The notes beneath the pieces were generated by a model, which saw only the letters and a list, made by a program, of their open reading frames with translations, had not been told where the DNA came from and made no database searches. A stretch of 64,000 bases of DNA from the NCBI GenBank assembly GCA_902802115.1, contig CADCKW010000004.1, forward strand, positions 49,805 through 113,804, in the 5' to 3' direction. The stretch comes from an uncultured Pseudomonadota bacterium. GTDB lineage: Bacteria; Pseudomonadota; Alphaproteobacteria; Rs-D84. Both the position numbers and the translations under genes were made by a program. Shown in pieces: positions 1 to 64,000 of the stretch. The first letter of the stretch is position 1; the number at the start of each line of letters is the position of its first letter.

Positions 1-62
1 CGAAAGCCCACACATTTTATACATTTATTTTGCATATGTCAAATAAAAAATACCCACAAACA

Positions 63-91
63 TTGACAACACTATTTTTTTGACATATAAT
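63..91 (+). promoter_or_regulatory. Consensus sigma-70 promoter for the gene at 117
   Basis: TTGACA at 63-68 and TATAAT at 86-91 with a 17-nt spacer match the vegetative consensus exactly. The predicted start near 98 gives a 5' leader of about 19 nt. Confidence 0.8.
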
Positions 92-116
92 CTTTTCGAC
101 AAAAAATTGGCAAATT

Positions 117-914
117 ATGATACTAACAGAACCGTATAACATTAATATAACACCTTATCAATCCATCGACATATTGCATGGCGATGCCCAGATTGACATA
201 TACAAACAAACACAAAAACCGCGGCATACGCTTGCTTTGTTTTCTGGATTTGCAGAAACCGTCGAAACACACCGGTTATTAACAGATGTTTTTGCATGGG
301 GATTAAATCACAAATGCCGTATTGCAGTTGTTAAAACATTTATAAACAAATTGGAATTATTGGAACAAAAAAACGAACAAAATTATGAATACAGCGAATT
401 ACAAGAACTGTATGATACCTGTATGAAAGAATTATTATACGCAACCCAAGACAACAAAGCGCACATTATTGCACATTCCACACCAACAATTCCATTAACT
501 ATACACTTTAACAATTGTATTAAATCTGGTCACCAGCCACCTGTGGGGTCGGCAATACTGTTGGCACCATATCCAACGAATCCAGACATCATTAACACAT
601 TGGTAAAATTTTCAATCAAAACCAACCACAATGATATGGCAACCAGATTGCAAAACATTATACCTTTTACACAAAAATTATTTGATGCGACAAATTTAAT
701 TGAACCAAAACTGATGTCTAAATATAAATTTCCATTATATCTTATCAGTGGCAAAACAGATAAAACCGCACCTGCAAACAACACATTTTCAAAATTTGTT
801 ATTCCCGCGGCAAACGAACATATATCATCTATAATTGTCCCAGGCGGTCATAATTTCAACAAAGATTTATCTGATTTACCTGTGCAAATTTTAAAACAAC
901 AGCACGAAAAATAA
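117..914 (+). CDS. Alpha/beta-hydrolase-like protein with an atypical nucleophile elbow
   Basis: A 265-residue protein with no signal peptide, so probably cytoplasmic. The layout suggests an alpha/beta-hydrolase fold: an early strand-turn (LALFSGFAETVETH), a central IIAHSTPTIP where the GxSxG nucleophile elbow would sit, a late LISGKTDKTAP where the acid residue normally lies, and a C-terminal GGHNF for the histidine. The Ser is present, but both elbow glycines are replaced (A-H-S-T-P), so the active site is unusual and catalysis is uncertain. It is transcribed from its own consensus promoter and has no clear Shine-Dalgarno. The family assignment is inferred from motif order only; substrate unknown. 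Confidence 0.6.
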   Translation: MILTEPYNINITPYQSIDILHGDAQIDIYKQTQKPRHTLALFSGFAETVETHRLLTDVFAWGLNHKCRIAVVKTFINKLELLEQKNEQNYEYSELQELYDTCMKELLYATQDNKAHIIAHSTPTIPLTIHFNNCIKSGHQPPVGSAILLAPYPTNPDIINTLVKFSIKTNHNDMATRLQNIIPFTQKLFDATNLIEPKLMSKYKFPLYLISGKTDKTAPANNTFSKFVIPAANEHISSIIVPGGHNFNKDLSDLPVQILKQQHEK

Positions 915-928
915 AAACATATCCAGAC

Positions 929-956
929 TTGATTATCCGTTCTAAACAGATATAAT
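929..956 (+). promoter_or_regulatory. Sigma-70 promoter for the gene at 1011
   Basis: TTGATT at 929-934, a 16-nt spacer and TATAAT at 951-956. It lies between the two plus-strand genes, so the second one probably has its own transcript. Confidence 0.6.
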
Positions 957-1010
957 CAATCGAATTAACAAAATTGAAAATATACTATTAAATAAACAAA
1001 AGGCAAAATA

Positions 1011-1517
1011 ATGAACGAAAAACAAATTACAAAACGATGCACAACAACATTAAACAAACAATATGGATTAAATTTAACACCACAAACATCATTTCAAACC
1101 ATATTTCCAAACAATTGGTTTGGTCGCCAAACGGCTGTTGCTGGGACTGTAAAATCTTTTGGTGTGGAAATTCCATACGGTGATGTCAGTCCATATTTTG
1201 CAAATAACGCAACAGAATTAGCACAAATTATTCATGAATACATTAAACCATACACCAAAATCAAGGCCAAAATCACCCAGATATTCAAGACTGAATTCAA
1301 CATACCACACATCAAACAAAACACAAATATTTACACAACAAACAATCCAAATATTACAGCATTTGGTTTATTGAGTTTTATGACAAAAGTTGAAGACACG
1401 TTTAATATCAAAATTCAAAATCCTGGAAAAACAACACAAAATCTAGATACTTTAGAAAAATGGGGCACATATGTCGCCCAAATCAAAGGTATTCAAATTC
1501 CACAAAAGCATAAATAA
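1011..1517 (+). CDS. Hypothetical protein, 168 aa
   Basis: I do not recognise this family. It is a soluble-looking basic protein without signal peptide or membrane segment. AAAAGG lies upstream of the ATG at a suitable distance. The only notable segments are an aromatic/Gly-rich stretch (NNWFGRQTAVAGTVKSFGVE) and a Pro/Tyr-rich middle (VEIPYGDVSPYF). It has its own promoter and shares a bidirectional terminator with convergent clpB. Composition and codon use resemble its neighbours. A lineage-specific protein is the most that can be said. Confidence 0.6.
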   Translation: MNEKQITKRCTTTLNKQYGLNLTPQTSFQTIFPNNWFGRQTAVAGTVKSFGVEIPYGDVSPYFANNATELAQIIHEYIKPYTKIKAKITQIFKTEFNIPHIKQNTNIYTTNNPNITAFGLLSFMTKVEDTFNIKIQNPGKTTQNLDTLEKWGTYVAQIKGIQIPQKHK

Positions 1518-1543
1518 AAATCGGGGTTTTACCCCGATTTTTA
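1518..1543. terminator. Bidirectional intrinsic terminator
   Basis: Stem TCGGGG/CCCCGA (1521-1537) with A-run and T-run flanks on both sides. It serves the plus-strand gene ending at 1517 and clpB, whose stop codon is at 1541. Confidence 0.8.
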
Positions 1544-3598
1544 TTTTACAGTTAATTCATTTCCATGAACATCAACATATACCGTCGCACCATCGGTTAT
1601 ACCACCAGACAAAATTAAATCAGCAATTTTATCTTCGACCGCCGATGTAATTAACCGTTTCAACGGACGCGCACCGAACGCTTCGTCATATCCATTGGTC
1701 GCCAACCATTTTATTGCAGGTTCCGTCACGTCCAATGTAATATTGCGTTCTGCCAATCGTTTGCTCAAATTGCGCAATTGAATTTTGACGATGCCCGACA
1801 TAACATCTTTGCCCAATGGATTAAAGAACAAAATTTCATCAATACGATTTATAAATTCAGGACGAAAATGTGTCTTGACCGCGTCCATACTTGGCAAATT
1901 ACTGGTCATTATAATAATGGTATTGGTGAAATTGACAACATGACCTTGACCATCTGTTAAACGACCATCGTCCAGAATTTGCAAGAACACATTAAACACA
2001 TCTGGGTGTGCCTTTTCAATTTCATCAAACAATAACACCTGGTACGGACGACGACGCACAGATTCCGTCAGCACCCCACCCGCATCATAACCAACATATC
2101 CCGGAGGCGCACCAATCAAACGCGCAACCGAGTGCGGTTCCATATATTCACTCATATCAATTCGCGTCATTGCGGTATCATCATTAAACAAATATTCTGC
2201 CAAAGCCTTTGCAACCTCGGTCTTACCCACGCCGGTCGGTCCCAAAAACATGAAACTGCCCGATGGCTTGCGCGGGTCAGAAAGCCCCGCACGACTGCGA
2301 CGAATTGCACGTGCAATAACATTTAAAGCCTCGTCTTGACCGACGACGCGTTTTTTTAATTCATCTTCGATATTTAACAGTTTTGATTGTTCTTCGGTGG
2401 ATAATCTGTCCGCCGGAACACCGGTCCATTTACTGACCACCGCCGCAATATGTTCAGGCAGCACAGTTTTATATTCACGCGCATCAGTATTCATCTTTTT
2501 AATTTTTTCGGTCAGTTCCGGAATCTTGCCATATTGCAACGCAGACGCTTTTTCATAATCACCGGTTCGTACAGCAGTTGCAACCTCTGCCTTGGCTGCA
2601 TCCAATGCCGCCATAGCATCCGACAATCCATGCATTTTTTCTTGTTCGGCACGCCATTTTTCAGTCAAAGATTTCGATTCTTCTTCTGTTTTTTTAATCA
2701 ACGCTTCCAATTCAACCAATCGCCGTTTAGACTCTTCATCTTTTTCTTTTTTCAAAGCCTGTTGTTCGATTTTTAACTGTTGTAATTTTCTATCGACCTC
2801 GTCCAAAGCATCAGGCTTTGACGATATTTCAATACGCACACGTGCGGCGGCCTCGTCAATCAAATCGATTGCTTTATCCGGCAAAAATCTGTCTGTGATA
2901 TAACGATTAGATAATTTCACAGCCGCAACCAATGCAGAGTCCGCAATTCGCACCCCATGATGTCCCTCGTATTTTTCTTTTAAACCACGCAATATAGAAA
3001 TCGAATCTTCGACAGTTGGTTCTTCGACATAGACCGGTTGAAAACGTCGTGCCAACGCAGGATCTTTTTCAATATATTGGCGATATTCGTCCAACGTGGT
3101 TGCACCCAAACAATGCAATTCACCACGCGCCAACATAGGTTTTAATAAATTGCCCGCGTCCATGGAACCCTCGCCTTTGCCGGCACCGACCATAGTGTGC
3201 AATTCATCGATAAACAAAATTATTTTTCCATTAGCATCTTTGACAGCTTTTAAAATTGCTTTTAAACGCGCCTCGAATTGACCGCGATACATTGCACCTG
3301 CCATCAACGCGCCCATATCCAAAGACAGCAATTGTTTATTTTGTAAATTTTCCGGAATATCACGCGACACAATGCGTTCCGCCAAACCTTCGACAATGGC
3401 GGTTTTACCAACACCCGGATTACCAATTAAAACAGGGTTATTTTTTGTTCGACGGGACAACACCTGGATAGTTCTGCGAATTTCTTCATCGCGTCCAATC
3501 ACAGGATCCAATTTTCCATCTGTTGCCAATTTTGTAAAATCGGTTGTATATTTTTCAATTGCCTGTTGTGGCGATTCTTGCATTTCTTCTGGATTCAT
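1541..3598 (-). CDS. clpB: ClpB-type AAA+ disaggregase lacking the N-terminal domain
   Basis: Hsp100 disaggregase that threads aggregated proteins with DnaK. At 685 residues it is about 170 shorter than E. coli ClpB (857). It starts directly before the first AAA+ module, so the two ClpN repeats are missing. Visible features: Walker A GNPGVGKT at about 59-66, Walker B ILFIDE at about 127, a coiled-coil middle domain at about 265-385, second Walker A GPTGVGKT, pore motif PPGYVGYD, Walker [11 protein letters not shown] and sensor region [10 protein letters not shown]. The segment after TSNL is also shortened. The start is supported by AGAGGTGA just upstream. ClpB rather than ClpA/ClpC because of the long M-domain. 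A short ClpB form is known from internal starts, but no upstream coding sequence exists here. Confidence 0.93.
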
Positions 3599-3626
3599 AA
3601 AATCACCTCTTTTTTTATCAACGGTA

Positions 3627-3654
3627 TATATAAGTCACACCAACAAAATTTCAA
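3627..3654 (-). promoter_or_regulatory. Promoter for clpB
   Basis: On the minus strand TTGAAA (3654-3649), a 16-nt spacer and TATATA (3632-3627). TTGAAA also resembles the heat-shock sigma-32 -35 box, but no CCCCAT-type -10 is visible, so I call it sigma-70-like. Confidence 0.5.
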
Positions 3655-3693
3655 TAGATATAGGAAAAGAAATATTTATCAAATTTTCACAAC

Positions 3694-3717
3694 AAAAAAC
3701 CGCCAAAGCGGTTTTTG
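3694..3717 (-). terminator. Intrinsic terminator downstream of the 3736-5385 gene
   Basis: Hairpin ACCGC-CAAA-GCGGT (3699-3712) followed on the minus strand by a T-run. It separates the secreted-protein pair from clpB. Confidence 0.75.
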
Positions 3718-3735
3718 TTTCTTTTTGCAAAAATC

Positions 3736-5385
3736 TTATTTGATTCCCACAGATATTTCGTCGCCATAACTGCCAACGGTTTGACCACCGATTGTGCAAA
3801 CGACATCTTCGAATCCGTTTTTAACTTGATTCTTTTTAACAACACTGGACGTTATCAAACCACCCGCAGTTCCCAAAACAACACCCGCGATAGAATCCGA
3901 CACCAAACGTGCAGTATTGAAATTACCTTCGGCATCTTTCCATACAGACACTTCTAAACCAGAACGGTATTTATCAATCGCTTCGACCGCCGCCGCCAAA
4001 CGTTGTTCGTTCAACTGTGTTTTTTCCGGTTCGACTGGTTGATTTGCACAAGAACTCATAGCCTCGGTAATAGCATTAACATACACACTCACAGTTTGAC
4101 CATTGCAATCCGCTCCCTTTTTGCATTCAACTTTTACCAGATTAATTGCTGTTGCCATAGATTGTGCTGCGCAAGACGATTCAGCAGATGACACAACACT
4201 CAAATCAACTGTGCAATTACATGCAACAGGGATTCCTGGTTGTGTTGTTCCCTTGGCTTCACATACACCTTTACCATCTTTAATTTTAAATTCCTTATTC
4301 GAATCTGTGCATGTACATTTATTATTCGCCCATTTGGCCTCGGCCAATGACAAATCACAGCACGCAACACCCTCGACAGTTGTGCGCGATGCACGACAAC
4401 TGGTTCTTTGCTTTTGGTCACCGGCATTATTGCCATTGGTATTCTTGCTGTTGTTATTATTTTCATTATTATTGGTATTGCTGCTGTTACCGCTGTTGCT
4501 TACAGATGCATTACCACCATTAACAGTCGTTGTTGAATTACCAAAATCTGACAAATTAATAACATTATTTGCACACACCACAGCAGATTTATTGCACTGT
4601 GACTTTGGCAAACACTGCTTTACATCAGGATCAAAATAATCTCTGTCATCACATTTACAAACACCATTATACCAATTTCCACCAATACTTGCACATTTCT
4701 GTTGATCAGATAAATTATTTATATCCTTTTCACATTTGCCATTTTTCCACTCTTTCGTGGTATCTTTACATTGGCAACGACCATTTACCCAATTTTGTCC
4801 AGCATCATAACAGGCACTTTGTTCAAGCGTCATCTTACACAAAGCATGATCCCATTTGGCGATACACGCCTTGCTGATACCAGATGTTTTAAACCGACTG
4901 TATATGCAATAATAAACATCGCCATCATATTCAAAAAATTTATTATACTTATCACCTTTTTTGAAATTATCGGCATTACTACAATTGGGTACCCATTCAT
5001 AATTATTCGCACTGTCATACCACACATTACCACCACCGCGGTCGCATTCATAATTATGACGTCCTGTCTGTCTATTTCCTGCCAAATAGTGCGGACCATC
5101 AACAACAATTTTGGCCCCAGTAGAACATCCATTAGTCCCAATACTACCACCAATTCCTAAAAAAGAACCTGCTTTATGACCACATACATAGGCCTTGCCA
5201 TGATAATGCGAACTTGACGAATCATATTTATAATCCGCCTCGGATATATACAAATATTCATTTGCGTTATTAACAGCCTGACCTGGCAACTCAATTTTAT
5301 TACAATCATATGTTGCGGCGGTTGCGTCAATCGCAAATCCGGTCATCAAAACTGGTAATGCCAATAATAATTTCTTTAACGACAT
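3736..5385 (-). CDS. Secreted Cys-rich protein with glycine-zipper C-terminus
   Basis: A 549-residue exported protein of unknown function. Residues 1-24 form a signal peptide (MSLKKLLLALPVLMTG, then a DATAA cleavage region). The body has repeated short Cys-rich units of the form W-x-N-G-x-C-x-C (NWVNGRCQCKD, EWKNGKCEKD, NWYNGVCKCDD), then an Asn/Ser-rich low-complexity linker and more Cys units. Near the C-terminus a hydrophobic glycine-zipper stretch (SIAGVVLGTAGGLI) precedes VVCTIGGQTVGSYGDE. The same tail architecture occurs in the protein at 18819-21047, and W-x-N-G-K-C units recur in the one at 15987-18044. The many cysteines suggest a disulfide-bonded envelope or surface protein. It lies 33 nt after the 5419-6249 gene, probably in one operon. 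Confidence 0.8.
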   Translation of the reverse strand: MSLKKLLLALPVLMTGFAIDATAATYDCNKIELPGQAVNNANEYLYISEADYKYDSSSSHYHGKAYVCGHKAGSFLGIGGSIGTNGCSTGAKIVVDGPHYLAGNRQTGRHNYECDRGGGNVWYDSANNYEWVPNCSNADNFKKGDKYNKFFEYDGDVYYCIYSRFKTSGISKACIAKWDHALCKMTLEQSACYDAGQNWVNGRCQCKDTTKEWKNGKCEKDINNLSDQQKCASIGGNWYNGVCKCDDRDYFDPDVKQCLPKSQCNKSAVVCANNVINLSDFGNSTTTVNGGNASVSNSGNSSNTNNNENNNNSKNTNGNNAGDQKQRTSCRASRTTVEGVACCDLSLAEAKWANNKCTCTDSNKEFKIKDGKGVCEAKGTTQPGIPVACNCTVDLSVVSSAESSCAAQSMATAINLVKVECKKGADCNGQTVSVYVNAITEAMSSCANQPVEPEKTQLNEQRLAAAVEAIDKYRSGLEVSVWKDAEGNFNTARLVSDSIAGVVLGTAGGLITSSVVKKNQVKNGFEDVVCTIGGQTVGSYGDEISVGIK

Positions 5386-5418
5386 TTTATTCTCCCTTAA
5401 TTATCTCTTTGCCTATAA

Positions 5419-6249
5419 CTATTTACTTTCTGTCATCAATAATCTGTTATAATCATACTTTGTGCAATTTGCTGGTAATGTTCCAGTTGCCTTGGCACAT
5501 TCTTCTTTGATTGTTTTTAATTCAGTTATGATTTTGTTATACAAAGATTGATTATCTTTTTTCAAAACCAACAACTGTGATTCAAACAAATCATCTTCTT
5601 GCATAGCCTTTTGACCTTGGACTTTGCCACCAATTAATTTATTACCAAACAATTCCATTGAACCAACACCAACGGCGGCACCACCAACCGCACCACCAAC
5701 GGTTGCCCATGTCCGCGCAGATTTTTTCGCGTCCAAAATACGTTGTTTCAATTTTTCTTCATCTGCCCATGAACCGCATGTGATATTGCGACCCATTTCA
5801 AAATAACGACCACCAAAGTCCGCAACATTTATACGTGAATCATTTGATTTCAATTCAACACGCACAAAGCAAACATTGTTTGATGGATTGTCTGTATCTT
5901 CTATCATAGATGAATAATTACTGATATTGCTGTTGCGTGATGCCCACACAAAAGTATTTCCAACACCGATATTATTGCTCATACACGCGGTTCTTTCTTT
6001 ATCGCGAGTATCTTTGGCCGCCGCAACACCGCCAGGTTCGGTTGAATCAAACTTTATACTGGATTTTGCCTGTTCTGTTGTTGCAACCGCGCCAGATGTC
6101 TTTACAACCGCCGGCGCATTTATCGTCACCGAACGTGGTGCCGGCATCACATTTTGCGCGACCATAGAACGACGTGCAGTTTCCGGCGCAGCCCCCGCGA
6201 CCCCAGCAAACATCGCAAAAACCATGAATACAGACGTAATTTTTTTCAT
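5419..6249 (-). CDS. Secreted protein with central glycine zipper
   Basis: A 276-residue exported protein. The signal peptide MKKITSVFMVFAMFAGVAGA is followed by an RSMVAQN segment resembling the one after the signal peptide at 18819-21047 (RSMVAGAN). A central glycine-zipper helix pair (TVGGAVGGAAVGVG) could insert in a membrane or pack as an oligomer. The remainder is soluble with a few cysteines (TACMSN, NVCFVRVE, NITCGSW, EECAKATG). It is the first gene of a likely two-gene unit with the protein at 3736. No enzymatic motif is visible. Function unknown; envelope-associated by inference. Confidence 0.75.
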   Translation of the reverse strand: MKKITSVFMVFAMFAGVAGAAPETARRSMVAQNVMPAPRSVTINAPAVVKTSGAVATTEQAKSSIKFDSTEPGGVAAAKDTRDKERTACMSNNIGVGNTFVWASRNSNISNYSSMIEDTDNPSNNVCFVRVELKSNDSRINVADFGGRYFEMGRNITCGSWADEEKLKQRILDAKKSARTWATVGGAVGGAAVGVGSMELFGNKLIGGKVQGQKAMQEDDLFESQLLVLKKDNQSLYNKIITELKTIKEECAKATGTLPANCTKYDYNRLLMTESK

Positions 6250-6326
6250 AATTCTCTTTCCCCTTTGGTTTTATCTCACGCAAATATTATATCATAAAAA
6301 AACACATAAAAAAATAAAAAATACAC

Positions 6327-7671
<1,345 letters not shown>

Positions 7672-7694
7672 TAACCACAATAAAAATGTAATTT

Positions 7695-7717
7695 GGGGGG
7701 CACAAAGCCCCCTTTTT
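7695..7717 (+). terminator. Enolase terminator
   Basis: Stem GGGGGC/GCCCCC with loop ACAAA followed by five T. The next small gene starts inside or just after the T-run. Confidence 0.8.
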
Positions 7718-7727
7718 GATAAAAAAA

Positions 7728-7934
7728 ATGGACTGGGTCGGGATTATTTTATTATACTCTAAATACATATTGGCAATCACAATGATTGTGGTGATTGCGT
7801 TGGCGCCGTCATGGATTGCACGCCAAACAAAAAAAGATAAACAGCAAATGGGCTGGGTTCGTATTTACAGTTGGCTGTTCGGTTGGACCGGAATTGGTTG
7901 GCTGATTGGTCTGTATATCGCAATACGAAAATAA
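7728..7934 (+). CDS. Small two-TM protein resembling the superinfection-immunity (Imm) family
   Basis: A 68-residue membrane protein with a hydrophobic helix at about 10-30 (YILAITMIVVIALAPSW), a short basic loop (RQTKKDKQQ) and a second helix containing LFGWTGIGWLIGLYIA. The P-S-x-I-A-R then L-x-GWTGIGW pattern resembles the short phage/bacterial superinfection-immunity proteins (Pfam Imm_superinfect); this is recognition by motif, not a search. No Shine-Dalgarno precedes ATG 7728, and a TTG at 7716 is an alternative start. It begins directly after the eno terminator and is followed by its own terminator, so its expression is unclear. Confidence 0.6.
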   Translation: MDWVGIILLYSKYILAITMIVVIALAPSWIARQTKKDKQQMGWVRIYSWLFGWTGIGWLIGLYIAIRK

Positions 7935-7964
7935 AATCCACAATCACACGATGTGGATTTTATA
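7934..7964 (+). terminator. Intrinsic terminator after the small membrane protein
   Basis: Stem AAATCCACA/TGTGGATTT (7934-7960) followed by TATATTTTA. Confidence 0.65.
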
Positions 7965-7984
7965 TTTTAATACAGGGGGACAAA

Positions 7985-9427
7985 ATGAATTTTACCGATA
8001 AAGATTTACAACAAATAACAAATCATGGGCTGACCGTTGCACAAATCGAAAAACAACTAGATAATTTTGCATCAGGATTTCCATATTCTTGTATTGTTCG
8101 CCCGGCAACCATTGGTGATGGAATACACGAATATAACGCCACAGAAATCGAATCGTTTATAAATTTATACGATGCCGAACGCAATAATATTCGCATCACA
8201 AAATTCGTTCCGGCTTCTGGTGCGGCAACCCGTATGTTTCGCGATTTATTTGAATTTTTATCAACAAACAAATCAAATGCCACAACCGATAAAGTGGTGC
8301 AAAATATTGAAAAATTTGCTTTTTATGATGATTTAAAAAAATTTTTACCTGACAATCCAAGCCCACACGACATCGTATCTGGAATGCTAGATAACGATAA
8401 ATTAAATTTGGGCGCATTACCCAAGGCACTGATTAAATTTCATAAATACAAAAATTATTCTCGCACCGCCGCCCACGAACATTTAATTGAAGGCGCACAA
8501 TATGCCGAATCCAACGGCGTTGTAAATATTCATTTTACTTTGTCACCCGAACATATCGAAAAATTCGATAATTTAATGTCGCAAATTATTCCTGATACAG
8601 AACAGAAATTTAATGTTCATTTTAACATAACAAAATCTATACAAAACCCAAACACAGACACAATCGCGGTAAATATGGATAATTCGCCATTTCGCAACAA
8701 TAACGGAAATCTAGTTTTTAGACCGGCGGGTCATGGCGCACTGATTGAAAATTTAAATAAAATCGATTCGGATTTAATATTCATAAAAAATATAGACAAC
8801 ATTACAAACGACAATGCGCGCGCCGATACTGTGCAATATAAAAAATTACTGGGGGGCGTTTTAATCAGTATTCAAAAACAAATCTTTAAATTTATGACCC
8901 AGTTGCAATCTGGAAACTATGACGAAAACAAATTGCGCGAATTTATCAAAACAAAATTGAATACAGATATCCCAACAAACGCAACCCGCGACGATTTCAT
9001 ACAAATTTTAAATCGCCCTTTGCGCGTATGCGGCATGGTAAAAAACACTGGTGCGCCCGGCGGCGGTCCGTTTTGGGTGCGCGACAAAAATGGATTTAAC
9101 ACATTACAAATCACAGAATCCAGTCAAATTGCCCCAGATTCTCGCAATATTATGAATAAATCCACACATTTTAACCCGGTGGATTTGGTATGTGGCACAC
9201 GCGATTGGACCGGTAAAAAATTTGATTTGAACAATTTTATAGACCACAACACAGGTTTTATTTCAACAAAATCTTTAAATGGTCGCGATTTACGCGCAAT
9301 GGAAAGGCCTGGTCTGTGGAACGGTGCAATGGCAAAATGGCACACAATATTTGTATCTGTGCCGAACACAACATTTACACCTGTAAAACAAGTATCTGAT
9401 TTATTGGATATGGCACATATAAAATAA
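7985..9427 (+). CDS. DUF4301 family protein
   Basis: A 480-residue cytoplasmic protein of the uncharacterised DUF4301 family. The N-terminus (FTDKDLQQITNHGLT, RPATIGDGI, then KFVPASGAATRMF) and the later RPAGHGALIENL and IFIKNIDNI carry the conserved family segments. The GHGALI / IKNIDN pattern resembles sugar-nucleotide pyrophosphorylase folds, so a nucleotidyltransferase-like role is conceivable but unproven. The start at 7985 is chosen for GGGGGA 5 nt upstream; the frame extends further upstream without support. As far as I know the family is mainly found in Bacteroidota, so horizontal transfer is possible. Confidence 0.85.
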   Translation: MNFTDKDLQQITNHGLTVAQIEKQLDNFASGFPYSCIVRPATIGDGIHEYNATEIESFINLYDAERNNIRITKFVPASGAATRMFRDLFEFLSTNKSNATTDKVVQNIEKFAFYDDLKKFLPDNPSPHDIVSGMLDNDKLNLGALPKALIKFHKYKNYSRTAAHEHLIEGAQYAESNGVVNIHFTLSPEHIEKFDNLMSQIIPDTEQKFNVHFNITKSIQNPNTDTIAVNMDNSPFRNNNGNLVFRPAGHGALIENLNKIDSDLIFIKNIDNITNDNARADTVQYKKLLGGVLISIQKQIFKFMTQLQSGNYDENKLREFIKTKLNTDIPTNATRDDFIQILNRPLRVCGMVKNTGAPGGGPFWVRDKNGFNTLQITESSQIAPDSRNIMNKSTHFNPVDLVCGTRDWTGKKFDLNNFIDHNTGFISTKSLNGRDLRAMERPGLWNGAMAKWHTIFVSVPNTTFTPVKQVSDLLDMAHIK

Positions 9428-9430
9428 AAC

Positions 9431-9459
9431 TTGACTTATTCATATTTTTGTTATAAATT
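9431..9459 (+). promoter_or_regulatory. rpmB promoter
   Basis: TTGACT at 9431-9436, then TAAATT at 9454-9459 with a 17-nt spacer; TATAAA at 9452 would give 15. Confidence 0.5.
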
Positions 9460-9486
9460 ATGCCCTGCAATTAAAGGATTTAAGTT

Positions 9487-9855
9487 ATGCCACGTGTATG
9501 TGATGTTACTGGTAAAAAAACAACTGTTGGTCACAATGTGTCCCACTCGGAACGCAAGACCAAACGTACATTTTTACCAAATTTACAAAAATTAAAGTTT
9601 CATAGTGATATTTTAGGTCGCGATTTTTCATTGCGTATTTCAACCGCTGGTTTGCGTACATTGACAAAACATGGCGGTTTGGACGGTTATGTAATGGCGA
9701 AACCAATTTCACGTTTAACCATCGAGATGGCTGCAATTAAACGCGCCATTGAAAAGAAAAACGGCAAGGCTGAAAAACCTGCGAAAAAAACTGTTCGCAA
9801 GGCAAATCGTTCTGCCCGTTTGGTTAAAAAAGTTTCCGCGAAAACTGCAAAATAA
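9487..9855 (+). CDS. rpmB: 50S ribosomal protein L28
   Basis: A structural protein of the large ribosomal subunit. It begins MPRVCDVTGKKTTVGHNVSH and continues with NLQKLKF and the STAGLRTLTKHGGLDGYV segment, all typical of L28. At 122 residues it is longer than the E. coli protein (78) because of a Lys/Ala-rich tail; alphaproteobacterial L28 is commonly extended. No L33 or radC gene adjoins. The tRNA-Leu gene follows 24 nt downstream and is probably co-transcribed up to the hairpin at 9975. Confidence 0.96.
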   Translation: MPRVCDVTGKKTTVGHNVSHSERKTKRTFLPNLQKLKFHSDILGRDFSLRISTAGLRTLTKHGGLDGYVMAKPISRLTIEMAAIKRAIEKKNGKAEKPAKKTVRKANRSARLVKKVSAKTAK

Positions 9856-9879
9856 ATCTCACGCAGTTGCGGTAAAGTT

Positions 9880-9964
9880 GGCTCTGTGGCGGAACTGGTA
9901 GACGCGCTTGACTCAAAATCAAGTTCAGCAATGAGTATCGGTTCGATTCCGATCAGAGCCACCA
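9880..9964 (+). tRNA. tRNA-Leu (anticodon CAA)
   Basis: Acceptor stem GGCTCTG/CAGAGCC, anticodon stem CTTGA/TCAAG with loop CTCAAAA (anticodon CAA, codon UUG), a long class-II variable arm, T arm ATCGG-TTCGATT-CCGAT, and an encoded CCA at 9962-9964. Confidence 0.95.
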
Positions 9965-9974
9965 AGATATAAGG

Positions 9975-10002
9975 AAATACCATCGCAAGATGGTATTTTT
10001 TT
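9975..10002 (+). terminator. Terminator of rpmB-tRNA-Leu
   Basis: Hairpin AAATACCATC-GCAA-GATGGTATTT followed by a T-run. Confidence 0.85.
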
Positions 10003-10021
10003 ATATCTTAAGTTACCCTTA

Positions 10022-10042
10022 CTGATCGGGATCGAACCGATA
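10022..10042 (-). repeat. Inverted 21-nt fragment of the tRNA-Leu T arm
   Basis: Read on the minus strand this is TATCGGTTCGAT-C-CCGATCAG, which matches tRNA-Leu positions 9936-9956 at 20 of 21 bases. No matching acceptor 5' strand or anticodon arm surrounds it, so it is a fragment and not a second tRNA. Confidence 0.6.
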
Positions 10043-10146
10043 GGTTCGGGCTGGATAGTTGATGAAAAACGTAAAAATACATTCGGTATATAATTTGTAA
10101 AAAACATCTGTTTGTGATAGAATTTTTTTCAAAGGGAGATTTTATT

Positions 10147-10710
10147 ATGAAACAACAAAAATTCAAAAAACTTATAACAACCAAACGATTAAAATTAAAA
10201 CCAATTGAACCAAGTTTTGAATTTGCAAAATTATTATATAACGAAATATCAAACAATCGCGACTTTTTCAAATTTATGCCATTTGCATCTGTCACAAAAC
10301 TAGAAGAAGAATATAATTTTCTAATATCAGGCAAACAAAATGCCGATGCAGGCAAAGCCATTGCATACGCAATGTTTAATAAAACCACCAATCAATTTAT
10401 TGGAATGGTCAGTGTCCATAACATTTCTTGGAAACGCGAAAGTGGAGAATTTGGCGCATGGGTTTGCAAAAAATTTGCACACCAAGGATTCACAACCGAA
10501 GGCATCAAGGCATTAGAAGCATATTTTTTTCAAATGGGATTTCATAAATTATCCGCAAAAGCCAATATAAAAAACAAAGCAAGTTGCGGAACACTTAAAA
10601 AATTAGGGTTAAAAAAAGAAGGCATAGAAAGAGAGGCGACTTTTAACAAACAAATGCACGAATGGGAAAACTTTGTTGTCTTTTCAAAACTCGTCAGTGA
10701 ATATAAATAA
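10147..10710 (+). CDS. GNAT-family N-acetyltransferase (RimJ/RimL type)
   Basis: A 187-residue acetyl-CoA-dependent acyltransferase. It begins with the RimJ/RimL-like TKRLKLKPIEPS segment, has the central strand NQFIGMVSVHNISW, the acetyl-CoA-binding region KKFAHQGFTTEGIKAL (Q/R-x-x-G-x-G/A variant HQGFTT) and the late NKASCGTLKKLGLKKEG, where such enzymes carry N-x-x-S-x-x-x-x-x-K-x-G. The start at 10147 has AAGGGAGA upstream. The substrate could be a ribosomal or other protein N-terminus or a small molecule; the sequence does not decide. Confidence 0.85.
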   Translation: MKQQKFKKLITTKRLKLKPIEPSFEFAKLLYNEISNNRDFFKFMPFASVTKLEEEYNFLISGKQNADAGKAIAYAMFNKTTNQFIGMVSVHNISWKRESGEFGAWVCKKFAHQGFTTEGIKALEAYFFQMGFHKLSAKANIKNKASCGTLKKLGLKKEGIEREATFNKQMHEWENFVVFSKLVSEYK

Positions 10711-10714
10711 AACA

Positions 10715-10738
10715 ACTCGCCATTTGGCGAGTTTTTAT
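10715..10738. terminator. Bidirectional terminator
   Basis: Hairpin ACTCGCC-ATTT-GGCGAGT (10715-10732) lying between the convergent acetyltransferase and autotransporter genes. Confidence 0.8.
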
Positions 10739-13700
10739 ATTCCCAACCGATGTGATAGTTTCATCATAAATATTGATTCATTTCCAAATTCATCTGTATT
10801 GTTTGGATTTATACGATATATGAATCCCAGCGCACCATCTGTCCAATCACCAAATTTATGACGATACGATGCGTTAAATCTATATTCTCTTTTTTCTGGT
10901 GTTAAATCAATCGCATACTCACCAGCATTTTTAATTTGCAAATTATTATTATCATCAACAACAAAATCTGCATGCGAATAATTCAGGCGACCATCAATCA
11001 ATGCCAATGGCGCAGACACAGTCAAATCAAAATTTTTAAACCGAACATTTGCCGCAAACGCATTAGACTTTAATTCACTGATACCATTTATAATTCCGTT
11101 TGATGCACCATTTGTATCGGTCCAGGCAAATGTTCCGCGCAATGAAAAATCCACATCGGGTGTGACATTATATTTCAATTTTGCATCAACATAATTTGTA
11201 TCCGTATCACCCAATAATCCAACAAACTGCCCACCCAATACAGTCCCAGATTCATGCATATTTCCAACACTTGATACCAACGATAATTTTTCACCGTTAA
11301 ATTGTAATCCTGATTCTGCACCAAACGCAGAACCTAATTTTGCCGCCGCAAAATTATTTGATACCGCCGGGTCATTTTCCAACAAATCTTCATTTGTGAT
11401 TTCACCAATAAATGCGCGTCCCATTATTGAAAAACGACCATGTTTAAATTCTGCGCCCGTTGCAACAGCATTTGAAATCAACGACAACACAGGATTAGCA
11501 TTTCCACTGAACCGTCCCGCCCCATCTGTCAAATAATGTTGATAATTTGATATAAAACCAAACCGGTCATTATTATATTCCAAAGACATATTATCGATTC
11601 CACCCATATTATCATCATAGAATTTTTCACTGCGTGCCAAACCAAATTTGAAATTTCCAACCGCAACAGAATTATCAACATCATGTGTTTTCAATTCCGC
11701 CAAAGTATCACCCAAATATAACCCATGTGATGCATCTGTCCCCAAAGATAATTCCATATTCCAAACACGTGGCACAGAAATCGAATTATCGGCCGCCGTC
11801 ACAACATCATAGAACGTCACAGGCACAGTTGCCGCACGCGCACCGAACACATTTGACATACGCGCCACAGAATTTGTTGCCGCACGCCAATACGCATTTC
11901 CCGCCGCAGACACAATTTTACCATTTGTATAATAATACACCGATTTTCCAGGTGTCACCGCCCTGTCTAAATTTATCAATCCATAACCAAATACCTGTTT
12001 AAACGCATCTAGGTAAGACATTGTCCCATTATCAACATATATTTGATAATCTGTTGGCAAAGAATACATTGACGACAAATAAGAAACCAGCGCAGCCGTC
12101 GCAGATTCCGCAGTTGTTCCCCATGCCTTGTTATCCGCAGGATTTGTTCCCAAATACGCGCCATCAGCGGTCAAAGCCAACAAAGTAAATACATTTTTAT
12201 TATCCATATAACTAAACGCAGCCTTAACCGCACCGGCGGCACCGGCGGCGGCGGCAGTTGCCTGTTCATCATTTTTACCTGCGGCAGCGAAACACCATGG
12301 ATCCACAGACGATGTTCCTGTTCCTGCAATTCCACAAATACGCGACTTATAATACTCTGGATTCGTTTCTGTTCCAGATTGCCATTGTGATAATTTATAT
12401 GTTGTCCCCGGTGTAAATCCGCTAACACTGGAAGCATTTGTTGAAGGCAAATTCACCGCAACCACAGACATAAATAATTTTTGCGCACCCGTAAATATCA
12501 ACGGCGCAACATTTTCAACCGTTGCAACCTTTGATTGTCCAGAATAAACACTATCTGTTTCAACACCACCCGCCGAAAAAACAGTTATCGGGAAATAATT
12601 CGTTCCCAACCCAGAGAAAAATGATTGCACACTTTGTTTCAATGAATTCTGGGTTACAGTTGTTGTGTCCCCATTTCCATAGGCTGTCGCAATCCAACTA
12701 TAAAAATTATTTTCATAATCCGCAGACGACAAACTAACAATATCTGCCACAGTTTTGGCACCAACATTATACAACGGTTCAATAACATCAAGATTTGCAA
12801 TCACACTAACCTTGGCGCGACCATAATCTGCAAACACATTTTGCAAATCCGTTGAAGAATTTGTCACCGACTTTGCCGCCGCGTCATTTAATGCTGTATA
12901 ATTGTAATAGTAAGGCATTGTCGCCCCACCTGTTCTGTAAATGGTCATTTGTCCATTTGGTAAAAAGCCGACAAAATCACCAGGACTTTCGCTATTTGCA
13001 TCACCATCAAGATTACCAGATGTATAACCACCAACAATCTTTGCCAATAAATTATCGTCATCTGTCGCAGATGTATTATGTATTGCCTTATTATTTCCAG
13101 ATAAATCAAATGAACCTATTTCTGTGACCGTATCATCTGCGATTTTGGTATCACCGGCCTCGCCTGAACCAAGTGTCACCGTATTATTAAAATACTTACT
13201 GGAAATCATTGTATTTGACGCATTTAATACAGATGTTCCATTAACCTTGGACCACAAGAAAAATCTGTCCGCCAACGAAGTATTTGCCGCCGCATTTATT
13301 CCGTTTGCGGTTATCAATGCGACATTTATTGGAATTCCACCAGACACCTCTGCATCACTCAACTGCATGGCACCATATACCGATGATGGCACCGGCAAAT
13401 TATTATTATTCGCATAACGCAAAGTTGTTTGCCCCATATACCCACGCGCAAAAGGTGCATACCCATGCATCATCAACAGATAATTACCATTTGCATTCAT
13501 AAAATTAAAAGTATTTGCAAAATCATCACTGCTGTAAAAATCCAGAGCCTCGTCATAATTATATAAATCACTTACCGCACCGGTTGTTGTCATCATTGCA
13601 GGTCCATACGGCACAGTCCAAGCCGCCGTCAAACCAGAATTTGACCCACCAGAACCCGAACCACCGCCGGTATGACCACCAGAATTACTGGACGAAGAAA

Positions 13701-14142
13701 TGTTTCCATTATCGTTTTCAAACGCATCGGTTGCCCACAACAATCCACCAATTATCGCCGCCCCCCCAGCAGTTGCCAACAACAATTTATGTGACGACGA
13801 CAGTCCAGCAAACAACCCAGATTCCGGTACAGGATTTGTCCGCGCACGATAATTTTTTATCTGTCTGTCGCATTGTGACGCGTCGGCACCATACATTTGC
13901 AAAACCTGGACCGCACGCACATCGTTATTCATAACCGCGGTACAAACCACAGACACCCCAGTCGAATCGACATAATTCACATTGGCACCACTGTTAATTA
14001 AATTTTGAACCAGACGAGTATTTCCATTGCGCGCCGCCGACAATAATTGCGCAGCCATATTAAAATCAGTCCCCGGCGCCGCAAACAACGCACCCGGCAT
14101 AAATAATACAGAGCCAATAAAAACACGATTAAATTTTATCAC
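10735..14142 (-). CDS. Autotransporter with N-terminal ankyrin repeats and a catalytically dead subtilase-like passenger
   Basis: A 1135-residue type V secreted protein. Signal peptide 1-22; two ankyrin-like repeats at about 28-95 (AARNGNTRLVQNLINSGANV and a following copy ending QMYGADAS); a hydrophobic Gly-rich helix at about 118-138; a Gly/Ser linker; a passenger; and a C-terminal beta-barrel of about 280 residues ending MMKLSHRLGI. The passenger follows the order of S8 autotransporter subtilases: INVALITANGINA (Asp site), LLAKIVGG (His site), FPITVFSAGG (oxyanion site), APLIFTGAQ, WCFAAAGKND, EQATAAAAGAAGAVKAAF (Ser site) and FGYGLINLDRA. Each catalytic residue is replaced at its expected place. 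It is probably a surface-displayed binding or structural protein. No clear promoter -35 was found. Confidence 0.82.
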   Translation of the reverse strand: MIKFNRVFIGSVLFMPGALFAAPGTDFNMAAQLLSAARNGNTRLVQNLINSGANVNYVDSTGVSVVCTAVMNNDVRAVQVLQMYGADASQCDRQIKNYRARTNPVPESGLFAGLSSSHKLLLATAGGAAIIGGLLWATDAFENDNGNISSSSNSGGHTGGGSGSGGSNSGLTAAWTVPYGPAMMTTTGAVSDLYNYDEALDFYSSDDFANTFNFMNANGNYLLMMHGYAPFARGYMGQTTLRYANNNNLPVPSSVYGAMQLSDAEVSGGIPINVALITANGINAAANTSLADRFFLWSKVNGTSVLNASNTMISSKYFNNTVTLGSGEAGDTKIADDTVTEIGSFDLSGNNKAIHNTSATDDDNLLAKIVGGYTSGNLDGDANSESPGDFVGFLPNGQMTIYRTGGATMPYYYNYTALNDAAAKSVTNSSTDLQNVFADYGRAKVSVIANLDVIEPLYNVGAKTVADIVSLSSADYENNFYSWIATAYGNGDTTTVTQNSLKQSVQSFFSGLGTNYFPITVFSAGGVETDSVYSGQSKVATVENVAPLIFTGAQKLFMSVVAVNLPSTNASSVSGFTPGTTYKLSQWQSGTETNPEYYKSRICGIAGTGTSSVDPWCFAAAGKNDEQATAAAAGAAGAVKAAFSYMDNKNVFTLLALTADGAYLGTNPADNKAWGTTAESATAALVSYLSSMYSLPTDYQIYVDNGTMSYLDAFKQVFGYGLINLDRAVTPGKSVYYYTNGKIVSAAGNAYWRAATNSVARMSNVFGARAATVPVTFYDVVTAADNSISVPRVWNMELSLGTDASHGLYLGDTLAELKTHDVDNSVAVGNFKFGLARSEKFYDDNMGGIDNMSLEYNNDRFGFISNYQHYLTDGAGRFSGNANPVLSLISNAVATGAEFKHGRFSIMGRAFIGEITNEDLLENDPAVSNNFAAAKLGSAFGAESGLQFNGEKLSLVSSVGNMHESGTVLGGQFVGLLGDTDTNYVDAKLKYNVTPDVDFSLRGTFAWTDTNGASNGIINGISELKSNAFAANVRFKNFDLTVSAPLALIDGRLNYSHADFVVDDNNNLQIKNAGEYAIDLTPEKREYRFNASYRHKFGDWTDGALGFIYRINPNNTDEFGNESIFMMKLSHRLGI

Positions 14143-14203
14143 ACACTCTCTCTTGTAATAATTTCACATAGAATTTTAGCACATATATTTTTTTCAAGTC
14201 CAT

Positions 14204-14236
14204 AAAAAAATCGCCATGCGTCATGCACAGCGATTT
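14204..14236 (-). terminator. Terminator of the 14257-14997 gene
   Basis: Stem AAATCGC/GCGATTT (14208-14236) followed on the minus strand by a T-run. Confidence 0.65.
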
Positions 14237-14256
14237 AGCCATTAAACAAAGGAGTT

Positions 14257-14997
14257 TTAACGAATTCTTTGTCTGGTTGTTTCAACCCAAGTTTTCACTT
14301 CTGCATTTAATTCGCGTATCACTTGTGTTGTGTTGCTGATTGTATCACCATTAACGATAACAACTGTTCTTTGTTCATCGCGTGGCGCAACATAACCAGA
14401 ATTATCACCACCAACAACAACGATAACTTGTTGTGATTGTGATTGCCCATTACCAGAATGAACATGTGAATTTGGCATCACCCCAGGTTTATTTGAATTA
14501 CCTGGTTTTGATGGTTTGCCTGGTTTGGACGGTTTAACCGGTTTATTTGAATTATCTGGTTTCACAGGTTTTACTGGCTTTACAGGTTTTACAACATTTG
14601 TATCCACGACAACACCATTATTACCACCATTGCAACAATTCAATGCAGAATCTGCGGTTGCCTGGGCGCGTTTTGCATCACGCACCGCACGTTTTGCATT
14701 ACGATTTGCATCGCGTGCAACAGAATCCGCACGACCCGCAACAACAACAGCAGAATCCACAACATTACCCAATGAATCCAATGTGTATTCAAAATATTCA
14801 TCATACATAGCCAAAGTATCAACTTTGTTTTCTATTGTTTCAACTCTGCGTTCGACGCGTTCAACTTTTGTTTTCACATCGTCTAAATCTTTATCTTGTT
14901 TTTTTAAGTATTCGTATGCTTTATATCCACCGAATCCCATACCACCGACCAAAACGATACCGCCGGTCCAACCCAAAATTTTTTTCCAATTCGCCAT
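14257..14997 (-). CDS. Membrane-anchored coiled-coil protein with KP-rich repeats
   Basis: A 246-residue protein not assigned to a family. A membrane helix at about 8-27 (GWTGGIVLVGGMGFGGYKAY) is followed by a heptad-rich coiled coil (DLDDVKTKVERVERRVETIE), an Ala/Arg-rich helix (RNAKRAVRDAKRAQATADSA), a Lys-Pro repeat (VKPVKPVKPVKP, then KPSKPGKPSKPG) and a hydrophobic VIVVVGG segment. The anchor is N-terminal and the KP stretch could span the periplasm or cell wall, as in TonB-like spacers; this is inference. The promoter and the terminator frame it as a single gene, divergent from the Cys-rich pair at 15126-18044. Confidence 0.75.
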   Translation of the reverse strand: MANWKKILGWTGGIVLVGGMGFGGYKAYEYLKKQDKDLDDVKTKVERVERRVETIENKVDTLAMYDEYFEYTLDSLGNVVDSAVVVAGRADSVARDANRNAKRAVRDAKRAQATADSALNCCNGGNNGVVVDTNVVKPVKPVKPVKPDNSNKPVKPSKPGKPSKPGNSNKPGVMPNSHVHSGNGQSQSQQVIVVVGGDNSGYVAPRDEQRTVVIVNGDTISNTTQVIRELNAEVKTWVETTRQRIR

Positions 14998-15029
14998 TTT
15001 TTACTCCTATGGTTTTATTGTTCGAATAC

Positions 15030-15058
15030 AAAATAACACAAAATTAACCTTTTGTCAA
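15030..15058 (-). promoter_or_regulatory. Promoter of the coiled-coil gene
   Basis: Minus strand TTGACA (15058-15053), a 17-nt spacer and TATTTT (15035-15030). Confidence 0.6.
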
Positions 15059-15125
15059 GTTAAATAATCATTTTTTTACTTTTTTATCAATGGTTTTTTT
15101 GATATAATATCCCCAAAGAGAGAAT

Positions 15126-15983
15126 ATGATTAAAAAGTTTGCATTTTTTATTGCTGGCTTGCTTGCTTTGCCCTCTATAACATGGGCGGCACCATGTTCG
15201 CGCATCAATTTAACCAAGTGTTTGGATTCTGCATGTGCAATCAATTTATCATCAAATCCGGCGGCGCGTTGCCAATATTGTGGCACCCCAGACGCAGGAA
15301 CACCCGCATCTGGATTAAAAAGTATATCTGCGGGCGCATCATCAAAAAACACTATTTCCGCCAAAGAATTAAAATCTGCACCAAATGACCCCGGCGAACG
15401 TTATGTTTGGGCAACAAAAAAATGTTTGGACATCGTGCAAAATTGCACCGCCGAAGATGTCAGTGACGCATACGACCCATTGATTGAAAAATCTTGCACT
15501 GCCGCCGGCATATCCAGTGACATGGCGCGTCTGGCAAAAAAAGCAACAACGAATAAAAAAACCGCGGCGACATGCGGCGATGAAATATCTGTTTGTTTAA
15601 CCGCCGACACACGATGCAAGGCAAACTATTCCGCATGCCCAGACGACGAAACATTTAATAAATTTTTTGCAACATGTTCGTCCCAGGCAACTGGTTGCAC
15701 AAACTTTATTGCAACGGTCCGCGACGAATTAAATCAAACACGCAAATCGGCTGTATCGGCAACATCACAAAACATTGAAAAAATCGTTGCCGCACACCAA
15801 GCCGCACGCAAAAACCAGATATCTACAATTCAAAACAACTGCAAATCAAACACAAATTTCAATGATTGCGTCAAAACGGTTTGCAAAAACAACACGAACA
15901 ATAATTGTGCAACATCACAAGAAAAAACAATTGCAAACAGTTTATGCGAATTTCATAAAACTGCATGCACCAAGGTAAAATAA
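15126..15983 (+). CDS. Secreted Cys-repeat protein
   Basis: A 285-residue exported protein with signal peptide MIKKFAFFIAGLLALPSITWA followed by Cys-rich segments. The unit CGDEISVCLTADTRCKANYS followed by AC has spacing C-x6-C-x6-C-x5-C, a pattern that recurs in the genes at 15987, 18819 and 22173. There are further pairs near CLDIVQNC and CKSNTNFNDCVKTVC. AAAGAGAG upstream and TATAAT at about 15105 support the start. The next gene begins 3 nt after the stop, so the two are surely co-transcribed and may form a disulfide-bonded pair in the periplasm or on the surface. No enzymatic motif is visible. Confidence 0.78.
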   Translation: MIKKFAFFIAGLLALPSITWAAPCSRINLTKCLDSACAINLSSNPAARCQYCGTPDAGTPASGLKSISAGASSKNTISAKELKSAPNDPGERYVWATKKCLDIVQNCTAEDVSDAYDPLIEKSCTAAGISSDMARLAKKATTNKKTAATCGDEISVCLTADTRCKANYSACPDDETFNKFFATCSSQATGCTNFIATVRDELNQTRKSAVSATSQNIEKIVAAHQAARKNQISTIQNNCKSNTNFNDCVKTVCKNNTNNNCATSQEKTIANSLCEFHKTACTKVK

Positions 15984-15986
15984 AAA

Positions 15987-18044
15987 ATGAAACAACGGGT
16001 CAGTTTAAAACTTTTGATATTATTTGGAATTACATGCACAACATTTATGTTGGCCGGGTCCCGTTTGCATGCGGCTGATGTAATTGAAAACAAAAGTTCC
16101 ACGTTCGGCACCCAATTAAACAATCGCACCGACAGCACCAGTAATGATTCCGCGATTGCCGAAAAAATTCGCGCACAACGCGCCGCGATTGATGCACGTG
16201 ATAATCGCAATACAGCCACCGCACAAATAAAATCATCTGCGACACAAAACAGTTGCGATAACGATTTACGCAAATGTATAAATAACACATGTGGTGCAAA
16301 TTATAAAAAATGTGAAACAGACAGCGATACAACTTTTTCTGACAAATTAAACACATGTCGAAAAAACACAACATGCACCGCACATGAATTCACATTATTT
16401 ACAAATGAAATCAAAGAAGATAAAAAACAAGCAATCAGTTTGGCATTATACAACGATGTATTGGATTGCGGAAATTCTTATAACGATTGCATAATTCAAC
16501 AATGCGGTCCAAAGTTTAATAAATGCCTGGCAAAATCGGCGGGCGACAAAGCAATCAACGCATGCAAAACAATCGCACAAAATTGTATCGAGGCTGATTC
16601 TGGCCTAAGCGGGCGCGTTGGCAATGTGTTTGGCATAGTGCGTGTTGATGCCGAAAAACAAATCAAAACAGACGAGGCAAAACTGCAAAGCCTGCGTGAC
16701 CAAATGCGTAATTCATGTCGCACATTGGGCGCCCTATTCGATGACAGGTCTTTGGACTGTGTATTTACCGCGAACTTTTTTGCAGGCGACGACAAAACAC
16801 ACCCGATGGCATCGAAAAAATTATATGCAGGTTCATTATTTGATTGCACACCCGATTGGTTTGGAATTGATATTACAACATTTAAAGAAAACGCATACCG
16901 CGCAACACGCGCACAAACCGCCGCATCTGCGGCAATGTTGGGGTCTGGGGTTGGTACCGCGGTTGGCGCATTAACATCTGGAGCAATCAGTCGCGCAATC
17001 GACACCAAGAAAGCCAAAGACGCATTAGAAAAAGCATGCGAAGACAAAGGACAAGTATTAAAAGACGGCAAATGCGTTGATAAAGAACCTGATGACACAG
17101 ACGAAGATTCCGCAGACGAAGAAGAAGAAAACAACGACAACGATACAGAAACCGCAGAAAACGGGGGGGGTAGCGATTCTGCATCTGCGCAACAATGCAC
17201 CCCAGAACAAAGAAGTCATGTTATGCATGCCAGAGAAGTTAAATTACAAGATGGCAAATGTATCCCTGTATCATGCGACCCAGGTTATACAATCAGTGAT
17301 ATCACAGGTCAATGCGAAGAACAAGAAGAAGACGAAGACCAACTATGTCTGCCCAATGAATTAAAAGAACTCAATGCAACATTTGGAAATAAAAACACCG
17401 GTAAATGTATTCCAACAAAATGTATGGAACAATACGAATTATCTGGCAACAACTGTAAAAAAATGTCTGACAAAGATATTTGTGAAAAAATAAGTATGGG
17501 AACTTGGAAAAACAAAAAATGCCAATGTGACGACAAAACACAAAATATGGTAAATGGTAAATGTGTTGATGACGATAAAAAAATAGAACTAAAACGCAGC
17601 AGCGATGATGCCATGGCAAACATACAAGCATCTATTGATAAAGAAAGCCAAAAGCAAGTCCAAGCCTGCACTGATTCCGGTGGCACATGGGACGACAAGA
17701 AAAAAAGCCCCTGCTCTTGCAGCAAACAAAAAGGCTTAACCGACGACATCAAAGGTTTTACATGCAAATGCAGTCAAAATGGTTATATATTCCAGAATGG
17801 CAAATGCACCAAACAAACCAGTTCCAGCAACACAACAAATAGTAATCAAAACAATATAATGACTTTATGCACCACAAAATACAAAGGCAAATATGATTCA
17901 GTAAAAAATGAATGCACATGTCCTGCGACAGATGACGGCAAATGCGAACAATGGAAACAAAGTTTAAAACCAGATATGGACGCAGTAAAATGTTTTGCAT
18001 CTGGGGGCAGAATGATTGGGAACAGTTGTATAAAGACAAAATAA
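15987..18044 (+). CDS. Large secreted Cys-repeat protein with glycine zipper and acidic linker
   Basis: A 685-residue exported protein with signal peptide at about 1-29 (LLILFGITCTTFMLAGSRL, then HA). N-terminal half: Cys units CDNDLRKCINNTCGANYKKC and CGNSYNDCIIQQCGPKFNKC. Middle: a glycine zipper (AMLGSGVGTAVGALTSGAI), a KDGKC unit and a very acidic linker (about 365-390, D/E/N-rich). C-terminal half: repeats with K-x-x-K-C-x-C or N-G-K-C, similar to the gene at 3736. The stop codon of the upstream gene is 3 nt before the ATG. The modules point to an extracytoplasmic, disulfide-rich protein; function unknown. Confidence 0.78.
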   Translation: MKQRVSLKLLILFGITCTTFMLAGSRLHAADVIENKSSTFGTQLNNRTDSTSNDSAIAEKIRAQRAAIDARDNRNTATAQIKSSATQNSCDNDLRKCINNTCGANYKKCETDSDTTFSDKLNTCRKNTTCTAHEFTLFTNEIKEDKKQAISLALYNDVLDCGNSYNDCIIQQCGPKFNKCLAKSAGDKAINACKTIAQNCIEADSGLSGRVGNVFGIVRVDAEKQIKTDEAKLQSLRDQMRNSCRTLGALFDDRSLDCVFTANFFAGDDKTHPMASKKLYAGSLFDCTPDWFGIDITTFKENAYRATRAQTAASAAMLGSGVGTAVGALTSGAISRAIDTKKAKDALEKACEDKGQVLKDGKCVDKEPDDTDEDSADEEEENNDNDTETAENGGGSDSASAQQCTPEQRSHVMHAREVKLQDGKCIPVSCDPGYTISDITGQCEEQEEDEDQLCLPNELKELNATFGNKNTGKCIPTKCMEQYELSGNNCKKMSDKDICEKISMGTWKNKKCQCDDKTQNMVNGKCVDDDKKIELKRSSDDAMANIQASIDKESQKQVQACTDSGGTWDDKKKSPCSCSKQKGLTDDIKGFTCKCSQNGYIFQNGKCTKQTSSSNTTNSNQNNIMTLCTTKYKGKYDSVKNECTCPATDDGKCEQWKQSLKPDMDAVKCFASGGRMIGNSCIKTK

Positions 18045-18047
18045 ACC

Positions 18048-18073
18048 AATACCGCCGATGGCGGTATTTTTCT
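18048..18073 (+). terminator. Terminator of the Cys-repeat operon
   Basis: Hairpin AATACCGCC-GAT-GGCGGTATT followed by TTTC. Confidence 0.85.
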
Positions 18074-18177
18074 TACAACAATAAAAACATTATCACAACA
18101 GTCCTGTCTTGTTCGCGTTGCTCATGAAAAGTCAGGAAAATTTAAACATCCACCACACAAAAACACGTATTTGCCAA

Positions 18178-18263
18178 ACCGGACAGCCAGCCACAGCGCC
18201 AGCGGTGGCGGGGTATTCCGCCCCATTGGGGAGGGGGACCGTCGCAAGACGGTGGCGGGGGTC
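18178..18263. repeat. GC-rich hairpin-dense intergenic segment
   Basis: The segment is far richer in G and C than its surroundings and contains stacked short hairpins, e.g. ACCGTC-GCAA-GACGGT (18238-18253) and CCCC-ATT-GGGG. It abuts the 3' end of the decayed DUF559 gene. It looks like a REP-type intergenic repeat, but no second copy is present in this window. Confidence 0.45.
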
Positions 18264-18507
18264 ACAATTTCTCCAATATTGATTTAATCCAAAATAATAC
18301 TGTATTCATGTCACGTTTTACATCAATATCATAAATTCTCAACACATGTATCCCAAATGATTTCATATAATCATCACGCGCCATATCATATGCTATTTTA
18401 AAATCATGCGGAAATCATCAATTTCAATAACTAATTTATTTTACAAAGCCTCGACCAAATTACCGGCACGACGATTGGCACGCGCAAAATTAACAAGTTT
18501 ATGATTG
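18264..18507 (-). pseudogene. Decayed DUF559 (Vsr-like endonuclease) gene
   Basis: Three minus-strand fragments in different frames together resemble a DUF559 nuclease: NHKLVNFARANRRAGNLVEA (then a stop), NKLVIEIDDF directly after it, and a C-terminal RDDYMKSFGIHVLRIYDIDV continuing to WIKSILEKL. The core segment between the first two fragments is missing, and stops and a frameshift separate the rest. The remaining bases between 18508 and 18756 show nothing I can support. Confidence 0.65.
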
Positions 18508-18756
18508 TATTTATACACAAAACAGAACATAACAAACGAATATGAAAAATCAATATATTTTACCCCCACCACCATTTCAAACGCGTTGCGTTTTTATGGT
18601 CCCCCGCCCCAAGCATCACCCGCAAAATTTGAAAAATTTTGTGTGCACCCTGGCTCAGGATGACACAACCGCAATCGCGGCCGTGTCCGGTTTGGCCCCA
18701 TCGCCATCTGCACAATATCGATGTAATAAAACACAAGCGACCCGCATTTATAAAAT

Positions 18757-18788
18757 ACCACAGGCGGCAAAATTTTGCCGCCTGTATA
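18757..18788 (-). terminator. Terminator of the 18819-21047 gene
   Basis: Long perfect stem ACAGGCGGCAAAA/TTTTGCCGCCTGT (18760-18785). Confidence 0.75.
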
Positions 18789-18818
18789 TACTCAAAATCC
18801 CCAAGATTTCGAATTGCC

Positions 18819-21047
18819 TTAATGTTCTATGATATCCAATACGGCTTGATTATTTGCGTTTGGATTTACCGGTGTAATTGGTCCAACCGGTGGCACAATT
18901 CCACTGCGTGTGCATGCGCCATAAGACACCGCCACAGAACGATTTTCTATACACACACTGCCAGACATGCGGCATGCGCTACGAACTTCGGTTGTTGTAT
19001 TGCGATTTGGTCTTTGATAGTTTATGACCACATTGTTGCAATCTTCGGCCGTTGTATATAAACCACATGTATCAATCCAGTCTTGGCATGATGTGACACG
19101 TGCAGTTGGGCTGATAGAATCTGCAACACGCAAATTCCATTTCACATAGTAATCTTTCAAAGATTCTATTGTGTATGATTTACCCAAACCAACTGTTGTT
19201 AAACCATCACCCACACGACAAGAAATATTATTGCGTTCAACAAATGCCGTAATCGCAGTTGCCACACCACCGGCACCCAAACCGACAGTTGCACCAACCA
19301 CAGCACCCTTGGCACGATTGGATTCTTGACCATTTAACACTGTCAATCTGTTAAATACTTTATCCAATGTCGCAACCTGTTGTTGTGCGGTTGCACGATT
19401 CATGCAAGATGTATCGCCTGGATTTGTGCAATAAACATCATTCGCATTGGAATAGTTTTTCAACTGTTTAAACGAGCATGCTTCGGTTTCTGTTCTGGTT
19501 GATTTGGTATTGCATGCATTTTTACATCTATTAACCGCCGCAATCACAGCCGCATTAACCCGATAAGTGTCTTTGCCCAACTGAACAGTTCCGCCATCAA
19601 TCAAATTATATGTATTGATGGTATCGCAATTCAGTGCCACAGATGCATTATTCACAGTGGTTGTTTGACCATTTGCCAAAACCTGGGTCACACCAGTCAA
19701 AGCCAACGAACATTGACCTTGGTCTGTCACCAAATATTGTGCATCTTGGCATGAATCAACCTCGGTCTTTAAACGCAGGTATTTACCACGCAAATCAATC
19801 AAGTTTTCACATGCCGTCACATCAAATGCGCTATCCGTAAATAACACATTGCCCGCGACATACATTGCCAAATCTTTTTCCAATTTGTTATTCACAATCT
19901 GCTTGCGCAATTCTGCACGCATATCTGCATTTCCGCAGTCAAAATCACGTGCGCCATGACTAAATACGGTTCCACCCAACACACCACCAACAATCGCGCC
20001 ACCTGGCAAAGCCGTTGCCGCAACAGCTTTTGTTGTATTCATCAAAGAAAAGTCAAACAAATCTTTGTTGCAGGTAAAGCTGGAACCGGCATCTTCCCAA
20101 ACCTCTGCTGGTTTATCGTCACCAAAACCAAACAACCAAGAATTTGTAATCAAAGTATCTTTGTTATATGCCGCAACACGAACCTTGCATACCGCATTGG
20201 TTGCGTCCCAACGCGCATAATGTCCGCGTTCGCCATCAACACCAGTCAAATTACCATTTGCGGTTGTATTAACGGTTGGACCCAAAGGCTGATTTTTACT
20301 ACCACCCTGACCATTATATGCATTGACCGTATTGTTATATTCACTTGTCACATTACCAGATGCAGACACCGCCGTAAATGACGAACCGTATGTATTTTTA
20401 TCCAACAATCCACAGACATTTTCTGCCTGGTTTGGTGTCAAACCTGTTTTACGCAAAACAAAGTTATAATATTCTGGTTGAACAATGCGCGAATTGAAAT
20501 CCAACCAAACATCTGTGGCCGAATCATACACCGGGTGACAATCGACACGCACATTGCGGATACAACTATCCACCTGGGACGCGCATAATCCCATACCATT
20601 GATAATAGAATTACGCAAATCTTCGTTAAACAAATCATTTAATCCATTTGGCAAAACGCCACTTTGCACGCATGACAAAATAGATTGCATACAGTTATCC
20701 ACCGTAAAATCGGAATTGCGCACACCACCATCAGGACAGCCCGACGGGTTTGGGTCCGGATTTGGTTCTGGATTTGGATCCGGATTTGGGTTTGGATTTG
20801 GATTAGGGTTTGGTGTTGTTCCATTTCCAGTTGGCACAGACACACCCGACACAGCATGCGTTCCAATTGTATTTATCGACATTGTTGGCATTGTCGGCAT
20901 ACGCGCAGTTGTTGTTCCCGCACGACCCGATGTCGCATTTGCGCCCGCAACCATTGAACGTGGTGCCGCCGCCATAGATGGCGCAACAAACACCAATGCG
21001 GACAATCCCGCCAAACAAGAGTATAACAATCTAGACGTTTTTTGCAT
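18819..21047 (-). CDS. Secreted Cys-repeat protein with NP/DP linker and two glycine zippers
   Basis: A 742-residue exported protein. The signal peptide (about 1-27, LLYSCLAGLSALVFVAPSMA) is followed by RSMVAGAN, a low-complexity linker and an Asn/Asp-Pro repeat at about 78-102. The Cys-rich body includes CASQVDSCIRNVRVDC (C-x6-C-x6-C). There are two hydrophobic glycine-zipper stretches, ALPGGAIVGGVLGGTVF and GAVVGATVGLGAGGVATAI; the latter is followed by ISCRVGDGLTTVGLG, matching the C-terminal module of the protein at 3736. It is divergent from the gene at 21176. It is probably an envelope or surface protein; no catalytic motif. Confidence 0.78.
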   Translation of the reverse strand: MQKTSRLLYSCLAGLSALVFVAPSMAAAPRSMVAGANATSGRAGTTTARMPTMPTMSINTIGTHAVSGVSVPTGNGTTPNPNPNPNPNPDPNPEPNPDPNPSGCPDGGVRNSDFTVDNCMQSILSCVQSGVLPNGLNDLFNEDLRNSIINGMGLCASQVDSCIRNVRVDCHPVYDSATDVWLDFNSRIVQPEYYNFVLRKTGLTPNQAENVCGLLDKNTYGSSFTAVSASGNVTSEYNNTVNAYNGQGGSKNQPLGPTVNTTANGNLTGVDGERGHYARWDATNAVCKVRVAAYNKDTLITNSWLFGFGDDKPAEVWEDAGSSFTCNKDLFDFSLMNTTKAVAATALPGGAIVGGVLGGTVFSHGARDFDCGNADMRAELRKQIVNNKLEKDLAMYVAGNVLFTDSAFDVTACENLIDLRGKYLRLKTEVDSCQDAQYLVTDQGQCSLALTGVTQVLANGQTTTVNNASVALNCDTINTYNLIDGGTVQLGKDTYRVNAAVIAAVNRCKNACNTKSTRTETEACSFKQLKNYSNANDVYCTNPGDTSCMNRATAQQQVATLDKVFNRLTVLNGQESNRAKGAVVGATVGLGAGGVATAITAFVERNNISCRVGDGLTTVGLGKSYTIESLKDYYVKWNLRVADSISPTARVTSCQDWIDTCGLYTTAEDCNNVVINYQRPNRNTTTEVRSACRMSGSVCIENRSVAVSYGACTRSGIVPPVGPITPVNPNANNQAVLDIIEH

Positions 21048-21141
21048 AAAACATTCTCCCTTTTTTTTAGTATTATATCATAAAACTGAGCTATAAAAAA
21101 ATATTTTTTACATATTTTTATACATTTTTCTGTTTTTATAT

Positions 21142-21169
21142 TTGACAAAATTAAATAATTGTCTATAAT
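21142..21169 (+). promoter_or_regulatory. Strong promoter placing +1 at the ATG
   Basis: TTGACA (21142-21147), a 16-nt spacer and TATAAT (21164-21169). The expected start about 7 nt downstream coincides with the A of the ATG at 21176, so the mRNA is probably leaderless. Confidence 0.7.
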
Positions 21170-21175
21170 TTCGGT

Positions 21176-22144
21176 ATGTCTTGGATTAAAGATTTTTGCA
21201 AAGCGATGAAAACACCGATTATTTGGACAATCGGCTATACATTGACATTATGGGGAATTTTGCTGTTTTTATTCGATTTTGACATATTTACAACGGCCCA
21301 TTGGGTTCGTGTATCACGCGCACGCCTGCATGGATTGGGCGGATTTACATTTTGTGTAATTGTGTTATCTGCGATTCCATTGTATATCGCATCTATGAGT
21401 TTTATATTCAAAAACCAAAAGGCATTATTTTCAATTCCAATGCCCAGTTTTATGACAAAACTATTTTCAAAACCCACCCCCACAGATACAACTGAACCAG
21501 AACCAGATACCACCCCAGACGATACAGACGATGAAATTCCGGAACATTTTCCTGCGGAAATGCGTGGCGCATTTTTACACGCACGCAGTCACCCCAACCG
21601 CATAAACGTTCCAATTTGTAATGTATGCAGCGTCACACCAAACATTTATCCAGGAAATTCCACCACACCTGTCCAACCAGAATTAAGCAATGAAATGCCA
21701 CTGCCCCCGGATTTTGATGACGATTTTGACAGTCCACAACCATTTGAACCATCAATGCCATCAACCGCACCAGTATTCCAAGATATAAATTTTTATGACG
21801 ATGACGATATAAACACAAATGAAAACATAGACCAAAATGTCACAGAACATTTAAATAAAACGAATCGGGAATTTAATATAATTGATAACGATTTAATATT
21901 AACCAATGATATGGTTATCGCCACCCACAACGACCCTGATTTTTGGATTATGGACGAACCAACATGGTTTGCGGCCGGCAAAACACGCACATCACCAATT
22001 GATGAATTATTATCCGCCGCCGAACAACATAACGTCAAACCAGTATTAGTATTATTGAAACAAAACATCATGAATTTTGACAGCAAACGCGCCGAATGGG
22101 AATCCAAAGGAATAACAGTTATAACCGATTTAAACAATTTATAA
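21176..22144 (+). CDS. Two-TM membrane protein with long acidic cytoplasmic region
   Basis: A 322-residue protein of no recognised family. Two membrane helices lie at about 14-34 (IIWTIGYTLTLWGILLFLF) and 57-80 (FTFCVIVLSAIPLYIASMSF). A Pro/Asp/Thr-rich acidic linker follows, then a soluble C-terminal segment (DPDFWIMDEPTWFAAGK, VKPVLVLLKQNIMNF, GITVITDLNNL) that looks like a small alpha/beta domain. No Shine-Dalgarno is present and the promoter suggests leaderless translation. It is divergent from one secreted Cys-rich gene and convergent with another; whether it works with them is unknown. Confidence 0.7.
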   Translation: MSWIKDFCKAMKTPIIWTIGYTLTLWGILLFLFDFDIFTTAHWVRVSRARLHGLGGFTFCVIVLSAIPLYIASMSFIFKNQKALFSIPMPSFMTKLFSKPTPTDTTEPEPDTTPDDTDDEIPEHFPAEMRGAFLHARSHPNRINVPICNVCSVTPNIYPGNSTTPVQPELSNEMPLPPDFDDDFDSPQPFEPSMPSTAPVFQDINFYDDDDINTNENIDQNVTEHLNKTNREFNIIDNDLILTNDMVIATHNDPDFWIMDEPTWFAAGKTRTSPIDELLSAAEQHNVKPVLVLLKQNIMNFDSKRAEWESKGITVITDLNNL

Positions 22145-22148
22145 AAAC

Positions 22149-22170
22149 ACCGCCCAAATGGGCGGTTGTT
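22149..22170. terminator. Bidirectional terminator
   Basis: Hairpin ACCGCCC-AAAT-GGGCGGT (22149-22166) between the convergent genes, with T-rich flanks on both strands. Confidence 0.8.
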
Positions 22171-22172
22171 TT

Positions 22173-24917
22173 CTACATTTTTATTTCTTCGGTTTTTATC
22201 GTTGGCGCACTCATTTTGGTACATATTGTTCCACGATATGTTGTTGAAGACGTTGTTTTACCGCCGCCGCCAATCTTTAATCCTAATACCGATGCATTAC
22301 CACAATCATCTCTACCCCACGTAGAAAGACTGATTCCGCCGCCACCACATGAACTTGACGATGAATCATACACCGCTTTGATACCATCACATAATGTTGT
22401 TGTGGTTGTTAATTTGCATGTGTTGTTTTCCGCAGAATATACAGCATTCATAACAATTTTACCAATCATATTACCGGACGCATCGGTTTGTATAAATTCA
22501 CCCTTGCCAGACCGTTGCTGTGCCAACAATTGATTCATTGTCATACCATCAATAACATGTCGAACCTCGTATCCATCACCATTAACCCCCAGTTTTGATA
22601 CTACCTTTGAAAAACTAATAATTTTATTTACAGACGAACTGTCTTCGGCCATTGCCGCACACAAAGCCGCCCTTTTTTCATCACCTTGTTCTTCCATTGC
22701 CTTGGCAAGCAATTCATCATATTTCTTAGCATAATTTTTGCCGGCTTTATCCAATCCAGAATTTATAATTACCATAATCGACGAGTCTAATAAATTCGGG
22801 AATCGTGCTTCTGTCTTGGATTCACGACCACGAATTTGTTTCATATCGCGTCCATTAACACACATCATAATTTTGGAATCAGATGTCAATAATGCAATCT
22901 TTTGATTGATTTTATTTTGTGTTGATTGCAATGTTGATAAAACGCGTTCTTTAACCGCAGATGTTCCATCTACATTTTTAATATTATCTGAATAGCCAGA
23001 AATATCTAATTCATATTTACCAAACTTCACATTATCTGCGGTACTTTGTGTTTCTTTGACTTTCACATTACCAAAAGTCAATAAACCTTCGATAACAAAA
23101 CTACCATCGTTTGCCTTATAACTGGTCAAACTATCTGCACCAATTGTATTATCATCATCAAATGCCAAACATTCGCCTTCATCGCCACAGATTTCAACCA
23201 TTTTTGCATTAACCAAATTTCTGCAATTATTCAACATAGAATTATCAACATCTAAATAAATACCTTGGACGATATTATCAATTGTTTCCCACGCAGCCGC
23301 TTGACCATTTTCTTGGCAACCAACTAATTTATCCAATGGGCACATTTCACGTATAGCCTCTAAATCCAAACCGATACATTTAGAATAATCGCTACCGCAA
23401 CGGTCATCGGATTGCAAACATTCTTTGACCTCGGTTGTGCAAGAATCCACGCGCATAGATGCCAGGCGCGCATAAACATAATCCAAAACCTTTGGTTCTG
23501 CGGCTTCGCAAGGATCGATTTGCACCTTACACAATGACCGCATTGTTTCCGGACGGGACAAACACATATCATATGAACCATCTGGGTCATTTGGATCAAT
23601 GGTGTCTTTACAAGCCTTTTGGAAACATTCGGAAATATTCGCAATACAATTCATACGAACATTAGATTCAGCAATCAATTCCGCAGATTTTAATTCTGGG
23701 GCGGCTTCACGTAAAAACGCGTCCCAAACTTTATCCTGGACCGCAACACATTGTTTGGTCACAGATTCACACATAGGCTTTTTCGCCAATAATGTATCGT
23801 ATGTCGATGCCGCAATGGTAATCGAAGACACCGCCCCAGAAATAGTATAATTTTTTACTTTTTGTTTTTTACCAACCGCCGTTTGCGCCTTATCTGTTGC
23901 AACGACAGCCGCACATTTTGAAAAATCATCGCCACAACCCGCGGTTGTTTGCATACATTGTTTGAAACGAATTGTGCATTGACCTAAATCATATTTGTTT
24001 GCGTTTTGATGCTGTTCCAATGCCGCCTCACGCAGTGCAGTTTGCGCGGTCTGCAATTTTTTTGCACTTTCATTGCGTTGTTTTTTCAAACTGTTTTCAT
24101 ATGCTGTGCAATCAGATTTAATTTGTTGCGCATACATCATTTTTAACATAGATAAACTTTTTGAACATTCTGGGATTTGATTCACGCACATATCAGCCAC
24201 CGCCGCATGCAACTCATCACCTTTTAAATTTGCAATATCTTCGGCAGAACTAAACATATTATCATCGTCATCAAACGAACTTGAATCATTCCACAAATCC
24301 AAATTCAAACTGCGTGCTTTCTTTTTTTCAACCGCAGATTCTTTATTTGCAATTTTATTTACAATCGCATCAACCGCATCGGCATCGGCCCCCATATTAA
24401 TACGTTCAACACCACTTGTCGCCATGGCATAACTTTGTTCATCTAACTTTTGAATTTCTTCCAATACTTTATCCAAATCTTCATTACGATTACTGCACAA
24501 ACAACGGCCACCATTTGCATTATCCAACATACAGAAAGAATCCATGCAACCATAATATTTTTCTTTGCACTCTTCACTAACAATGGTGTTCGATGTTGCA
24601 CCCGCAATTTTTGTTCCACTGACAATTGCCTTTTGGGTTGTTGCCGCACGCGCAGTCACCCCAGACGATTTTGGTGCAACCGGTGCCTTTTGTTGTGATG
24701 CCACCGCCCCAGATGTTTTTTGTCCCGGCAATGCCGCCGCACGACCACGACTGGTTGTTTGTTTCGCAGATGTCGTCGTTGCATTTTGCGCCTGCGTATT
24801 TGTCGCCACCGGTGTCCGCCCACGTGCCACAGACGCCCCCCCTGCGCGCACCGCACCAAAGGCATCACCGCCAATGATTCCGCAACAAATCACCAATAAC
24901 GCAATTAATTTTTTCAT
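22173..24917 (-). CDS. Very large secreted Cys-repeat protein
   Basis: A 914-residue exported protein with signal peptide (MKKLIALLVICCGIIGGDAFG) and a low-complexity Ala/Thr/Gln region to about 110. It then has a long alpha-helical body with repeated C-x6-C-x6-C-x6-C units: CTIRFKQCMQTTAGCGDDFS (then KC), CTTEVKECLQSDDRCGSDYS (then KC), plus KYYGCMDSFCMLDN and CIANISECFQKAC. The C-terminus has a Ser/Gly-rich Cys loop. The same repeat occurs in the proteins at 15126 and 15987. It is the largest member of this secreted set. It has its own promoter and converges on the 21176 gene. Function unknown; extracytoplasmic disulfide-bonded structure inferred. Confidence 0.8.
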   Translation of the reverse strand: MKKLIALLVICCGIIGGDAFGAVRAGGASVARGRTPVATNTQAQNATTTSAKQTTSRGRAAALPGQKTSGAVASQQKAPVAPKSSGVTARAATTQKAIVSGTKIAGATSNTIVSEECKEKYYGCMDSFCMLDNANGGRCLCSNRNEDLDKVLEEIQKLDEQSYAMATSGVERINMGADADAVDAIVNKIANKESAVEKKKARSLNLDLWNDSSSFDDDDNMFSSAEDIANLKGDELHAAVADMCVNQIPECSKSLSMLKMMYAQQIKSDCTAYENSLKKQRNESAKKLQTAQTALREAALEQHQNANKYDLGQCTIRFKQCMQTTAGCGDDFSKCAAVVATDKAQTAVGKKQKVKNYTISGAVSSITIAASTYDTLLAKKPMCESVTKQCVAVQDKVWDAFLREAAPELKSAELIAESNVRMNCIANISECFQKACKDTIDPNDPDGSYDMCLSRPETMRSLCKVQIDPCEAAEPKVLDYVYARLASMRVDSCTTEVKECLQSDDRCGSDYSKCIGLDLEAIREMCPLDKLVGCQENGQAAAWETIDNIVQGIYLDVDNSMLNNCRNLVNAKMVEICGDEGECLAFDDDNTIGADSLTSYKANDGSFVIEGLLTFGNVKVKETQSTADNVKFGKYELDISGYSDNIKNVDGTSAVKERVLSTLQSTQNKINQKIALLTSDSKIMMCVNGRDMKQIRGRESKTEARFPNLLDSSIMVIINSGLDKAGKNYAKKYDELLAKAMEEQGDEKRAALCAAMAEDSSSVNKIISFSKVVSKLGVNGDGYEVRHVIDGMTMNQLLAQQRSGKGEFIQTDASGNMIGKIVMNAVYSAENNTCKLTTTTTLCDGIKAVYDSSSSSCGGGGISLSTWGRDDCGNASVLGLKIGGGGKTTSSTTYRGTICTKMSAPTIKTEEIKM

Positions 24918-24943
24918 AAAAAACTCCTACAATTATCCTTTAT

Positions 24944-24972
24944 ATTTTATCACAAAAATCACGCATAACCAA
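24944..24972 (-). promoter_or_regulatory. Promoter of the 914-residue secreted protein
   Basis: Minus strand TTGGTT (24972-24967), a 17-nt spacer and TAAAAT (24949-24944), about 30 nt before the start codon. Confidence 0.5.
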
Positions 24973-24981
24973 ATAGTTTAT

Positions 24982-25012
24982 AAAAAAATCCCCACAAAAA
25001 ATGTGGGGATTT
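24982..25012 (-). terminator. Terminator of the rpoA-rplQ unit
   Basis: Stem AAATCCCCACA/TGTGGGGATTT followed on the minus strand by seven T. Confidence 0.85.
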
Positions 25013-25034
25013 ATAAATTTTTGCAAATCAAAAA

Positions 25035-25586
25035 TTATTTGCCGGTTGCACGACGTTTAACCGCAACAGTTTTTTTGGCCGCTGTGGCTTTTGCCTTTGG
25101 AGCATCTTTCACATCTGCAACTTTCTTTTCTGCCTTTGGTGCCTTTGGCGCTTCTGTTGCAACTTCTTCTTTTGCAACCTCTGTTGATGCCGCCGCAGGT
25201 TTTACAGATTTTTTAGCATTAACATCGCGATCAACCAATTCGATAATTGCCATTGGTGCCGCATCACCATAACGGAAACCCGCCTTTAAAACACGAGTAT
25301 AACCGCCAGGACGTTTTGCATAACGTGGGCCCAACACAGTAAATAATTTTTTCACAGTTGCATTTGTTCCATTACCCAATTCTGCGGCAATCAAACGACG
25401 ATTTGCAACCGTATCAACCTTGGCACGTGTAATCAATTTTTCAACGACACTACGCAAATCTTTCGCCTTTGGCAATGTTGTTTTAATTTGTTCACGTTCA
25501 ATTAAATTTTTCGCCAAGCCAATCAACAAAGCTTTGCGAGCATTTGTATCGCGATTAAAAGTGCGACCTGATTTCATATGTCTCAT
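25035..25586 (-). CDS. rplQ: 50S ribosomal protein L17 with extended tail
   Basis: A large-subunit protein around the peptide exit tunnel. It begins [20 protein letters not shown] and contains [11 protein letters not shown] and [20 protein letters not shown], the conserved L17 core. At 183 residues it is about 55 longer than E. coli L17 because of an Ala/Lys/Glu low-complexity tail from about 127; such tails are common in alphaproteobacteria. It is the last gene of the cluster, 235 nt after rpoA; that gap holds the palindromic element at 25721-25823. Confidence 0.97.
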
Positions 25587-25720
25587 TGATTACTCCTTTA
25601 TCTGTTTCCGCCCCAGGTTACCCGGGGATTTGTTGAGACGCCATAACCTAGTGTATCACCAGTATTATGGGATTTGTTTTCGGTTTTCTGTATTATTCCA
25701 GAAAATCCGCTCTTTTCAAG

Positions 25721-25823
25721 AAAATAATTTATGTGAGGTTATTTGGAAGTGATTGTTGTTCCGCGGTGTACAAATGCTACATAAGGAACAACAATCACGA
25801 CAAGAACCCACAGAAATTATTTT
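25721..25823. repeat. Near-palindromic covarying element, copy 1
   Basis: The element folds as one long hairpin: outer stem AAAATAATTT/AAATTATTTT, a second stem containing GGTT/AACC, an internal loop GGAAG/CGACAAG, a 13-bp stem TGATTGTTGTTCC/GGAACAACAATCA and a distal TGTA/TACA stem. Loop sequences are shared with the copy at 52013-52114 while stem bases differ in a compensatory way. It overlaps the rpoA stop codon (25822-25824) and lies in the rpoA-rplQ gap. No T-run follows on either strand. It could be a mobile palindromic element or a structured RNA. Confidence 0.75.
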
Positions 25824-26850
25824 ATTTGTATGGGTCTTCGTATTTTTTGGCCAATTCCGCAATATTTTCAGGTGGCCAACCTGGGACTTCCATACCCAAG
25901 CCTAAACCCATTGCTTCCAATTGAGCCTTGATTTCGTTCAAAGATTTACGGCCAAAATTTGGTGTTTTCAACATATCGGCCTCGGTCTTTTGAACCAATT
26001 CACCCAACCAATTGATTTTGTCGTTCTTTAAACAATTGTTTGCACGAACAGACAATTCCAATTCATCAACATGCTTTAACAATTTTGGATCAAATGGCAA
26101 AGCATCTTTGACCTTGTCTTCATCGGCCGGTGCATTTATTTGTGCAGGATCTTCAAAGTTGATAAACACAACCAATTGATCCGTCAAAATGCGTGCCGCA
26201 AATGCGATTGCATCTTCTGGGGAAACTGCACCATTTGTTTTAACCGTCAATTCCAATTTATCATAATCTGTGGATTGACCAACACGTGTTTGCGAAACCG
26301 CAGATGATACATTTAAAATTGGCGAGAATATAGAATCAACAGGAATCACACCCAAAGGCAAATCTGTATCATGTGCATTTGCCGCAACATAACCACGACC
26401 AGATTCCAAAGTAATTTCCATATCAAATGTTGCATCTTTATCCAAAGTGCAAATTTCAACATCTTTGTTCATAACCTCGACACCACCAGATGTTTCAATC
26501 ATACCCGCTGTCACAACGACTGGACCACGCGCCTTGATTGTTGCCTTGTGTTGTCCTTCGGTCAAAGCCTTGAAATACACACCTTTTAAATTCAAGATAA
26601 TATCAGAAATATCTTCACGAACACCAGGCAAACTGCTGAATTCATGTTGCACACCATCAATTTTGATACAAACAGGCGCACAACCCTGCAAAGAAGACAA
26701 CAATACACGACGCAATGCCGTCCCCAGTGTTAAACCAAAACCTTTTTCCAAAGGTTCCGCAACCAAAGTTGCAATATTTGGATTTTTTTCATCGACCTTG
26801 ATATCCAATTTTTTAGGCTTAATCAAAGTCATCCAGTTTTTTTCAATCAT
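25822..26850 (-). CDS. rpoA: RNA polymerase subunit alpha
   Basis: It dimerises to scaffold core RNA polymerase and contacts activators and UP elements through its C-terminal domain. The N-terminal domain shows [18 protein letters not shown] and [14 protein letters not shown]; the C-terminal domain shows [22 protein letters not shown], interrupted here only by my citation, and [14 protein letters not shown]. The 342-residue length is usual for alphaproteobacteria. It is preceded by its own promoter rather than by rpsK, from which it is cut off by two unrelated genes. Its stop codon lies in the 3' arm of the palindromic element. Confidence 0.98.
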
Positions 26851-26931
26851 TTTTTCTCCATTCGGCTTAGTTTATTATTTTCGCCAATCGGCACACATTA
26901 AAAAATCTTATAATTTTTAACGCGCAGGCAG

Positions 26932-26960
26932 ATTTTATACCCCAAAACCACAAAAGTCAA
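26932..26960 (-). promoter_or_regulatory. rpoA promoter, near-identical to the rpsM promoter
   Basis: Minus strand TTGACT (26960-26955) and TAAAAT (26937-26932) with a 17-nt spacer (TATAAA gives 15). The stretch from TTGACTTTTGT through GGTTTTGG to TATAA is almost repeated upstream of rpsM at 29324-29349. Confidence 0.6.
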
Positions 26961-27026
26961 TAAAAACATACTATTGACAAACAATATTTTATTATAAAAT
27001 AATACAATAAAACCAAAGGACAAATT

Positions 27027-27656
27027 ATGATTCCTGGAATAAGTCAAATTATCGGTTTTAAACCTTTTATCAGTATGTGGTTTGACGCAACCGACCAAAT
27101 ATTAACAGAAACAGACGAAAATAAATTATCCAACGACATCCAATTATTTTCAATATTAAGAGAAGTTATGCTGGCACCAGAAAAACCCACTTTTATACGT
27201 AGTTATAAACTAAATGATTTTACCAAAGCAAATATCCAAACTAATTTTCAACAAAGGTCAAACCGAAATTTTGCAAGAATAACTTACACTCATGCAAATC
27301 GACCTTGTAATTATACCCACATACCACGTAAATACAACATCGCACCCAATACCCCTGCACCAATTTCATATATAGGTCTGCGTGACACAAAAATGTTTGA
27401 AATGTCAAATCAAACATCCATTCATGACAACTGTATTTTTCAATATGCTGGTATTTGGGATAAACCTCCACACAAAATATACACTGTCACAAAAAATAAT
27501 TTTTTAACCGAAATAGACGAAGATGCAATATTACATACTGTCGCTGGGCACATTATGAATATGGTTGCCACCAATACCAGAAACAGTATAAATCTAGATA
27601 CATTTCAAAATCTAACGCAAAAAATGCTACAAAAATTACAAGAAAAACAAAAATAA
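27027..27656 (+). CDS. Hypothetical protein inserted in the alpha operon
   Basis: A 209-residue protein of unknown family, encoded opposite to the surrounding ribosomal genes. No signal peptide; the N-terminus is mildly hydrophobic (MIPGISQIIGFKPFISMWF). AAAGGA precedes the ATG at a good distance. The middle has an Arg/Tyr-rich segment (RITYTHANRPCNYTHIPRKY). It is divergent from rpoA and convergent with the secreted protein at 27697, with which it shares a terminator. Codon use looks like that of other lineage-specific genes here (very A-rich). Confidence 0.65.
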   Translation: MIPGISQIIGFKPFISMWFDATDQILTETDENKLSNDIQLFSILREVMLAPEKPTFIRSYKLNDFTKANIQTNFQQRSNRNFARITYTHANRPCNYTHIPRKYNIAPNTPAPISYIGLRDTKMFEMSNQTSIHDNCIFQYAGIWDKPPHKIYTVTKNNFLTEIDEDAILHTVAGHIMNMVATNTRNSINLDTFQNLTQKMLQKLQEKQK

Positions 27657-27671
27657 CATAAAATTAAAATA

Positions 27672-27697
27672 AAAAAACGGCACATGCCGTTTTTTTT
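27672..27697. terminator. Bidirectional terminator
   Basis: Hairpin AAACGGCA-CA-TGCCGTTT with long A and T flanks, between convergent genes. Confidence 0.85.
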
Positions 27698-28191
27698 TAA
27701 TTTCCACTTGATGCGACACCACCAACGATTTGAACCCATTTTTTACCACTGGAATTTTTTATAAAACCACACGCACTGATATTATATCCATTTGATGTGC
27801 CTGTACATGTTCCAGACGCAACCTGGGTTGGTGCATTTAATTTGGCGCCTGTGCCTGTTTCACCGGTACAACTGCTGCCAGAACCACCTGTACATGACGA
27901 TCCACCCATACTTGCCAATGCCGTCGTATTAGCATTTACAACCCCGTTGTCTGTAGTAGCCCTGGTTGTCAAAGTCGCCACATTCGGTGTCACCGCACCA
28001 ACACGTGCCGTCACATAATTTGTGGTTGCAACCTTGATACCATTGGGGTCTTTGACCGCAAATGGATGATTTGTCGCATCATTCGCCGCACCATTAAAAG
28101 CATTATATGTCGTTGTATTCGCAGTAAATGCAACAGCATTTTCAATTGTTGCAACAACCATCAAACCCGCCAAAAACAGTATATTTTTCAT
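27697..28191 (-). CDS. Short secreted protein of the fibre-like YVDAK family
   Basis: A 164-residue exported protein: signal peptide MKNILFLAGLMVVATIENAVA, then a Thr/Ala/Asn-rich body. The segment KVATTNYVTARVG resembles TVIASQAYVDAKVG, the N-terminal signature of the larger proteins at 56569 and 59295. A Gly/Ser/Cys loop (SSCTGGSGSSCTG) and a C-terminal SGKKWVQIVGG follow. GGAGAAG precedes the ATG. Its -35 box TTGCGT is the same as that of those two genes. It sits between rpsK and rpoA, where no gene is normally found. Confidence 0.7.
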   Translation of the reverse strand: MKNILFLAGLMVVATIENAVAFTANTTTYNAFNGAANDATNHPFAVKDPNGIKVATTNYVTARVGAVTPNVATLTTRATTDNGVVNANTTALASMGGSSCTGGSGSSCTGETGTGAKLNAPTQVASGTCTGTSNGYNISACGFIKNSSGKKWVQIVGGVASSGN

Positions 28192-28224
28192 ATCTTCTCC
28201 TGAAAATCTACTTCCTTGATGTAA

Positions 28225-28254
28225 ATTTTATCAAAAAAAAACGAATCGACGCAA
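28225..28254 (-). promoter_or_regulatory. Promoter of the short fibre-like protein
   Basis: Minus strand TTGCGT (28254-28249), an 18-nt spacer and TAAAAT (28230-28225). The CGCTTGCGT context also occurs at 59177-59184. Confidence 0.5.
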
Positions 28255-28350
28255 GCGAAAAATGTAATATAATAACAAAATATTTTTACCCCAGAAATCT
28301 GCACTTTTTTTGATGTTTTAGTAAATCTATAAAAAATAAAATTTGACACA

Positions 28351-28379
28351 AAAAAATCCGCAAAATGCGGATTTTTTTT
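28351..28379 (-). terminator. Terminator after rpsK
   Basis: Stem AAATCCGCA/TGCGGATTT followed on the minus strand by seven T. It ends the rpsM-rpsK transcript before rpoA. Confidence 0.85.
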
Positions 28380-28395
28380 ATAACAAAATTCAGTA

Positions 28396-28779
28396 TTACA
28401 CACGACGCACTTTTTTTGGACGGCACCCATTGTGTGGAATACGTGTTGTATCAGTAATGCTTTGCACAATCAAACCTGCATTTGCCAAACCACGAACCGC
28501 AGATTCACGACCTTGTCCAATACCACGCATCAAAACATCAACTGTTTTCATACCCATTTCTGCAACTTTTTTACCAACCGCATCTGCGACAACTGTTGCA
28601 GCATATGGTGTAGATTTTTTTGCACCCTTAAAATTATTAGCACCCGCTGTGGCCCATGTCAAAACCGCGCCAGTTGGGTCTGTAATAGTAATACGTGTAT
28701 TGTTATTTGTCGCGACGACATGCGCAATGCCATGCGAAACTTTTTTTACAACTTTCTTTTTTGATTTATTGATTGCCAT
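28396..28779 (-). CDS. rpsK: 30S ribosomal protein S11
   Basis: A small-subunit platform protein near the Shine-Dalgarno helix. It shows GIAHVVATNNNTRITITDPT, GANNFKGAKKSTPYAA and the C-terminal IPHNGCRPKKVRRV. 127 residues, as usual. It follows rpsM by 60 nt and is followed by a strong terminator instead of rpsD or rpoA. Confidence 0.98.
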   Translation of the reverse strand: MAINKSKKKVVKKVSHGIAHVVATNNNTRITITDPTGAVLTWATAGANNFKGAKKSTPYAATVVADAVGKKVAEMGMKTVDVLMRGIGQGRESAVRGLANAGLIVQSITDTTRIPHNGCRPKKVRRV

Positions 28780-28839
28780 TTTTTAACCTTTATTTTAGAT
28801 GTCTTCAATTAACTATCGTGTTAATCTCTACCCGAAATT

Positions 28840-29217
28840 TTATTTACCCTTTGTCGCAGATCCAGCAACAACAACGCGTTTGCCCTTGCGGGTTCTGGCA
28901 TTTGTTTGTGTGCGTTGGCCACGAACCGGCAAACGGTTACGGTGACGAATACCGCGATAAGTTTTCAAATCTTGCAGACGTTTAATGTTCATTGCAACTT
29001 CGCGACGAACATCACCTTCTACCTTAAAGTTTTGTTCAATGTAATTAGAAATTTTGATAACATCCGCGTCAGTCAAATCTTTCGCGCGCAAACCATCTTT
29101 CAATTTCAACGCAGCACAAACCTGGGCGGCTTTTGCTGGGCCAATACCATGAATGTATGTCAGCGCAACTTCGATGCGTTTTTCTGATGGGATATTAACA
29201 CCTGCTATACGTGCCAT
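28840..29217 (-). CDS. rpsM: 30S ribosomal protein S13
   Basis: A small-subunit head protein forming intersubunit bridges. It begins [20 protein letters not shown] and contains [14 protein letters not shown] and the C-terminal [16 protein letters not shown]. 125 residues. rpmJ and adk, often found between secY and rpsM, are absent from the 155-nt gap; that gap instead carries a promoter. Confidence 0.98.
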
Positions 29218-29323
29218 CTTGTATTTTCCTTTTTTTTAACTTGTGGCAAATTGCTTTGCCCGATTAAATCTCAAAATTTTGGGGTGCCCAAAACCTTGAA
29301 TTTTCTTGACTTTGCCAGTATAT

Positions 29324-29349
29324 GTTATACCAAAACCAACAAAAGTCAA
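29324..29349 (-). promoter_or_regulatory. rpsM promoter inside the ribosomal cluster
   Basis: Minus strand TTGACT (29349-29344) and TATAAC (29329-29324). The spacer is a short 14 nt; AACATA at 29326-29321 gives 17. The sequence closely matches the rpoA promoter at 26932-26960. Confidence 0.5.
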
Positions 29350-29372
29350 ATTTCTTTATTTGTTTCCAACGA

Positions 29373-30692
29373 TTATCCGCGGAAACGACCATGTTTTTGT
29401 GTTTTTTGCACAACACCAGTATATTGTTTGGCAACCAAATATGACTGAACCTGGTTCATTGTATCCAACACAACCCCGGCCACAATCAGCACACTGGTTC
29501 CACCAATCACCAAAGGCATACCCGCATGAGTATTCAATATGATTGGTATTACACAAACAACAATCAAATAACAAACGCCAATCGCAGTTGTTCTGGAAAC
29601 GACCGCATCTAAATAATGCATGGTTTGTTCGCCCGGACGAACATCTGGGATATAACCACCGGCATTTCTTAAATTATTACTGGTTTCTTCACTGTTAAAC
29701 ACAACTGCTGTCTGGAAATAAGCAAAGAACACAATCAAAACTGTATATAACGCGATATATGACCATGCACCATATGTAAAGAACCCAATAATAGATTGCA
29801 CAACCAAACTATCGCTTTGTGCAAAACGTTGAATAAACGCCGGCAACATCATAATAGACGCAGCAAACACAGGTCCCATAACCCCAGACATATTAACCTT
29901 GATTGGTAAATATGATGCATTGGTATTCAAAACACCATTTGCCATAACCTGACGTGGATATAAAATTTGAATACGACGTTGTGCCTGTTCAAAGAAAGCA
30001 ATCAATGCGACAATGCCAATCACAAATGCAATAATCAACATAATCATTGTTGGCGAAATTTGACCAACACTGCCCAACGAGAACAATTTACCAATACCCG
30101 ACGGAACCTCGGCGATAATACCTGCAAAAATCAACAGCGATGCGCCCTGACCCACACCACGCGCGGTAATTTGTTCTGCCAACCACATAACAAATACTGT
30201 TCCACCAACCAGCGCAATCAAAGCAGACAATTCAAATGCCCAGCCAGGATTCACAACCGCCGCAACACCATTAACCGGTGCCATGGCTTCCAAACCACGA
30301 ACAACCGCCCAACCCTGCACAACGGCCAAAACCACCGCTAAATACCGGGTATATTGATTGATTTTAATACGACCAGATTCACCCTCTTTGCGCAAATCAG
30401 TCAAAGATTTACTGGTTGCTGTCAATAATTGCAAAACGATAGATGCCGAAATATATGGGAAAATGTTCAACGCCAAAACAGACATACGGGACAACGAACC
30501 ACCCGCAAACATATCAAACATACCCAACATTCCACTGCCTTCACCTGTAAATAAATGCAACACAGCCGATGCATTAACCCCAGGTAATGGAATAAAAGAC
30601 CCGATACGATAAACAACCAACGCGCCTAATGTAAATAAAATACGTTTTTGCAAATCACTCAGGTTTTTGAAAAAGTTTTTTATTGCTCTCAT
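29373..30692 (-). CDS. secY: Protein translocase subunit SecY
   Basis: The channel-forming subunit of the SecYEG translocon in the inner membrane. 439 residues with about ten membrane helices; N-terminal region LQKRILFTLGALVVYRIGSF, plug-region GGSLSRMSVLAL, and cytoplasmic NSEETSNNLRNAGGYIPDVR with the conserved RPGEQT. It exports the many signal-peptide proteins in this window. It follows rplO by 70 nt, a gap that contains a perfect hairpin at 30727-30748. Confidence 0.98.
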   Translation of the reverse strand: MRAIKNFFKNLSDLQKRILFTLGALVVYRIGSFIPLPGVNASAVLHLFTGEGSGMLGMFDMFAGGSLSRMSVLALNIFPYISASIVLQLLTATSKSLTDLRKEGESGRIKINQYTRYLAVVLAVVQGWAVVRGLEAMAPVNGVAAVVNPGWAFELSALIALVGGTVFVMWLAEQITARGVGQGASLLIFAGIIAEVPSGIGKLFSLGSVGQISPTMIMLIIAFVIGIVALIAFFEQAQRRIQILYPRQVMANGVLNTNASYLPIKVNMSGVMGPVFAASIMMLPAFIQRFAQSDSLVVQSIIGFFTYGAWSYIALYTVLIVFFAYFQTAVVFNSEETSNNLRNAGGYIPDVRPGEQTMHYLDAVVSRTTAIGVCYLIVVCVIPIILNTHAGMPLVIGGTSVLIVAGVVLDTMNQVQSYLVAKQYTGVVQKTQKHGRFRG

Positions 30693-30726
30693 CGCTTTAC
30701 TTTCTTTCTAATATAAAATCGCATCG

Positions 30727-30748
30727 CCTTTGGGAAAAATCCCAAAGG
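30727..30748 (-). other. Hairpin in the rplO-secY gap
   Basis: Perfect inverted repeat CCTTTGGGA/TCCCAAAGG with a 4-nt loop. The T-run needed for an intrinsic terminator is missing. It could tune secY expression relative to rplO. Confidence 0.6.
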
Positions 30749-30762
30749 ACGAATTTAATTTA

Positions 30763-31221
30763 TTATTTGTTGGAAATTTTTCCACCTGCTTTCACAATTG
30801 CTTCTTCGGCAGCTTTGGACCATTTATCTGCAACAACCGTCACAGCGGTTTTGATTTCACCTTTGGCCAAAACTTTCAATCCAGACAATTTGCGATTGAT
30901 AATTTTTGCAGCCAACAAAGATTCCATTGTAATTGGGGATTTTGCATCAATTTTGCCTGATTTGATAAATTTTTCAATATCGCCCAAATTGATTGTCACA
31001 TAATGTTTCGCAAAAGGATTTGTAAAACCAAATTTTGGGAAACGACGCAAAATTGGCATTTGACCACCTTGGAAAGTTGCCTGCTTGCGCGAACCCGCAC
31101 GTGCCTTTTGACCCTTGGTTCCACGACCAGCGGTTTTACCATATCCCGATGCCATACCACGACCAACGCGTTTAATACCCGCGCGCGCACCTTTGTTATC
31201 CATCAATGCATTTAATTTCAT
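30763..31221 (-). CDS. rplO: 50S ribosomal protein L15
   Basis: A late-assembly large-subunit protein. It shows the Gly-rich N-terminal RVGRGMASGYGKTAGRGTKG, FQGGQMPILRRFPKFGF and KVLAKGEIKTAVTV. 152 residues. It follows rpmD by 82 nt, the order rpmD-rplO-secY being universal. Confidence 0.97.
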   Translation of the reverse strand: MKLNALMDNKGARAGIKRVGRGMASGYGKTAGRGTKGQKARAGSRKQATFQGGQMPILRRFPKFGFTNPFAKHYVTINLGDIEKFIKSGKIDAKSPITMESLLAAKIINRKLSGLKVLAKGEIKTAVTVVADKWSKAAEEAIVKAGGKISNK

Positions 31222-31303
31222 TTTTTTATCCCTTTATTCCTACGACTAATGATATAGTCTATTTCGCACATAATACAAGTACTATGTACTCGGTTTATTT
31301 TAA

Positions 31304-31483
31304 TTATTTTTCAACGATTTCTACCAAATGAGAAACCTTAGCGACCATGCCACGAACGCTTTCGCTATCGTTCATTTCGCGTGTTTTACCAATGCGTCCC
31401 AAACCCAAAGCCATAACAACCTTGCGTTGATATTCTGGACGACCGATAATGCTTTTTACTTGTTTTACAGTTATTTTAGCCAT
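31304..31483 (-). CDS. rpmD: 50S ribosomal protein L30
   Basis: A 59-residue protein read directly from the minus strand: MAKITVKQVKSIIGRPEYQ, KVVMALGLGRIGKTREMND and a C-terminal HLVEIVEK. The pattern (I-x-R-P-x-x-Q-R-x-x-x-x-x-L-G-L-x-x-x) is typical of bacterial L30. It lies 17 nt after rpsE, with AGGGGGAT upstream of the ATG. The 82-nt gap to rplO contains a GTAC-rich palindrome. Confidence 0.95.
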   Translation of the reverse strand: MAKITVKQVKSIIGRPEYQRKVVMALGLGRIGKTREMNDSESVRGMVAKVSHLVEIVEK

Positions 31484-31500
31484 ATCTATCCCCCTTTTAT

Positions 31501-32061
31501 TTACGCATTTTCTTCAACTGCGGCTGCTTCTAATTTTTTACCATCACGACCTGCAATAATTTCCGCAACAGTTTTACCACGACGCGCAGCAACTGTTTTT
31601 GGAGAATTCATTTTTGCAAATGCCAAGAAAGCAGCACGAATCATATTGTTTGGATTATTTGAACCCTGGGATTTCACAACAACGTCTTGCACGCCCAAGC
31701 ATTCAAATACCGCACGCAACGCACCACCCGCAATAATACCAGTACCCGGAACCGCACTGCGAACAACCAATTTAGATGCACCATATTTTGCCTCGACATC
31801 ATGATGCAATGTGCGACCTTCTTTCAAAGGAACGCGAACCATTTTTGCCTTGGCTGCTTTGGTTGCTTTTTGGACAGCAGATTGTACTTCCAATGCTTTA
31901 CCTTTACCAAAGCCAACACGACCCGCCTTGTCGCCAACAACAACCAACGCGGAAAAAGACATATTACGACCGCCCTTCACTGTTTTAGAAACGCGGTTGA
32001 TAGAAACTAATTTATCTACCAAATTATCTGACTGTAATTTTTTTTCATCAAAACGTGCCAT
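31501..32061 (-). CDS. rpsE: 30S ribosomal protein S5
   Basis: A small-subunit protein with a dsRNA-binding-like domain, involved in decoding accuracy. It shows [35 protein letters not shown] and [17 protein letters not shown] start at ATG 32061 (MARFDEKK, 186 aa), which has GGAG at proper distance; the frame continues 5 codons upstream. The short acidic C-terminal extension ends AAAVEENA. Confidence 0.97.
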
Positions 32062-32080
32062 TGTTTTACGCTCCATCTAA

Positions 32081-32437
32081 TTAAATTTTCATTCCGTTTG
32101 CGCGCATTGCATCGCCCAAAGCTTTTACACGACCATGATATAAATAACGACCACGATCGAAATAATAATTATCTTTGATACCTGCTTTGGCCATACGTTC
32201 TGCAAAAATTTTGCCTAACATTTCAGCCCCAGCGATATTCCAACCTTTGCCTTTGAAATCTTTTTCTTTTGAAGATGCAGCACACAATGTGTGACCTTTT
32301 ACATCATCAATAGCCTGGATTTCAATATGACGGCCCGAACGGAAAACCGACAAACGGATTTTACCAGGATTTTTTCTTTTCAACGCACCGCGATTTGCCA
32401 AAGTGCGTCTTTCCTCAGATGTCAAATGCTTTAACAT
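32081..32437 (-). CDS. rplR: 50S ribosomal protein L18
   Basis: A 5S rRNA-binding protein of the central protuberance. It shows RLSVFRSGRHIEIQAIDDVK and the C-terminal FDRGRYLYHGRVKALGDAMR; 118 residues. It is 49 nt after rplF; that gap has the TTTCCG hairpin shared with the rplX-rplE gap. Confidence 0.97.
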   Translation of the reverse strand: MLKHLTSEERRTLANRGALKRKNPGKIRLSVFRSGRHIEIQAIDDVKGHTLCAASSKEKDFKGKGWNIAGAEMLGKIFAERMAKAGIKDNYYFDRGRYLYHGRVKALGDAMRANGMKI

Positions 32438-32455
32438 TTTATTTCCTTTTGTTTC

Positions 32456-32477
32456 AATTTCCGTAACAGCGGAAATT
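32456..32477 (-). other. Hairpin TTTCCG-loop-CGGAAA in the rplF-rplR gap
   Basis: AATTTCCG-TAACAG-CGGAAATT. The 18-nt core TTTCCGTAACAGCGGAAA is identical to the one at 34405-34422. No T-run, so it is not a simple terminator. Confidence 0.6.
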
Positions 32478-32486
32478 ACCTAACTA

Positions 32487-33038
32487 TTATTTCTTTTTAC
32501 CTTCTTTGCGGCGGATATTTTCGCCCTTATAGAAGATACCTTTACCTTTATATGGGTCGGCCTTACGGATTTTGTGAATCTTGTCAGCAAACAATCCCAA
32601 AGCACATTTATCAATACCACTGATTGTAAATTCTGTTGGTTTTTCACCCATTTTTACAGACAAACCTTCTGGAATATCCATAACAACATCATGTGAAAAT
32701 CCCACAACCAATGTAAATTTGTTGCCACTGACAGATGCCTTATAACCAACACCGTTCATATACATATCTTTGGAAAAGCCATTTGTCACACCCATAACCG
32801 CAGATTTAATATTGCGTGTCATTGTTCCCCACATTGCACGTGAAAATTTATCTTCTGCATCTTTTGGTGTCACGACAACAGCACCCTCTTTGATTTCGAC
32901 ATCGACCAAATGAGAATTCTTTGTATCCAAAGAAACCTTTAATTCACCCTTTGGCCCCTTGATTACAACGGCATTGTCTTTAATTTCCGCAGACACACCG
33001 TCTTGTAATTTAACTGGATATTTTCCTGCACGAGACAT
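32487..33038 (-). CDS. rplF: 50S ribosomal protein L6
   Basis: A large-subunit protein near the factor-binding site. It begins MSRAGKYPVKLQDGVSAEI (start 33038, 183 aa, AAGGATG upstream) and contains GPKGELKVS, MGVTNGFSKDMYMNGVGYKA and the C-terminal DPYKGKGIFYKGENIRRKEG. The frame extends 18 codons into rpsH without support. 19 nt after rpsH. Confidence 0.97.
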   Translation of the reverse strand: MSRAGKYPVKLQDGVSAEIKDNAVVIKGPKGELKVSLDTKNSHLVDVEIKEGAVVVTPKDAEDKFSRAMWGTMTRNIKSAVMGVTNGFSKDMYMNGVGYKASVSGNKFTLVVGFSHDVVMDIPEGLSVKMGEKPTEFTISGIDKCALGLFADKIHKIRKADPYKGKGIFYKGENIRRKEGKKK

Positions 33039-33057
33039 TTTTTCATCCTTATTTCTA

Positions 33058-33456
33058 TTATATAACCTTGCACAATACTTCGCCACCAACATTCATCAAA
33101 CGTGCCTTGTGATCAGTCATAACGCCATGTGGGGTGGAAACGATTGCGATTCCCAAACCGTTCAAAACTCTTGGCATCTTTGCACAGCCTGAATAAACAC
33201 GACGACCTGGTCTGGACACAACAGCAATTTCTTGAATTGCGCCAACACCATTGTTGTATTTCAATTCAACGACCAAATTTGAACGATGTTCGTCGATTTT
33301 TTCTTCGCGAAAATCAGTGATGAAACCTTCGTCCTTTAACACAGTCAAAACTGCAACACGCAATTTGCTGTTTGGGACAGTTATAAAGTCTTTACCGGCT
33401 GCTTGACCATTACGAATACGGGTCAGCATATCTCCGATTGGGTGTGATAATGACAT
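33058..33456 (-). CDS. rpsH: 30S ribosomal protein S8
   Basis: A primary 16S rRNA-binding protein and, in E. coli, the translational repressor of the spc operon. It shows DMLTRIRNGQAAGKD and the C-terminal GLGIAIVSTPHGVMTDHKAR. 132 residues. The 64-nt gap to rpsN upstream has a 7-bp hairpin. Confidence 0.97.
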   Translation of the reverse strand: MSLSHPIGDMLTRIRNGQAAGKDFITVPNSKLRVAVLTVLKDEGFITDFREEKIDEHRSNLVVELKYNNGVGAIQEIAVVSRPGRRVYSGCAKMPRVLNGLGIAIVSTPHGVMTDHKARLMNVGGEVLCKVI

Positions 33457-33486
33457 CTTTTACTCCTTGGACTATATATCCATTTT

Positions 33487-33515
33487 CCAGCTGCATTGTC
33501 CACAACTGGTATTTT
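33487..33515 (-). other. Hairpin in the rpsN-rpsH gap
   Basis: On the minus strand CCAGTTG-TGGACAATG-CAGCTGG forms seven pairs including one G-U. It is located just before rpsH, whose product is the classical regulator in other bacteria. Confidence 0.45.
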
Positions 33516-33520
33516 TTACT

Positions 33521-33823
33521 TTACCAACTAGATTTACGTACGCCTGGCAATTTACCTTCGGACGCCATTGTACGCAATTGTTGGCGGCACAGACCGAACA
33601 TACGTGAATAACCACGTGCGCGGCCAGTAATTGAACAACGGTTATGCAAACGTGTTGGATTGGCATTGCGTGGCAATTTAGCCAATTTTTTCATTGCCTC
33701 CATACGTTCATCTGGTGTTGCATTAACAGACATTTTTTCTTTGATTGCGGAACGCTTTTTTGCATATTTTGCAACCAATTTTTCACGTCTGTGTTGCTTG
33801 TTAATCAACGCTAACTTTGCCAT
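33521..33823 (-). CDS. rpsN: 30S ribosomal protein S14 (zinc-free form)
   Basis: A small-subunit head protein. 100 residues with [20 protein letters not shown] and the C-terminal GVRKSSW. The zinc-binding C-x2-C pairs of the short form are absent, so this is the long C-minus type. 15 nt after rplE. Confidence 0.97.
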
Positions 33824-33838
33824 TTTTATTTCCTTTTA

Positions 33839-34384
33839 TTATTTCAAAACCAACGGCAGGCCGATTTTTGTCAGCAATGCACGTGCTTCATCGTCTGTTT
33901 TTGCTGTTGTCACAATGACAATATCCATACCGCGGATAGAATCAATTTTATCAACAGAAATTTCTGGAAAGATTAAGTGTTCTTTGACACCAAACGCATA
34001 ATTTCCACGACCATCAAATTTAGATTTTGACAATCCGCGAAAATCTTTCACGCGTGGCAAAGCCACTGTAATCAATTTATCCAAGAAATCATACATTCTT
34101 TTACCACGCAAGGTGACCTTGGTACCAATGGCTTGACCTTCACGCAAACGATATGTTGCAATCGATTTTTTTGCATGTGTGATAATTGCTTTCTGGGCAG
34201 CAATCGCTGTCAAATCAGCGGCCGCAGAATCCAATTTCTTTTTATCAGACACCGCTTCACCAACACCCATATTCAAAACAATTTTTGTGAGTTTTGGCAC
34301 AGCCAATGCATTTGTATAGCCGAATTCTTTAACCAATTCAGGCACAACTTGTTTTTCATAAAATTCACGCAATCTGCTTTGCAT
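33839..34384 (-). CDS. rplE: 50S ribosomal protein L5
   Basis: A 5S rRNA-binding protein contacting the P-site tRNA. It shows [40 protein letters not shown] and the C-terminal [18 protein letters not shown]. 181 residues, usual length. Confidence 0.98.
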
Positions 34385-34404
34385 TTTTTATTCCTTAATG
34401 TTTA

Positions 34405-34422
34405 TTTCCGTAACAGCGGAAA
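34405..34422 (-). other. Hairpin TTTCCG-loop-CGGAAA in the rplX-rplE gap
   Basis: TTTCCGTAACAGCGGAAA, identical over 18 nt to 32458-32475. Both copies lie in gaps of the spc operon, 46 and 49 nt long. Confidence 0.6.
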
Positions 34423-34430
34423 CATTTGTT

Positions 34431-34733
34431 TTATAATTCTGTTCCAGATTTTTTAGAAACACGAACCTTTTTATCACCCTTCATCACATATCCAACGCGG
34501 GTTGCTTTTTTGGTTTTTGGATCAACCAATGCAACATTAGATACATGAACAGGGGCTTCGCGGTCGATAATATGACCGGCCTGATCCTGTGTTGGTTTAA
34601 TGTGCCATTTATGACGATTGACACCTTCGACAACAACACGCGATTCTGCTGGGCGCGCTTCCAGCACTTTGCCTTTAACGCCCTTGTATTTTCCTGAAAT
34701 AACTACGACTTCGTCGCCTTTTTTAATTTTCAT
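34431..34733 (-). CDS. rplX: 50S ribosomal protein L24
   Basis: An early assembly-initiator protein with a KOW motif ([20 protein letters not shown]) and [16 protein letters not shown]. 100 residues. It follows rplN by 26 nt. Confidence 0.97.
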
Positions 34734-34759
34734 TTTTTTGTCCCTTTGTGTCTAATCTA

Positions 34760-35134
34760 TTAAATAACCTCTGGTGCCAAAGACACGATTTTTTGAACAT
34801 CATATTTGCGACGAACTTCACGCGCAATTGGTCCAAAAATACGTGTTCCAATTGGTTCAAAATTGTTTTTATTGATTAAAACAACCGCGTTATCATCAAA
34901 ACGGATAATTGAACCGTCTGGACGTTTAACTGGGAATTTTGTCCGCACGATAATCGCACGTTGCACAGTTCCCTTTTGAACCTTACCACGTGGGATAGCC
35001 TCTTTGATGGCGACAACAATTTTGTCACCAACTGTTGCATAACGACGATGTGAACCGCCCAAAACCTTGATGCACATAGCCTTACGCGCACCACTGTTAT
35101 CGGCAACCGTCATAACTGTTTCATTTTGTATCAT
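34760..35134 (-). CDS. rplN: 50S ribosomal protein L14
   Basis: A large-subunit protein forming intersubunit bridges. It shows [35 protein letters not shown] and [14 protein letters not shown]. The start at 35134 gives 124 aa, close to the usual length; the frame extends 10 codons upstream. AAAGGTTG precedes the ATG. Confidence 0.97.
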
Positions 35135-35243
35135 TTTTTCAACCTTTTCCTGCACATGGGGCAATCCCCCATGGCTTTGTTAACGGGTCCCGACTGTCGA
35201 TACGACCTCAAAGAACCCAACCCTTGATTGTGGTTTATTAAAA

Positions 35244-35513
35244 TTAATCAACCACTTCCACAGAACCGTCCTTGGACACACCAACGCGACCCTTTACAAT
35301 CCAAGATTTTGTCTTGGAAATTGGACGATGTTCTTCAATAGCAACGACATCACCAACCTTGTATTCATTGGCTTCATCGTGGGCCTTATATTTTTTATTT
35401 TGCTTCACGAATTTACCATACAAAGGATGACGGAAACGGCGTTCTACTTCGACAACAACCGTTTTGTCGTTCGCTGTACTTTTAACTGTTCCTTGCAGTA
35501 TACGTTTTGGCAT
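35244..35513 (-). CDS. rpsQ: 30S ribosomal protein S17
   Basis: A primary 16S rRNA-binding OB-fold protein. It shows [38 protein letters not shown] and [19 protein letters not shown]. 89 residues. The 109-nt gap to rplN is long for this operon and GC-richer, with several short complementary segments. Confidence 0.97.
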
Positions 35514-35538
35514 AACTGTTATTCCTCTATTTTTTTAT

Positions 35539-35590
35539 GTCGATTTTGGTTATGATATACTAAATTTTAGAAAAAACAACCAAAATCAAC
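35539..35590 (-). other. Long hairpin in the rpmC-rpsQ gap
   Basis: Minus strand GTTGATTTTGGTT pairs with AACCAAAATCGAC across a 26-nt AT-rich loop, with one G-T wobble. The loop contains TATATC and TAAAAT, so an overlapping promoter is also possible. Confidence 0.5.
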
Positions 35591-35599
35591 ATTTATTCT

Positions 35600-35794
35600 T
35601 TATTTTTTTGCCACATTTAATTTTGTTTTAACGCGCGCAATTTCACGACGGGTTTTACGCACAACATGCGTTTTTGGCATTTGGCCAGCTGCTAATTGAA
35701 ACCGTTGATTCATTTGTTCTTTTTTCAAATCAGCCAATTTGCTTTCCAAAGCCTCGCGTGTCAAAGATTCTGATTTTACTTTTTTTTCTGCCAT
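35600..35794 (-). CDS. rpmC: 50S ribosomal protein L29
   Basis: A small helical protein at the exit tunnel, docking site for SRP and trigger factor. 64 residues with LTREALESKLADLKKEQMNQ and HVVRKTRREIARVKTKL. ATG 35794 is preferred because AAAAGGTG lies just upstream; an in-frame GTG 9 nt earlier lies within that site. 16 nt after rplP. Confidence 0.95.
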   Translation of the reverse strand: MAEKKVKSESLTREALESKLADLKKEQMNQRFQLAAGQMPKTHVVRKTRREIARVKTKLNVAKK

Positions 35795-35810
35795 CTTATT
35801 CACCTTTTAA

Positions 35811-36224
35811 TTAGTTGATTTTACGTTCAACGATTTTTGTTTTAACTGGTAATTTTGCCGCCGCCAAAGCAAATGCTTCATATGCAATTTCTGGTTTGAC
35901 ACCATCAATTTCAAACATGATGCGACCTGGTTTAACACGACATACCCAGTATTCCACAGCACCCTTACCTTTACCCATACGAACCTGTGCAGGTTTTGTT
36001 GTGACCGGCACATCTGGGAAAATACGAATCCATAATTTCCCCATACGTTTCATATGACGAGTAATAGCACGACGTGCAGCCTCTATCTGACGTGCAGTCA
36101 CACGTTCAGGGCTCATTGCTTTCAGTCCAAACGACCCAAAAGCCAATTCACTACCGCCCTTGGCGACACCGTGAATACGACCTTTTTGCAGTTTGCGAAA
36201 TTTTGTTTTATTTGGCATTAACAT
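35811..36224 (-). CDS. rplP: 50S ribosomal protein L16
   Basis: A late-assembly protein near the A site. It begins [20 protein letters not shown] and shows [40 protein letters not shown] and [19 protein letters not shown]. 137 residues. 23 nt after rpsC. Confidence 0.98.
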
Positions 36225-36247
36225 GATTAAAATCCTTTGATTTTAAA

Positions 36248-36949
36248 TTATTTACTTTTTCTTTCGCTTGTGCCGGCATATTCTGTTGGACGCGCCATTT
36301 CAGAAGCCAACTTTTCTTTATTAACGACATCACCAGTGTAAATCCAAACTTTCACACCGATAACACCATATGTTGTTTTTGCTTGGATTGACGCGTAATC
36401 AACATCTGCACGCAAAGTATGTAATGGAATACGACCTTCGCGGATTTGTTCGCTACGTGCAATTTCCGCACCGTTCAAACGACCAGAACACATAACTTTG
36501 ATACCTTGGGCACCAACTTTCTGGGCATTTTGAACTGCTTTTTTCATTGCGCGTTTAAATGAAACACGACCTTCGATTTGTTGTGCAATTTGTTGTGCAA
36601 CCAATTGCGCATTTAAATCAGGACGACGCACTTCATAGATATTAACGACAACTTGGTCATTTTTAACCAATTTTTTAATATCGTTACGCAATGCTTCGAT
36701 ATCGGCACCGTTTTTACCGATAATCATACCAGGACGAGATGTGTGAATTGTCACAACAACTTTTTTAGCAAAACGTTCGATAACAACCTTTGCCAAACCT
36801 GCTTTTTTCAATTTCTTTTCAATAAATTTACGAATTTTATCATCTTCGGCAACAAATTTCGCATAGTCTTTTTTGTTGGCAATCCAGCGAGAATCTGTCA
36901 CTTTATTGATAAATTCGCGTAATGAAATAGGTGATACTTTCTGTCCCAT
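36248..36949 (-). CDS. rpsC: 30S ribosomal protein S3
   Basis: A small-subunit mRNA-entry protein. It shows [20 protein letters not shown], a KH domain with the IIGKNG loop, and the C-terminal [19 protein letters not shown]. 233 residues as in E. coli. The 88-nt gap to rplV holds a two-stem structure at 36975-37029. Confidence 0.98.
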
Positions 36950-36974
36950 TTTTTATTTTCCTTACGTTTTTAAG

Positions 36975-37029
36975 CAAGTGTTCTTGAAACCTGTTCGGTT
37001 TTATTCAAGGGTCACCCCCATACCACTTG
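36975..37029 (-). other. Two-stem structure in the rplV-rpsC gap
   Basis: Outer stem CAAGTG/CACTTG (36975-36980 with 37024-37029) and inner stem CTTGAA/TTCAAG (36983-36988 with 37004-37009). It ends about 25 nt before the rpsC start. Confidence 0.5.
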
Positions 37030-37037
37030 TCTTTTTG

Positions 37038-37439
37038 TTATTTAGCCTTTTTAGCCTTTGGTTCTTTTTTCTTTGCCGGCGCTTCACCTGATTCCAACAC
37101 GATTGTCAAATTTGAAAAAGGTTTCAAAATTGGACGTGCGCTGCCGCGTGGTCCAGGCATAATGCGTTTCATTGTCAATGCTTTGCCACACCAAATTTCT
37201 TTGACGAACAAAGTATCAACAGGCAAGTTTTTGTTGTGTTCTGCATTTGCGATTGCAGACAACAATGTTTTCAAAACTTCATCAGAAACACGTTTCTTTG
37301 AAAATTTTAAAATATCCACAGCACGATCAACTGGTAATCCACGAACCATGTCGCAAACCAGATTTAATTTCTGGTGGCTGATGCGAATCATTTTATTGAA
37401 CGCACGAACCTGATTGTCTTTTATTCCATATCTTGTCAT
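37038..37439 (-). CDS. rplV: 50S ribosomal protein L22 with basic tail
   Basis: An exit-tunnel protein whose beta-hairpin lines the macrolide-binding region. It shows RISHQKLNLVCDMVRGLPV, LLSAIANAEHNKNLPVDTL and MPGPRGSARPILKPFSNLTI. 133 residues, extended past the usual 110 by a Lys/Ala tail. 12 nt after rpsS. Confidence 0.97.
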   Translation of the reverse strand: MTRYGIKDNQVRAFNKMIRISHQKLNLVCDMVRGLPVDRAVDILKFSKKRVSDEVLKTLLSAIANAEHNKNLPVDTLFVKEIWCGKALTMKRIMPGPRGSARPILKPFSNLTIVLESGEAPAKKKEPKAKKAK

Positions 37440-37451
37440 AATTACCCTACC

Positions 37452-37730
37452 TTATTTTGCTGCTTTTTTGTTTGCTGCATGGCCTTTGAAAGTACGTGTT
37501 GGTGCAAATTCACCCAATTTGTGACCAATCATATCTTCGACGACGGACACAGGAATAAATTTATTACCATTATGCACTTCAAATGTTAAACCAACCATTG
37601 GTGGCACGATTGTACTACCACGGGACCATGTTTTAATAGGTTTATGGTCATTTTTTTCATTAGCAACCGCAACTTTCTTTAAAAGTGACGGATGAATAAA
37701 GGGACCTTTCCATACTGAACGAGACATCAT
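37452..37730 (-). CDS. rpsS: 30S ribosomal protein S19
   Basis: A small-subunit head protein partnering S13. It shows [38 protein letters not shown] and [16 protein letters not shown]. 92 residues. 16 nt after rplB. Confidence 0.97.
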
Positions 37731-37746
37731 TTACTCCGTTTTTTTA

Positions 37747-38580
37747 TTATTTCTTTTTCGCCAAATGTCTGCTGCGAATAATCATCTTGGCAGTACGTTT
37801 ATTGCTACGGGTACGATATCCCTTGGCTGGAATACCTGTACGTGAAACTGGTTCGTGACCCTTGGAATGTCCGTTACCACCACCCATTGGGTGATCGTTC
37901 GGGTTCATTGCCATACCACGAACAGATGGGCGAACACCCAACCATCTGGCACGACCGGCCTTACCCAAATTCACATTGCGTTGATCTGGATTGGAAACCA
38001 TACCAACTGTTGCCAAACAATCAGAATGAACTTTACGCAACTCACCACTGTTCATTTTAATCTGTGCATAAACGCCGTCTTTACCCATCAATTGAGCATA
38101 GCAACCAGCAGAACGGGCCAATTGACCACCTGCGCCAGGTTTCAATTCAACGTTATGAACGATTGTACCGATTGGCATATTTTTTAATGGCATCGCATTA
38201 CCCGGTTTAATATCTTCGCGTTCGCCAGATATAACAACATCACCCGCTTTCAAATCACGTGGTGCCAAAATATAAGAACGGATACCATCTTTATATTCGA
38301 CCAATGCGATAAAAGCAGTTCTGTTTGGATCATATTCCAAACGAACAACCGTCGCCGGCATACCAAATTTTTTACGTTTAAAGTCAATTAAACGATAACT
38401 ACGTTTGTGACCGCCACCTTGGTGATAAACAGTCACTTGACCAAAATTATTACGACCACCATGGGATTTTAACCCAACGGTCAAAGCCTTTTCTGGCTTA
38501 CCACGATGCAATTCAGCGCGACTGACCAATGTCAAACCACGCGTTCCTGCAGTCACTGGTTTAAAATGCTTTAATGCCAT
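37747..38580 (-). CDS. rplB: 50S ribosomal protein L2
   Basis: A primary 23S rRNA-binding protein next to the peptidyl-transferase centre. It shows [40 protein letters not shown] and the [18 protein letters not shown] segment carrying the conserved histidine. 277 residues. The 67-nt gap to rplW holds a hairpin. Confidence 0.98.
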
Positions 38581-38603
38581 TTTTTATATCCTTTTTTAAT
38601 CCT

Positions 38604-38640
38604 GGACAATAACACCCATAATATTTTGGGTTCTCTGTCC
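38604..38640 (-). other. Hairpin in the rplW-rplB gap
   Basis: GGACA/TGTCC with an inner CCCA/TGGG stem. The run of T that would make it a terminator is absent. Confidence 0.45.
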
Positions 38641-38647
38641 CGGTGTT

Positions 38648-38983
38648 TTATTTACTCTGTGCCGCCACAGCCATATCCAATTTTGCATCGGCTGGCAATG
38701 ACACATACGCTTTTTTAACATCACGTTGTTTGCCAGAACTGCGACCACGGAAAGATTTAACCTTACCTTTGGTGACAACGATATTAACCTTGGTTGGTTT
38801 AACACCATAAATCACCTGCATCGCACGGGCAACGTCCGCCTTGGTTGCATCTTTGGCAACTTCGAACACAACGCCGTTGCTTTCAGACAATTTTGCAGAT
38901 TTCTCTGAAATGACTGGACGAACCAGTATATCATAAACACCTGCACCTGCAACAATTTTATTTTCAACTTTCTTTTCTGCCAT
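38648..38983 (-). CDS. rplW: 50S ribosomal protein L23
   Basis: An exit-site protein, docking point for trigger factor. It shows YDILVRPVISEKSAKLSESN, KATKADVARAMQVIYGVKPT and KVKSFRGRSSGKQRDVKKAY. 111 residues, slightly extended at both ends. 16 nt after rplD. Confidence 0.96.
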   Translation of the reverse strand: MAEKKVENKIVAGAGVYDILVRPVISEKSAKLSESNGVVFEVAKDATKADVARAMQVIYGVKPTKVNIVVTKGKVKSFRGRSSGKQRDVKKAYVSLPADAKLDMAVAAQSK

Positions 38984-38999
38984 CTTTCAATCCTTATGA

Positions 39000-39620
39000 T
39001 TATGCCAATCTGGCTTCGACGGATTTGACGGCATCGGCTGTCAAAACCAATTTATCATGTTTCAAGATATCCAAAACATTCAAACCAATCGTTGGCAACG
39101 CATCAACATTTGCAATGTTCGCCACAGATTTTTTGAAGTTCGCATCCAATTCTGCGGCCCCCACAAACAAAACAGAATTCAAATCCAATTTTTTCAATTG
39201 TTTTGCAATTGTGTTTGTTTTTGCAGCTGCAACTTTTTCAGAATCAATGATAATCAAATTACCATCTTGTAATTTTGAAGACAAAGCCATTTTCAAGCCC
39301 AAAGAACGAATTTTCTTTGGCAAATCAATGCTGTGATCACGAACAACTGGTCCATGAACCACACCACCGCCACGCATATGAACATTATATTTTTCACCTT
39401 GACGTGCATTACCTGTCTTTTTCTGTTTGAATGCTTTACGGCCACTTCCCGCGACATCAGACACTGTTTTCACAGCATGTGTGCCTGCGCGTGCATTTGC
39501 ACGTTGCCATGTGACAACACGATGCAAAATATCTGCACGTGGGGAAACACCGAATACACTGTCAGCCAAATCAATTTTGCCAACAGATTTACCATCGAAA
39601 TTTATAATATCTAACTGCAT
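39000..39620 (-). CDS. rplD: 50S ribosomal protein L4
   Basis: An exit-tunnel protein and, in enterobacteria, the autogenous S10-operon repressor. It shows RVVTWQRANARAGTHAVKT, SDVAGSGRKAFKQKKTGNAR and MRGGGVVHGPVVRD. Start ATG 39620 (206 aa) follows AAGGTGG; a GTG 9 nt upstream lies inside that site. Confidence 0.97.
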   Translation of the reverse strand: MQLDIINFDGKSVGKIDLADSVFGVSPRADILHRVVTWQRANARAGTHAVKTVSDVAGSGRKAFKQKKTGNARQGEKYNVHMRGGGVVHGPVVRDHSIDLPKKIRSLGLKMALSSKLQDGNLIIIDSEKVAAAKTNTIAKQLKKLDLNSVLFVGAAELDANFKKSVANIANVDALPTIGLNVLDILKHDKLVLTADAVKSVEARLA

Positions 39621-39652
39621 TTTTTCCACCTTATATTATTCCGTTGACCTTT

Positions 39653-40375
39653 TTATTCCGCAACAGTTTCTGCTTCGGTTGTGGCACTTGGCGCAGATTC
39701 CACCACATTTTGAGATGTTGGAACTGGCAATTCTTTTTGTTCTTTTTTGATTGCATCTGTCACCAATACAAATGTGCCATTTGCACCAGGAACAGCGCCT
39801 TCAACAAAGATTAAATTTTCGGACGCTGACACACCAAAAACTTTCAAGTTTTGAACGGTCACTGTTTCATTACCCATTTGACCGGACATCTTTTTGCCCT
39901 TTAACACGCGGCCAGGCCATTCACGCATACCTGTACCACCCAAAGAACGATGTGCCTTCAAAACACCGTGTGATGCTTCTTTACCGCCAAAGTTATGACG
40001 TTTCATAGCACCCTGAAAGCCTTTACCTTTGCTTGTCGCTTGGACATCAACAAATTGTCCGACAACGAAATGAGACGCAGACAATTGTGTTCCACTTGGG
40101 ATAACACAATCGTCAGACACGCGGAATTCCACAACTTTGCGATATGGTTTAATACCGCTTTTTTCCGCTGCCACTGCTTGTGGTTTTGCAACATGTTTTG
40201 CTTTGGCCTCGCAAACACCCAAGATGTTGGCGACATAGCCATTTTTTTCCATTGTACGATTACCAATCACAGCACAATCACCCACAGACAACACTGTGAC
40301 AGCATGTGCTACGCCCGCATCATCATACATACGGGTCATTCCTATTTTTGTTGTAATTAATCCGCTACGTTTCAT
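39653..40375 (-). CDS. rplC: 50S ribosomal protein L3
   Basis: An assembly-initiating protein near the peptidyl-transferase centre. It begins MKRSGLITTKIGMTRMYDDA and shows DVQATSKGKGFQGAMKRHNF, GKEASHGVLKAHRSLGGTG and GQMGNETVTVQNLKV. 240 residues, longer than E. coli (209) through an internal insertion and an acidic Ala/Thr/Glu tail. 60 nt after rpsJ. Confidence 0.97.
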   Translation of the reverse strand: MKRSGLITTKIGMTRMYDDAGVAHAVTVLSVGDCAVIGNRTMEKNGYVANILGVCEAKAKHVAKPQAVAAEKSGIKPYRKVVEFRVSDDCVIPSGTQLSASHFVVGQFVDVQATSKGKGFQGAMKRHNFGGKEASHGVLKAHRSLGGTGMREWPGRVLKGKKMSGQMGNETVTVQNLKVFGVSASENLIFVEGAVPGANGTFVLVTDAIKKEQKELPVPTSQNVVESAPSATTEAETVAE

Positions 40376-40402
40376 TTTTTTATGCCTTTTTTATTTGTCA
40401 GA

Positions 40403-40429
40403 GGTTAATAATACACACCTATATTAACC
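40403..40429 (-). other. Hairpin in the rpsJ-rplC gap
   Basis: GGTTAATA (40403-40410) pairs with TATTAACC (40422-40429) around an 11-nt loop. Confidence 0.45.
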
Positions 40430-40435
40430 TAACAA

Positions 40436-40747
40436 TTACAATTTAATTTTCACATCAACACCCGAAGCCAAATCCAACTTCATCAAGGCATCAACTGTCT
40501 GGGGGGTTGGATTAACAATATCTACGACCGCTTTGTGATTACGGATTTCGAATTGTTCGCGTGATTTTTTATCCACGTGTGGAGAGCGATTGACTGTAAA
40601 TTTTTGAATCAATGTCGGCAAGCGAACAGGTCCTACGACATCTGCGCCTGTGCGCTTTGCAGTTTTGACTAATTCATCAACCGATTCAATTAACACACGG
40701 TGATCAAACGCCGTCAATTTAATGCGAATTTTAGATGTTGGTACCAT
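40436..40747 (-). CDS. rpsJ: 30S ribosomal protein S10
   Basis: A small-subunit head protein, also the NusE antitermination factor. It shows [38 protein letters not shown] and [20 protein letters not shown]. 103 residues. It follows tuf by 82 nt with a hairpin in the gap; no break between the str and S10 units is obvious. Confidence 0.98.
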
Positions 40748-40780
40748 TTTGTTCGTTTCCTTTATTTTTTCATTTTCGTG

Positions 40781-40820
40781 ACAAAGGGGCGATTGGTTTT
40801 ACCCTCTCCTCCCCTTTTGT
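40781..40820 (-). other. Hairpin in the tuf-rpsJ gap
   Basis: ACAAAGGGG (40781-40789) pairs with CCCCTTTTGT (40811-40820) with one bulge; its loop is CT-rich on the plus strand. It lies at the str/S10 boundary. Confidence 0.45.
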
Positions 40821-40829
40821 CTGTTTTAA

Positions 40830-42017
40830 TTATTTGTTAATTTTAGATACAACACCTGCACCTACTGTGCGTCCGCCTTCACGGATAGCAAAGCGGCGAC
40901 CTTCGCTCATAGCGATTGGTGCAATTAATTGCACGCTGATACGAACGTTATCGCCTGGCAAGACCATTTCTTTGCCTTCTGGCAATGTAATTGTACCTGT
41001 CACATCAGTTGTGCTGAAGAAGAACTGAGGACGATAGTTAGAGAAGAATGGTGTATGACGTCCGCCTTCTTCTTTCTGCAAGATATAGACTTCTGCTTCA
41101 AAGTCTGTATGTGGGGTAATAGAACCCGGTTTGCAGATGATTTGACCACGTTCAACATCTTCTTTTTTGGTTCCACGCAACAACAAACCAACGTTATCAC
41201 CGGCTTCACCTTGATCCAACAATTTGCGGAACATTTCAACGCCTGTGATTGTTGTTTTTTGTGTTGGACGCAAACCGACGATTTCAGCTTCGTCACCAAC
41301 TTTCACTACACCAGATTCAATACGGCCTGTGACCACTGTACCACGACCTGTGATTGAAAATACGTCTTCGATTGGCATCAAGAAAGGTTTATCAACTGGA
41401 CGTTCTGGCATTGGGATATATTCATCGCATGCTTTCAACAAAGCATCAATGGATTCTTTGCCCAAACCGTCTTGTTTTTCTTCCAATGCGGAAATAGCAG
41501 AACCACGAATGATTGGTGCATTGTCGCCATCGAAATCATTTGCAGACAACAATTCACGAATTTCCATTTCGACCAATTCCAACAATTCTGGATCATTTGC
41601 CAAATCGCATTTGTTCAAATAAACGACAATCTTTGGAATACCCACTTGACGAGCCAACAAGATGTGTTCGCGTGTCTGTGGCATTGGACCATCAGTTGCC
41701 GCAACCACCAAGATTGCACCGTCCATTTGTGCCGCACCGGTAATCATGTTTTTAACATAGTCCGCGTGTCCTGGGCAATCGACGTGTGCATAGTGGCGAT
41801 GTTCTGTTTCATATTCCACGTGTGCAGTGTTAATTGTTATACCACGTGCTTTTTCTTCTGGGGCGTTATCGATTTGATCAACACCTTTTTGTGCATCAAT
41901 ACCAACACCATAATAATGAACGATAGCAGCTGTCAAAGTTGTTTTACCATGATCAACGTGACCAATAGTACCAATATTGACATGTGGCTTTGTTCTTACA
42001 TATTTTTCTTTTGCCAT
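40830..42017 (-). CDS. tuf: Elongation factor Tu
   Basis: A GTPase delivering aminoacyl-tRNA to the ribosome. It shows the P-loop [14 protein letters not shown], effector [37 protein letters not shown] and domain 2/3 signatures such as [13 protein letters not shown]. 395 residues, full length. Only this copy is in the window, in the usual place after fusA with a 101-nt gap. Confidence 0.99.
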
Positions 42018-42118
42018 AGTTTTCTCCTTATAGGCTCTTTTTTGTTTTGTTAAACCGATTTTTGAAATCCAGTTTCGAATACAATCATAAACCAGAAATC
42101 AAAAATCGCAATCTTTTT

Positions 42119-44200
42119 TTACTTTGTCAGTTTTTTTATCACTTCATCAGCAACATTCTGCGGAACTTCGGCATAATGTGACAATTCCATATATGGATTC
42201 GCACGACCTTGTGACAAAGAACGCAGGGTTTTCACATAACCGAACAGATTTGCCAATGGCACGAACGCAGAAATCAACTGATTACCGAATTGTGTTTCGA
42301 TACCATTGATTTGACCACGACGACTGTTCAAGTCACCAATAATGTCACCGACGTATTCTTCCGGTGTTGATACCGAAAGCTTCATAATCGGCTCCAATAA
42401 TTTTGGCGCAGCCTTTTTCATTGCTTCGCGGAAGCATGCGCGCGCCGCAATTTCAAAGCACAACACATTAGAGTCGACCTCGTGGTATTTACCATCAATC
42501 AATGTTGCCTTGAAATCCACAGTTGGATAGCCAATCAAAACACCTGTTTGTTGTGCTATCTTCAAACCCTTTTCAACGCCAGGAATGTATTCTTTTGGAA
42601 TCGCACCACCGACGATTTGATTATCAAATTCATAGCCTTTGCCTGGTTCCAATGGTTCAAATTGGATTTTAACCTGGGCGTATTGACCCGAACCACCAGA
42701 CTGTTTTTTATGAGTATATTCTTCGGTCACAGGTCTGCTGAATGCTTCGCGATATGCGATACGTGGTTCGCCGACATTAACATCGACTTTAAATTCACGC
42801 AGCAATCTATCAACCAAAATTTCCAAATGCAATTCACCAACACCTGACAAAATTGTTTGACCAGATTCTTCATCAACAGACACGCGGAAAGAAGGATCTT
42901 CTTTGGCCAATGCCTGTAATCCCAAAGACATCTTTTCAATATCAGCCTTGGTTTTTGGTTCAACCGCAATAGAAATAACAGGTTCTGGGACATGGATAGA
43001 TTCCAAAACGATTGGATTGGCCTCGTCACACAATGTATCACCTGTAATTGTTTCCTTCATACCAACCAAAGTGACAATATCACCAGCCGATGCTTCTTTG
43101 ATTTCTTCACGTTGATTAGAATGCATCAACAACATACGGCCAACGCGTTCGCGTTTATTACGGTTGGAATTAAAGATATATGAACCAGATTGCAATGTAC
43201 CAGAATAAATACGAATAAACATCAAGTTTCCAACAAAAGGATCATTTGCAACCTTAAACGCCAATGCACTGAACGGTTCTTTTGGATCTGCATGACGTTC
43301 CGCCGGTGTTTTACCATCTAACAATGTTCCTTGAATTGCAGGAATATCCAATGGTGATGGCAAATAATCAACAATTGCGTCCAACAAAGGTTGCACACCT
43401 TTGTTCTTAAATGCTGTTCCGCACAAAACTGGGTTAAAGTTTTGATTAATAGTTCCTTTGCGGATTAATTTTTTAATTGTGGCAACATCTGGAATTTTAC
43501 CTTCCATGTATGCTTCCATAATTTCATCGTCCAAGGTCACAACTTCTTCAATCAATTTGTTGTGTAATTCTTCGGCCTTGGCTTTCAAATCTTCTGGAAT
43601 TTCGATTGTGACTGGGTGTGAGCCTGTTTCGTCTTCCCAGATTAAACCCTTCATTTCCACAACATCAACAACACCGCGGAAATCAGATTCTGCACCAATT
43701 GGGAAATTTATAACCAATGGTGTCGCACCCAAACGTTCGCGTATCATATCAACACAGCGGAAGAAATTACCACCAATACGATCCATTTTATTGATAAAGC
43801 AAATACGTGGAACATTATAACGGTCTGCCTGGCGCCACACTGTTTCTGTTTGTGGTTGAACCCCAGACACAGATTCAAACACCGCAACCGCACCGTCCAA
43901 AACACGCAAAGAACGTTCCACTTCCATAGTGAAATCCACGTGTCCCGGTGTATCAATCAAATTGATACGATGGTCGCGCCAAAAGCATGTTGTTGCGGCC
44001 GAAGTAATTGTAATACCACGTTCTTGTTCTTGTTCCATCCAGTCCATAGTGGCGGCGCCATCATGCACTTCGCCAATTTTATATGTTTTACCGGTATAGA
44101 ACAAAATACGTTCAGATGTTGTAGTTTTTCCAGCGTCAATATGTGCCATAATTCCTATATTACGATACATATGCAAAGGTGCGGTTTTTCCAACAGACAT
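42119..44200 (-). CDS. fusA: Elongation factor G
   Basis: A translocation GTPase. It shows [60 protein letters not shown], and the domain IV/V segments [19 protein letters not shown] and [20 protein letters not shown]. 693 residues. It is 24 nt after rpsG in the standard str order. Confidence 0.99.
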
Positions 44201-44224
44201 TGTCTTTCCCTTTCTTTTATTATA

Positions 44225-44701
44225 TTACCAACGGAAATGAGCAAAAGCCTTATTCGCCTCTGCCATTTTATGAGTATCAATCTTTTTCTTGAATGCACCA
44301 CCGGTGCTGTTCAAGGCATCACGCAATTCTGCAAACAAGCGTTCTTGCATAGAACGTTCGCCACGTTTGCGGGCAAACATAACCAACCAACGCAAAGCCA
44401 ATGTCTGTTGGCGATCGGCGCGAACTTCCACAGGAACCTGGTATGTTGCACCACCAACACGACGACCTTTGACCTCGACCGAAGGCTTTAACATATCGAC
44501 AGCCTCCAAGAACAGAGCCAATTCATCTTTACCATCTTTGGCCAAAGTTTTTAATTTATCCAATGCACCATAAACAATGTTTTCGGCAACTTCTTTTTTA
44601 CCGTCCCACATAACAACATTGATACATTTTGCAACGACCAAATTCCCATATTTAGAATCTGGCAAAATTTCACGTTTTGTTGCAGCTTTACGTCTTGACA
44701 T
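44225..44701 (-). CDS. rpsG: 30S ribosomal protein S7
   Basis: A primary 16S rRNA-binding protein organising the head; autogenous regulator of str in E. coli. It begins [20 protein letters not shown] and shows [20 protein letters not shown] and the C-terminal [20 protein letters not shown]. 158 residues. The 66-nt gap to rpsL contains a GC-rich stem (CCGG/CCGG around 44730). Confidence 0.98.
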
Positions 44702-44767
44702 ATTTTATATCCTTTTTATTTCTTCACCCGGGGGTTCCGGATTACTCACCTGCTAATCACAGATGTA

Positions 44768-45139
44768 TTATTTTTTAATTTTTGCCCCATACAGAGAGCG
44801 ACCTTGTTTTCTTGATTCGACACCCTTGGTATCCAAAACACCGCGAATGATGTGATATTTCACACCAGGCAAGTCCTTTACACGACCACCACGAATCATA
44901 ACAACACTGTGTTCTTGCAAATTATGTCCTTCGCCAGGAATATATGCAGTCACCTCACGTCCATTTGCCAATTTAACACGGGCAACTTTACGTTGTGCAG
45001 AGTTAGGTTTTTTAGGTGTTGTGGTATAAACACGTGTGCAAACACCACGTTTTTGCGGACTTTCCATCATATCAGGTGCAGTGCTTTTTTTCACAACCTT
45101 TTTACGTGGTTTCCGAATCAGTTGATTTACTGTTGGCAT
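44768..45139 (-). CDS. rpsL: 30S ribosomal protein S12
   Basis: A decoding-centre protein and site of streptomycin-resistance mutations. It begins [19 protein letters not shown] and shows [20 protein letters not shown], where Lys-42 (TPKKPN) is the streptomycin-sensitive residue, and [20 protein letters not shown]. 123 residues. It is the first gene of the 20-kb minus-strand cluster, about 140 nt downstream of its promoter. Confidence 0.98.
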
Positions 45140-45161
45140 TCAAAATCTCTTTGTTTTTACT

Positions 45162-45215
45162 TTACTTTTTGTTACATAAAACCACCCCAACCGGACTTAT
45201 CACAAATGCACGCAT
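45162..45215 (-). CDS. Possible 17-codon leader ORF of rpsL
   Basis: Within the rpsL leader an ATG opens a short frame, MRAFVISPVGVVLCNKK, ending 22 nt before the rpsL start codon. No strong Shine-Dalgarno is visible. It could be a leader peptide or chance; the leader also contains a GGCGCC-TTT-GGCG hairpin. Confidence 0.25.
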   Translation of the reverse strand: MRAFVISPVGVVLCNKK

Positions 45216-45287
45216 CTGTTTATAAATCCGCCAAAGGCGCCGTTTTCTGTGTTTTTTACTCTCCTTATTTACACGGAAAGCGTATCC

Positions 45288-45316
45288 AGTATAACCCGCA
45301 ACATTTAAATTGTCAA
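45288..45316 (-). promoter_or_regulatory. Main promoter of the ribosomal cluster
   Basis: Minus strand TTGACA (45316-45311), exactly 17 nt, TATACT (45293-45288). The predicted start near 45281 leaves a leader of about 140 nt before rpsL. Confidence 0.85.
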
Positions 45317-45429
45317 GAAATTTTCCACAAAAAACCGCGGAAAATTGGGTTGATTTTGTAATATAATCAACGAACCCGGCACATACAACGACAACAAACA
45401 AAAAATCAATGAAAAAACAATATGTTTTA

Positions 45430-46178
45430 CTAATTGTCTTCGGGGGCTTCTATAATCGGGAACCAGTGTGGAACAATAACACCGTTTTCTTCGGTTTCAA
45501 CCAATAAACATTTTTTGCCGGCGGGACAAGCATCTTCCGGGCGGGTCTGCTTGTCCGCTTGCAAACTGTATACGCAGTTGTCGCGATTTTGATTTCGGGG
45601 ATATCTAATAATAATTGTTCCGCCTTGGCCGCTGTGCTGGGTTCGTTGCCCGCACCAAATATTTCGGTTAAATCAAAGACTGTCAAAAAACTGTTTTTAT
45701 CAACCGTAATGGTTTCACCCGCAATATACCCATTGCTGTCAGGTAATATTCCAAATTGAGAACCACCAATAGTCCAATTAGTTGTTGGTGTGATAATAGC
45801 AATACCTGTGCTCCACTCATTTGGAACATAATTGTTTAAATTCAAATTCCGATATGAACCATCTATTGAATAACGCAAATATGGTTTTTGTGTATAATTC
45901 GATTTTAATTTTAATTTCACAAAATATTTATGGTTGGCTGGGACAGTTTCCCCATTTGTGACATACAACCCTCTTTGAGAAGTGGTGGTAGTTGTTTTTA
46001 CGGTATATGTATTAAAATCTTCACCGGATTCTGTAAGTTCTAATAAACTTGGGGTTATAGTATATTTAATTGCCAATGGTGTATATTTCCACGCATATTG
46101 TGTATCTGCGACTGCGTGAAACAATGGCACAACCGCCATAAACATAAACAATAACCCCATCACAAACAATCGTTTCAT
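45430..46178 (-). CDS. Secreted tail-fibre-like protein disrupted by a -1 frameshift
   Basis: An exported protein with signal peptide (MKRLFVMGLLFMFMAVVPLF, then HAVA) and a beta-rich body containing FDLTEIFGAGNEPSTA, a motif familiar from phage tail and surface-adhesin proteins. In the uninterrupted frame the protein ends at 45450 with a Lys/Arg-rich tail that looks out of frame. In the -1 frame the same DNA reads NRDNCVYSLQADKQTRPEDA, CPAGKKCLLVETEENGVIVP and HWFPIIEAPEDN, ending at 45430. This is compositionally a normal C-terminus and matches the style of the other secreted proteins. The shift lies near an AAAA run at about 45585-45592. ATG 46178 has GGAGAG upstream, partly sequestered by the leader structure. 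Confidence 0.65.
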
Positions 46179-46403
46179 AATCAATCTCTCCAACCGATTT
46201 TTTCAACAAAAAAACCACCAAATTACATAGGCGGTTGGAGGTTCAAGACAATTTAAAACAGAAAATTGTGTGCTTATTTTACCGGTCGGGGTATTATTCG
46301 CAACCCTCCAACCAATTTTACGGTTGGAGTATTTCGTCCGCACAATAACGAACGCTGTTTTATTGGCAGGTCTTGACACCTCATCAATGGAACACCCACT
46401 GAC
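46179..46403 (-). promoter_or_regulatory. Structured leader with four complementary segments sequestering the Shine-Dalgarno
   Basis: In transcript order the leader contains CTCCAACC(G) at about 46329-46321, GGTTGGAG at 46314-46307, CTCCAACCG at 46239-46231, and CGGTTGGAG at 46196-46188, which includes the Shine-Dalgarno. Segments 1+2 and 3+4 can form two hairpins (SD closed), or 2+3 can pair (SD free), the logic of an attenuator or riboswitch expression platform. No known aptamer was recognised. Confidence 0.6.
46274..46384 (-). CDS. Possible 36-codon upstream ORF in the leader
   Basis: ATG at 46384, about 19 nt after the predicted transcription start, opens MRCQDLPIKQRSLLCGRN and continues to IIPRPVK before TAA. 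It spans the first hairpin (segments 1 and 2), so its translation would disrupt that hairpin. The Shine-Dalgarno is weak. Chance occurrence is quite possible. Confidence 0.3.
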   Translation of the reverse strand: MRCQDLPIKQRSLLCGRNTPTVKLVGGLRIIPRPVK

Positions 46404-46409
46404 GAAAAT

Positions 46410-46439
46410 ATTATATCACGATATAAATTTTTTATGCAA
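46410..46439 (-). promoter_or_regulatory. Promoter of the leader and frameshifted gene
   Basis: Minus strand TTGCAT (46439-46434), an 18-nt spacer and TATAAT (46415-46410). Confidence 0.6.
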
Positions 46440-46454
46440 GGGATATTTTTACAG

Positions 46455-46525
46455 CGAACAGAGTCCAGATAACAGATAATGAAAAAAATTATTCATTAAC
46501 TGAACACTGTCCTCTGTTATCTGGT
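46455..46525. repeat. Palindromic repeat B, copy 1
   Basis: CCAGATAACAG (46465-46475) pairs with CTGTTATCTGG (46514-46524), with an inner AATGAA/TTCATT stem. The arms AACAGAGTCCAGATAACAG and CTCTGTTATCTG and the ACTGAAC segment recur at 61191-61259. Confidence 0.7.
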
Positions 46526-46534
46526 CAATAAAAA

Positions 46535-46560
46535 AACACCCGACATTTGCCGGGTGTTTT
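46535..46560 (-). terminator. Terminator of the barrel-protein gene
   Basis: AACACCCG/CGGGTGTT stem with a 7-8-nt loop, followed on the minus strand by a T-run. Confidence 0.8.
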
Positions 46561-46575
46561 TTTGATTTTCAACAA

Positions 46576-47358
46576 TTAGAAATCAATACCGAATTTAGCA
46601 CCAAAGCCAAAGCCTTTGTTGATGTTCCATTCGTCAGCATTTGCACCACCACGATGGTCCATATCAGCATTCATATACAAACCGACAAACTTTGTTGCAT
46701 CGATGTTGTAATTTGCGCCAATCATACCAGACCAAACGCCAGCATTTTTGGCACCGTCATCGGTCACACCGGTATATTCAACACCTGCAACCAAATTCAA
46801 TTTGTCGCACAAAGCATATTGACCGTCCAAGCCCAATGTCCATGTATGAACACCTTCGTCGTCCCAATCAAATGATTCTAATCCTGTATAGCCAAACAAT
46901 GCCTTGGCCGCAACAGTCCAATTAGAACCAACATAACCACCACGAACACCCGCGGTCCATGTATAAACTGTGTCATCTTCGTCCAACATTGGTCTGTGGT
47001 TTGGCCACATTTCATTGATTGTGTATCCACCCAAAACATCGGCTTTCCAACCACCCATATTCAATGCGCGCAATGCGACATCAAAAGATGTTGTGCCCCA
47101 TGACCATTCGTTAAAGAATGTTTCGTTATTAACGTCTGTGGATACCGCAACAGTCAATCTGTCTGTGATACCATAACCGAATTCTTCGTTCAATGTCCAA
47201 GATTTGATTTCATCACCAGAATGAGAAGACAAATCAGAAACACTGTAAAAATGATTCGCTTTTGGCATATACAATGGATTACCATCGATAACATTTGCAG
47301 CATGTGCGCCAGATACAGCGAATACAGCGATTAAAGAAGATAAAGCTAATTTTTTCAT
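46576..47358 (-). CDS. Outer-membrane beta-barrel protein (porin-like)
   Basis: A 260-residue exported protein: signal peptide MKKLALSSLIAVFAVSGAHA, then alternating amphipathic strands (EEFGYGITDRLTVAVSTDV, SWGTTSFDVALRALNMG, NLVAGVEYTGVT, FVGLYMNADMDHRG) ending in GFGAKFGIDF with a terminal Phe, the usual OMP insertion signal. About 10-12 strands would fit. It is probably an abundant small barrel of the outer membrane; the transported substrate is not deducible. It has its own strong promoter and terminator, typical of a highly expressed OMP. Confidence 0.85.
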   Translation of the reverse strand: MKKLALSSLIAVFAVSGAHAANVIDGNPLYMPKANHFYSVSDLSSHSGDEIKSWTLNEEFGYGITDRLTVAVSTDVNNETFFNEWSWGTTSFDVALRALNMGGWKADVLGGYTINEMWPNHRPMLDEDDTVYTWTAGVRGGYVGSNWTVAAKALFGYTGLESFDWDDEGVHTWTLGLDGQYALCDKLNLVAGVEYTGVTDDGAKNAGVWSGMIGANYNIDATKFVGLYMNADMDHRGGANADEWNINKGFGFGAKFGIDF

Positions 47359-47419
47359 ATTTTATCCTTTCCTTGTTTGTTAATCTAAACTGAAACAGGT
47401 ATCGTTTCCTGTTAATTCT

Positions 47420-47449
47420 ATTTTACTATGATTTGGTTCCTGATGTCAA
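47420..47449 (-). promoter_or_regulatory. Promoter of the barrel-protein gene
   Basis: Minus strand TTGACA (47449-47444), an 18-nt spacer and TAAAAT (47425-47420). A CAGGAAACGATACCTG hairpin lies in the roughly 55-nt leader. Confidence 0.65.
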
Positions 47450-47461
47450 AAAAAAGATTCC

Positions 47462-47490
47462 TTGGCATTTATAATTTTTTGTGGTATAAT
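47462..47490 (+). promoter_or_regulatory. Orphan plus-strand promoter
   Basis: TTGGCA (47462-47467), exactly 17 nt, TATAAT (47485-47490). No ORF follows on the plus strand before the 3' end of the convergent mltG at 47614; the following 120 nt are AT-rich with an AATTTTAAT/ATTAAAATT inverted repeat. Confidence 0.5.
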
Positions 47491-47613
47491 CCGCCCAAGT
47501 TTTTTTGAAACCATACTAAATCATACCAACCCCACAGAATCCCCGTAATTTTTATTAAAAATTTTAATGAATTAAAATTTCAATCAAACAAACAACTGAC
47601 GAATTCAACATTT

Positions 47614-48621
47614 TTATTTTTTTAATTTTTTTATTTCGCGCCAATCTGCATGATTTTTCAAGTGTTCTTCATAAGAATTTGAAAAACGATGACCACCATT
47701 TCCGTCCGCAACAAAAAACAGATAATTTGTATCCGCCGGTTTCAATACAGCCTTTAATGCAGCCGAACCAACATTTGCAATCGGCCCAGGCGGCAAACCT
47801 TTATATCTGTATGTATTATACGGGCTGTCAATTTTCAAATGACCAGTTAAAAGTGGTTCGCCCTGCATATCGCCCAAACCATCTGTCAAAACATACACAA
47901 CCGTCGGGTCGGCTTGCAATCGCATATCACTGCGCAGGCGATTCAAATAAACACTCGCCACAATGGGCATTTCCGCCACATGTGGTGTTTCGCGTTGCAC
48001 AATGGACGCCAATGTCACAACTTCGCGCCAGTTTTTTAATGGACGCGGCAAACTGCGTGTCGCCATTTTATTACGCACAGATTCCATTTTACGACGCGCC
48101 AAATCCAAAACCGCCAAACGCGGTGTGCCACGCGCAACCTTGTATGTATCTGGAAAAATATCGCCATCAGCAACCGAACACACCGGCGCCATCATTCCTG
48201 AACCACAATCAACATCGCCCGACAAAGACGAATCATTTGCCAATAAAATTTTGATTTGTTTTATTGTTAAACCTTCGGGAATTAAAACCTTGGTCGTTGC
48301 AACATCACCATTTACCAACATTTTTGCAATTCGCCAGGCACTCGCCCCACGCGGAATTTCATATTGCCCGACCTGAATCTTGCCACCCTGGGCACGCACA
48401 GCCAATTTAAACGAAGCCGCCGAATCGACCAAGTCATATTTTTTTAATGTTGTCGCAACATCTGTCACCGTCGCACCCGATGCAACCGTCACCAATACAG
48501 GCTTGCGCGTGGCATATCCAAACAACATGAATACAGCAATCAGCAACAAAAAACCAATAATAACCAGCCCCAAATGCCGTTTTAACCTGCGATTGATAAA
48601 TGTGTAATGATGTTTTGCCAT
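47614..48621 (-). CDS. mltG: Endolytic murein transglycosylase MltG
   Basis: An inner-membrane lytic transglycosylase that cuts nascent peptidoglycan and limits glycan length. One N-terminal membrane helix at about 16-36 (LGLVIIGFLLLIAVFMLFGY), a LysM-like segment, then the YceG domain with VTLASIVQRET, VYLNRLRSDMRLQADPTVVY and YRYKGLPPGPIANVGSAAL. The start at ATG 48621 gives 335 aa, a usual length. In E. coli the corresponding segment is ASIVEKET; here the first acidic position is Gln while the second Glu remains, so the catalytic assignment deserves a check. It is 34 nt after the NUDIX gene. Confidence 0.93.
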   Translation of the reverse strand: MAKHHYTFINRRLKRHLGLVIIGFLLLIAVFMLFGYATRKPVLVTVASGATVTDVATTLKKYDLVDSAASFKLAVRAQGGKIQVGQYEIPRGASAWRIAKMLVNGDVATTKVLIPEGLTIKQIKILLANDSSLSGDVDCGSGMMAPVCSVADGDIFPDTYKVARGTPRLAVLDLARRKMESVRNKMATRSLPRPLKNWREVVTLASIVQRETPHVAEMPIVASVYLNRLRSDMRLQADPTVVYVLTDGLGDMQGEPLLTGHLKIDSPYNTYRYKGLPPGPIANVGSAALKAVLKPADTNYLFFVADGNGGHRFSNSYEEHLKNHADWREIKKLKK

Positions 48622-48655
48622 GACTTTGGAATTATCCCAAAAATAAAATTCATTG

Positions 48656-49102
48656 TCAAAGCGATAAGGCAAAAAAACTTTCTAATTTTTTTTGATTCAA
48701 AAAATTTTGCGCAGGCAAAAACAAATTTTCTTTATGCTTTTTCAACATATAATCTGCATTCCTCCAATACCATCCAGAACATTTATCCGGTTCCATAACA
48801 TATGCTGTACGAAAAACAGGTAATTTTGCATGACAATGTATCGTTATATAATGCTTATCAGAAAATATATCATTTGTCACACCAACAATACGAAAATCAT
48901 CTGGTTTTAAACGAATATTTGTTTCTTCAATCAATTCACGTGCTGCACATTGTTCTGGACTTTCGCCATATTCCAAATGGCCACCCGGTGGTGCCCATGT
49001 CCCCACACCATGTTTTGATAAACGATGTCCAAACAAAAACTGTCCCCCAGGATCTTGAATCCAGCACCCAACCCCAACACGAACAATTTTATTTTCAGAC
49101 AT
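48656..49102 (-). CDS. NUDIX hydrolase
   Basis: A 148-residue cytoplasmic hydrolase of nucleoside diphosphates linked to another moiety. The Nudix box is complete: GGHLEYGESPEQCAARELIE followed by ETNI (G-x5-E-x7-R-E-x2-E-E). The flanking VGCWIQDPGGQFLFGHR and GTWAPPGG resemble MutT/dCTP-pyrophosphatase-type members, and the WxPPGGHLE pattern favours a nucleotide-sanitising role. Upstream of and probably co-transcribed with mltG. Substrate not decidable from sequence. Confidence 0.9.
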   Translation of the reverse strand: MSENKIVRVGVGCWIQDPGGQFLFGHRLSKHGVGTWAPPGGHLEYGESPEQCAARELIEETNIRLKPDDFRIVGVTNDIFSDKHYITIHCHAKLPVFRTAYVMEPDKCSGWYWRNADYMLKKHKENLFLPAQNFLNQKKLESFFALSL

Positions 49103-49167
49103 ATTTATTTACACCAATTTTACATCAACATAACAAAAATAAATACAAACACAACATATTTATAAAC

Positions 49168-49196
49168 TTGACAAATTGTATATTCGGCACTATACT
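49168..49196 (+). promoter_or_regulatory. Promoter of the radical SAM gene
   Basis: TTGACA (49168-49173), exactly 17 nt, TATACT (49191-49196). The start codon at 49207 is only 10 nt further, leaving a leader of about 4 nt. Confidence 0.75.
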
Positions 49197-49206
49197 ATTC
49201 GTCGCT

Positions 49207-50049
49207 ATGAACCCGTATTTATCTTTATGTTTAAAAATCACAAATTGGTGCAATTTAAATTGCGCCCACTGTTGCGAATACAGTGATTCCAAACAACCAT
49301 TAAAATTTATGCCGTTGGAAAAAATAGAAAATTACCTGGCGCAATCAACCCAGATGTTTTTGCCCCCCGACCAATTATTATGTATTGGCGGCGGCGAAGC
49401 ATTTGCACCATACATAAACGGCAATCAAACATATATTCCAACCGCACTGGACATGGTTGCAAAACATAATTTTATTCCAACATTAAAAACAAACGGAACA
49501 TGGGGCAACGATAACAATTTGCGCAAACAAATATTAAACGATTTATCAAAATCTGCATATAAATCCCAAAAATTAGTCACATTGGACATTTCCCTGGACG
49601 AATTTCATAACACCACCAATGCAGTCGCAAAAATAATTCGCGAAACTTTATTATCCCAAGAATTATGTATGGCTATTCGTATTTGCCTGGTTGGATTTAA
49701 AACGCAACAATCAAAAACCACCCAGAACAAATTACAAAAAATATTATCTAAATCTGGATTTAAAATCCACGAAACACATAACAAAGATTGGATAATTGAT
49801 ACCCCAAACGGCAACGGCGTATATATGGTTAATGATTTTAATGGTGAAATATTTAACTTGGGTCGTGCCAAAGACACCCATGTATATACCGCAATAACAC
49901 CCCAAAATGATACATATACAACAAATTGTCTGCAAATAGACAATAATGACATGGCAATTTTGAATTACAAATATCGCGAACCAATAAATAACCGCCATTT
50001 AAACGAAGTATTATATTCGCTGATGGCACACGCATCTATGCATAGATAA
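49207..50049 (+). CDS. Small radical SAM protein
   Basis: A 280-residue iron-sulfur enzyme. The N-terminal KITNWCNLNCAHCC carries the CxxxCxxC cluster motif (Cys 15, 19, 22), and CIGGGEAFAP is the GGE motif that binds SAM's methionine amino group. ISLDEFHN and PTLKTNGTWG fit the TIM-barrel strands. There is no SPASM-type Cys cluster at the C-terminus, only CLQIDNN. No precursor peptide or partner gene is evident nearby. The ATG at 49207 is fixed by the promoter, because the frame upstream overlaps the NUDIX gene. A leaderless-type transcript; substrate unknown. Confidence 0.85.
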   Translation: MNPYLSLCLKITNWCNLNCAHCCEYSDSKQPLKFMPLEKIENYLAQSTQMFLPPDQLLCIGGGEAFAPYINGNQTYIPTALDMVAKHNFIPTLKTNGTWGNDNNLRKQILNDLSKSAYKSQKLVTLDISLDEFHNTTNAVAKIIRETLLSQELCMAIRICLVGFKTQQSKTTQNKLQKILSKSGFKIHETHNKDWIIDTPNGNGVYMVNDFNGEIFNLGRAKDTHVYTAITPQNDTYTTNCLQIDNNDMAILNYKYREPINNRHLNEVLYSLMAHASMHR

Positions 50050-50060
50050 AAAACACATAA

Positions 50061-50088
50061 AAAACCGCCGATTTGGCGGTTTAATTTT
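50061..50088 (+). terminator. Terminator of the radical SAM gene
   Basis: AAACCGCC-GATTT-GGCGGTTT followed by AATTTT. Confidence 0.75.
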
Positions 50089-50119
50089 GTGGCCTGCCAC
50101 ACGAAGTTTTAACAAAGTG

Positions 50120-50196
<77 letters not shown>

Positions 50197-50242
50197 TTGT
50201 GTTCGCACATATTACAACACAAAAATAAAAACACAAATATTT

Positions 50243-51493
50243 TTATTTTACGCGTTTGAACACCACAGACCCATTTGTTCCACCAAAACCAAATGAATTA
50301 CTGATTGCAGCATTCACTTCACGTTTTTGGGCAACATTTGGAACCAAGTTAAAATCACCAACTTCGTCTATTGGATTTTCCAGATTGATTGTTGGTGGCA
50401 CAATATTGTCGCGTATTGCCAAAATACTAAATATTGCCTCAACCGCGCCGGCCGCACCCAACAAATGTCCGGTCATAGACTTTGTCGATGACATACATGT
50501 TTTTGTCGCATCAAACAATTCACGCACAGCCATCAATTCACCAACATCACCCAACCCAGTTGATGTTCCATGCGCATTTACATAGTCGATATCACCAGGT
50601 TTTAAACCCGCGTCTTTCAAAGCCATTTCCATTGCGCGACGACCACCTTCGCCATTTGGCGCCGGCGCAGTAATATGATGTGCGTCTGCCGTCATACCGA
50701 TACCTGCAACCTCGGCATAAATTTTTGCGCCGCGGCGGACGGCATGTTCATATTCTTCCAAAACTAAAATACCGGCACCTTCACCCAAAACAAAACCGTC
50801 CCTATCTTTATCCCATGGACGCGATGCACGTTCCGGTTCATCGTTTCGTGTTGATAATGCCTTCATTGCCGAAAATCCACCCAATCCTAATTGATTTACT
50901 GCGGCCTCGGTTCCACCAACCAACATCAAATCTGCCATACCCAAACGAATAAAATTCACACCTTCGGCAATTGCATGCGACCCGGTTGCACATGCCGTCG
51001 CCACAGAAATACTGGGTCCCCGCAAACCATACTTAATTGATGCATAACCCGCCGTCATATTGATAATCGCCTTTGGCACAAAGAAAGGACTAATAAAACG
51101 CGGGCCATCATTGATTAAATCAACACATGTATCATAAATAGACTGAACCCCGCCAATACCACTGCCAATAGAAATACCAAAACGGTCTTTGTTTCCCGTC
51201 CAATCAATTAATCCCGCATCACGCATGGCCTCGTCTGCGGCGGTCAAACCATATAAAATAGCCCTGTCCATTTTGCGTTGTTCGCGTGTATCGATTGCCA
51301 CATCAGGATTAAAATCACCATTGTTTTCACCACGCACAGGCACACCTGCAATTTTTGACGCGTAATCCGTCACATCAAAAGTATCAATTTTTCGCACACC
51401 AGACACACCGTTCAAAATATTTTTCCATGCAAATTCAACACCTGTTCCCACAGGGCTAACAATACCCATACCGGTCACAACAACTCTTTTCAT
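50243..51493 (-). CDS. fabF: 3-oxoacyl-[ACP] synthase II
   Basis: A condensing enzyme elongating acyl-ACP with malonyl-ACP in type II fatty-acid synthesis. It shows the active-site Cys in ISVATACATGSHAI, the first His in DYVNAHGTSTGLGD and the second in KSMTGHLLGAAGAVEA, plus FGFGGTNGSVVFKR at the C-terminus. 416 residues. It lies after acpP; a hairpin terminator between them (51567-51597) suggests partial uncoupling. Confidence 0.97.
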   Translation of the reverse strand: MKRVVVTGMGIVSPVGTGVEFAWKNILNGVSGVRKIDTFDVTDYASKIAGVPVRGENNGDFNPDVAIDTREQRKMDRAILYGLTAADEAMRDAGLIDWTGNKDRFGISIGSGIGGVQSIYDTCVDLINDGPRFISPFFVPKAIINMTAGYASIKYGLRGPSISVATACATGSHAIAEGVNFIRLGMADLMLVGGTEAAVNQLGLGGFSAMKALSTRNDEPERASRPWDKDRDGFVLGEGAGILVLEEYEHAVRRGAKIYAEVAGIGMTADAHHITAPAPNGEGGRRAMEMALKDAGLKPGDIDYVNAHGTSTGLGDVGELMAVRELFDATKTCMSSTKSMTGHLLGAAGAVEAIFSILAIRDNIVPPTINLENPIDEVGDFNLVPNVAQKREVNAAISNSFGFGGTNGSVVFKRVK

Positions 51494-51566
51494 AATAATA
51501 TATCCTTTTAATAAATATGTTTAATTGCGTGCATATAATAATATATTTTACCCAAAATTTACAACA

Positions 51567-51597
51567 AAAAAAGTCTGTCAAACATGACAGACTTTAA
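51567..51597 (-). terminator. Terminator or attenuator between acpP and fabF
   Basis: Stem AAAGTCTGTC/GACAGACTTT (about 51570-51595) with a 6-nt loop, followed on the minus strand by T-rich sequence. Confidence 0.7.
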
Positions 51598-51618
51598 AAA
51601 ACCACGAATACACATTTT

Positions 51619-51855
51619 TTAGTTTTTCTTGTGTTCGTCAATGTATTTCACAGCATCACCAACACGTTCCAATTTTGCAGCATCTTCATCAGGCACTGTG
51701 ATTTTGAATTCCTTTTCAACTTCCATAACGAATTCAACGACGTCCAAAGAATCCGCACCCAAATCATTAACAAAAGTCGAATCTTCTTTAACATCTTCGG
51801 GTTTAACACCCAATTTTTCAACAATAATCTTTTTAACTTGTTCAAAAGTTGACAT
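51619..51855 (-). CDS. acpP: Acyl carrier protein
   Basis: A 78-residue acidic carrier with the phosphopantetheine-attachment Ser in [19 protein letters not shown]. The start at ATG 51855 ([18 protein letters not shown]) follows AAAGGAT; the frame is open 15 codons further upstream without support. It supplies FabF and lipid A synthesis. It has its own promoter and a terminator before fabF. Confidence 0.97.
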
Positions 51856-51919
51856 TTTTAAATCCTTTATTTTAGTTAATTTACTGCCCCACGAATACAA
51901 CGGGCACTAATTGAACATA

Positions 51920-51948
51920 AATGTATCATTTTCCCTGCCACCTGTCAA
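51920..51948 (-). promoter_or_regulatory. acpP promoter
   Basis: Minus strand TTGACA (51948-51943), exactly 17 nt, TACATT (51925-51920). Confidence 0.6.
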
Positions 51949-52012
51949 GAGATTATAACCAAATATAACAAAACCTTGACAAAATCAAATTATTTGATAC
52001 GCATCCTTTTTT

Positions 52013-52114
52013 ACAATAAATTTTATGAGGTGATTGGAAGCAGAGATTGTTTCGCAGTGTACAAAACGTACATAAGAAACAATATCTGCGACAAGCACCC
52101 ACAAAATTTATTGT
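52013..52114. repeat. Near-palindromic covarying element, copy 2
   Basis: Outer stem ACAATAAATTTT/AAAATTTATTGT (12 perfect pairs), second stem containing GGTG/CACC, internal loop GGAAG/CGACAAG, third stem CAGAGATTGTTTC/GAAACAATATCTG and distal TGTAC/GTACA. It corresponds step by step to 25721-25823. It overlaps the stop codon of the integrase-like gene (52108-52110) and lies between that gene and acpP. Confidence 0.75.
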
Positions 52115-53109
52115 ATGCCAAATTTTTCCAACAAAGAATTCATATTCACACGCAAATCTTCCTTGTCTGCCGCCCACACCAATCGCCGCATAAAGAATTT
52201 ATGAACATCGTCCATACGCAAATCCGGCATACCAGCGGCATTTACAACATTACGCCATGCGGTTCGGGGGTCTGCCAAATGTGTCCGGCAACGTCCCATA
52301 AACACCCACTCGCCATATTGTGGCATATTTTCCAACAACACAACCGCCACATCAGGCAACGGCCAATCGCGCCACAAATAATGATTAAAATCTAATTCTT
52401 CCCAGCGCATAGTAAAAACTTTCTGCTTTGACAAAAACGAATAAATCAGCATTAAAAACGCATCGCGCATAGATTCATTTTCTTGCGATTTTATTGCATC
52501 TAATAACCGCGCCACAGATTCTTCGGTCAATGGACTAACGCGCCGTTTTTGAACAATTTTATTGATTTCCGCCACAGGATTTTCTTTTGCATACCCCTGC
52601 TCTATGGCATATTTAAATATGCTGTTTAAAACCTCTTGCATACGGGCGGCAATGGCTTTGCCTTCGATTTTTTTAATAACACTTTCGACATCTGGGCGCG
52701 TGATATCACATATATTTTTATCAAACAAAGAATTCAAATGCATATTCACCGCACGCACCAATTTTGTTTCAGAATCTTCGCATCTGCGAACCTGATTTTT
52801 CAGGTAAATATCCCAAAATTCACGGAAAGACAATTTTTTTCTGCGCACAGGAATTGTTTTTTTTGCATCTAATAAAACTGTTGCGACTTGACTGCGTGCG
52901 GTTTCAATATCCATATCAGGATACGAACCAATAATAATTCTTTTATCGCGACCATGAACGCGTTTGCGAACAAAGAAAGTTTTCACACCACGCGATGTCA
53001 CATACATACGCAACAAAGGTTCTGAAATATCTTGGACAACATCAAATCCCGTTTCTGGTGCCGGCAGATTATCCAAAATATACGGATTAAAGAAAAATTG
53101 ATGTGCCAT
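52108..53109 (-). CDS. Degenerate P4-type tyrosine recombinase without catalytic residues
   Basis: A 333-residue relative of phage integrases. An arm-binding-like N-terminus (VTSRGVKTFFVRKRVHGRDK, then IIIGSYPDMDIETARSQ) is followed by a core-binding segment (LSFREFWDIYLKNQVRRCED) and a catalytic-like domain. In that domain the first Arg region is FLSKQKVFTMRWEELDF (no G-x-R), the H-x-x-R box reads DDVHKFFMRRL without the Arg in register, and the terminal Tyr box is absent; the protein ends LLEKFGIQ. Recombinase activity is therefore unlikely. The reading frame is intact, which suggests domestication as a DNA-binding protein or recent decay. Its stop overlaps the palindromic element; lepA is 17 nt upstream. 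Confidence 0.78.
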   Translation of the reverse strand: MAHQFFFNPYILDNLPAPETGFDVVQDISEPLLRMYVTSRGVKTFFVRKRVHGRDKRIIIGSYPDMDIETARSQVATVLLDAKKTIPVRRKKLSFREFWDIYLKNQVRRCEDSETKLVRAVNMHLNSLFDKNICDITRPDVESVIKKIEGKAIAARMQEVLNSIFKYAIEQGYAKENPVAEINKIVQKRRVSPLTEESVARLLDAIKSQENESMRDAFLMLIYSFLSKQKVFTMRWEELDFNHYLWRDWPLPDVAVVLLENMPQYGEWVFMGRCRTHLADPRTAWRNVVNAAGMPDLRMDDVHKFFMRRLVWAADKEDLRVNMNSLLEKFGIQ

Positions 53110-53126
53110 GACCGCCCCCTTTGTTT

Positions 53127-54920
53127 TTACTTACCCACCTTTAACGCATTGATAAATGCGGACTGTGGAATTTCGACATTACCAAACGTGCGCAGACGTT
53201 TTTTACCCTCTTTTTGTTTTTCCAGCAATTTGCGTTTGCGTGTAATATCACCGCCATAGCATTTTGCCGTCACATCTTTGCGATATGCCGCAATAGTTTC
53301 ACGTGCGATAATTTTTCCACCGATTGCCGCCTGGAGTGGTATTTTAAACTGATGACGCGGTATTAAATCTTTTAATTTTTCGACGATTTGCCGACCGCGC
53401 GATTCGGCAGACGAACGATGACACATAAACGACAAAGGTTCTACATTTTCATCATTAACCAAAATCGACACTTTGACCAAATCAGACCGTTCATAACCAC
53501 ACACCGAATAATCAAACGATGCATAACCCGACGAAATAGATTTGACCCTGTCATAAAAATCAAACACAACCTCGGCCAATGGTAATTTATAAGTCAAAAC
53601 GGCGCGATTACCGACATACGAAATATTATCTTGGACACCACGACGCGATGCGCACAACTCCATAATTCCACCCATATATTTATCAGGCATCATAATTGTC
53701 GCCATAACCCAAGGCTCATCAATATAATCAATTCGCGTGACATCTGGCATATCCGCAGGATTTTCCAAATCAAAAACACTGCCATCGCGCAAATGAATTT
53801 TATACAGCACACTCGGCACAGTATTTATCAAACTCAAATTAAATTCGCGGGCTAAACGTTCGCTGATAATTTCCATATGCAGCAACCCTAAAAATCCGCA
53901 TCGCAGACCAAACCCCAGCGCACTGGACTTTTCAACGGTAAAAACGAAAGACGCATCGTTTAACGCCAATTTTTCTGCACTTTCCCGCAATGCCGGATAA
54001 TCATCTGCGGCCATTGGGAAAAACGAAGAAAACACAACCGGCACAGACGGTTTAAATCCAGGCAACGCATCACCACCGGCACGCGAATCAACGATTGTAT
54101 CCCCAACCTTGCAATCATGAATAGTTTTCATACCCGTAATAATAAAACCGATTTCACCAGTATTTAAAACATCGACATCAACCATTTTTGGTGTAAAGTA
54201 TCCAATTTTTTCGACTGTGTATTCTGCACCTGTGGCAACGAATCGCACCCGTTGTCCGCGACGCAAAGCACCATCAACAACGCGCACCAAAACAACAACC
54301 CCCAAATACGAATCGTACCAAGAATCAACCAATAACGCACGCGTCGGGGCATTTTCATTTCCACCAGGGGCCGGCAATTTATGAACAATTTCTTCCAACA
54401 AATCTGGGACACCGGCACCTGTTTTCCCAGACACACATATTGCATTTCCCGCGTCCAGACCGATTGCATCAGTAATTTGTTGGCGCGTTCCATCGACATC
54501 ACTGGACGGCAAATCAATTTTATTCAACACCGGCAACATTTCCAAATCATTATCCAATGCCAGATACGCATTTGCCAAAGTTTGCGCCTGAACGCCTTGG
54601 GTTGCATCGACCAAAATAATTGCACCTTCGCACGCGGCAAGCGACCGTGACACCTCATACGAAAAATCGACATGCCCAGGCGTATCCATTAAATTCAGTT
54701 GATATTCATTTCCGTCACGCGCAACATATTTCAACCGCACTGTCTGGGCCTTAATAGTGATTCCGCGTTCGCGTTCAATATCCATAGAATCCAAAACCTG
54801 GGCCTTCATTTCGCGCGATTGCAACCCACCACAAAATTCAATTAATCTGTCAGACAGGGTTGATTTACCATGATCAATATGTGCAACAATAGCAAAATTT
54901 CTAATAAATTTTTGGGACAT
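53127..54920 (-). CDS. lepA: Elongation factor 4 (LepA)
   Basis: A ribosomal GTPase implicated in back-translocation and initiation-stage quality. It shows [63 protein letters not shown] and the LepA-specific C-terminal domain ([20 protein letters not shown]). 597 residues, full length. It is separated by 17 nt from the integrase-like gene downstream. Confidence 0.98.
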
Positions 54921-54990
54921 AAACCTTTACCTTTTGCGGCAATAATACACTGGTATATCCCAATTTGCAACTGAAAAATCTGGCAATTTA

Positions 54991-55563
54991 TCACATAAAG
55001 CACATAATCAAGACACCAATCATAGCGAACACAATAGCGGCACCGGTTAATTGCCAGAAATATTTTTTAACGATTACATTTGCTTTTTCTTGGAATTTCC
55101 ACAACAAAGCCCCCACAATAGCGAACCGACCCGTCCTGAAAATCGCAGACACCCCCAAAAACAGAAGCGCCGGAAACCCCATAAACCCGGCACACATAGC
55201 CATCAATTTATAAGGTATCGGTGTGACTGCGGTTAAAACGATAATGAAAACACCATACTCGACAAACATTTGTTGCGCCAATTCAAATTTTTCCATTGTT
55301 GCAAAAGTTTGAATCAGCCAAACACCAACCGTATCGAACAGCCACAGCCCAATCATATACGCGATTGCGCCCCCCACGATTGACCCCAATGCCGCCGCCA
55401 AGACTGTTTGAACGGCGCGTTTTTTATTTGCGATAATCGGCGGGGTCATAAAAACCTCTGGCGGAATAAACAAAAATACAGATTCACAGACCGTCATTAA
55501 AAACACGAACCACGAATACATATTCGTATCGGCCTTGTTCAACATAAATTCACCCAGTTTCAT
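54991..55563 (-). CDS. YqaA/DedA-family membrane protein
   Basis: A 190-residue inner-membrane protein with about four hydrophobic segments (VFLMTVCESVFLFIPPEVF, LAAALGSIVGGAIAYMIGL, GVFIIVLTAVTPIPYKLMAM, TGAAIVFAMIGVLIMCFM). The F-I-P-P-E motif followed by the G-x-x-x-G helix and the TPIPYKLMAMCAG segment is typical of the YqaA branch of the SNARE-associated/DedA (VTT) superfamily, some members of which are lipid scramblases or flippases. Function here unproven. Good Shine-Dalgarno (GAGGGCGG). It is 25 nt after rbfA. Confidence 0.85.
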   Translation of the reverse strand: MKLGEFMLNKADTNMYSWFVFLMTVCESVFLFIPPEVFMTPPIIANKKRAVQTVLAAALGSIVGGAIAYMIGLWLFDTVGVWLIQTFATMEKFELAQQMFVEYGVFIIVLTAVTPIPYKLMAMCAGFMGFPALLFLGVSAIFRTGRFAIVGALLWKFQEKANVIVKKYFWQLTGAAIVFAMIGVLIMCFM

Positions 55564-55588
55564 ATCCGCCCTCTCCCATACATATATA

Positions 55589-55951
55589 TTATAAACCTTT
55601 TAACAAAGCCTCGATACGTTCGGCGCGTTCGATTGTATCGTCATAGCAAAATTTAATTTCAGGGGTATATTTCTGGTCAATACGCGCCGCCAATTCGAAT
55701 CGCACCGCGCGCGTAATTTCGTCCAATCGTGCCTGGGCAGCCTTTGGGTCACCATGCGTATAAAAATACAACCGCACAAAAGACAACCCACCATGTGCAT
55801 CGGCACCGACCAACGACACCTTATTCAACACCGCATCGTCCATATATTTATCGCGCAGAATTTCCGCGACCAAAGTTTGCACTTTGGCGGCAATACGATT
55901 ACCGCGTGGGGAAACGCGCGACATATCATTATTATTTGTGCGTTTTACCAT
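55589..55951 (-). CDS. rbfA: Ribosome-binding factor A
   Basis: A 30S maturation factor acting on the 16S rRNA 5' end. I start at ATG 55951 (MVKRTNNNDMSRVSP, 120 aa), preceded by AAAGG; the frame runs 36 codons further upstream. It shows RGNRIAAKVQTLVAEILRDK, ADAHGGLSFVRLYFYTHGD, FELAARIDQKYTPEIKFCYD and the terminal TIERAERIEALLKGL. The usual partners infB, nusA and truB are not adjacent. Confidence 0.93.
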   Translation of the reverse strand: MVKRTNNNDMSRVSPRGNRIAAKVQTLVAEILRDKYMDDAVLNKVSLVGADAHGGLSFVRLYFYTHGDPKAAQARLDEITRAVRFELAARIDQKYTPEIKFCYDDTIERAERIEALLKGL

Positions 55952-56468
55952 ATAAAGACCTTTAATTTTCATGCCCAGTATAGCAAACAAAAACCGACAT
56001 GCAACAACATTCACAATTCCGCCCATCGCCAAACCGGACCCCAGCGCAATTTTGTGCATTCTGCGTCCCCTTCTTTATGACTACGAGTAAAAGAGCCGCA
56101 GGCGATTTGTCACGAGTGCCGCGTAGCGATAGCAAGCGAAACAAGGGGTGGCTGTGCAGCGTCAGCGGAACAGACGGGGTAATTGTGAAAACTACGAACA
56201 ACTGGTGCATTTATAATTAGAAAAAATAATTTTAAATGGTGACTGACGTCACTGGGCACAATGCGCAATTTTGCGCATTCTGCAATCCCCCAACTGACGA
56301 AATTTTGCCAATACAAAACACGAAAAAAAATCACTTGATTTTTCACAAAAGACAATTTTCACAACACACAAACAAACGCGCAATCGCAACAAATCCGCAC
56401 AACACACGCGCACACATAAAAATATAGTTTCACATAAAAAAATTTCATAAAAAAACATTTTCGGCGGT
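55952..56468. other. Gene-free region
   Basis: About 520 nt with no supported gene. Short frames exist on both strands but have no start signals and overlap each other. A 27-nt imperfect direct repeat (GCGCAATTTTG, then GCATTCTGC and CCCC) occurs at about 56042-56070 and 56263-56292. The rbfA promoter must lie here, but no clear boxes were found. Confidence 0.4.
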
Positions 56469-56497
56469 TTGCGTATATACAAAAAATGTGATATAAT
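56469..56497 (+). promoter_or_regulatory. Promoter with GTATATAC palindrome
   Basis: TTGCGT (56469-56474), exactly 17 nt, TATAAT (56492-56497). The palindrome GTATATAC (56473-56480) abuts the -35; TTGCGTATATACAAA is repeated at 59179-59193. Confidence 0.7.
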
Positions 56498-56568
56498 ATG
56501 AATATCAAGTGTGGGGGGATACTTTCCCCACAACAGACAAACAAACAAACGAAAAAAGGGAAACTAAC

Positions 56569-58206
56569 ATGAAAATTAAAAACCTGGCCTTTTTTGGCAT
56601 AATGGCGGCAATCATGGGTATTGCGGGAACCGCACGCGCAGATACCACAACCGTCATCGCATCACAGGCGTATGTCGATGCCAAAGACGCATTGAAACAA
56701 GACAATGCAAAACGCATTCAAACAACAAAAAGTGCCTATGATGGTTTGAACAAAACCGCTGACGAAAAGAAAGAAGACTATCCTTCTATGTTCACATTGG
56801 AAGATAGTATTACAGAAATTGGCTCTGATAACTTTGCAACCAAAAATTTGGACAATTTAACCGAAACCGGTAAAGCAAATGTTTCCGCCCAAGGTAAATA
56901 CAACAGCGCAACAGAGTATGACTCTGGGACGGTCGGTGCTGCTATCAAAAGCAAACAGGATACTTTGAATGCAGCAAACGTCACAACAGATGCCACAGTT
57001 GGAACATCTAGCGGTTCTGGTGTCGTGACCAGTGTTACCGCAGACAATGGTACTGTTGCAATTACGAAATCTAAAATCGTAAATGCTGACGTCGCAGATA
57101 ATGCACAAATCGCCAGAACAAAAATTGATTTCACCGCAGACGAATTAAATGCATTGGGTTCTGGCATTACATCAGCATTAGTCGGTCAAATTACCACAAA
57201 TGAAACTAACATCAGCAATATAAATGCCCAATTAGAAAAATCATTAACCCCAGAACAAATACGGGCATATCAGACGTGGGTTAGTGGCGGAAGAAAAACA
57301 AGTGGCGAAGCCTGGACGGCTTTACAAACAGCCTTTGCCGAAGACGTTGATAATGTCGTTTCCGATTATCAAGAAAATCACCAAAATTTGATTCCACGCA
57401 ACAGAAATATCCAAAAAGGTATTGCATACTTAAAAGGTAACGGAATTGAACATTATACCCAGGGGGTCACGTACGGTGAGGCTGAAAATATAGGTATTAG
57501 CAACGCAGGCGTTAAGGAAAAAGCCGAACAAGCTTGGAAAGGTTATCTAACCAACGGAAAAGCCGATGATTATGTTCCAACCGTTGCCGCAGTCGAAGCT
57601 CGTGTAGAACAACAAGCACGTGCCGCACAATCCGACTATGCATACAGATCTTTGACCAATTTAACCGATGAAGGTAAGGCAAATGTTTCCGCCCTAGGTA
57701 AATACGACAGCACAACAAACTATGATACTGGGACGGTCGGTAAAGCAATCAAAGACAACGCTGCTGACATCACAACATTAAATAGCAATGTAAATACAGC
57801 TGGTTCCGTTTTGAAAACAATCAAAGACAATGCTGAAAACGCAACATTTACACCTGGAAACTCTGGAATAACCGCAACAAACCTGGCCGATGCCATCAAA
57901 GAGGTCAAGACAACCGCCGCATCTGGTATTAGCGATTTGGACCTGACCGACACCAATACAACCGGACAACCTGTTGTTCGGGTTAATCAAAACAACGGTG
58001 TGGTCGAGCCGGTTCGTGGAACAATAACCTATAAAGACGGCTTAGAATCAAAATTATCCAACGTTAATGCATCTGGCGACGCAGAAACAGCATATAAAAA
58101 ATGCACAACCGCCAGCCCATGTACATTAACAATGTTCATGAACAACGACAAACCTGTCTATGAATGGACAAATATGGATACCGAAAACACAGACGCGGTT
58201 CTGTAA
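56569..58206 (+). CDS. Fibre-like secreted protein, YVDAK family, 545 aa
   Basis: An exported protein: signal peptide MKIKNLAFFGIMAAIMGIAG (cleavage near TARA-DT), then TTTVIASQAYVDAKDALK, the family signature. The body is Thr/Asn/Ala-rich, low in Cys, with an internal duplication: LDNLTETGKANVSAQGKYNS near 110 and LTNLTDEGKANVSALGKYDS near 383, each followed by Y-D-[ST]-G-T-V-G-x-A-I-K. The C-terminus CTTASPCTLTMF, then VYEWTNMDTENTD is shared with the protein at 59295. The repeats recall trimeric tail-fibre or adhesin stalks. ATG 56569 has AAAGGGAAA upstream, and a long leader of about 65 nt separates it from the promoter. Probably surface-exposed. Confidence 0.78.
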   Translation: MKIKNLAFFGIMAAIMGIAGTARADTTTVIASQAYVDAKDALKQDNAKRIQTTKSAYDGLNKTADEKKEDYPSMFTLEDSITEIGSDNFATKNLDNLTETGKANVSAQGKYNSATEYDSGTVGAAIKSKQDTLNAANVTTDATVGTSSGSGVVTSVTADNGTVAITKSKIVNADVADNAQIARTKIDFTADELNALGSGITSALVGQITTNETNISNINAQLEKSLTPEQIRAYQTWVSGGRKTSGEAWTALQTAFAEDVDNVVSDYQENHQNLIPRNRNIQKGIAYLKGNGIEHYTQGVTYGEAENIGISNAGVKEKAEQAWKGYLTNGKADDYVPTVAAVEARVEQQARAAQSDYAYRSLTNLTDEGKANVSALGKYDSTTNYDTGTVGKAIKDNAADITTLNSNVNTAGSVLKTIKDNAENATFTPGNSGITATNLADAIKEVKTTAASGISDLDLTDTNTTGQPVVRVNQNNGVVEPVRGTITYKDGLESKLSNVNASGDAETAYKKCTTASPCTLTMFMNNDKPVYEWTNMDTENTDAVL

Positions 58207-58230
58207 TCTATATAAAAACATGTTAGTTCC

Positions 58231-58261
58231 CGCCCCGGCATTCCCGCCGGGGCATTTTTTT
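58231..58261 (+). terminator. Terminator of the 56569 gene
   Basis: GCCCCGGC-ATTCCC-GCCGGGGC followed by ATTTTTTTA. Confidence 0.9.
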
Positions 58262-58341
58262 ATTCCGCCCTATCCCACCCCATAGCCAAACCAGACAACA
58301 GTCGCAATTGTGCCCGCCACCCATAGCCTTGGCGAAGGGTG

Positions 58342-58523
58342 GTCATTGCGAGCGCAGTTTTTCACATTTACGCAAAGCGTAGGGTGTGAAAAACGAAGAC
58401 GTCGCAATCCAGTAAATAATAAAGCCCAGCACTTTGTGCTGACATATAAAAACCTGGATCACTACGTCTCGCGCGTCCGGCTTTGTGCTAACGCACAAAT
58501 TGGACTTGCTCGCTCGTGATGAC
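58342..58523. repeat. GTCATTGCGAG-type palindromic repeat, copy 1
   Basis: It begins GTCATTGCGAGCGCAG and ends GCTCGTGATGAC, so its ends are complementary. Its first 110 nt (58342-58452), including TTTCACATTTACGCAAAGCG and AATAATAAAGCCCAGCAC, are almost identical to 58937-59049. This repeat type is common in intergenic regions of alphaproteobacteria. Confidence 0.8.
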
Positions 58524-58567
58524 AAAAATGCTTTGCATTTTTGTTATTACGTTATAATCTACATTCT

Positions 58568-58879
58568 ATGAAACATGATTTTATACAATATACTTATTAT
58601 GTTTATATTATGGCATCCAAACATAACGGCACATTATACATCGGTGTGACTAATGATATTGCGCGACGTGTATTTGAACACAAAACAAATGAAAACAAAA
58701 AAAGTTTTACCGCACGATATAAAGTGCATAAATTGGTATATTTAGAAACTTACGAACATATTGATGCCGCTATTACCCGCGAAAAACAATTAAAAAACTG
58801 GTCGCGCGCCACCAAGATACAATTAATAGAATCCACGAATCCAGAATGGACAGATTTATACGACCATTTATTATGGTAA
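58568..58879 (+). CDS. GIY-YIG domain protein
   Basis: A 103-residue single-domain GIY-YIG nuclease-like protein. YYVYIMASKHNGTLYIGVTN gives the GIY and YIG strands, followed by DIARRVFEHK with the catalytic-type Arg and EHK, and by TREKQLKNWSRATKIQLIE, typical of the small UPF0213/YhbQ-like group. ATG 58568 is chosen because TATAAT at 58553-58558 leaves a leader of only a few nt; another ATG at 58610 is possible. It sits between the two copies of the 110-bp repeat and between the two fibre-like paralogs. Confidence 0.88.
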   Translation: MKHDFIQYTYYVYIMASKHNGTLYIGVTNDIARRVFEHKTNENKKSFTARYKVHKLVYLETYEHIDAAITREKQLKNWSRATKIQLIESTNPEWTDLYDHLLW

Positions 58880-58913
58880 TAAATACCTGCACCATATTCA
58901 ATTCCTCCCCCCT

Positions 58914-58937
58914 TTCCCAAAGGGCATTCGCCCTTTG
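58914..58937 (+). terminator. Hairpin after the GIY-YIG gene
   Basis: CAAAGGGC-ATTC-GCCCTTTG. No T-run follows, so it is a weak terminator or the edge of the repeat. Confidence 0.4.
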
Positions 58938-59049
58938 TCATTGCGAGCGCAGTTTTTCACATTTACGCAAAGCGTAGGGTGTGAAAAACGAAGTCGTCGC
59001 AATCCAGTAAATAATAAAGCCCAGCACCCTGTGCTGACATATAAAAAAT
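58937..59049. repeat. GTCATTGCGAG-type repeat, copy 2
   Basis: Nearly identical to 58342-58452; the differences include CGAAGTCGTCGC versus CGAAGACGTCGC and CACCCTGTGC versus CACTTTGTGC. The right-hand part of copy 1 (after ATATAAAAA) is missing here. Confidence 0.8.
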
Positions 59050-59178
59050 CATCCGCGTATATACAAAAACAACACGATAAACATAAAAAAACACAAAAAA
59101 GTCACCACCACAACACCGCACAAATCTGGGGTTTTTAAATTTTTTTGTAAAAAATTTTAATTTTTTTACTTTTTTCGC

Positions 59179-59208
59179 TTGCGTATATACAAATAAATTT
59201 ACTATAAC
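59179..59208 (+). promoter_or_regulatory. Promoter with GTATATAC palindrome, second copy
   Basis: TTGCGT (59179-59184), an 18-nt spacer and TATAAC (59203-59208). The TTGCGTATATACAAA block matches 56469-56483. A third partial block, GCGTATATACAAAAA, lies at 59055-59069 without a good -10. Confidence 0.65.
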
Positions 59209-59294
59209 AAAATTAAGATATGTTTTGGGGGGCTATTTACCGGGCAAAATATCCACCCACATATTTCATACACACACAAACGAAGGAAAGGGAA

Positions 59295-60554
59295 ATGAAA
59301 CGAAATCATATTGCCATTGCTGGCATATTGGCATCTGTATTGGTGACAATGGATGCTGCCTGGGCTGACACCGCAACGGTCATCGCATCACAGGCATACG
59401 TCGATGCCAAGGTTGGTACAAAACTTAACTCATCTGCATTAAATGCCGGAACATTATCCACAACCAGCACAACAACCGTTCCATCTGAAAAAACGGTTAA
59501 TGACGCAATTACAAGCGCGGTTTCCGGTATTGGCTCCCCTGAGGCATCAACATACATTATTGATAATGCCACCAGTGCAAAATCAATTTCATCAAACGAT
59601 ACAGACAAGGCTCCATCTGTGCGTGCTGTTAAAAATATGGTTCGTGCATCAACCGCAACTGGCGGTGGTGTTCGCGCTACTGCTTCTGCATCTGATGTAT
59701 TGGTTCCAACCGAAAAGGCTGTCGCAACCGCTTTGGATGGCAAACTCAACAGCGACCTTGTAAATAGTGACACCAATGCTATTGTTGATGGCCACGCAGA
59801 AAAAATCCCGACAAACAACGCCGTCCAAAAGGGTGTTTTATATATCAAAGGTGACGGCATAGCTCGTCGCAGTGCCGCAGCAGACTTGGATTCAATAACC
59901 GCCGAACAATCTTGGACCACCGCAGCCGGTGCCGACAATTCAATCAAGGCAATACGTGACGGAAAATTAATGGATAACTATGTTCCAACAATGGCGGCAG
60001 TCGAGGCTCGTGTTAAGGCAATTAATGTTCCTGCGGCCACAGACACAAAATCCGCAACATATAGCTCTACGGCACATACTTTGACTGTGGCAACATCTGG
60101 CGATGGCGCATCAACATCAAAATACGCAACACCCAAACAGGTCGGAAACACCATAACCGATGTTAAAAGTTATATCGATTACAAGGACGGATTAAAGGTT
60201 GATGCCAATACCGCAATTACCGCATCTGGAACAACCAATAAGATCGTTCAATATGACGCAAAAGGTTTGGTCGTTGCCGGTACTACAGCTGGGGCATTGG
60301 CAACAAAAGATGCTGTTGGTTCTGCTGACATCACTGACCTTAGCATTACTAATGACGACATCAGCAATACTGCCAACATCGCATATACGAAAATGAACGG
60401 CACCCTCAAAGATGTCAATAGTACCAGCGCCGATGCAACATGCACCGCGGCATCACCTTGCGTGCTGACATATTATAAAATCGGTTCAACCGTTTATTAC
60501 AAATGGACGAATTTAATCGAAACCGACGGTGTGACCGCATTACCGGCTTCGTAA
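59295..60554 (+). CDS. Fibre-like secreted protein, YVDAK family, 419 aa
   Basis: A paralog of the protein at 56569. Signal peptide MKRNHIAIAGILASVLVTMD (AWA cleavage), then DTATVIASQAYVDAKVGTKL. The Ala/Thr/Ser-rich body has repeated V-P-[ST]-E-K-[TA]-V blocks (TTVPSEKTVNDAI, VLVPTEKAVATAL) and NYVPTMAAVEARV, which matches DYVPTVAAVEARV in the paralog. The C-terminus CTAASPCVLTYY and VYYKWTNLIETDG is shared too. GGAAAGG precedes the ATG. Conserved ends and variable middles suggest an exchangeable surface fibre. Confidence 0.78.
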   Translation: MKRNHIAIAGILASVLVTMDAAWADTATVIASQAYVDAKVGTKLNSSALNAGTLSTTSTTTVPSEKTVNDAITSAVSGIGSPEASTYIIDNATSAKSISSNDTDKAPSVRAVKNMVRASTATGGGVRATASASDVLVPTEKAVATALDGKLNSDLVNSDTNAIVDGHAEKIPTNNAVQKGVLYIKGDGIARRSAAADLDSITAEQSWTTAAGADNSIKAIRDGKLMDNYVPTMAAVEARVKAINVPAATDTKSATYSSTAHTLTVATSGDGASTSKYATPKQVGNTITDVKSYIDYKDGLKVDANTAITASGTTNKIVQYDAKGLVVAGTTAGALATKDAVGSADITDLSITNDDISNTANIAYTKMNGTLKDVNSTSADATCTAASPCVLTYYKIGSTVYYKWTNLIETDGVTALPAS

Positions 60555-60578
60555 AAAAACAGAAATACGTTTGTGTAT

Positions 60579-60611
60579 GCCCCCATGTCCAAAAACATGG
60601 GGATTTTTTTG
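60579..60611 (+). terminator. First terminator after the 59295 gene
   Basis: CCCCATG/CATGGGG stem (60581-60602) followed by ATTTTTTTG. Confidence 0.85.
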
Positions 60612-60618
60612 AAAAAAA

Positions 60619-60645
60619 ATATCGCCGTCGCCGGCGGTATTTTTC
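60619..60645 (+). terminator. Second, tandem terminator
   Basis: ATATCGCCG/CGGCGGTAT stem with a TCGC loop followed by TTTTC. Confidence 0.6.
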
Positions 60646-60689
60646 GAATGCCCAGAAAGGAAGGAAAGGAGAAAAAGAAACGGGCATTC
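60646..60689. other. Hairpin with a 28-nt purine-only-type loop
   Basis: GAATGCCC (60646-60653) pairs with GGGCATTC (60682-60689); the loop is A/G throughout except its last base. The following 60690-60953 holds no feature I can support apart from AT-rich sequence with GTCAA motifs. Confidence 0.45.
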
Positions 60690-60953
60690 TAAACCAACAA
60701 AAAGGCGGGGTCCCAAGGTCCAGAGGAGAGAGAATGTAGGAGGGAGTCTGAATCCCCAGGGCCCCTGTTATCAAATGGATTAATCCCTTTGACGAATCGT
60801 AATGTAATACATTTTATTTAATTTGTCAAGTGATTTTGTCAAAAAAATTTTGTGGCAATTTTTTATCCCTAAATTCCTGGGAAATCAGCCCGATTGTCGC
60901 CCCACCCAAAACAATGTAAAATTACAGTAAAAATCAACCAAAGGGGAAAAACA

Positions 60954-61181
60954 ATGACACATGACGAAGTCTGGGACGCAATCGAAAAATTTGCATGCGA
61001 ACATGGTATGTCTTGTTCTGGATTGGCAAAAAGCAGTGGTCTGGACGCAACAACTTTTAACCGCAGCAAACGTTGGTCAAAATGCGGTCAGCCACGTTGG
61101 CCATCGTCCAACAGTATCGCAAAGATTTTAAGCGCAACCGATACAAACCTGCGCGATTTTACAAAACACATGGACCGCTGA
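60954..61181 (+). CDS. Orphan HTH protein related to S24/phage-repressor N-termini
   Basis: A 75-residue DNA-binding protein consisting only of the helix-turn-helix domain. EVWDAIEKFACEHGMSCSGL, AKSSGLDATTFNRSKRWSK and GQPRWPSSNSIAKILSAT follow the N-terminal region of alphaproteobacterial S24 (LexA/CI-like) repressors, which normally continue with a peptidase domain to about 220 residues. Here the frame stops right after the HTH. AAGGGGAAA upstream supports the ATG. It could be a domesticated regulator or a truncated repressor without self-cleavage control. Confidence 0.8.
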   Translation: MTHDEVWDAIEKFACEHGMSCSGLAKSSGLDATTFNRSKRWSKCGQPRWPSSNSIAKILSATDTNLRDFTKHMDR

Positions 61182-61190
61182 TTACATATA

Positions 61191-61259
61191 ACAGATAACA
61201 GAGTCCAGATAACAGTTGCAAAATTATGATTTTTGCATCAACTGAACTCTGTTATCTGT
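61191..61259. repeat. Palindromic repeat B, copy 2
   Basis: ACAGATAACAGAGT (61191-61204) pairs perfectly with ACTCTGTTATCTGT (61246-61259), with an inner TTGCA/TGCAA stem. It shares arms and the CAACTGAAC segment with 46455-46525. It lies between the HTH gene and the 3' end of lpxI. Confidence 0.7.
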
Positions 61260-61277
61260 AATCTGCACTATGGAAAA

Positions 61278-62111
61278 TTAAACTGCCTTGATAAAAATTT
61301 TTGCCCGGTTTGCCGCCGCAATCACCGCATCTTTATCAATAACAAAGCAAGTTTTTGCATTAACAACAATTCCACGCAATTTCGCCGCCGCAACCGCATT
61401 GACCGTATCAACACCAATCGCCGGGATATCAATCCTTAAATCTTGACCGGGTTTTGTCATTTTTGCAAAAACCCCAGATGCGCGCCCGCGTTTATTTTTA
61501 CGCATATCAACAACACGTTCCAACATACGCGCGGTTCCTTCGGCTGCCTCTACCGCGATAACCTGATTATCAACAACCACAGACGCACCAATATCGGCAA
61601 CCCCAATTGTATGTGACACATCAACCGCACGTTCAATATTTTTTGCATCTGCCGATGTCGGCTTTACACGCGTCCAAACCCCAGGTTTTTCAAAAGTCAA
61701 ATCTGGCGCAATATCTTGGGCCGCAACAATTTCATATCCACGTTTTTCCAATGCCTTGTTAAATGCAACCGCCATAGAATCATACCCCCGTTGATGTTTT
61801 AAAACACTAAGCAATACGCCAATCGACCAAAAATCTGGCCTGATATCAGCCAAATTTACATGTCCCAATGCGCCAACAAACACTAATTTATGAATACCGC
61901 GTTTTTTACACTCGCGTGCGGCACGACCACCCCCACCCAATCGAATTACCAAATCTGGATTTAATGCCGCATCATAAAAATTCTTTAACCCAATAACATA
62001 CACGTCCCACCCGCGTTTGCGCATCGCATCACGCGCCAAAAATGGCAAAGACAATGCGCCTGCAAACAGTGCGACTTTTTTATCTGTAAATTTTTCTGTT
62101 GTTTTTTTCAT
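61278..62111 (-). CDS. lpxI: UDP-2,3-diacylglucosamine pyrophosphatase LpxI
   Basis: Cleaves UDP-2,3-diacylglucosamine to lipid X and UMP in lipid A synthesis; LpxI replaces LpxH in most alphaproteobacteria. 277 residues with VALFAGALSLPFLARDAMRK, HKLVFVGALGHVNLADIRPD, DIGASVVVDNQVIAVEAAEG and a C-terminal GIDTVNAV-like segment (IPAIGVDTVNAVAAAKLRGI). ATG 62111 follows AGGA; a TTG lies one codon upstream. Unlike many relatives it is not next to lpxA/lpxB here. Confirms a lipid A-bearing outer membrane. Confidence 0.92.
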   Translation of the reverse strand: MKKTTEKFTDKKVALFAGALSLPFLARDAMRKRGWDVYVIGLKNFYDAALNPDLVIRLGGGGRAARECKKRGIHKLVFVGALGHVNLADIRPDFWSIGVLLSVLKHQRGYDSMAVAFNKALEKRGYEIVAAQDIAPDLTFEKPGVWTRVKPTSADAKNIERAVDVSHTIGVADIGASVVVDNQVIAVEAAEGTARMLERVVDMRKNKRGRASGVFAKMTKPGQDLRIDIPAIGVDTVNAVAAAKLRGIVVNAKTCFVIDKDAVIAAANRAKIFIKAV

Positions 62112-62193
62112 CAATCATATCCTACGCGTAAAACAACTTGGAATCAACAGAAATTATGTTAGACTTATAAAAAAACACAAAAGGAAATAACAC

Positions 62194-63123
62194 ATGTCAA
62201 AATGTCCGTTCTTTGGTTTATGCGGTGGTTGCAAATTCGATTTTGATGCAGAAAATTACAAAACCGAAAAATTAAAAACACTGCCAAAAATCGATAATAT
62301 GAACCCGGCAATATGGGGCAAAACCGGCACACGCAGGCGCGCAGATTTTGCCGTCAATCCAAACGCTTTTGGGTTTTATAAAAACGCATCTCGGGATATT
62401 ATAAACATAGATAAATGTCCAAACCTGTTGGATTCAATCAATCGTATTATTCCTGATTTGGCAAAATTACCTTGGCAATGCACCGCATCTGTCCTGGTGA
62501 CACAATGTGACAACGGAATCGTCGTCAATACCCAAAGTGATGTTCCATATTTTAATCCTGAATTTAAAACCGCTGTTCAAAAATTACCGAACGAAATTAT
62601 TAGATTCACATGGAACGATACAGTTATTCGCAATTACATGAAAGCCAAAATTTCTTTTGATAAAACATCTGTCGATTTTCCAGATTCCGCATTTTTACAA
62701 CCAACCATTGATACAGAAAAATCTATTCGCGATTTGGTTGTGTCCAATGTCGGCGATGCAAAACATGTCGTTGATTTATTCTGTGGAATTGGAAATTTTA
62801 CATTTGCAACAAACGCCACCGGATTTGACATTATGGGCATTGGAATAAATCGTGATTTATTCAAAAAACCATTATCATCAAAACAATTAAATCAATACGA
62901 TGCAATAATAATGGACCCACCACGCGCAGGCGCATTATCACAAACCGAACAAATTGCAAAATCAAATGTGAAAACCGTTGTATATGTATCTTGCAATCCT
63001 GGGACATGGAATCGCGATAAAAACATTTTATTACGCGGCGGATACAAATTACAAACCATCACACCAATCGACCAATTTGTCGGCAGTCCCCATTGGGAAA
63101 TATTTTCTGTATTTAAAAAGTAA
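62194..63123 (+). CDS. RlmD/TrmA-family RNA (uracil-C5)-methyltransferase without TRAM domain
   Basis: A SAM-dependent methyltransferase of rRNA or tRNA uracil. 309 residues. The [4Fe-4S] ligands appear as C4-x5-C10-x2-C13 (KCPFFGLCGGCK) and probably C75, the spacing used by RlmD. The Rossmann part shows SAFLQPTI, VVDLFCGIGNFTF, MDPPRAGALS and VVYVSCNPGTWNRD, the last containing the nucleophilic Cys. The protein begins at the cluster, so the usual N-terminal TRAM domain is missing, and the central domain is also short. AAAGGAAA precedes the ATG. 23S m5U1939-type activity is the likeliest guess; RlmC/TrmA targets are possible. Confidence 0.88.
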   Translation: MSKCPFFGLCGGCKFDFDAENYKTEKLKTLPKIDNMNPAIWGKTGTRRRADFAVNPNAFGFYKNASRDIINIDKCPNLLDSINRIIPDLAKLPWQCTASVLVTQCDNGIVVNTQSDVPYFNPEFKTAVQKLPNEIIRFTWNDTVIRNYMKAKISFDKTSVDFPDSAFLQPTIDTEKSIRDLVVSNVGDAKHVVDLFCGIGNFTFATNATGFDIMGIGINRDLFKKPLSSKQLNQYDAIIMDPPRAGALSQTEQIAKSNVKTVVYVSCNPGTWNRDKNILLRGGYKLQTITPIDQFVGSPHWEIFSVFKK

Positions 63124-63126
63124 AAA

Positions 63127-63152
63127 CAAAGGGCTTAAAAAAGCCCTTTACT
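63127..63152. terminator. Bidirectional terminator
   Basis: AAAGGGCTT-AAAA-AAGCCCTTT (63128-63149) between the convergent methyltransferase and fibre genes. Confidence 0.8.
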
Positions 63153-63157
63153 TTATT

Positions 63158-64000
63158 TTAATGCACAACACCATCGCCATCAACAATCTTCACAGATTGC
63201 CACACAGGCGTTTTATTATCACCACTGCCACTGACACTCAATAAATATAAACCTTCATCTGGCCATATATTCGCCAAACTGGCATTGATATTATTTTCAA
63301 TGGTTCGTGCCAAATTATCTATATAAACCTTGTTATAGTAATTATCTGTCAAATAAGCCTTTTTAACATATAACGGTAATTCAACAGCGGTCAAATCCAA
63401 ACTATGCCATACCTGGACACGATTACCATTGTCCTCGGTTTCATATTCGTCCAAATAGCGCCATTGTAATTTTCCGTCAAACACACGCATTTCACTTGTT
63501 CTGGAACTATCGCCTTCCATAGACAAATACGAACGCAACCCAGCCATATCAACAGCAATTTCACCGGTTTGTTCATTTAATATGATATAACCTTCTTCGG
63601 CCGGGGTCAGTTTTATTTGTTTGCCAGCCAAATCCCTGTCAATACGTTCAACAACCGTTGCCAACGCAGATTCCGTCACATATCCGTCCAGCAAAGATTT
63701 CAAATCATAAACAGTCGTCCATTTTTTTACATCTGTTGCCGCACCGGTTTCCGCATCTGTTTCAAACTCGTTCATATAACGCCACTGCAAAACACCATTA
63801 TCAACACGAATTTCCGCCGTTTTCAAACTATCGATACCCAGAGCATTTTTCAAATCATCAAATTTGATACCGATTTCTTCACCACCACCATCAACAGATG
63901 TAATGGCAATAAATCCGTCTGGGGACTCGGTCAATTTAACCTGCTTTTTAGCCAATTCTGTATCAACATATGTTTTCAACGCATAGTCTTGCAGTTGTGT
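63158..64000 (-). CDS. Repeat-containing fibre-like protein, 3' part (runs off the window)
   Basis: The minus-strand frame is open to the window edge, so the true start lies beyond 64000; 280 residues are visible. Two or more units repeat: an LKTYVDTELAKKQVKL or YVTESALATVVERIDRDLAGK helix, a TESPDGFIAI or TPAEEGYIIL strand, and R-V-x-x-G-x-L-Q-W-R-Y with a following E-[FY]-E-T-[DE] (VDNGVLQWRYMNEFETD, VFDGKLQWRYLDEYETE). The C-terminus GLYLLSVSGSGDNKTPVWQS is distinct. Such periodic beta/helix units are typical of phage tail fibres or surface adhesins; Y-V-D-x-[EA] recalls the YVDAK proteins. Secretion cannot be judged without the N-terminus. Confidence 0.65.
   Translation of the reverse strand, partial: TQLQDYALKTYVDTELAKKQVKLTESPDGFIAITSVDGGGEEIGIKFDDLKNALGIDSLKTAEIRVDNGVLQWRYMNEFETDAETGAATDVKKWTTVYDLKSLLDGYVTESALATVVERIDRDLAGKQIKLTPAEEGYIILNEQTGEIAVDMAGLRSYLSMEGDSSRTSEMRVFDGKLQWRYLDEYETEDNGNRVQVWHSLDLTAVELPLYVKKAYLTDNYYNKVYIDNLARTIENNINASLANIWPDEGLYLLSVSGSGDNKTPVWQSVKIVDGDGVVH

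Follow-up and report, generated by a model that had tools for sequence, protein, structure and literature searches.

What kind of switch lies in the leader of a putative secreted-protein gene in a small bacterial genome, and from what was it built? We analysed a 64,000-nucleotide stretch of DNA from an uncultured alphaproteobacterium (hereafter the window), in which this leader occupies positions 46403-46208 of the minus strand, 5′ of the gene. An initial annotation had read four segments in it as a device that hides the Shine-Dalgarno (SD) sequence through pairings 1-2 and 3-4 or exposes it through pairing 2-3, possibly under the control of a leader peptide. Antisense RNAs of temperate phages silence antirepressor genes; the C4 antisense RNA of phages P1/P7 was reportedly described by Citron and Schuster in 1990. 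Judging from sequence comparison, we consider it probable that the leader is kin to the phage C4/sRNA-Xcc1 antisense RNAs, domesticated and rebuilt as a transcription attenuator. The conserved fold, exclusive helices, private guides, terminator, link to the downstream gene and kinship with sRNA-Xcc1 were each computed directly; that termination is the regulated step, in which direction it works and what sets it off are inferences.

All four segments are present on the minus strand (Table 1), with the start codon at 46178 and with segment 3 repeating the letters of segment 1. The leader folds at -76.2 kcal/mol, compared with -55.5 ± 4.6 kcal/mol for shuffled sequences (z -4.5). Since the fold beats the shuffles and some 100 homologues retain segments 1, 2 and 3, the segments are not the product of chance. 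They are parts of a larger element, which includes a second pairing system that had gone unnoticed (TCAAGA with TCTTGA, and AAAACAG with CTGTTTT). The initial annotation had also overlooked the terminator and the existence of many further copies. A transcription start downstream of segment 3 had been named in advance as evidence against the switch; the predicted -10 box lies upstream of all segments. A -10-like box (at least 5 of 6 matches) was found in 117 of 135 homologues at a median of 94 nt 5′ of segment 2, as a raw count without shuffle control. Promoter and signal-peptide calls follow simple rules throughout, and the start site, termination and read-through are predictions.

Table 1. 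Predicted features of the leader and its gene, in 5′ to 3′ order along the minus strand.
Feature	Position	Strand	Basis or remark
Predicted promoter, TTGCAT-N18-TATAAT	46410-46439	-	directly upstream of leader; -10 at 46415-46410
P0, 5′ hairpin GTCAGTGGGTGTTCCATTGATG	46382-46403	-	minimum free energy fold; covarying in six own-genome copies
P1a hairpin, loop carries a1 (TCAAGA, 46376-46371)	46367-46382	-	89% paired; 4/4 pairs with double changes
b1 (AAAACAG), partner b′ at 46261-46255	46355-46361	-	guide versus 5′ site above swapped partners
P3 hairpin, CGTTCG...CGGACG	46335-46354	-	96% paired; 5/5 pairs with double changes
Segment 1, CTCCAACCG (anti-antiterminator), forms P4 with segment 2	46321-46329	-	98.4% paired, 96 copies
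Segment 2, GGTTGGAG at 46313-46306, partner 1 or 3; C4/sRNA-Xcc1-like core begins here	46305-46313	-	conservation of helix 2-3; RF02221 match
P5 hairpin, TTGCGAATAA...AATAAGCA	46271-46303	-	100% paired; UA to GC covariation, either way
P6 hairpin, loop b′ (CTGTTTT, 46261-46255)	46248-46269	-	98.7% paired; UA to AU covariation, either way
a′ (TCTTGA), partner a1	46243-46248	-	100% paired; double changes at all six pairs
Segment 3, CTCCAACCG at 46240-46232, partner segment 2 or terminator start	46232-46241	-	helix 2-3 and terminator overlap
Intrinsic terminator, AACCGCC-N10-GGTGGTT-TTTTT	46208-46236	-	runs on from segment 3
Segment 4, CGGTTGGAG(AG) / Shine-Dalgarno CGGTTGGAGAG	46186-46196	-	only window gene and three own-genome paralogues
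Regulated gene, putative secreted protein	45450-46178	-	N-terminal signal-like sequence; no Pfam or PHROG match

Fold statistics were taken from 96 structurally aligned copies in draft genomes. In these, 97.3% of cells were paired, as against 82.5% after shuffling and 41–47% when partners were slid, and double-sided changes occurred at 24 of the 29 pairs. The long-range helix a1:a′ was paired in 100% of the copies, with double changes at all six positions, in an alignment fitted to a model that already held this helix. Alignment-free tests agree with it: 7 of 7 pairs formed in 111 of 136 copies, compared with 160 of 1360 swapped controls, and complementarity between the guide and the 5′ site scored 19.1 against 14.8 for swapped partners (p 2e-11). 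Shuffle controls leave relatedness among copies in place, and swapped-partner controls remove it in part.

Helix 1-2 was 98.4% paired across the 96 copies, and helix 2-3, which is absent from the alignment model, was 99.6% paired, with double changes at three pairs. Because segment 2 is common to both, the two helices are mutually exclusive. In one homologue (L161) all three segments have changed jointly with pairing kept (CTCCTGC/GGCAGGAG/CTCCTGCC), and another (L030) shows three-way compensation too. The conservation of segment 2 is partly imposed, as many copies were fetched by a pattern that fixes it; copies from blastn or the covariance model carry no such constraint. Complementarity in homologues, whose loss had been named beforehand as the other possible refutation, is kept, as is the exclusive choice between 1-2 and 2-3. 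Covariance-model matches on the antisense strand, at the window and at L079, were discarded as palindrome artefacts.

An intrinsic terminator follows segment 3 in 116 of 133 homologues, compared with 7 of 665 shuffled sequences. Its 5′ arm takes 3–4 nt of segment 3 in 110 of these 116, so that it competes with helix 2-3; in a few copies (for example L005) the terminator barely overlaps segment 3. The terminator and the antiterminator helix exclude one another, as in a transcription attenuator. In folds computed without pseudoknots, the ground state lies at -69.2 kcal/mol and the state with 2-3 forced at -53.4 kcal/mol, about 16 kcal/mol apart. The lowest-energy state combines a1:a′, b1:b′, 1-2 and the terminator. 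Given the cost of forcing 2-3, we propose that termination is the default, and since the read-through state is far less stable in these pseudoknot-free folds, an active shift to read-through would be needed.

In the proposed mechanism, the transcript would first present a two-part address, of which a1 lies in a hairpin loop and b1 follows it; segment 1 would come next, and then a C4-like core made up of segment 2, P5, P6 (with b′ in its loop), a′ and segment 3. This core would pair with the address on its own transcript. With a1:a′, b1:b′ and 1-2 formed, as in the ground state, segment 3 would be free, allowing the terminator to fold and transcription to stop after about 195 nt. Were 1-2 opened, 2-3 would close the C4-like core and take 3–4 nt of the terminator stem, whose disruption would let polymerase read into the surface-protein gene. 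With its own guide in each copy, each leader would answer to its own address. The candidate triggers are guesses, the best being either a cut close to where segment 2 begins, of the kind that RNase P makes in the C4 precursor, or a competing RNA on a1b1. In C4, RNase P cleaves the precursor where the 5′ side of the closing stem begins; in the window, segment 2 has GGU as its first letters, resembling the GGW site reported for C4 (PMC5320573).

The only useful Rfam match for the leader is sRNA-Xcc1 (RF02221), which covers its 3′ half (46313-46225, minus strand) at 30.8 bits, below the 53-bit cut-off; the closing stem, which is the 2-3 helix, encloses P5 and P6. Matches to this family were found in 87 of 142 genomes of the order (three above the curated cut-off, up to 57.8 bits) and in none of 14 control genomes. 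We next examined what flanks strong sRNA-Xcc1 loci in Pseudomonadota. In these true loci the a1 hairpin and b1 are found again upstream, beyond the reach of Rfam's 87-nt model, and the address sequences are repeated (a2b2) at the next gene's SD. When compared with swapped partners, their guides are complementary to both the upstream site (p 1.5e-7) and the next-gene SD (p 1.6e-5), whereas in the window type the upstream address is significant and the 3′ side is not (p 0.90). The gene that follows sRNA-Xcc1 is often one for a phage antirepressor or SymE: Bro-N, KilA-N, P22_AR_N, Rha and SymE proteins are among those encoded there, and 'ant' takes this place in Escherichia phage Rac-SA53.

Because their a1b1 and a2b2 flanks match the order in phage P1, whose record (AF234172) annotates a1, b1, C4, a2, b2, then icd and ant, the sRNA-Xcc1 loci are C4-like in layout. 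A profile of the sRNA-Xcc1 spacer hairpin finds its top match in P1 exactly between b1 and C4 (E 8.6e-5 in 40 kb). The core sequence gave no match to P1 C4, and the window leader none to the C4 model RF01695 even at E≤10; in architecture, the leader has the upstream a1b1 complementary to two core segments. It is most likely a further derived form of the sRNA-Xcc1/C4 layout, and its lineage appears to have lost a2b2 and gained a terminator in their place. In L161 (2040-2245), a1b1, the terminator and an a2b2-like SD site are seen together by eye, resembling an intermediate; by the same inspection a2b2 is present in the alphaproteobacterial L161 and L223. Two loci of one alphaproteobacterial genome (L217 and L223, G690) are phage-type copies whose SD site precedes the genes of a small protein and a Bro-N-like protein. 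At another locus, L178, a c4-2 RNA (RF02944, 2890-2958, minus strand; 34.8 bits, below cut-off) lies about 1.3 kb from an sRNA-Xcc1 locus, so that two C4-type systems are neighbours there.

sRNA-Xcc1 came to light as an abundant RNA of 88 nt, mapped by RACE (PMC2996969); this length matches that of the Rfam core. Studies of Aeromonas salmonicida (15 copies) and Xylella have tied multi-copy sRNA-Xcc1 to virulence (PMC8780938, PMC12189769). The loci read here suggest that copies of this kind are instead prophage or mobile-element leaders. In the part of the sRNA-Xcc1 literature covered, the a1b1/a2b2 layout was found nowhere; the likeness to C4 may have been recognised earlier. A reading as integron attC sites, prompted by sRNA-Xcc1 cassettes, was set aside, as the copies precede diverse genes at a fixed distance.

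The leader belongs to a multi-copy family. The window genome (0.95 Mb) holds further copies by search and eight solid ones by covariance model, and two relatives of the same genus (G019 and G023) hold 41 each. At least 115 stretches matched in a pattern scan; almost all came from alphaproteobacterial MAGs, several of them named Candidatus Enterousia, a member of the genome-reduced gut order Rs-D84 (PMC12306168). As only 9 of 289 genomes in a class-wide sample carry the leader, its expansion is lineage-specific. In two genomes, leader copies follow one another in tandem at intervals of about 200 nt, in runs of up to four (G023:C24, C12, C22, C45 and C47; G041:C1:84093-84443). Three IMG/VR viral contigs (L041, L042 and L043) carry the leader with its terminator, and the two copies read among them stand upstream of secreted-protein-like or transporter-like genes; these contigs may be prophage or mis-binned host DNA. 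A blastn search of the leader against phage records gave no match.

Forty copies from one genome have 40 distinct guide pairs. In this genome, the own guide is the unique best match for 40 of 40 addresses, and the own address is likewise the unique best for 39 of 40 guides; the pairing scores are 18.4 for self and 8.0 for cross pairs. The privacy of the codes is a fact. No active avoidance of guide cross-talk was detected, cross-pairing within a genome being equal to that between genomes, and private guides could also come from drift of a purely structural helix.

The start codon lies 34–67 nt past segment 3 in 100 of 128 copies, which argues for control in cis. By a crude rule and against an uncurated background set, a signal-peptide-like start was found in 78% of downstream proteins of at least 100 aa, compared with 28% of background ORFs. 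A cis-acting switch before the gene of a putative secreted protein, as initially proposed, is supported. Putative surface proteins, pilin-like and glycine-rich as judged by inspection, lie downstream in other alphaproteobacterial families; Pfam gave no match for the two such proteins tested.

The window protein and those behind L002, L003 and L004 are four paralogues with a common signal-like N-terminus and differing middles, and at least the latter three share a C-terminal block. Together they would make up a mosaic surface-protein family behind near-identical leaders. The window gene misses about 35 codons present in L002/L003, and its C-terminal part is out of frame relative to the paralogues, the shared ending (QADKQTRPEDACPAGKK...) lying in an ORF at 45430-45564 (window 45430-45600, minus strand). 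It may be a decayed or mis-assembled copy.

Could the element be mainly an sRNA gene, whose terminated RNA of about 195 nt or processed C4-like core acts in trans while the downstream gene receives read-through? The predicted promoter and terminator bracket the window element, sRNA-Xcc1 was isolated as an abundant short RNA (PMC2996969), and action in trans, after processing from longer transcripts, is known or assumed for the C4 RNAs of P1/P7 and for their C4-like counterparts in Acinetobacter baumannii (PMC5320573). The fixed spacing to the start codon, the strong enrichment of signal-peptide-like proteins downstream and the retention in every copy of an address matching its own guide speak against this, and we regard it as unlikely. 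A small-molecule or ion riboswitch, in which the P5/P6 core (GAAUA...GAAUAAGC) binds a ligand that chooses 1-2 or 2-3, would suit a large, complex and strongly conserved fold with an expression platform. However, this core is common to the sRNA-Xcc1/C4-type antisense RNAs, the variable guides are the most covarying part, no Rfam riboswitch matched even at E≤10, and the downstream genes, which besides secreted proteins include small HTH proteins and a UvrD-type helicase, have no common metabolic theme; we judge this reading very improbable.

The translational switch of the initial annotation, with 3-4 pairing over the SD, is slightly less probable still. Its pairing scheme held in part: 1-2 and 2-3 exclude one another in homologues, but a segment 4 (SD = GGTTGGAG) was seen among the homologues only in the window gene and three paralogues from the same genome, so that closure of the SD is not a general feature, and a terminator follows segment 3 instead. 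Pairing 3-4 is absent from all other homologues, including the close relative L064 with its near-identical leader, and from the lowest-energy fold. The sRNA-Xcc1 relatives do cover the SD, in a different form, through pairing with the guide. Leader-peptide attenuation, in which ribosomes on an upstream ORF block segment 1 and thereby allow 2-3 to form, is the explanation to which we give least credence. The 36-codon frame (46384-46274) exists and covers segments 1-2 in the window, but shuffled sequences contain ORFs across segment 1 at least as often (0.86 in the leaders versus 0.94), and the frame starting in P1a is open in 47% of copies, and open through segment 2 in 32 of 78 NTG starts, no more than a neighbouring frame is. 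The proposal of control by a leader peptide was therefore not borne out.

If the preferred reading of a C4-type transcription attenuator is right, a phage lysogeny RNA has apparently been domesticated on a large scale, before about 40 genes in some genomes of about 0.8 Mb, mostly for secreted or surface proteins. Few leader-RNA regulons would then be denser per gene, and nature would have supplied a set of orthogonal RNA switches. We advance only tentatively, as less than an even chance, the further idea that repeated copying of a phage immunity RNA has produced a chromosome-wide set of as many as about 40 orthogonal, self-addressed switches, each with a bipartite code of its own, which turn surface and secreted proteins on or off one by one and give these genome-reduced gut bacteria an RNA-based means of surface variation. 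sRNA-Xcc1, so far discussed as a trans-acting virulence sRNA, in turn gains a reading as the C4-type leader of phage antirepressor and SymE genes.

Among known systems, the C4 antisense RNA of phages P1/P7 (Rfam RF01695; the c4-a1b1 motif of Weinberg et al. 2010, PMC2864571) likewise places a1, b1, a spacer and an antisense core with two guide segments on one transcript, with private guides. P1 C4 also has a2 and b2 at the SD, whereas the window leader has a terminator in their place, and C4 controls icd/ant where the leader would control a host surface-protein gene. sRNA-Xcc1, of which Rfam models the 3′ half only and which is described as a trans-acting, virulence-related sRNA, has the same closing stem (helix 2-3), P5, P6 and a′ in that order; the window leader differs in its 1-2 helix, its terminator and its score below cut-off. 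The Group 1 C4-like sRNAs of Acinetobacter baumannii, which are of the RF01695 type, share the many copies per genome and the variable guide loop, but are described as sRNAs and are not known to act as leaders (PMC5320573); unlike them, window-type copies stand at a fixed distance before genes, with a terminator competing with the core. Classical trp-type attenuators have the same order of exclusive helices (1-2, 2-3 and 3-terminator), from which the window leader differs in having no conserved leader peptide and in the addition of a bipartite self-address.
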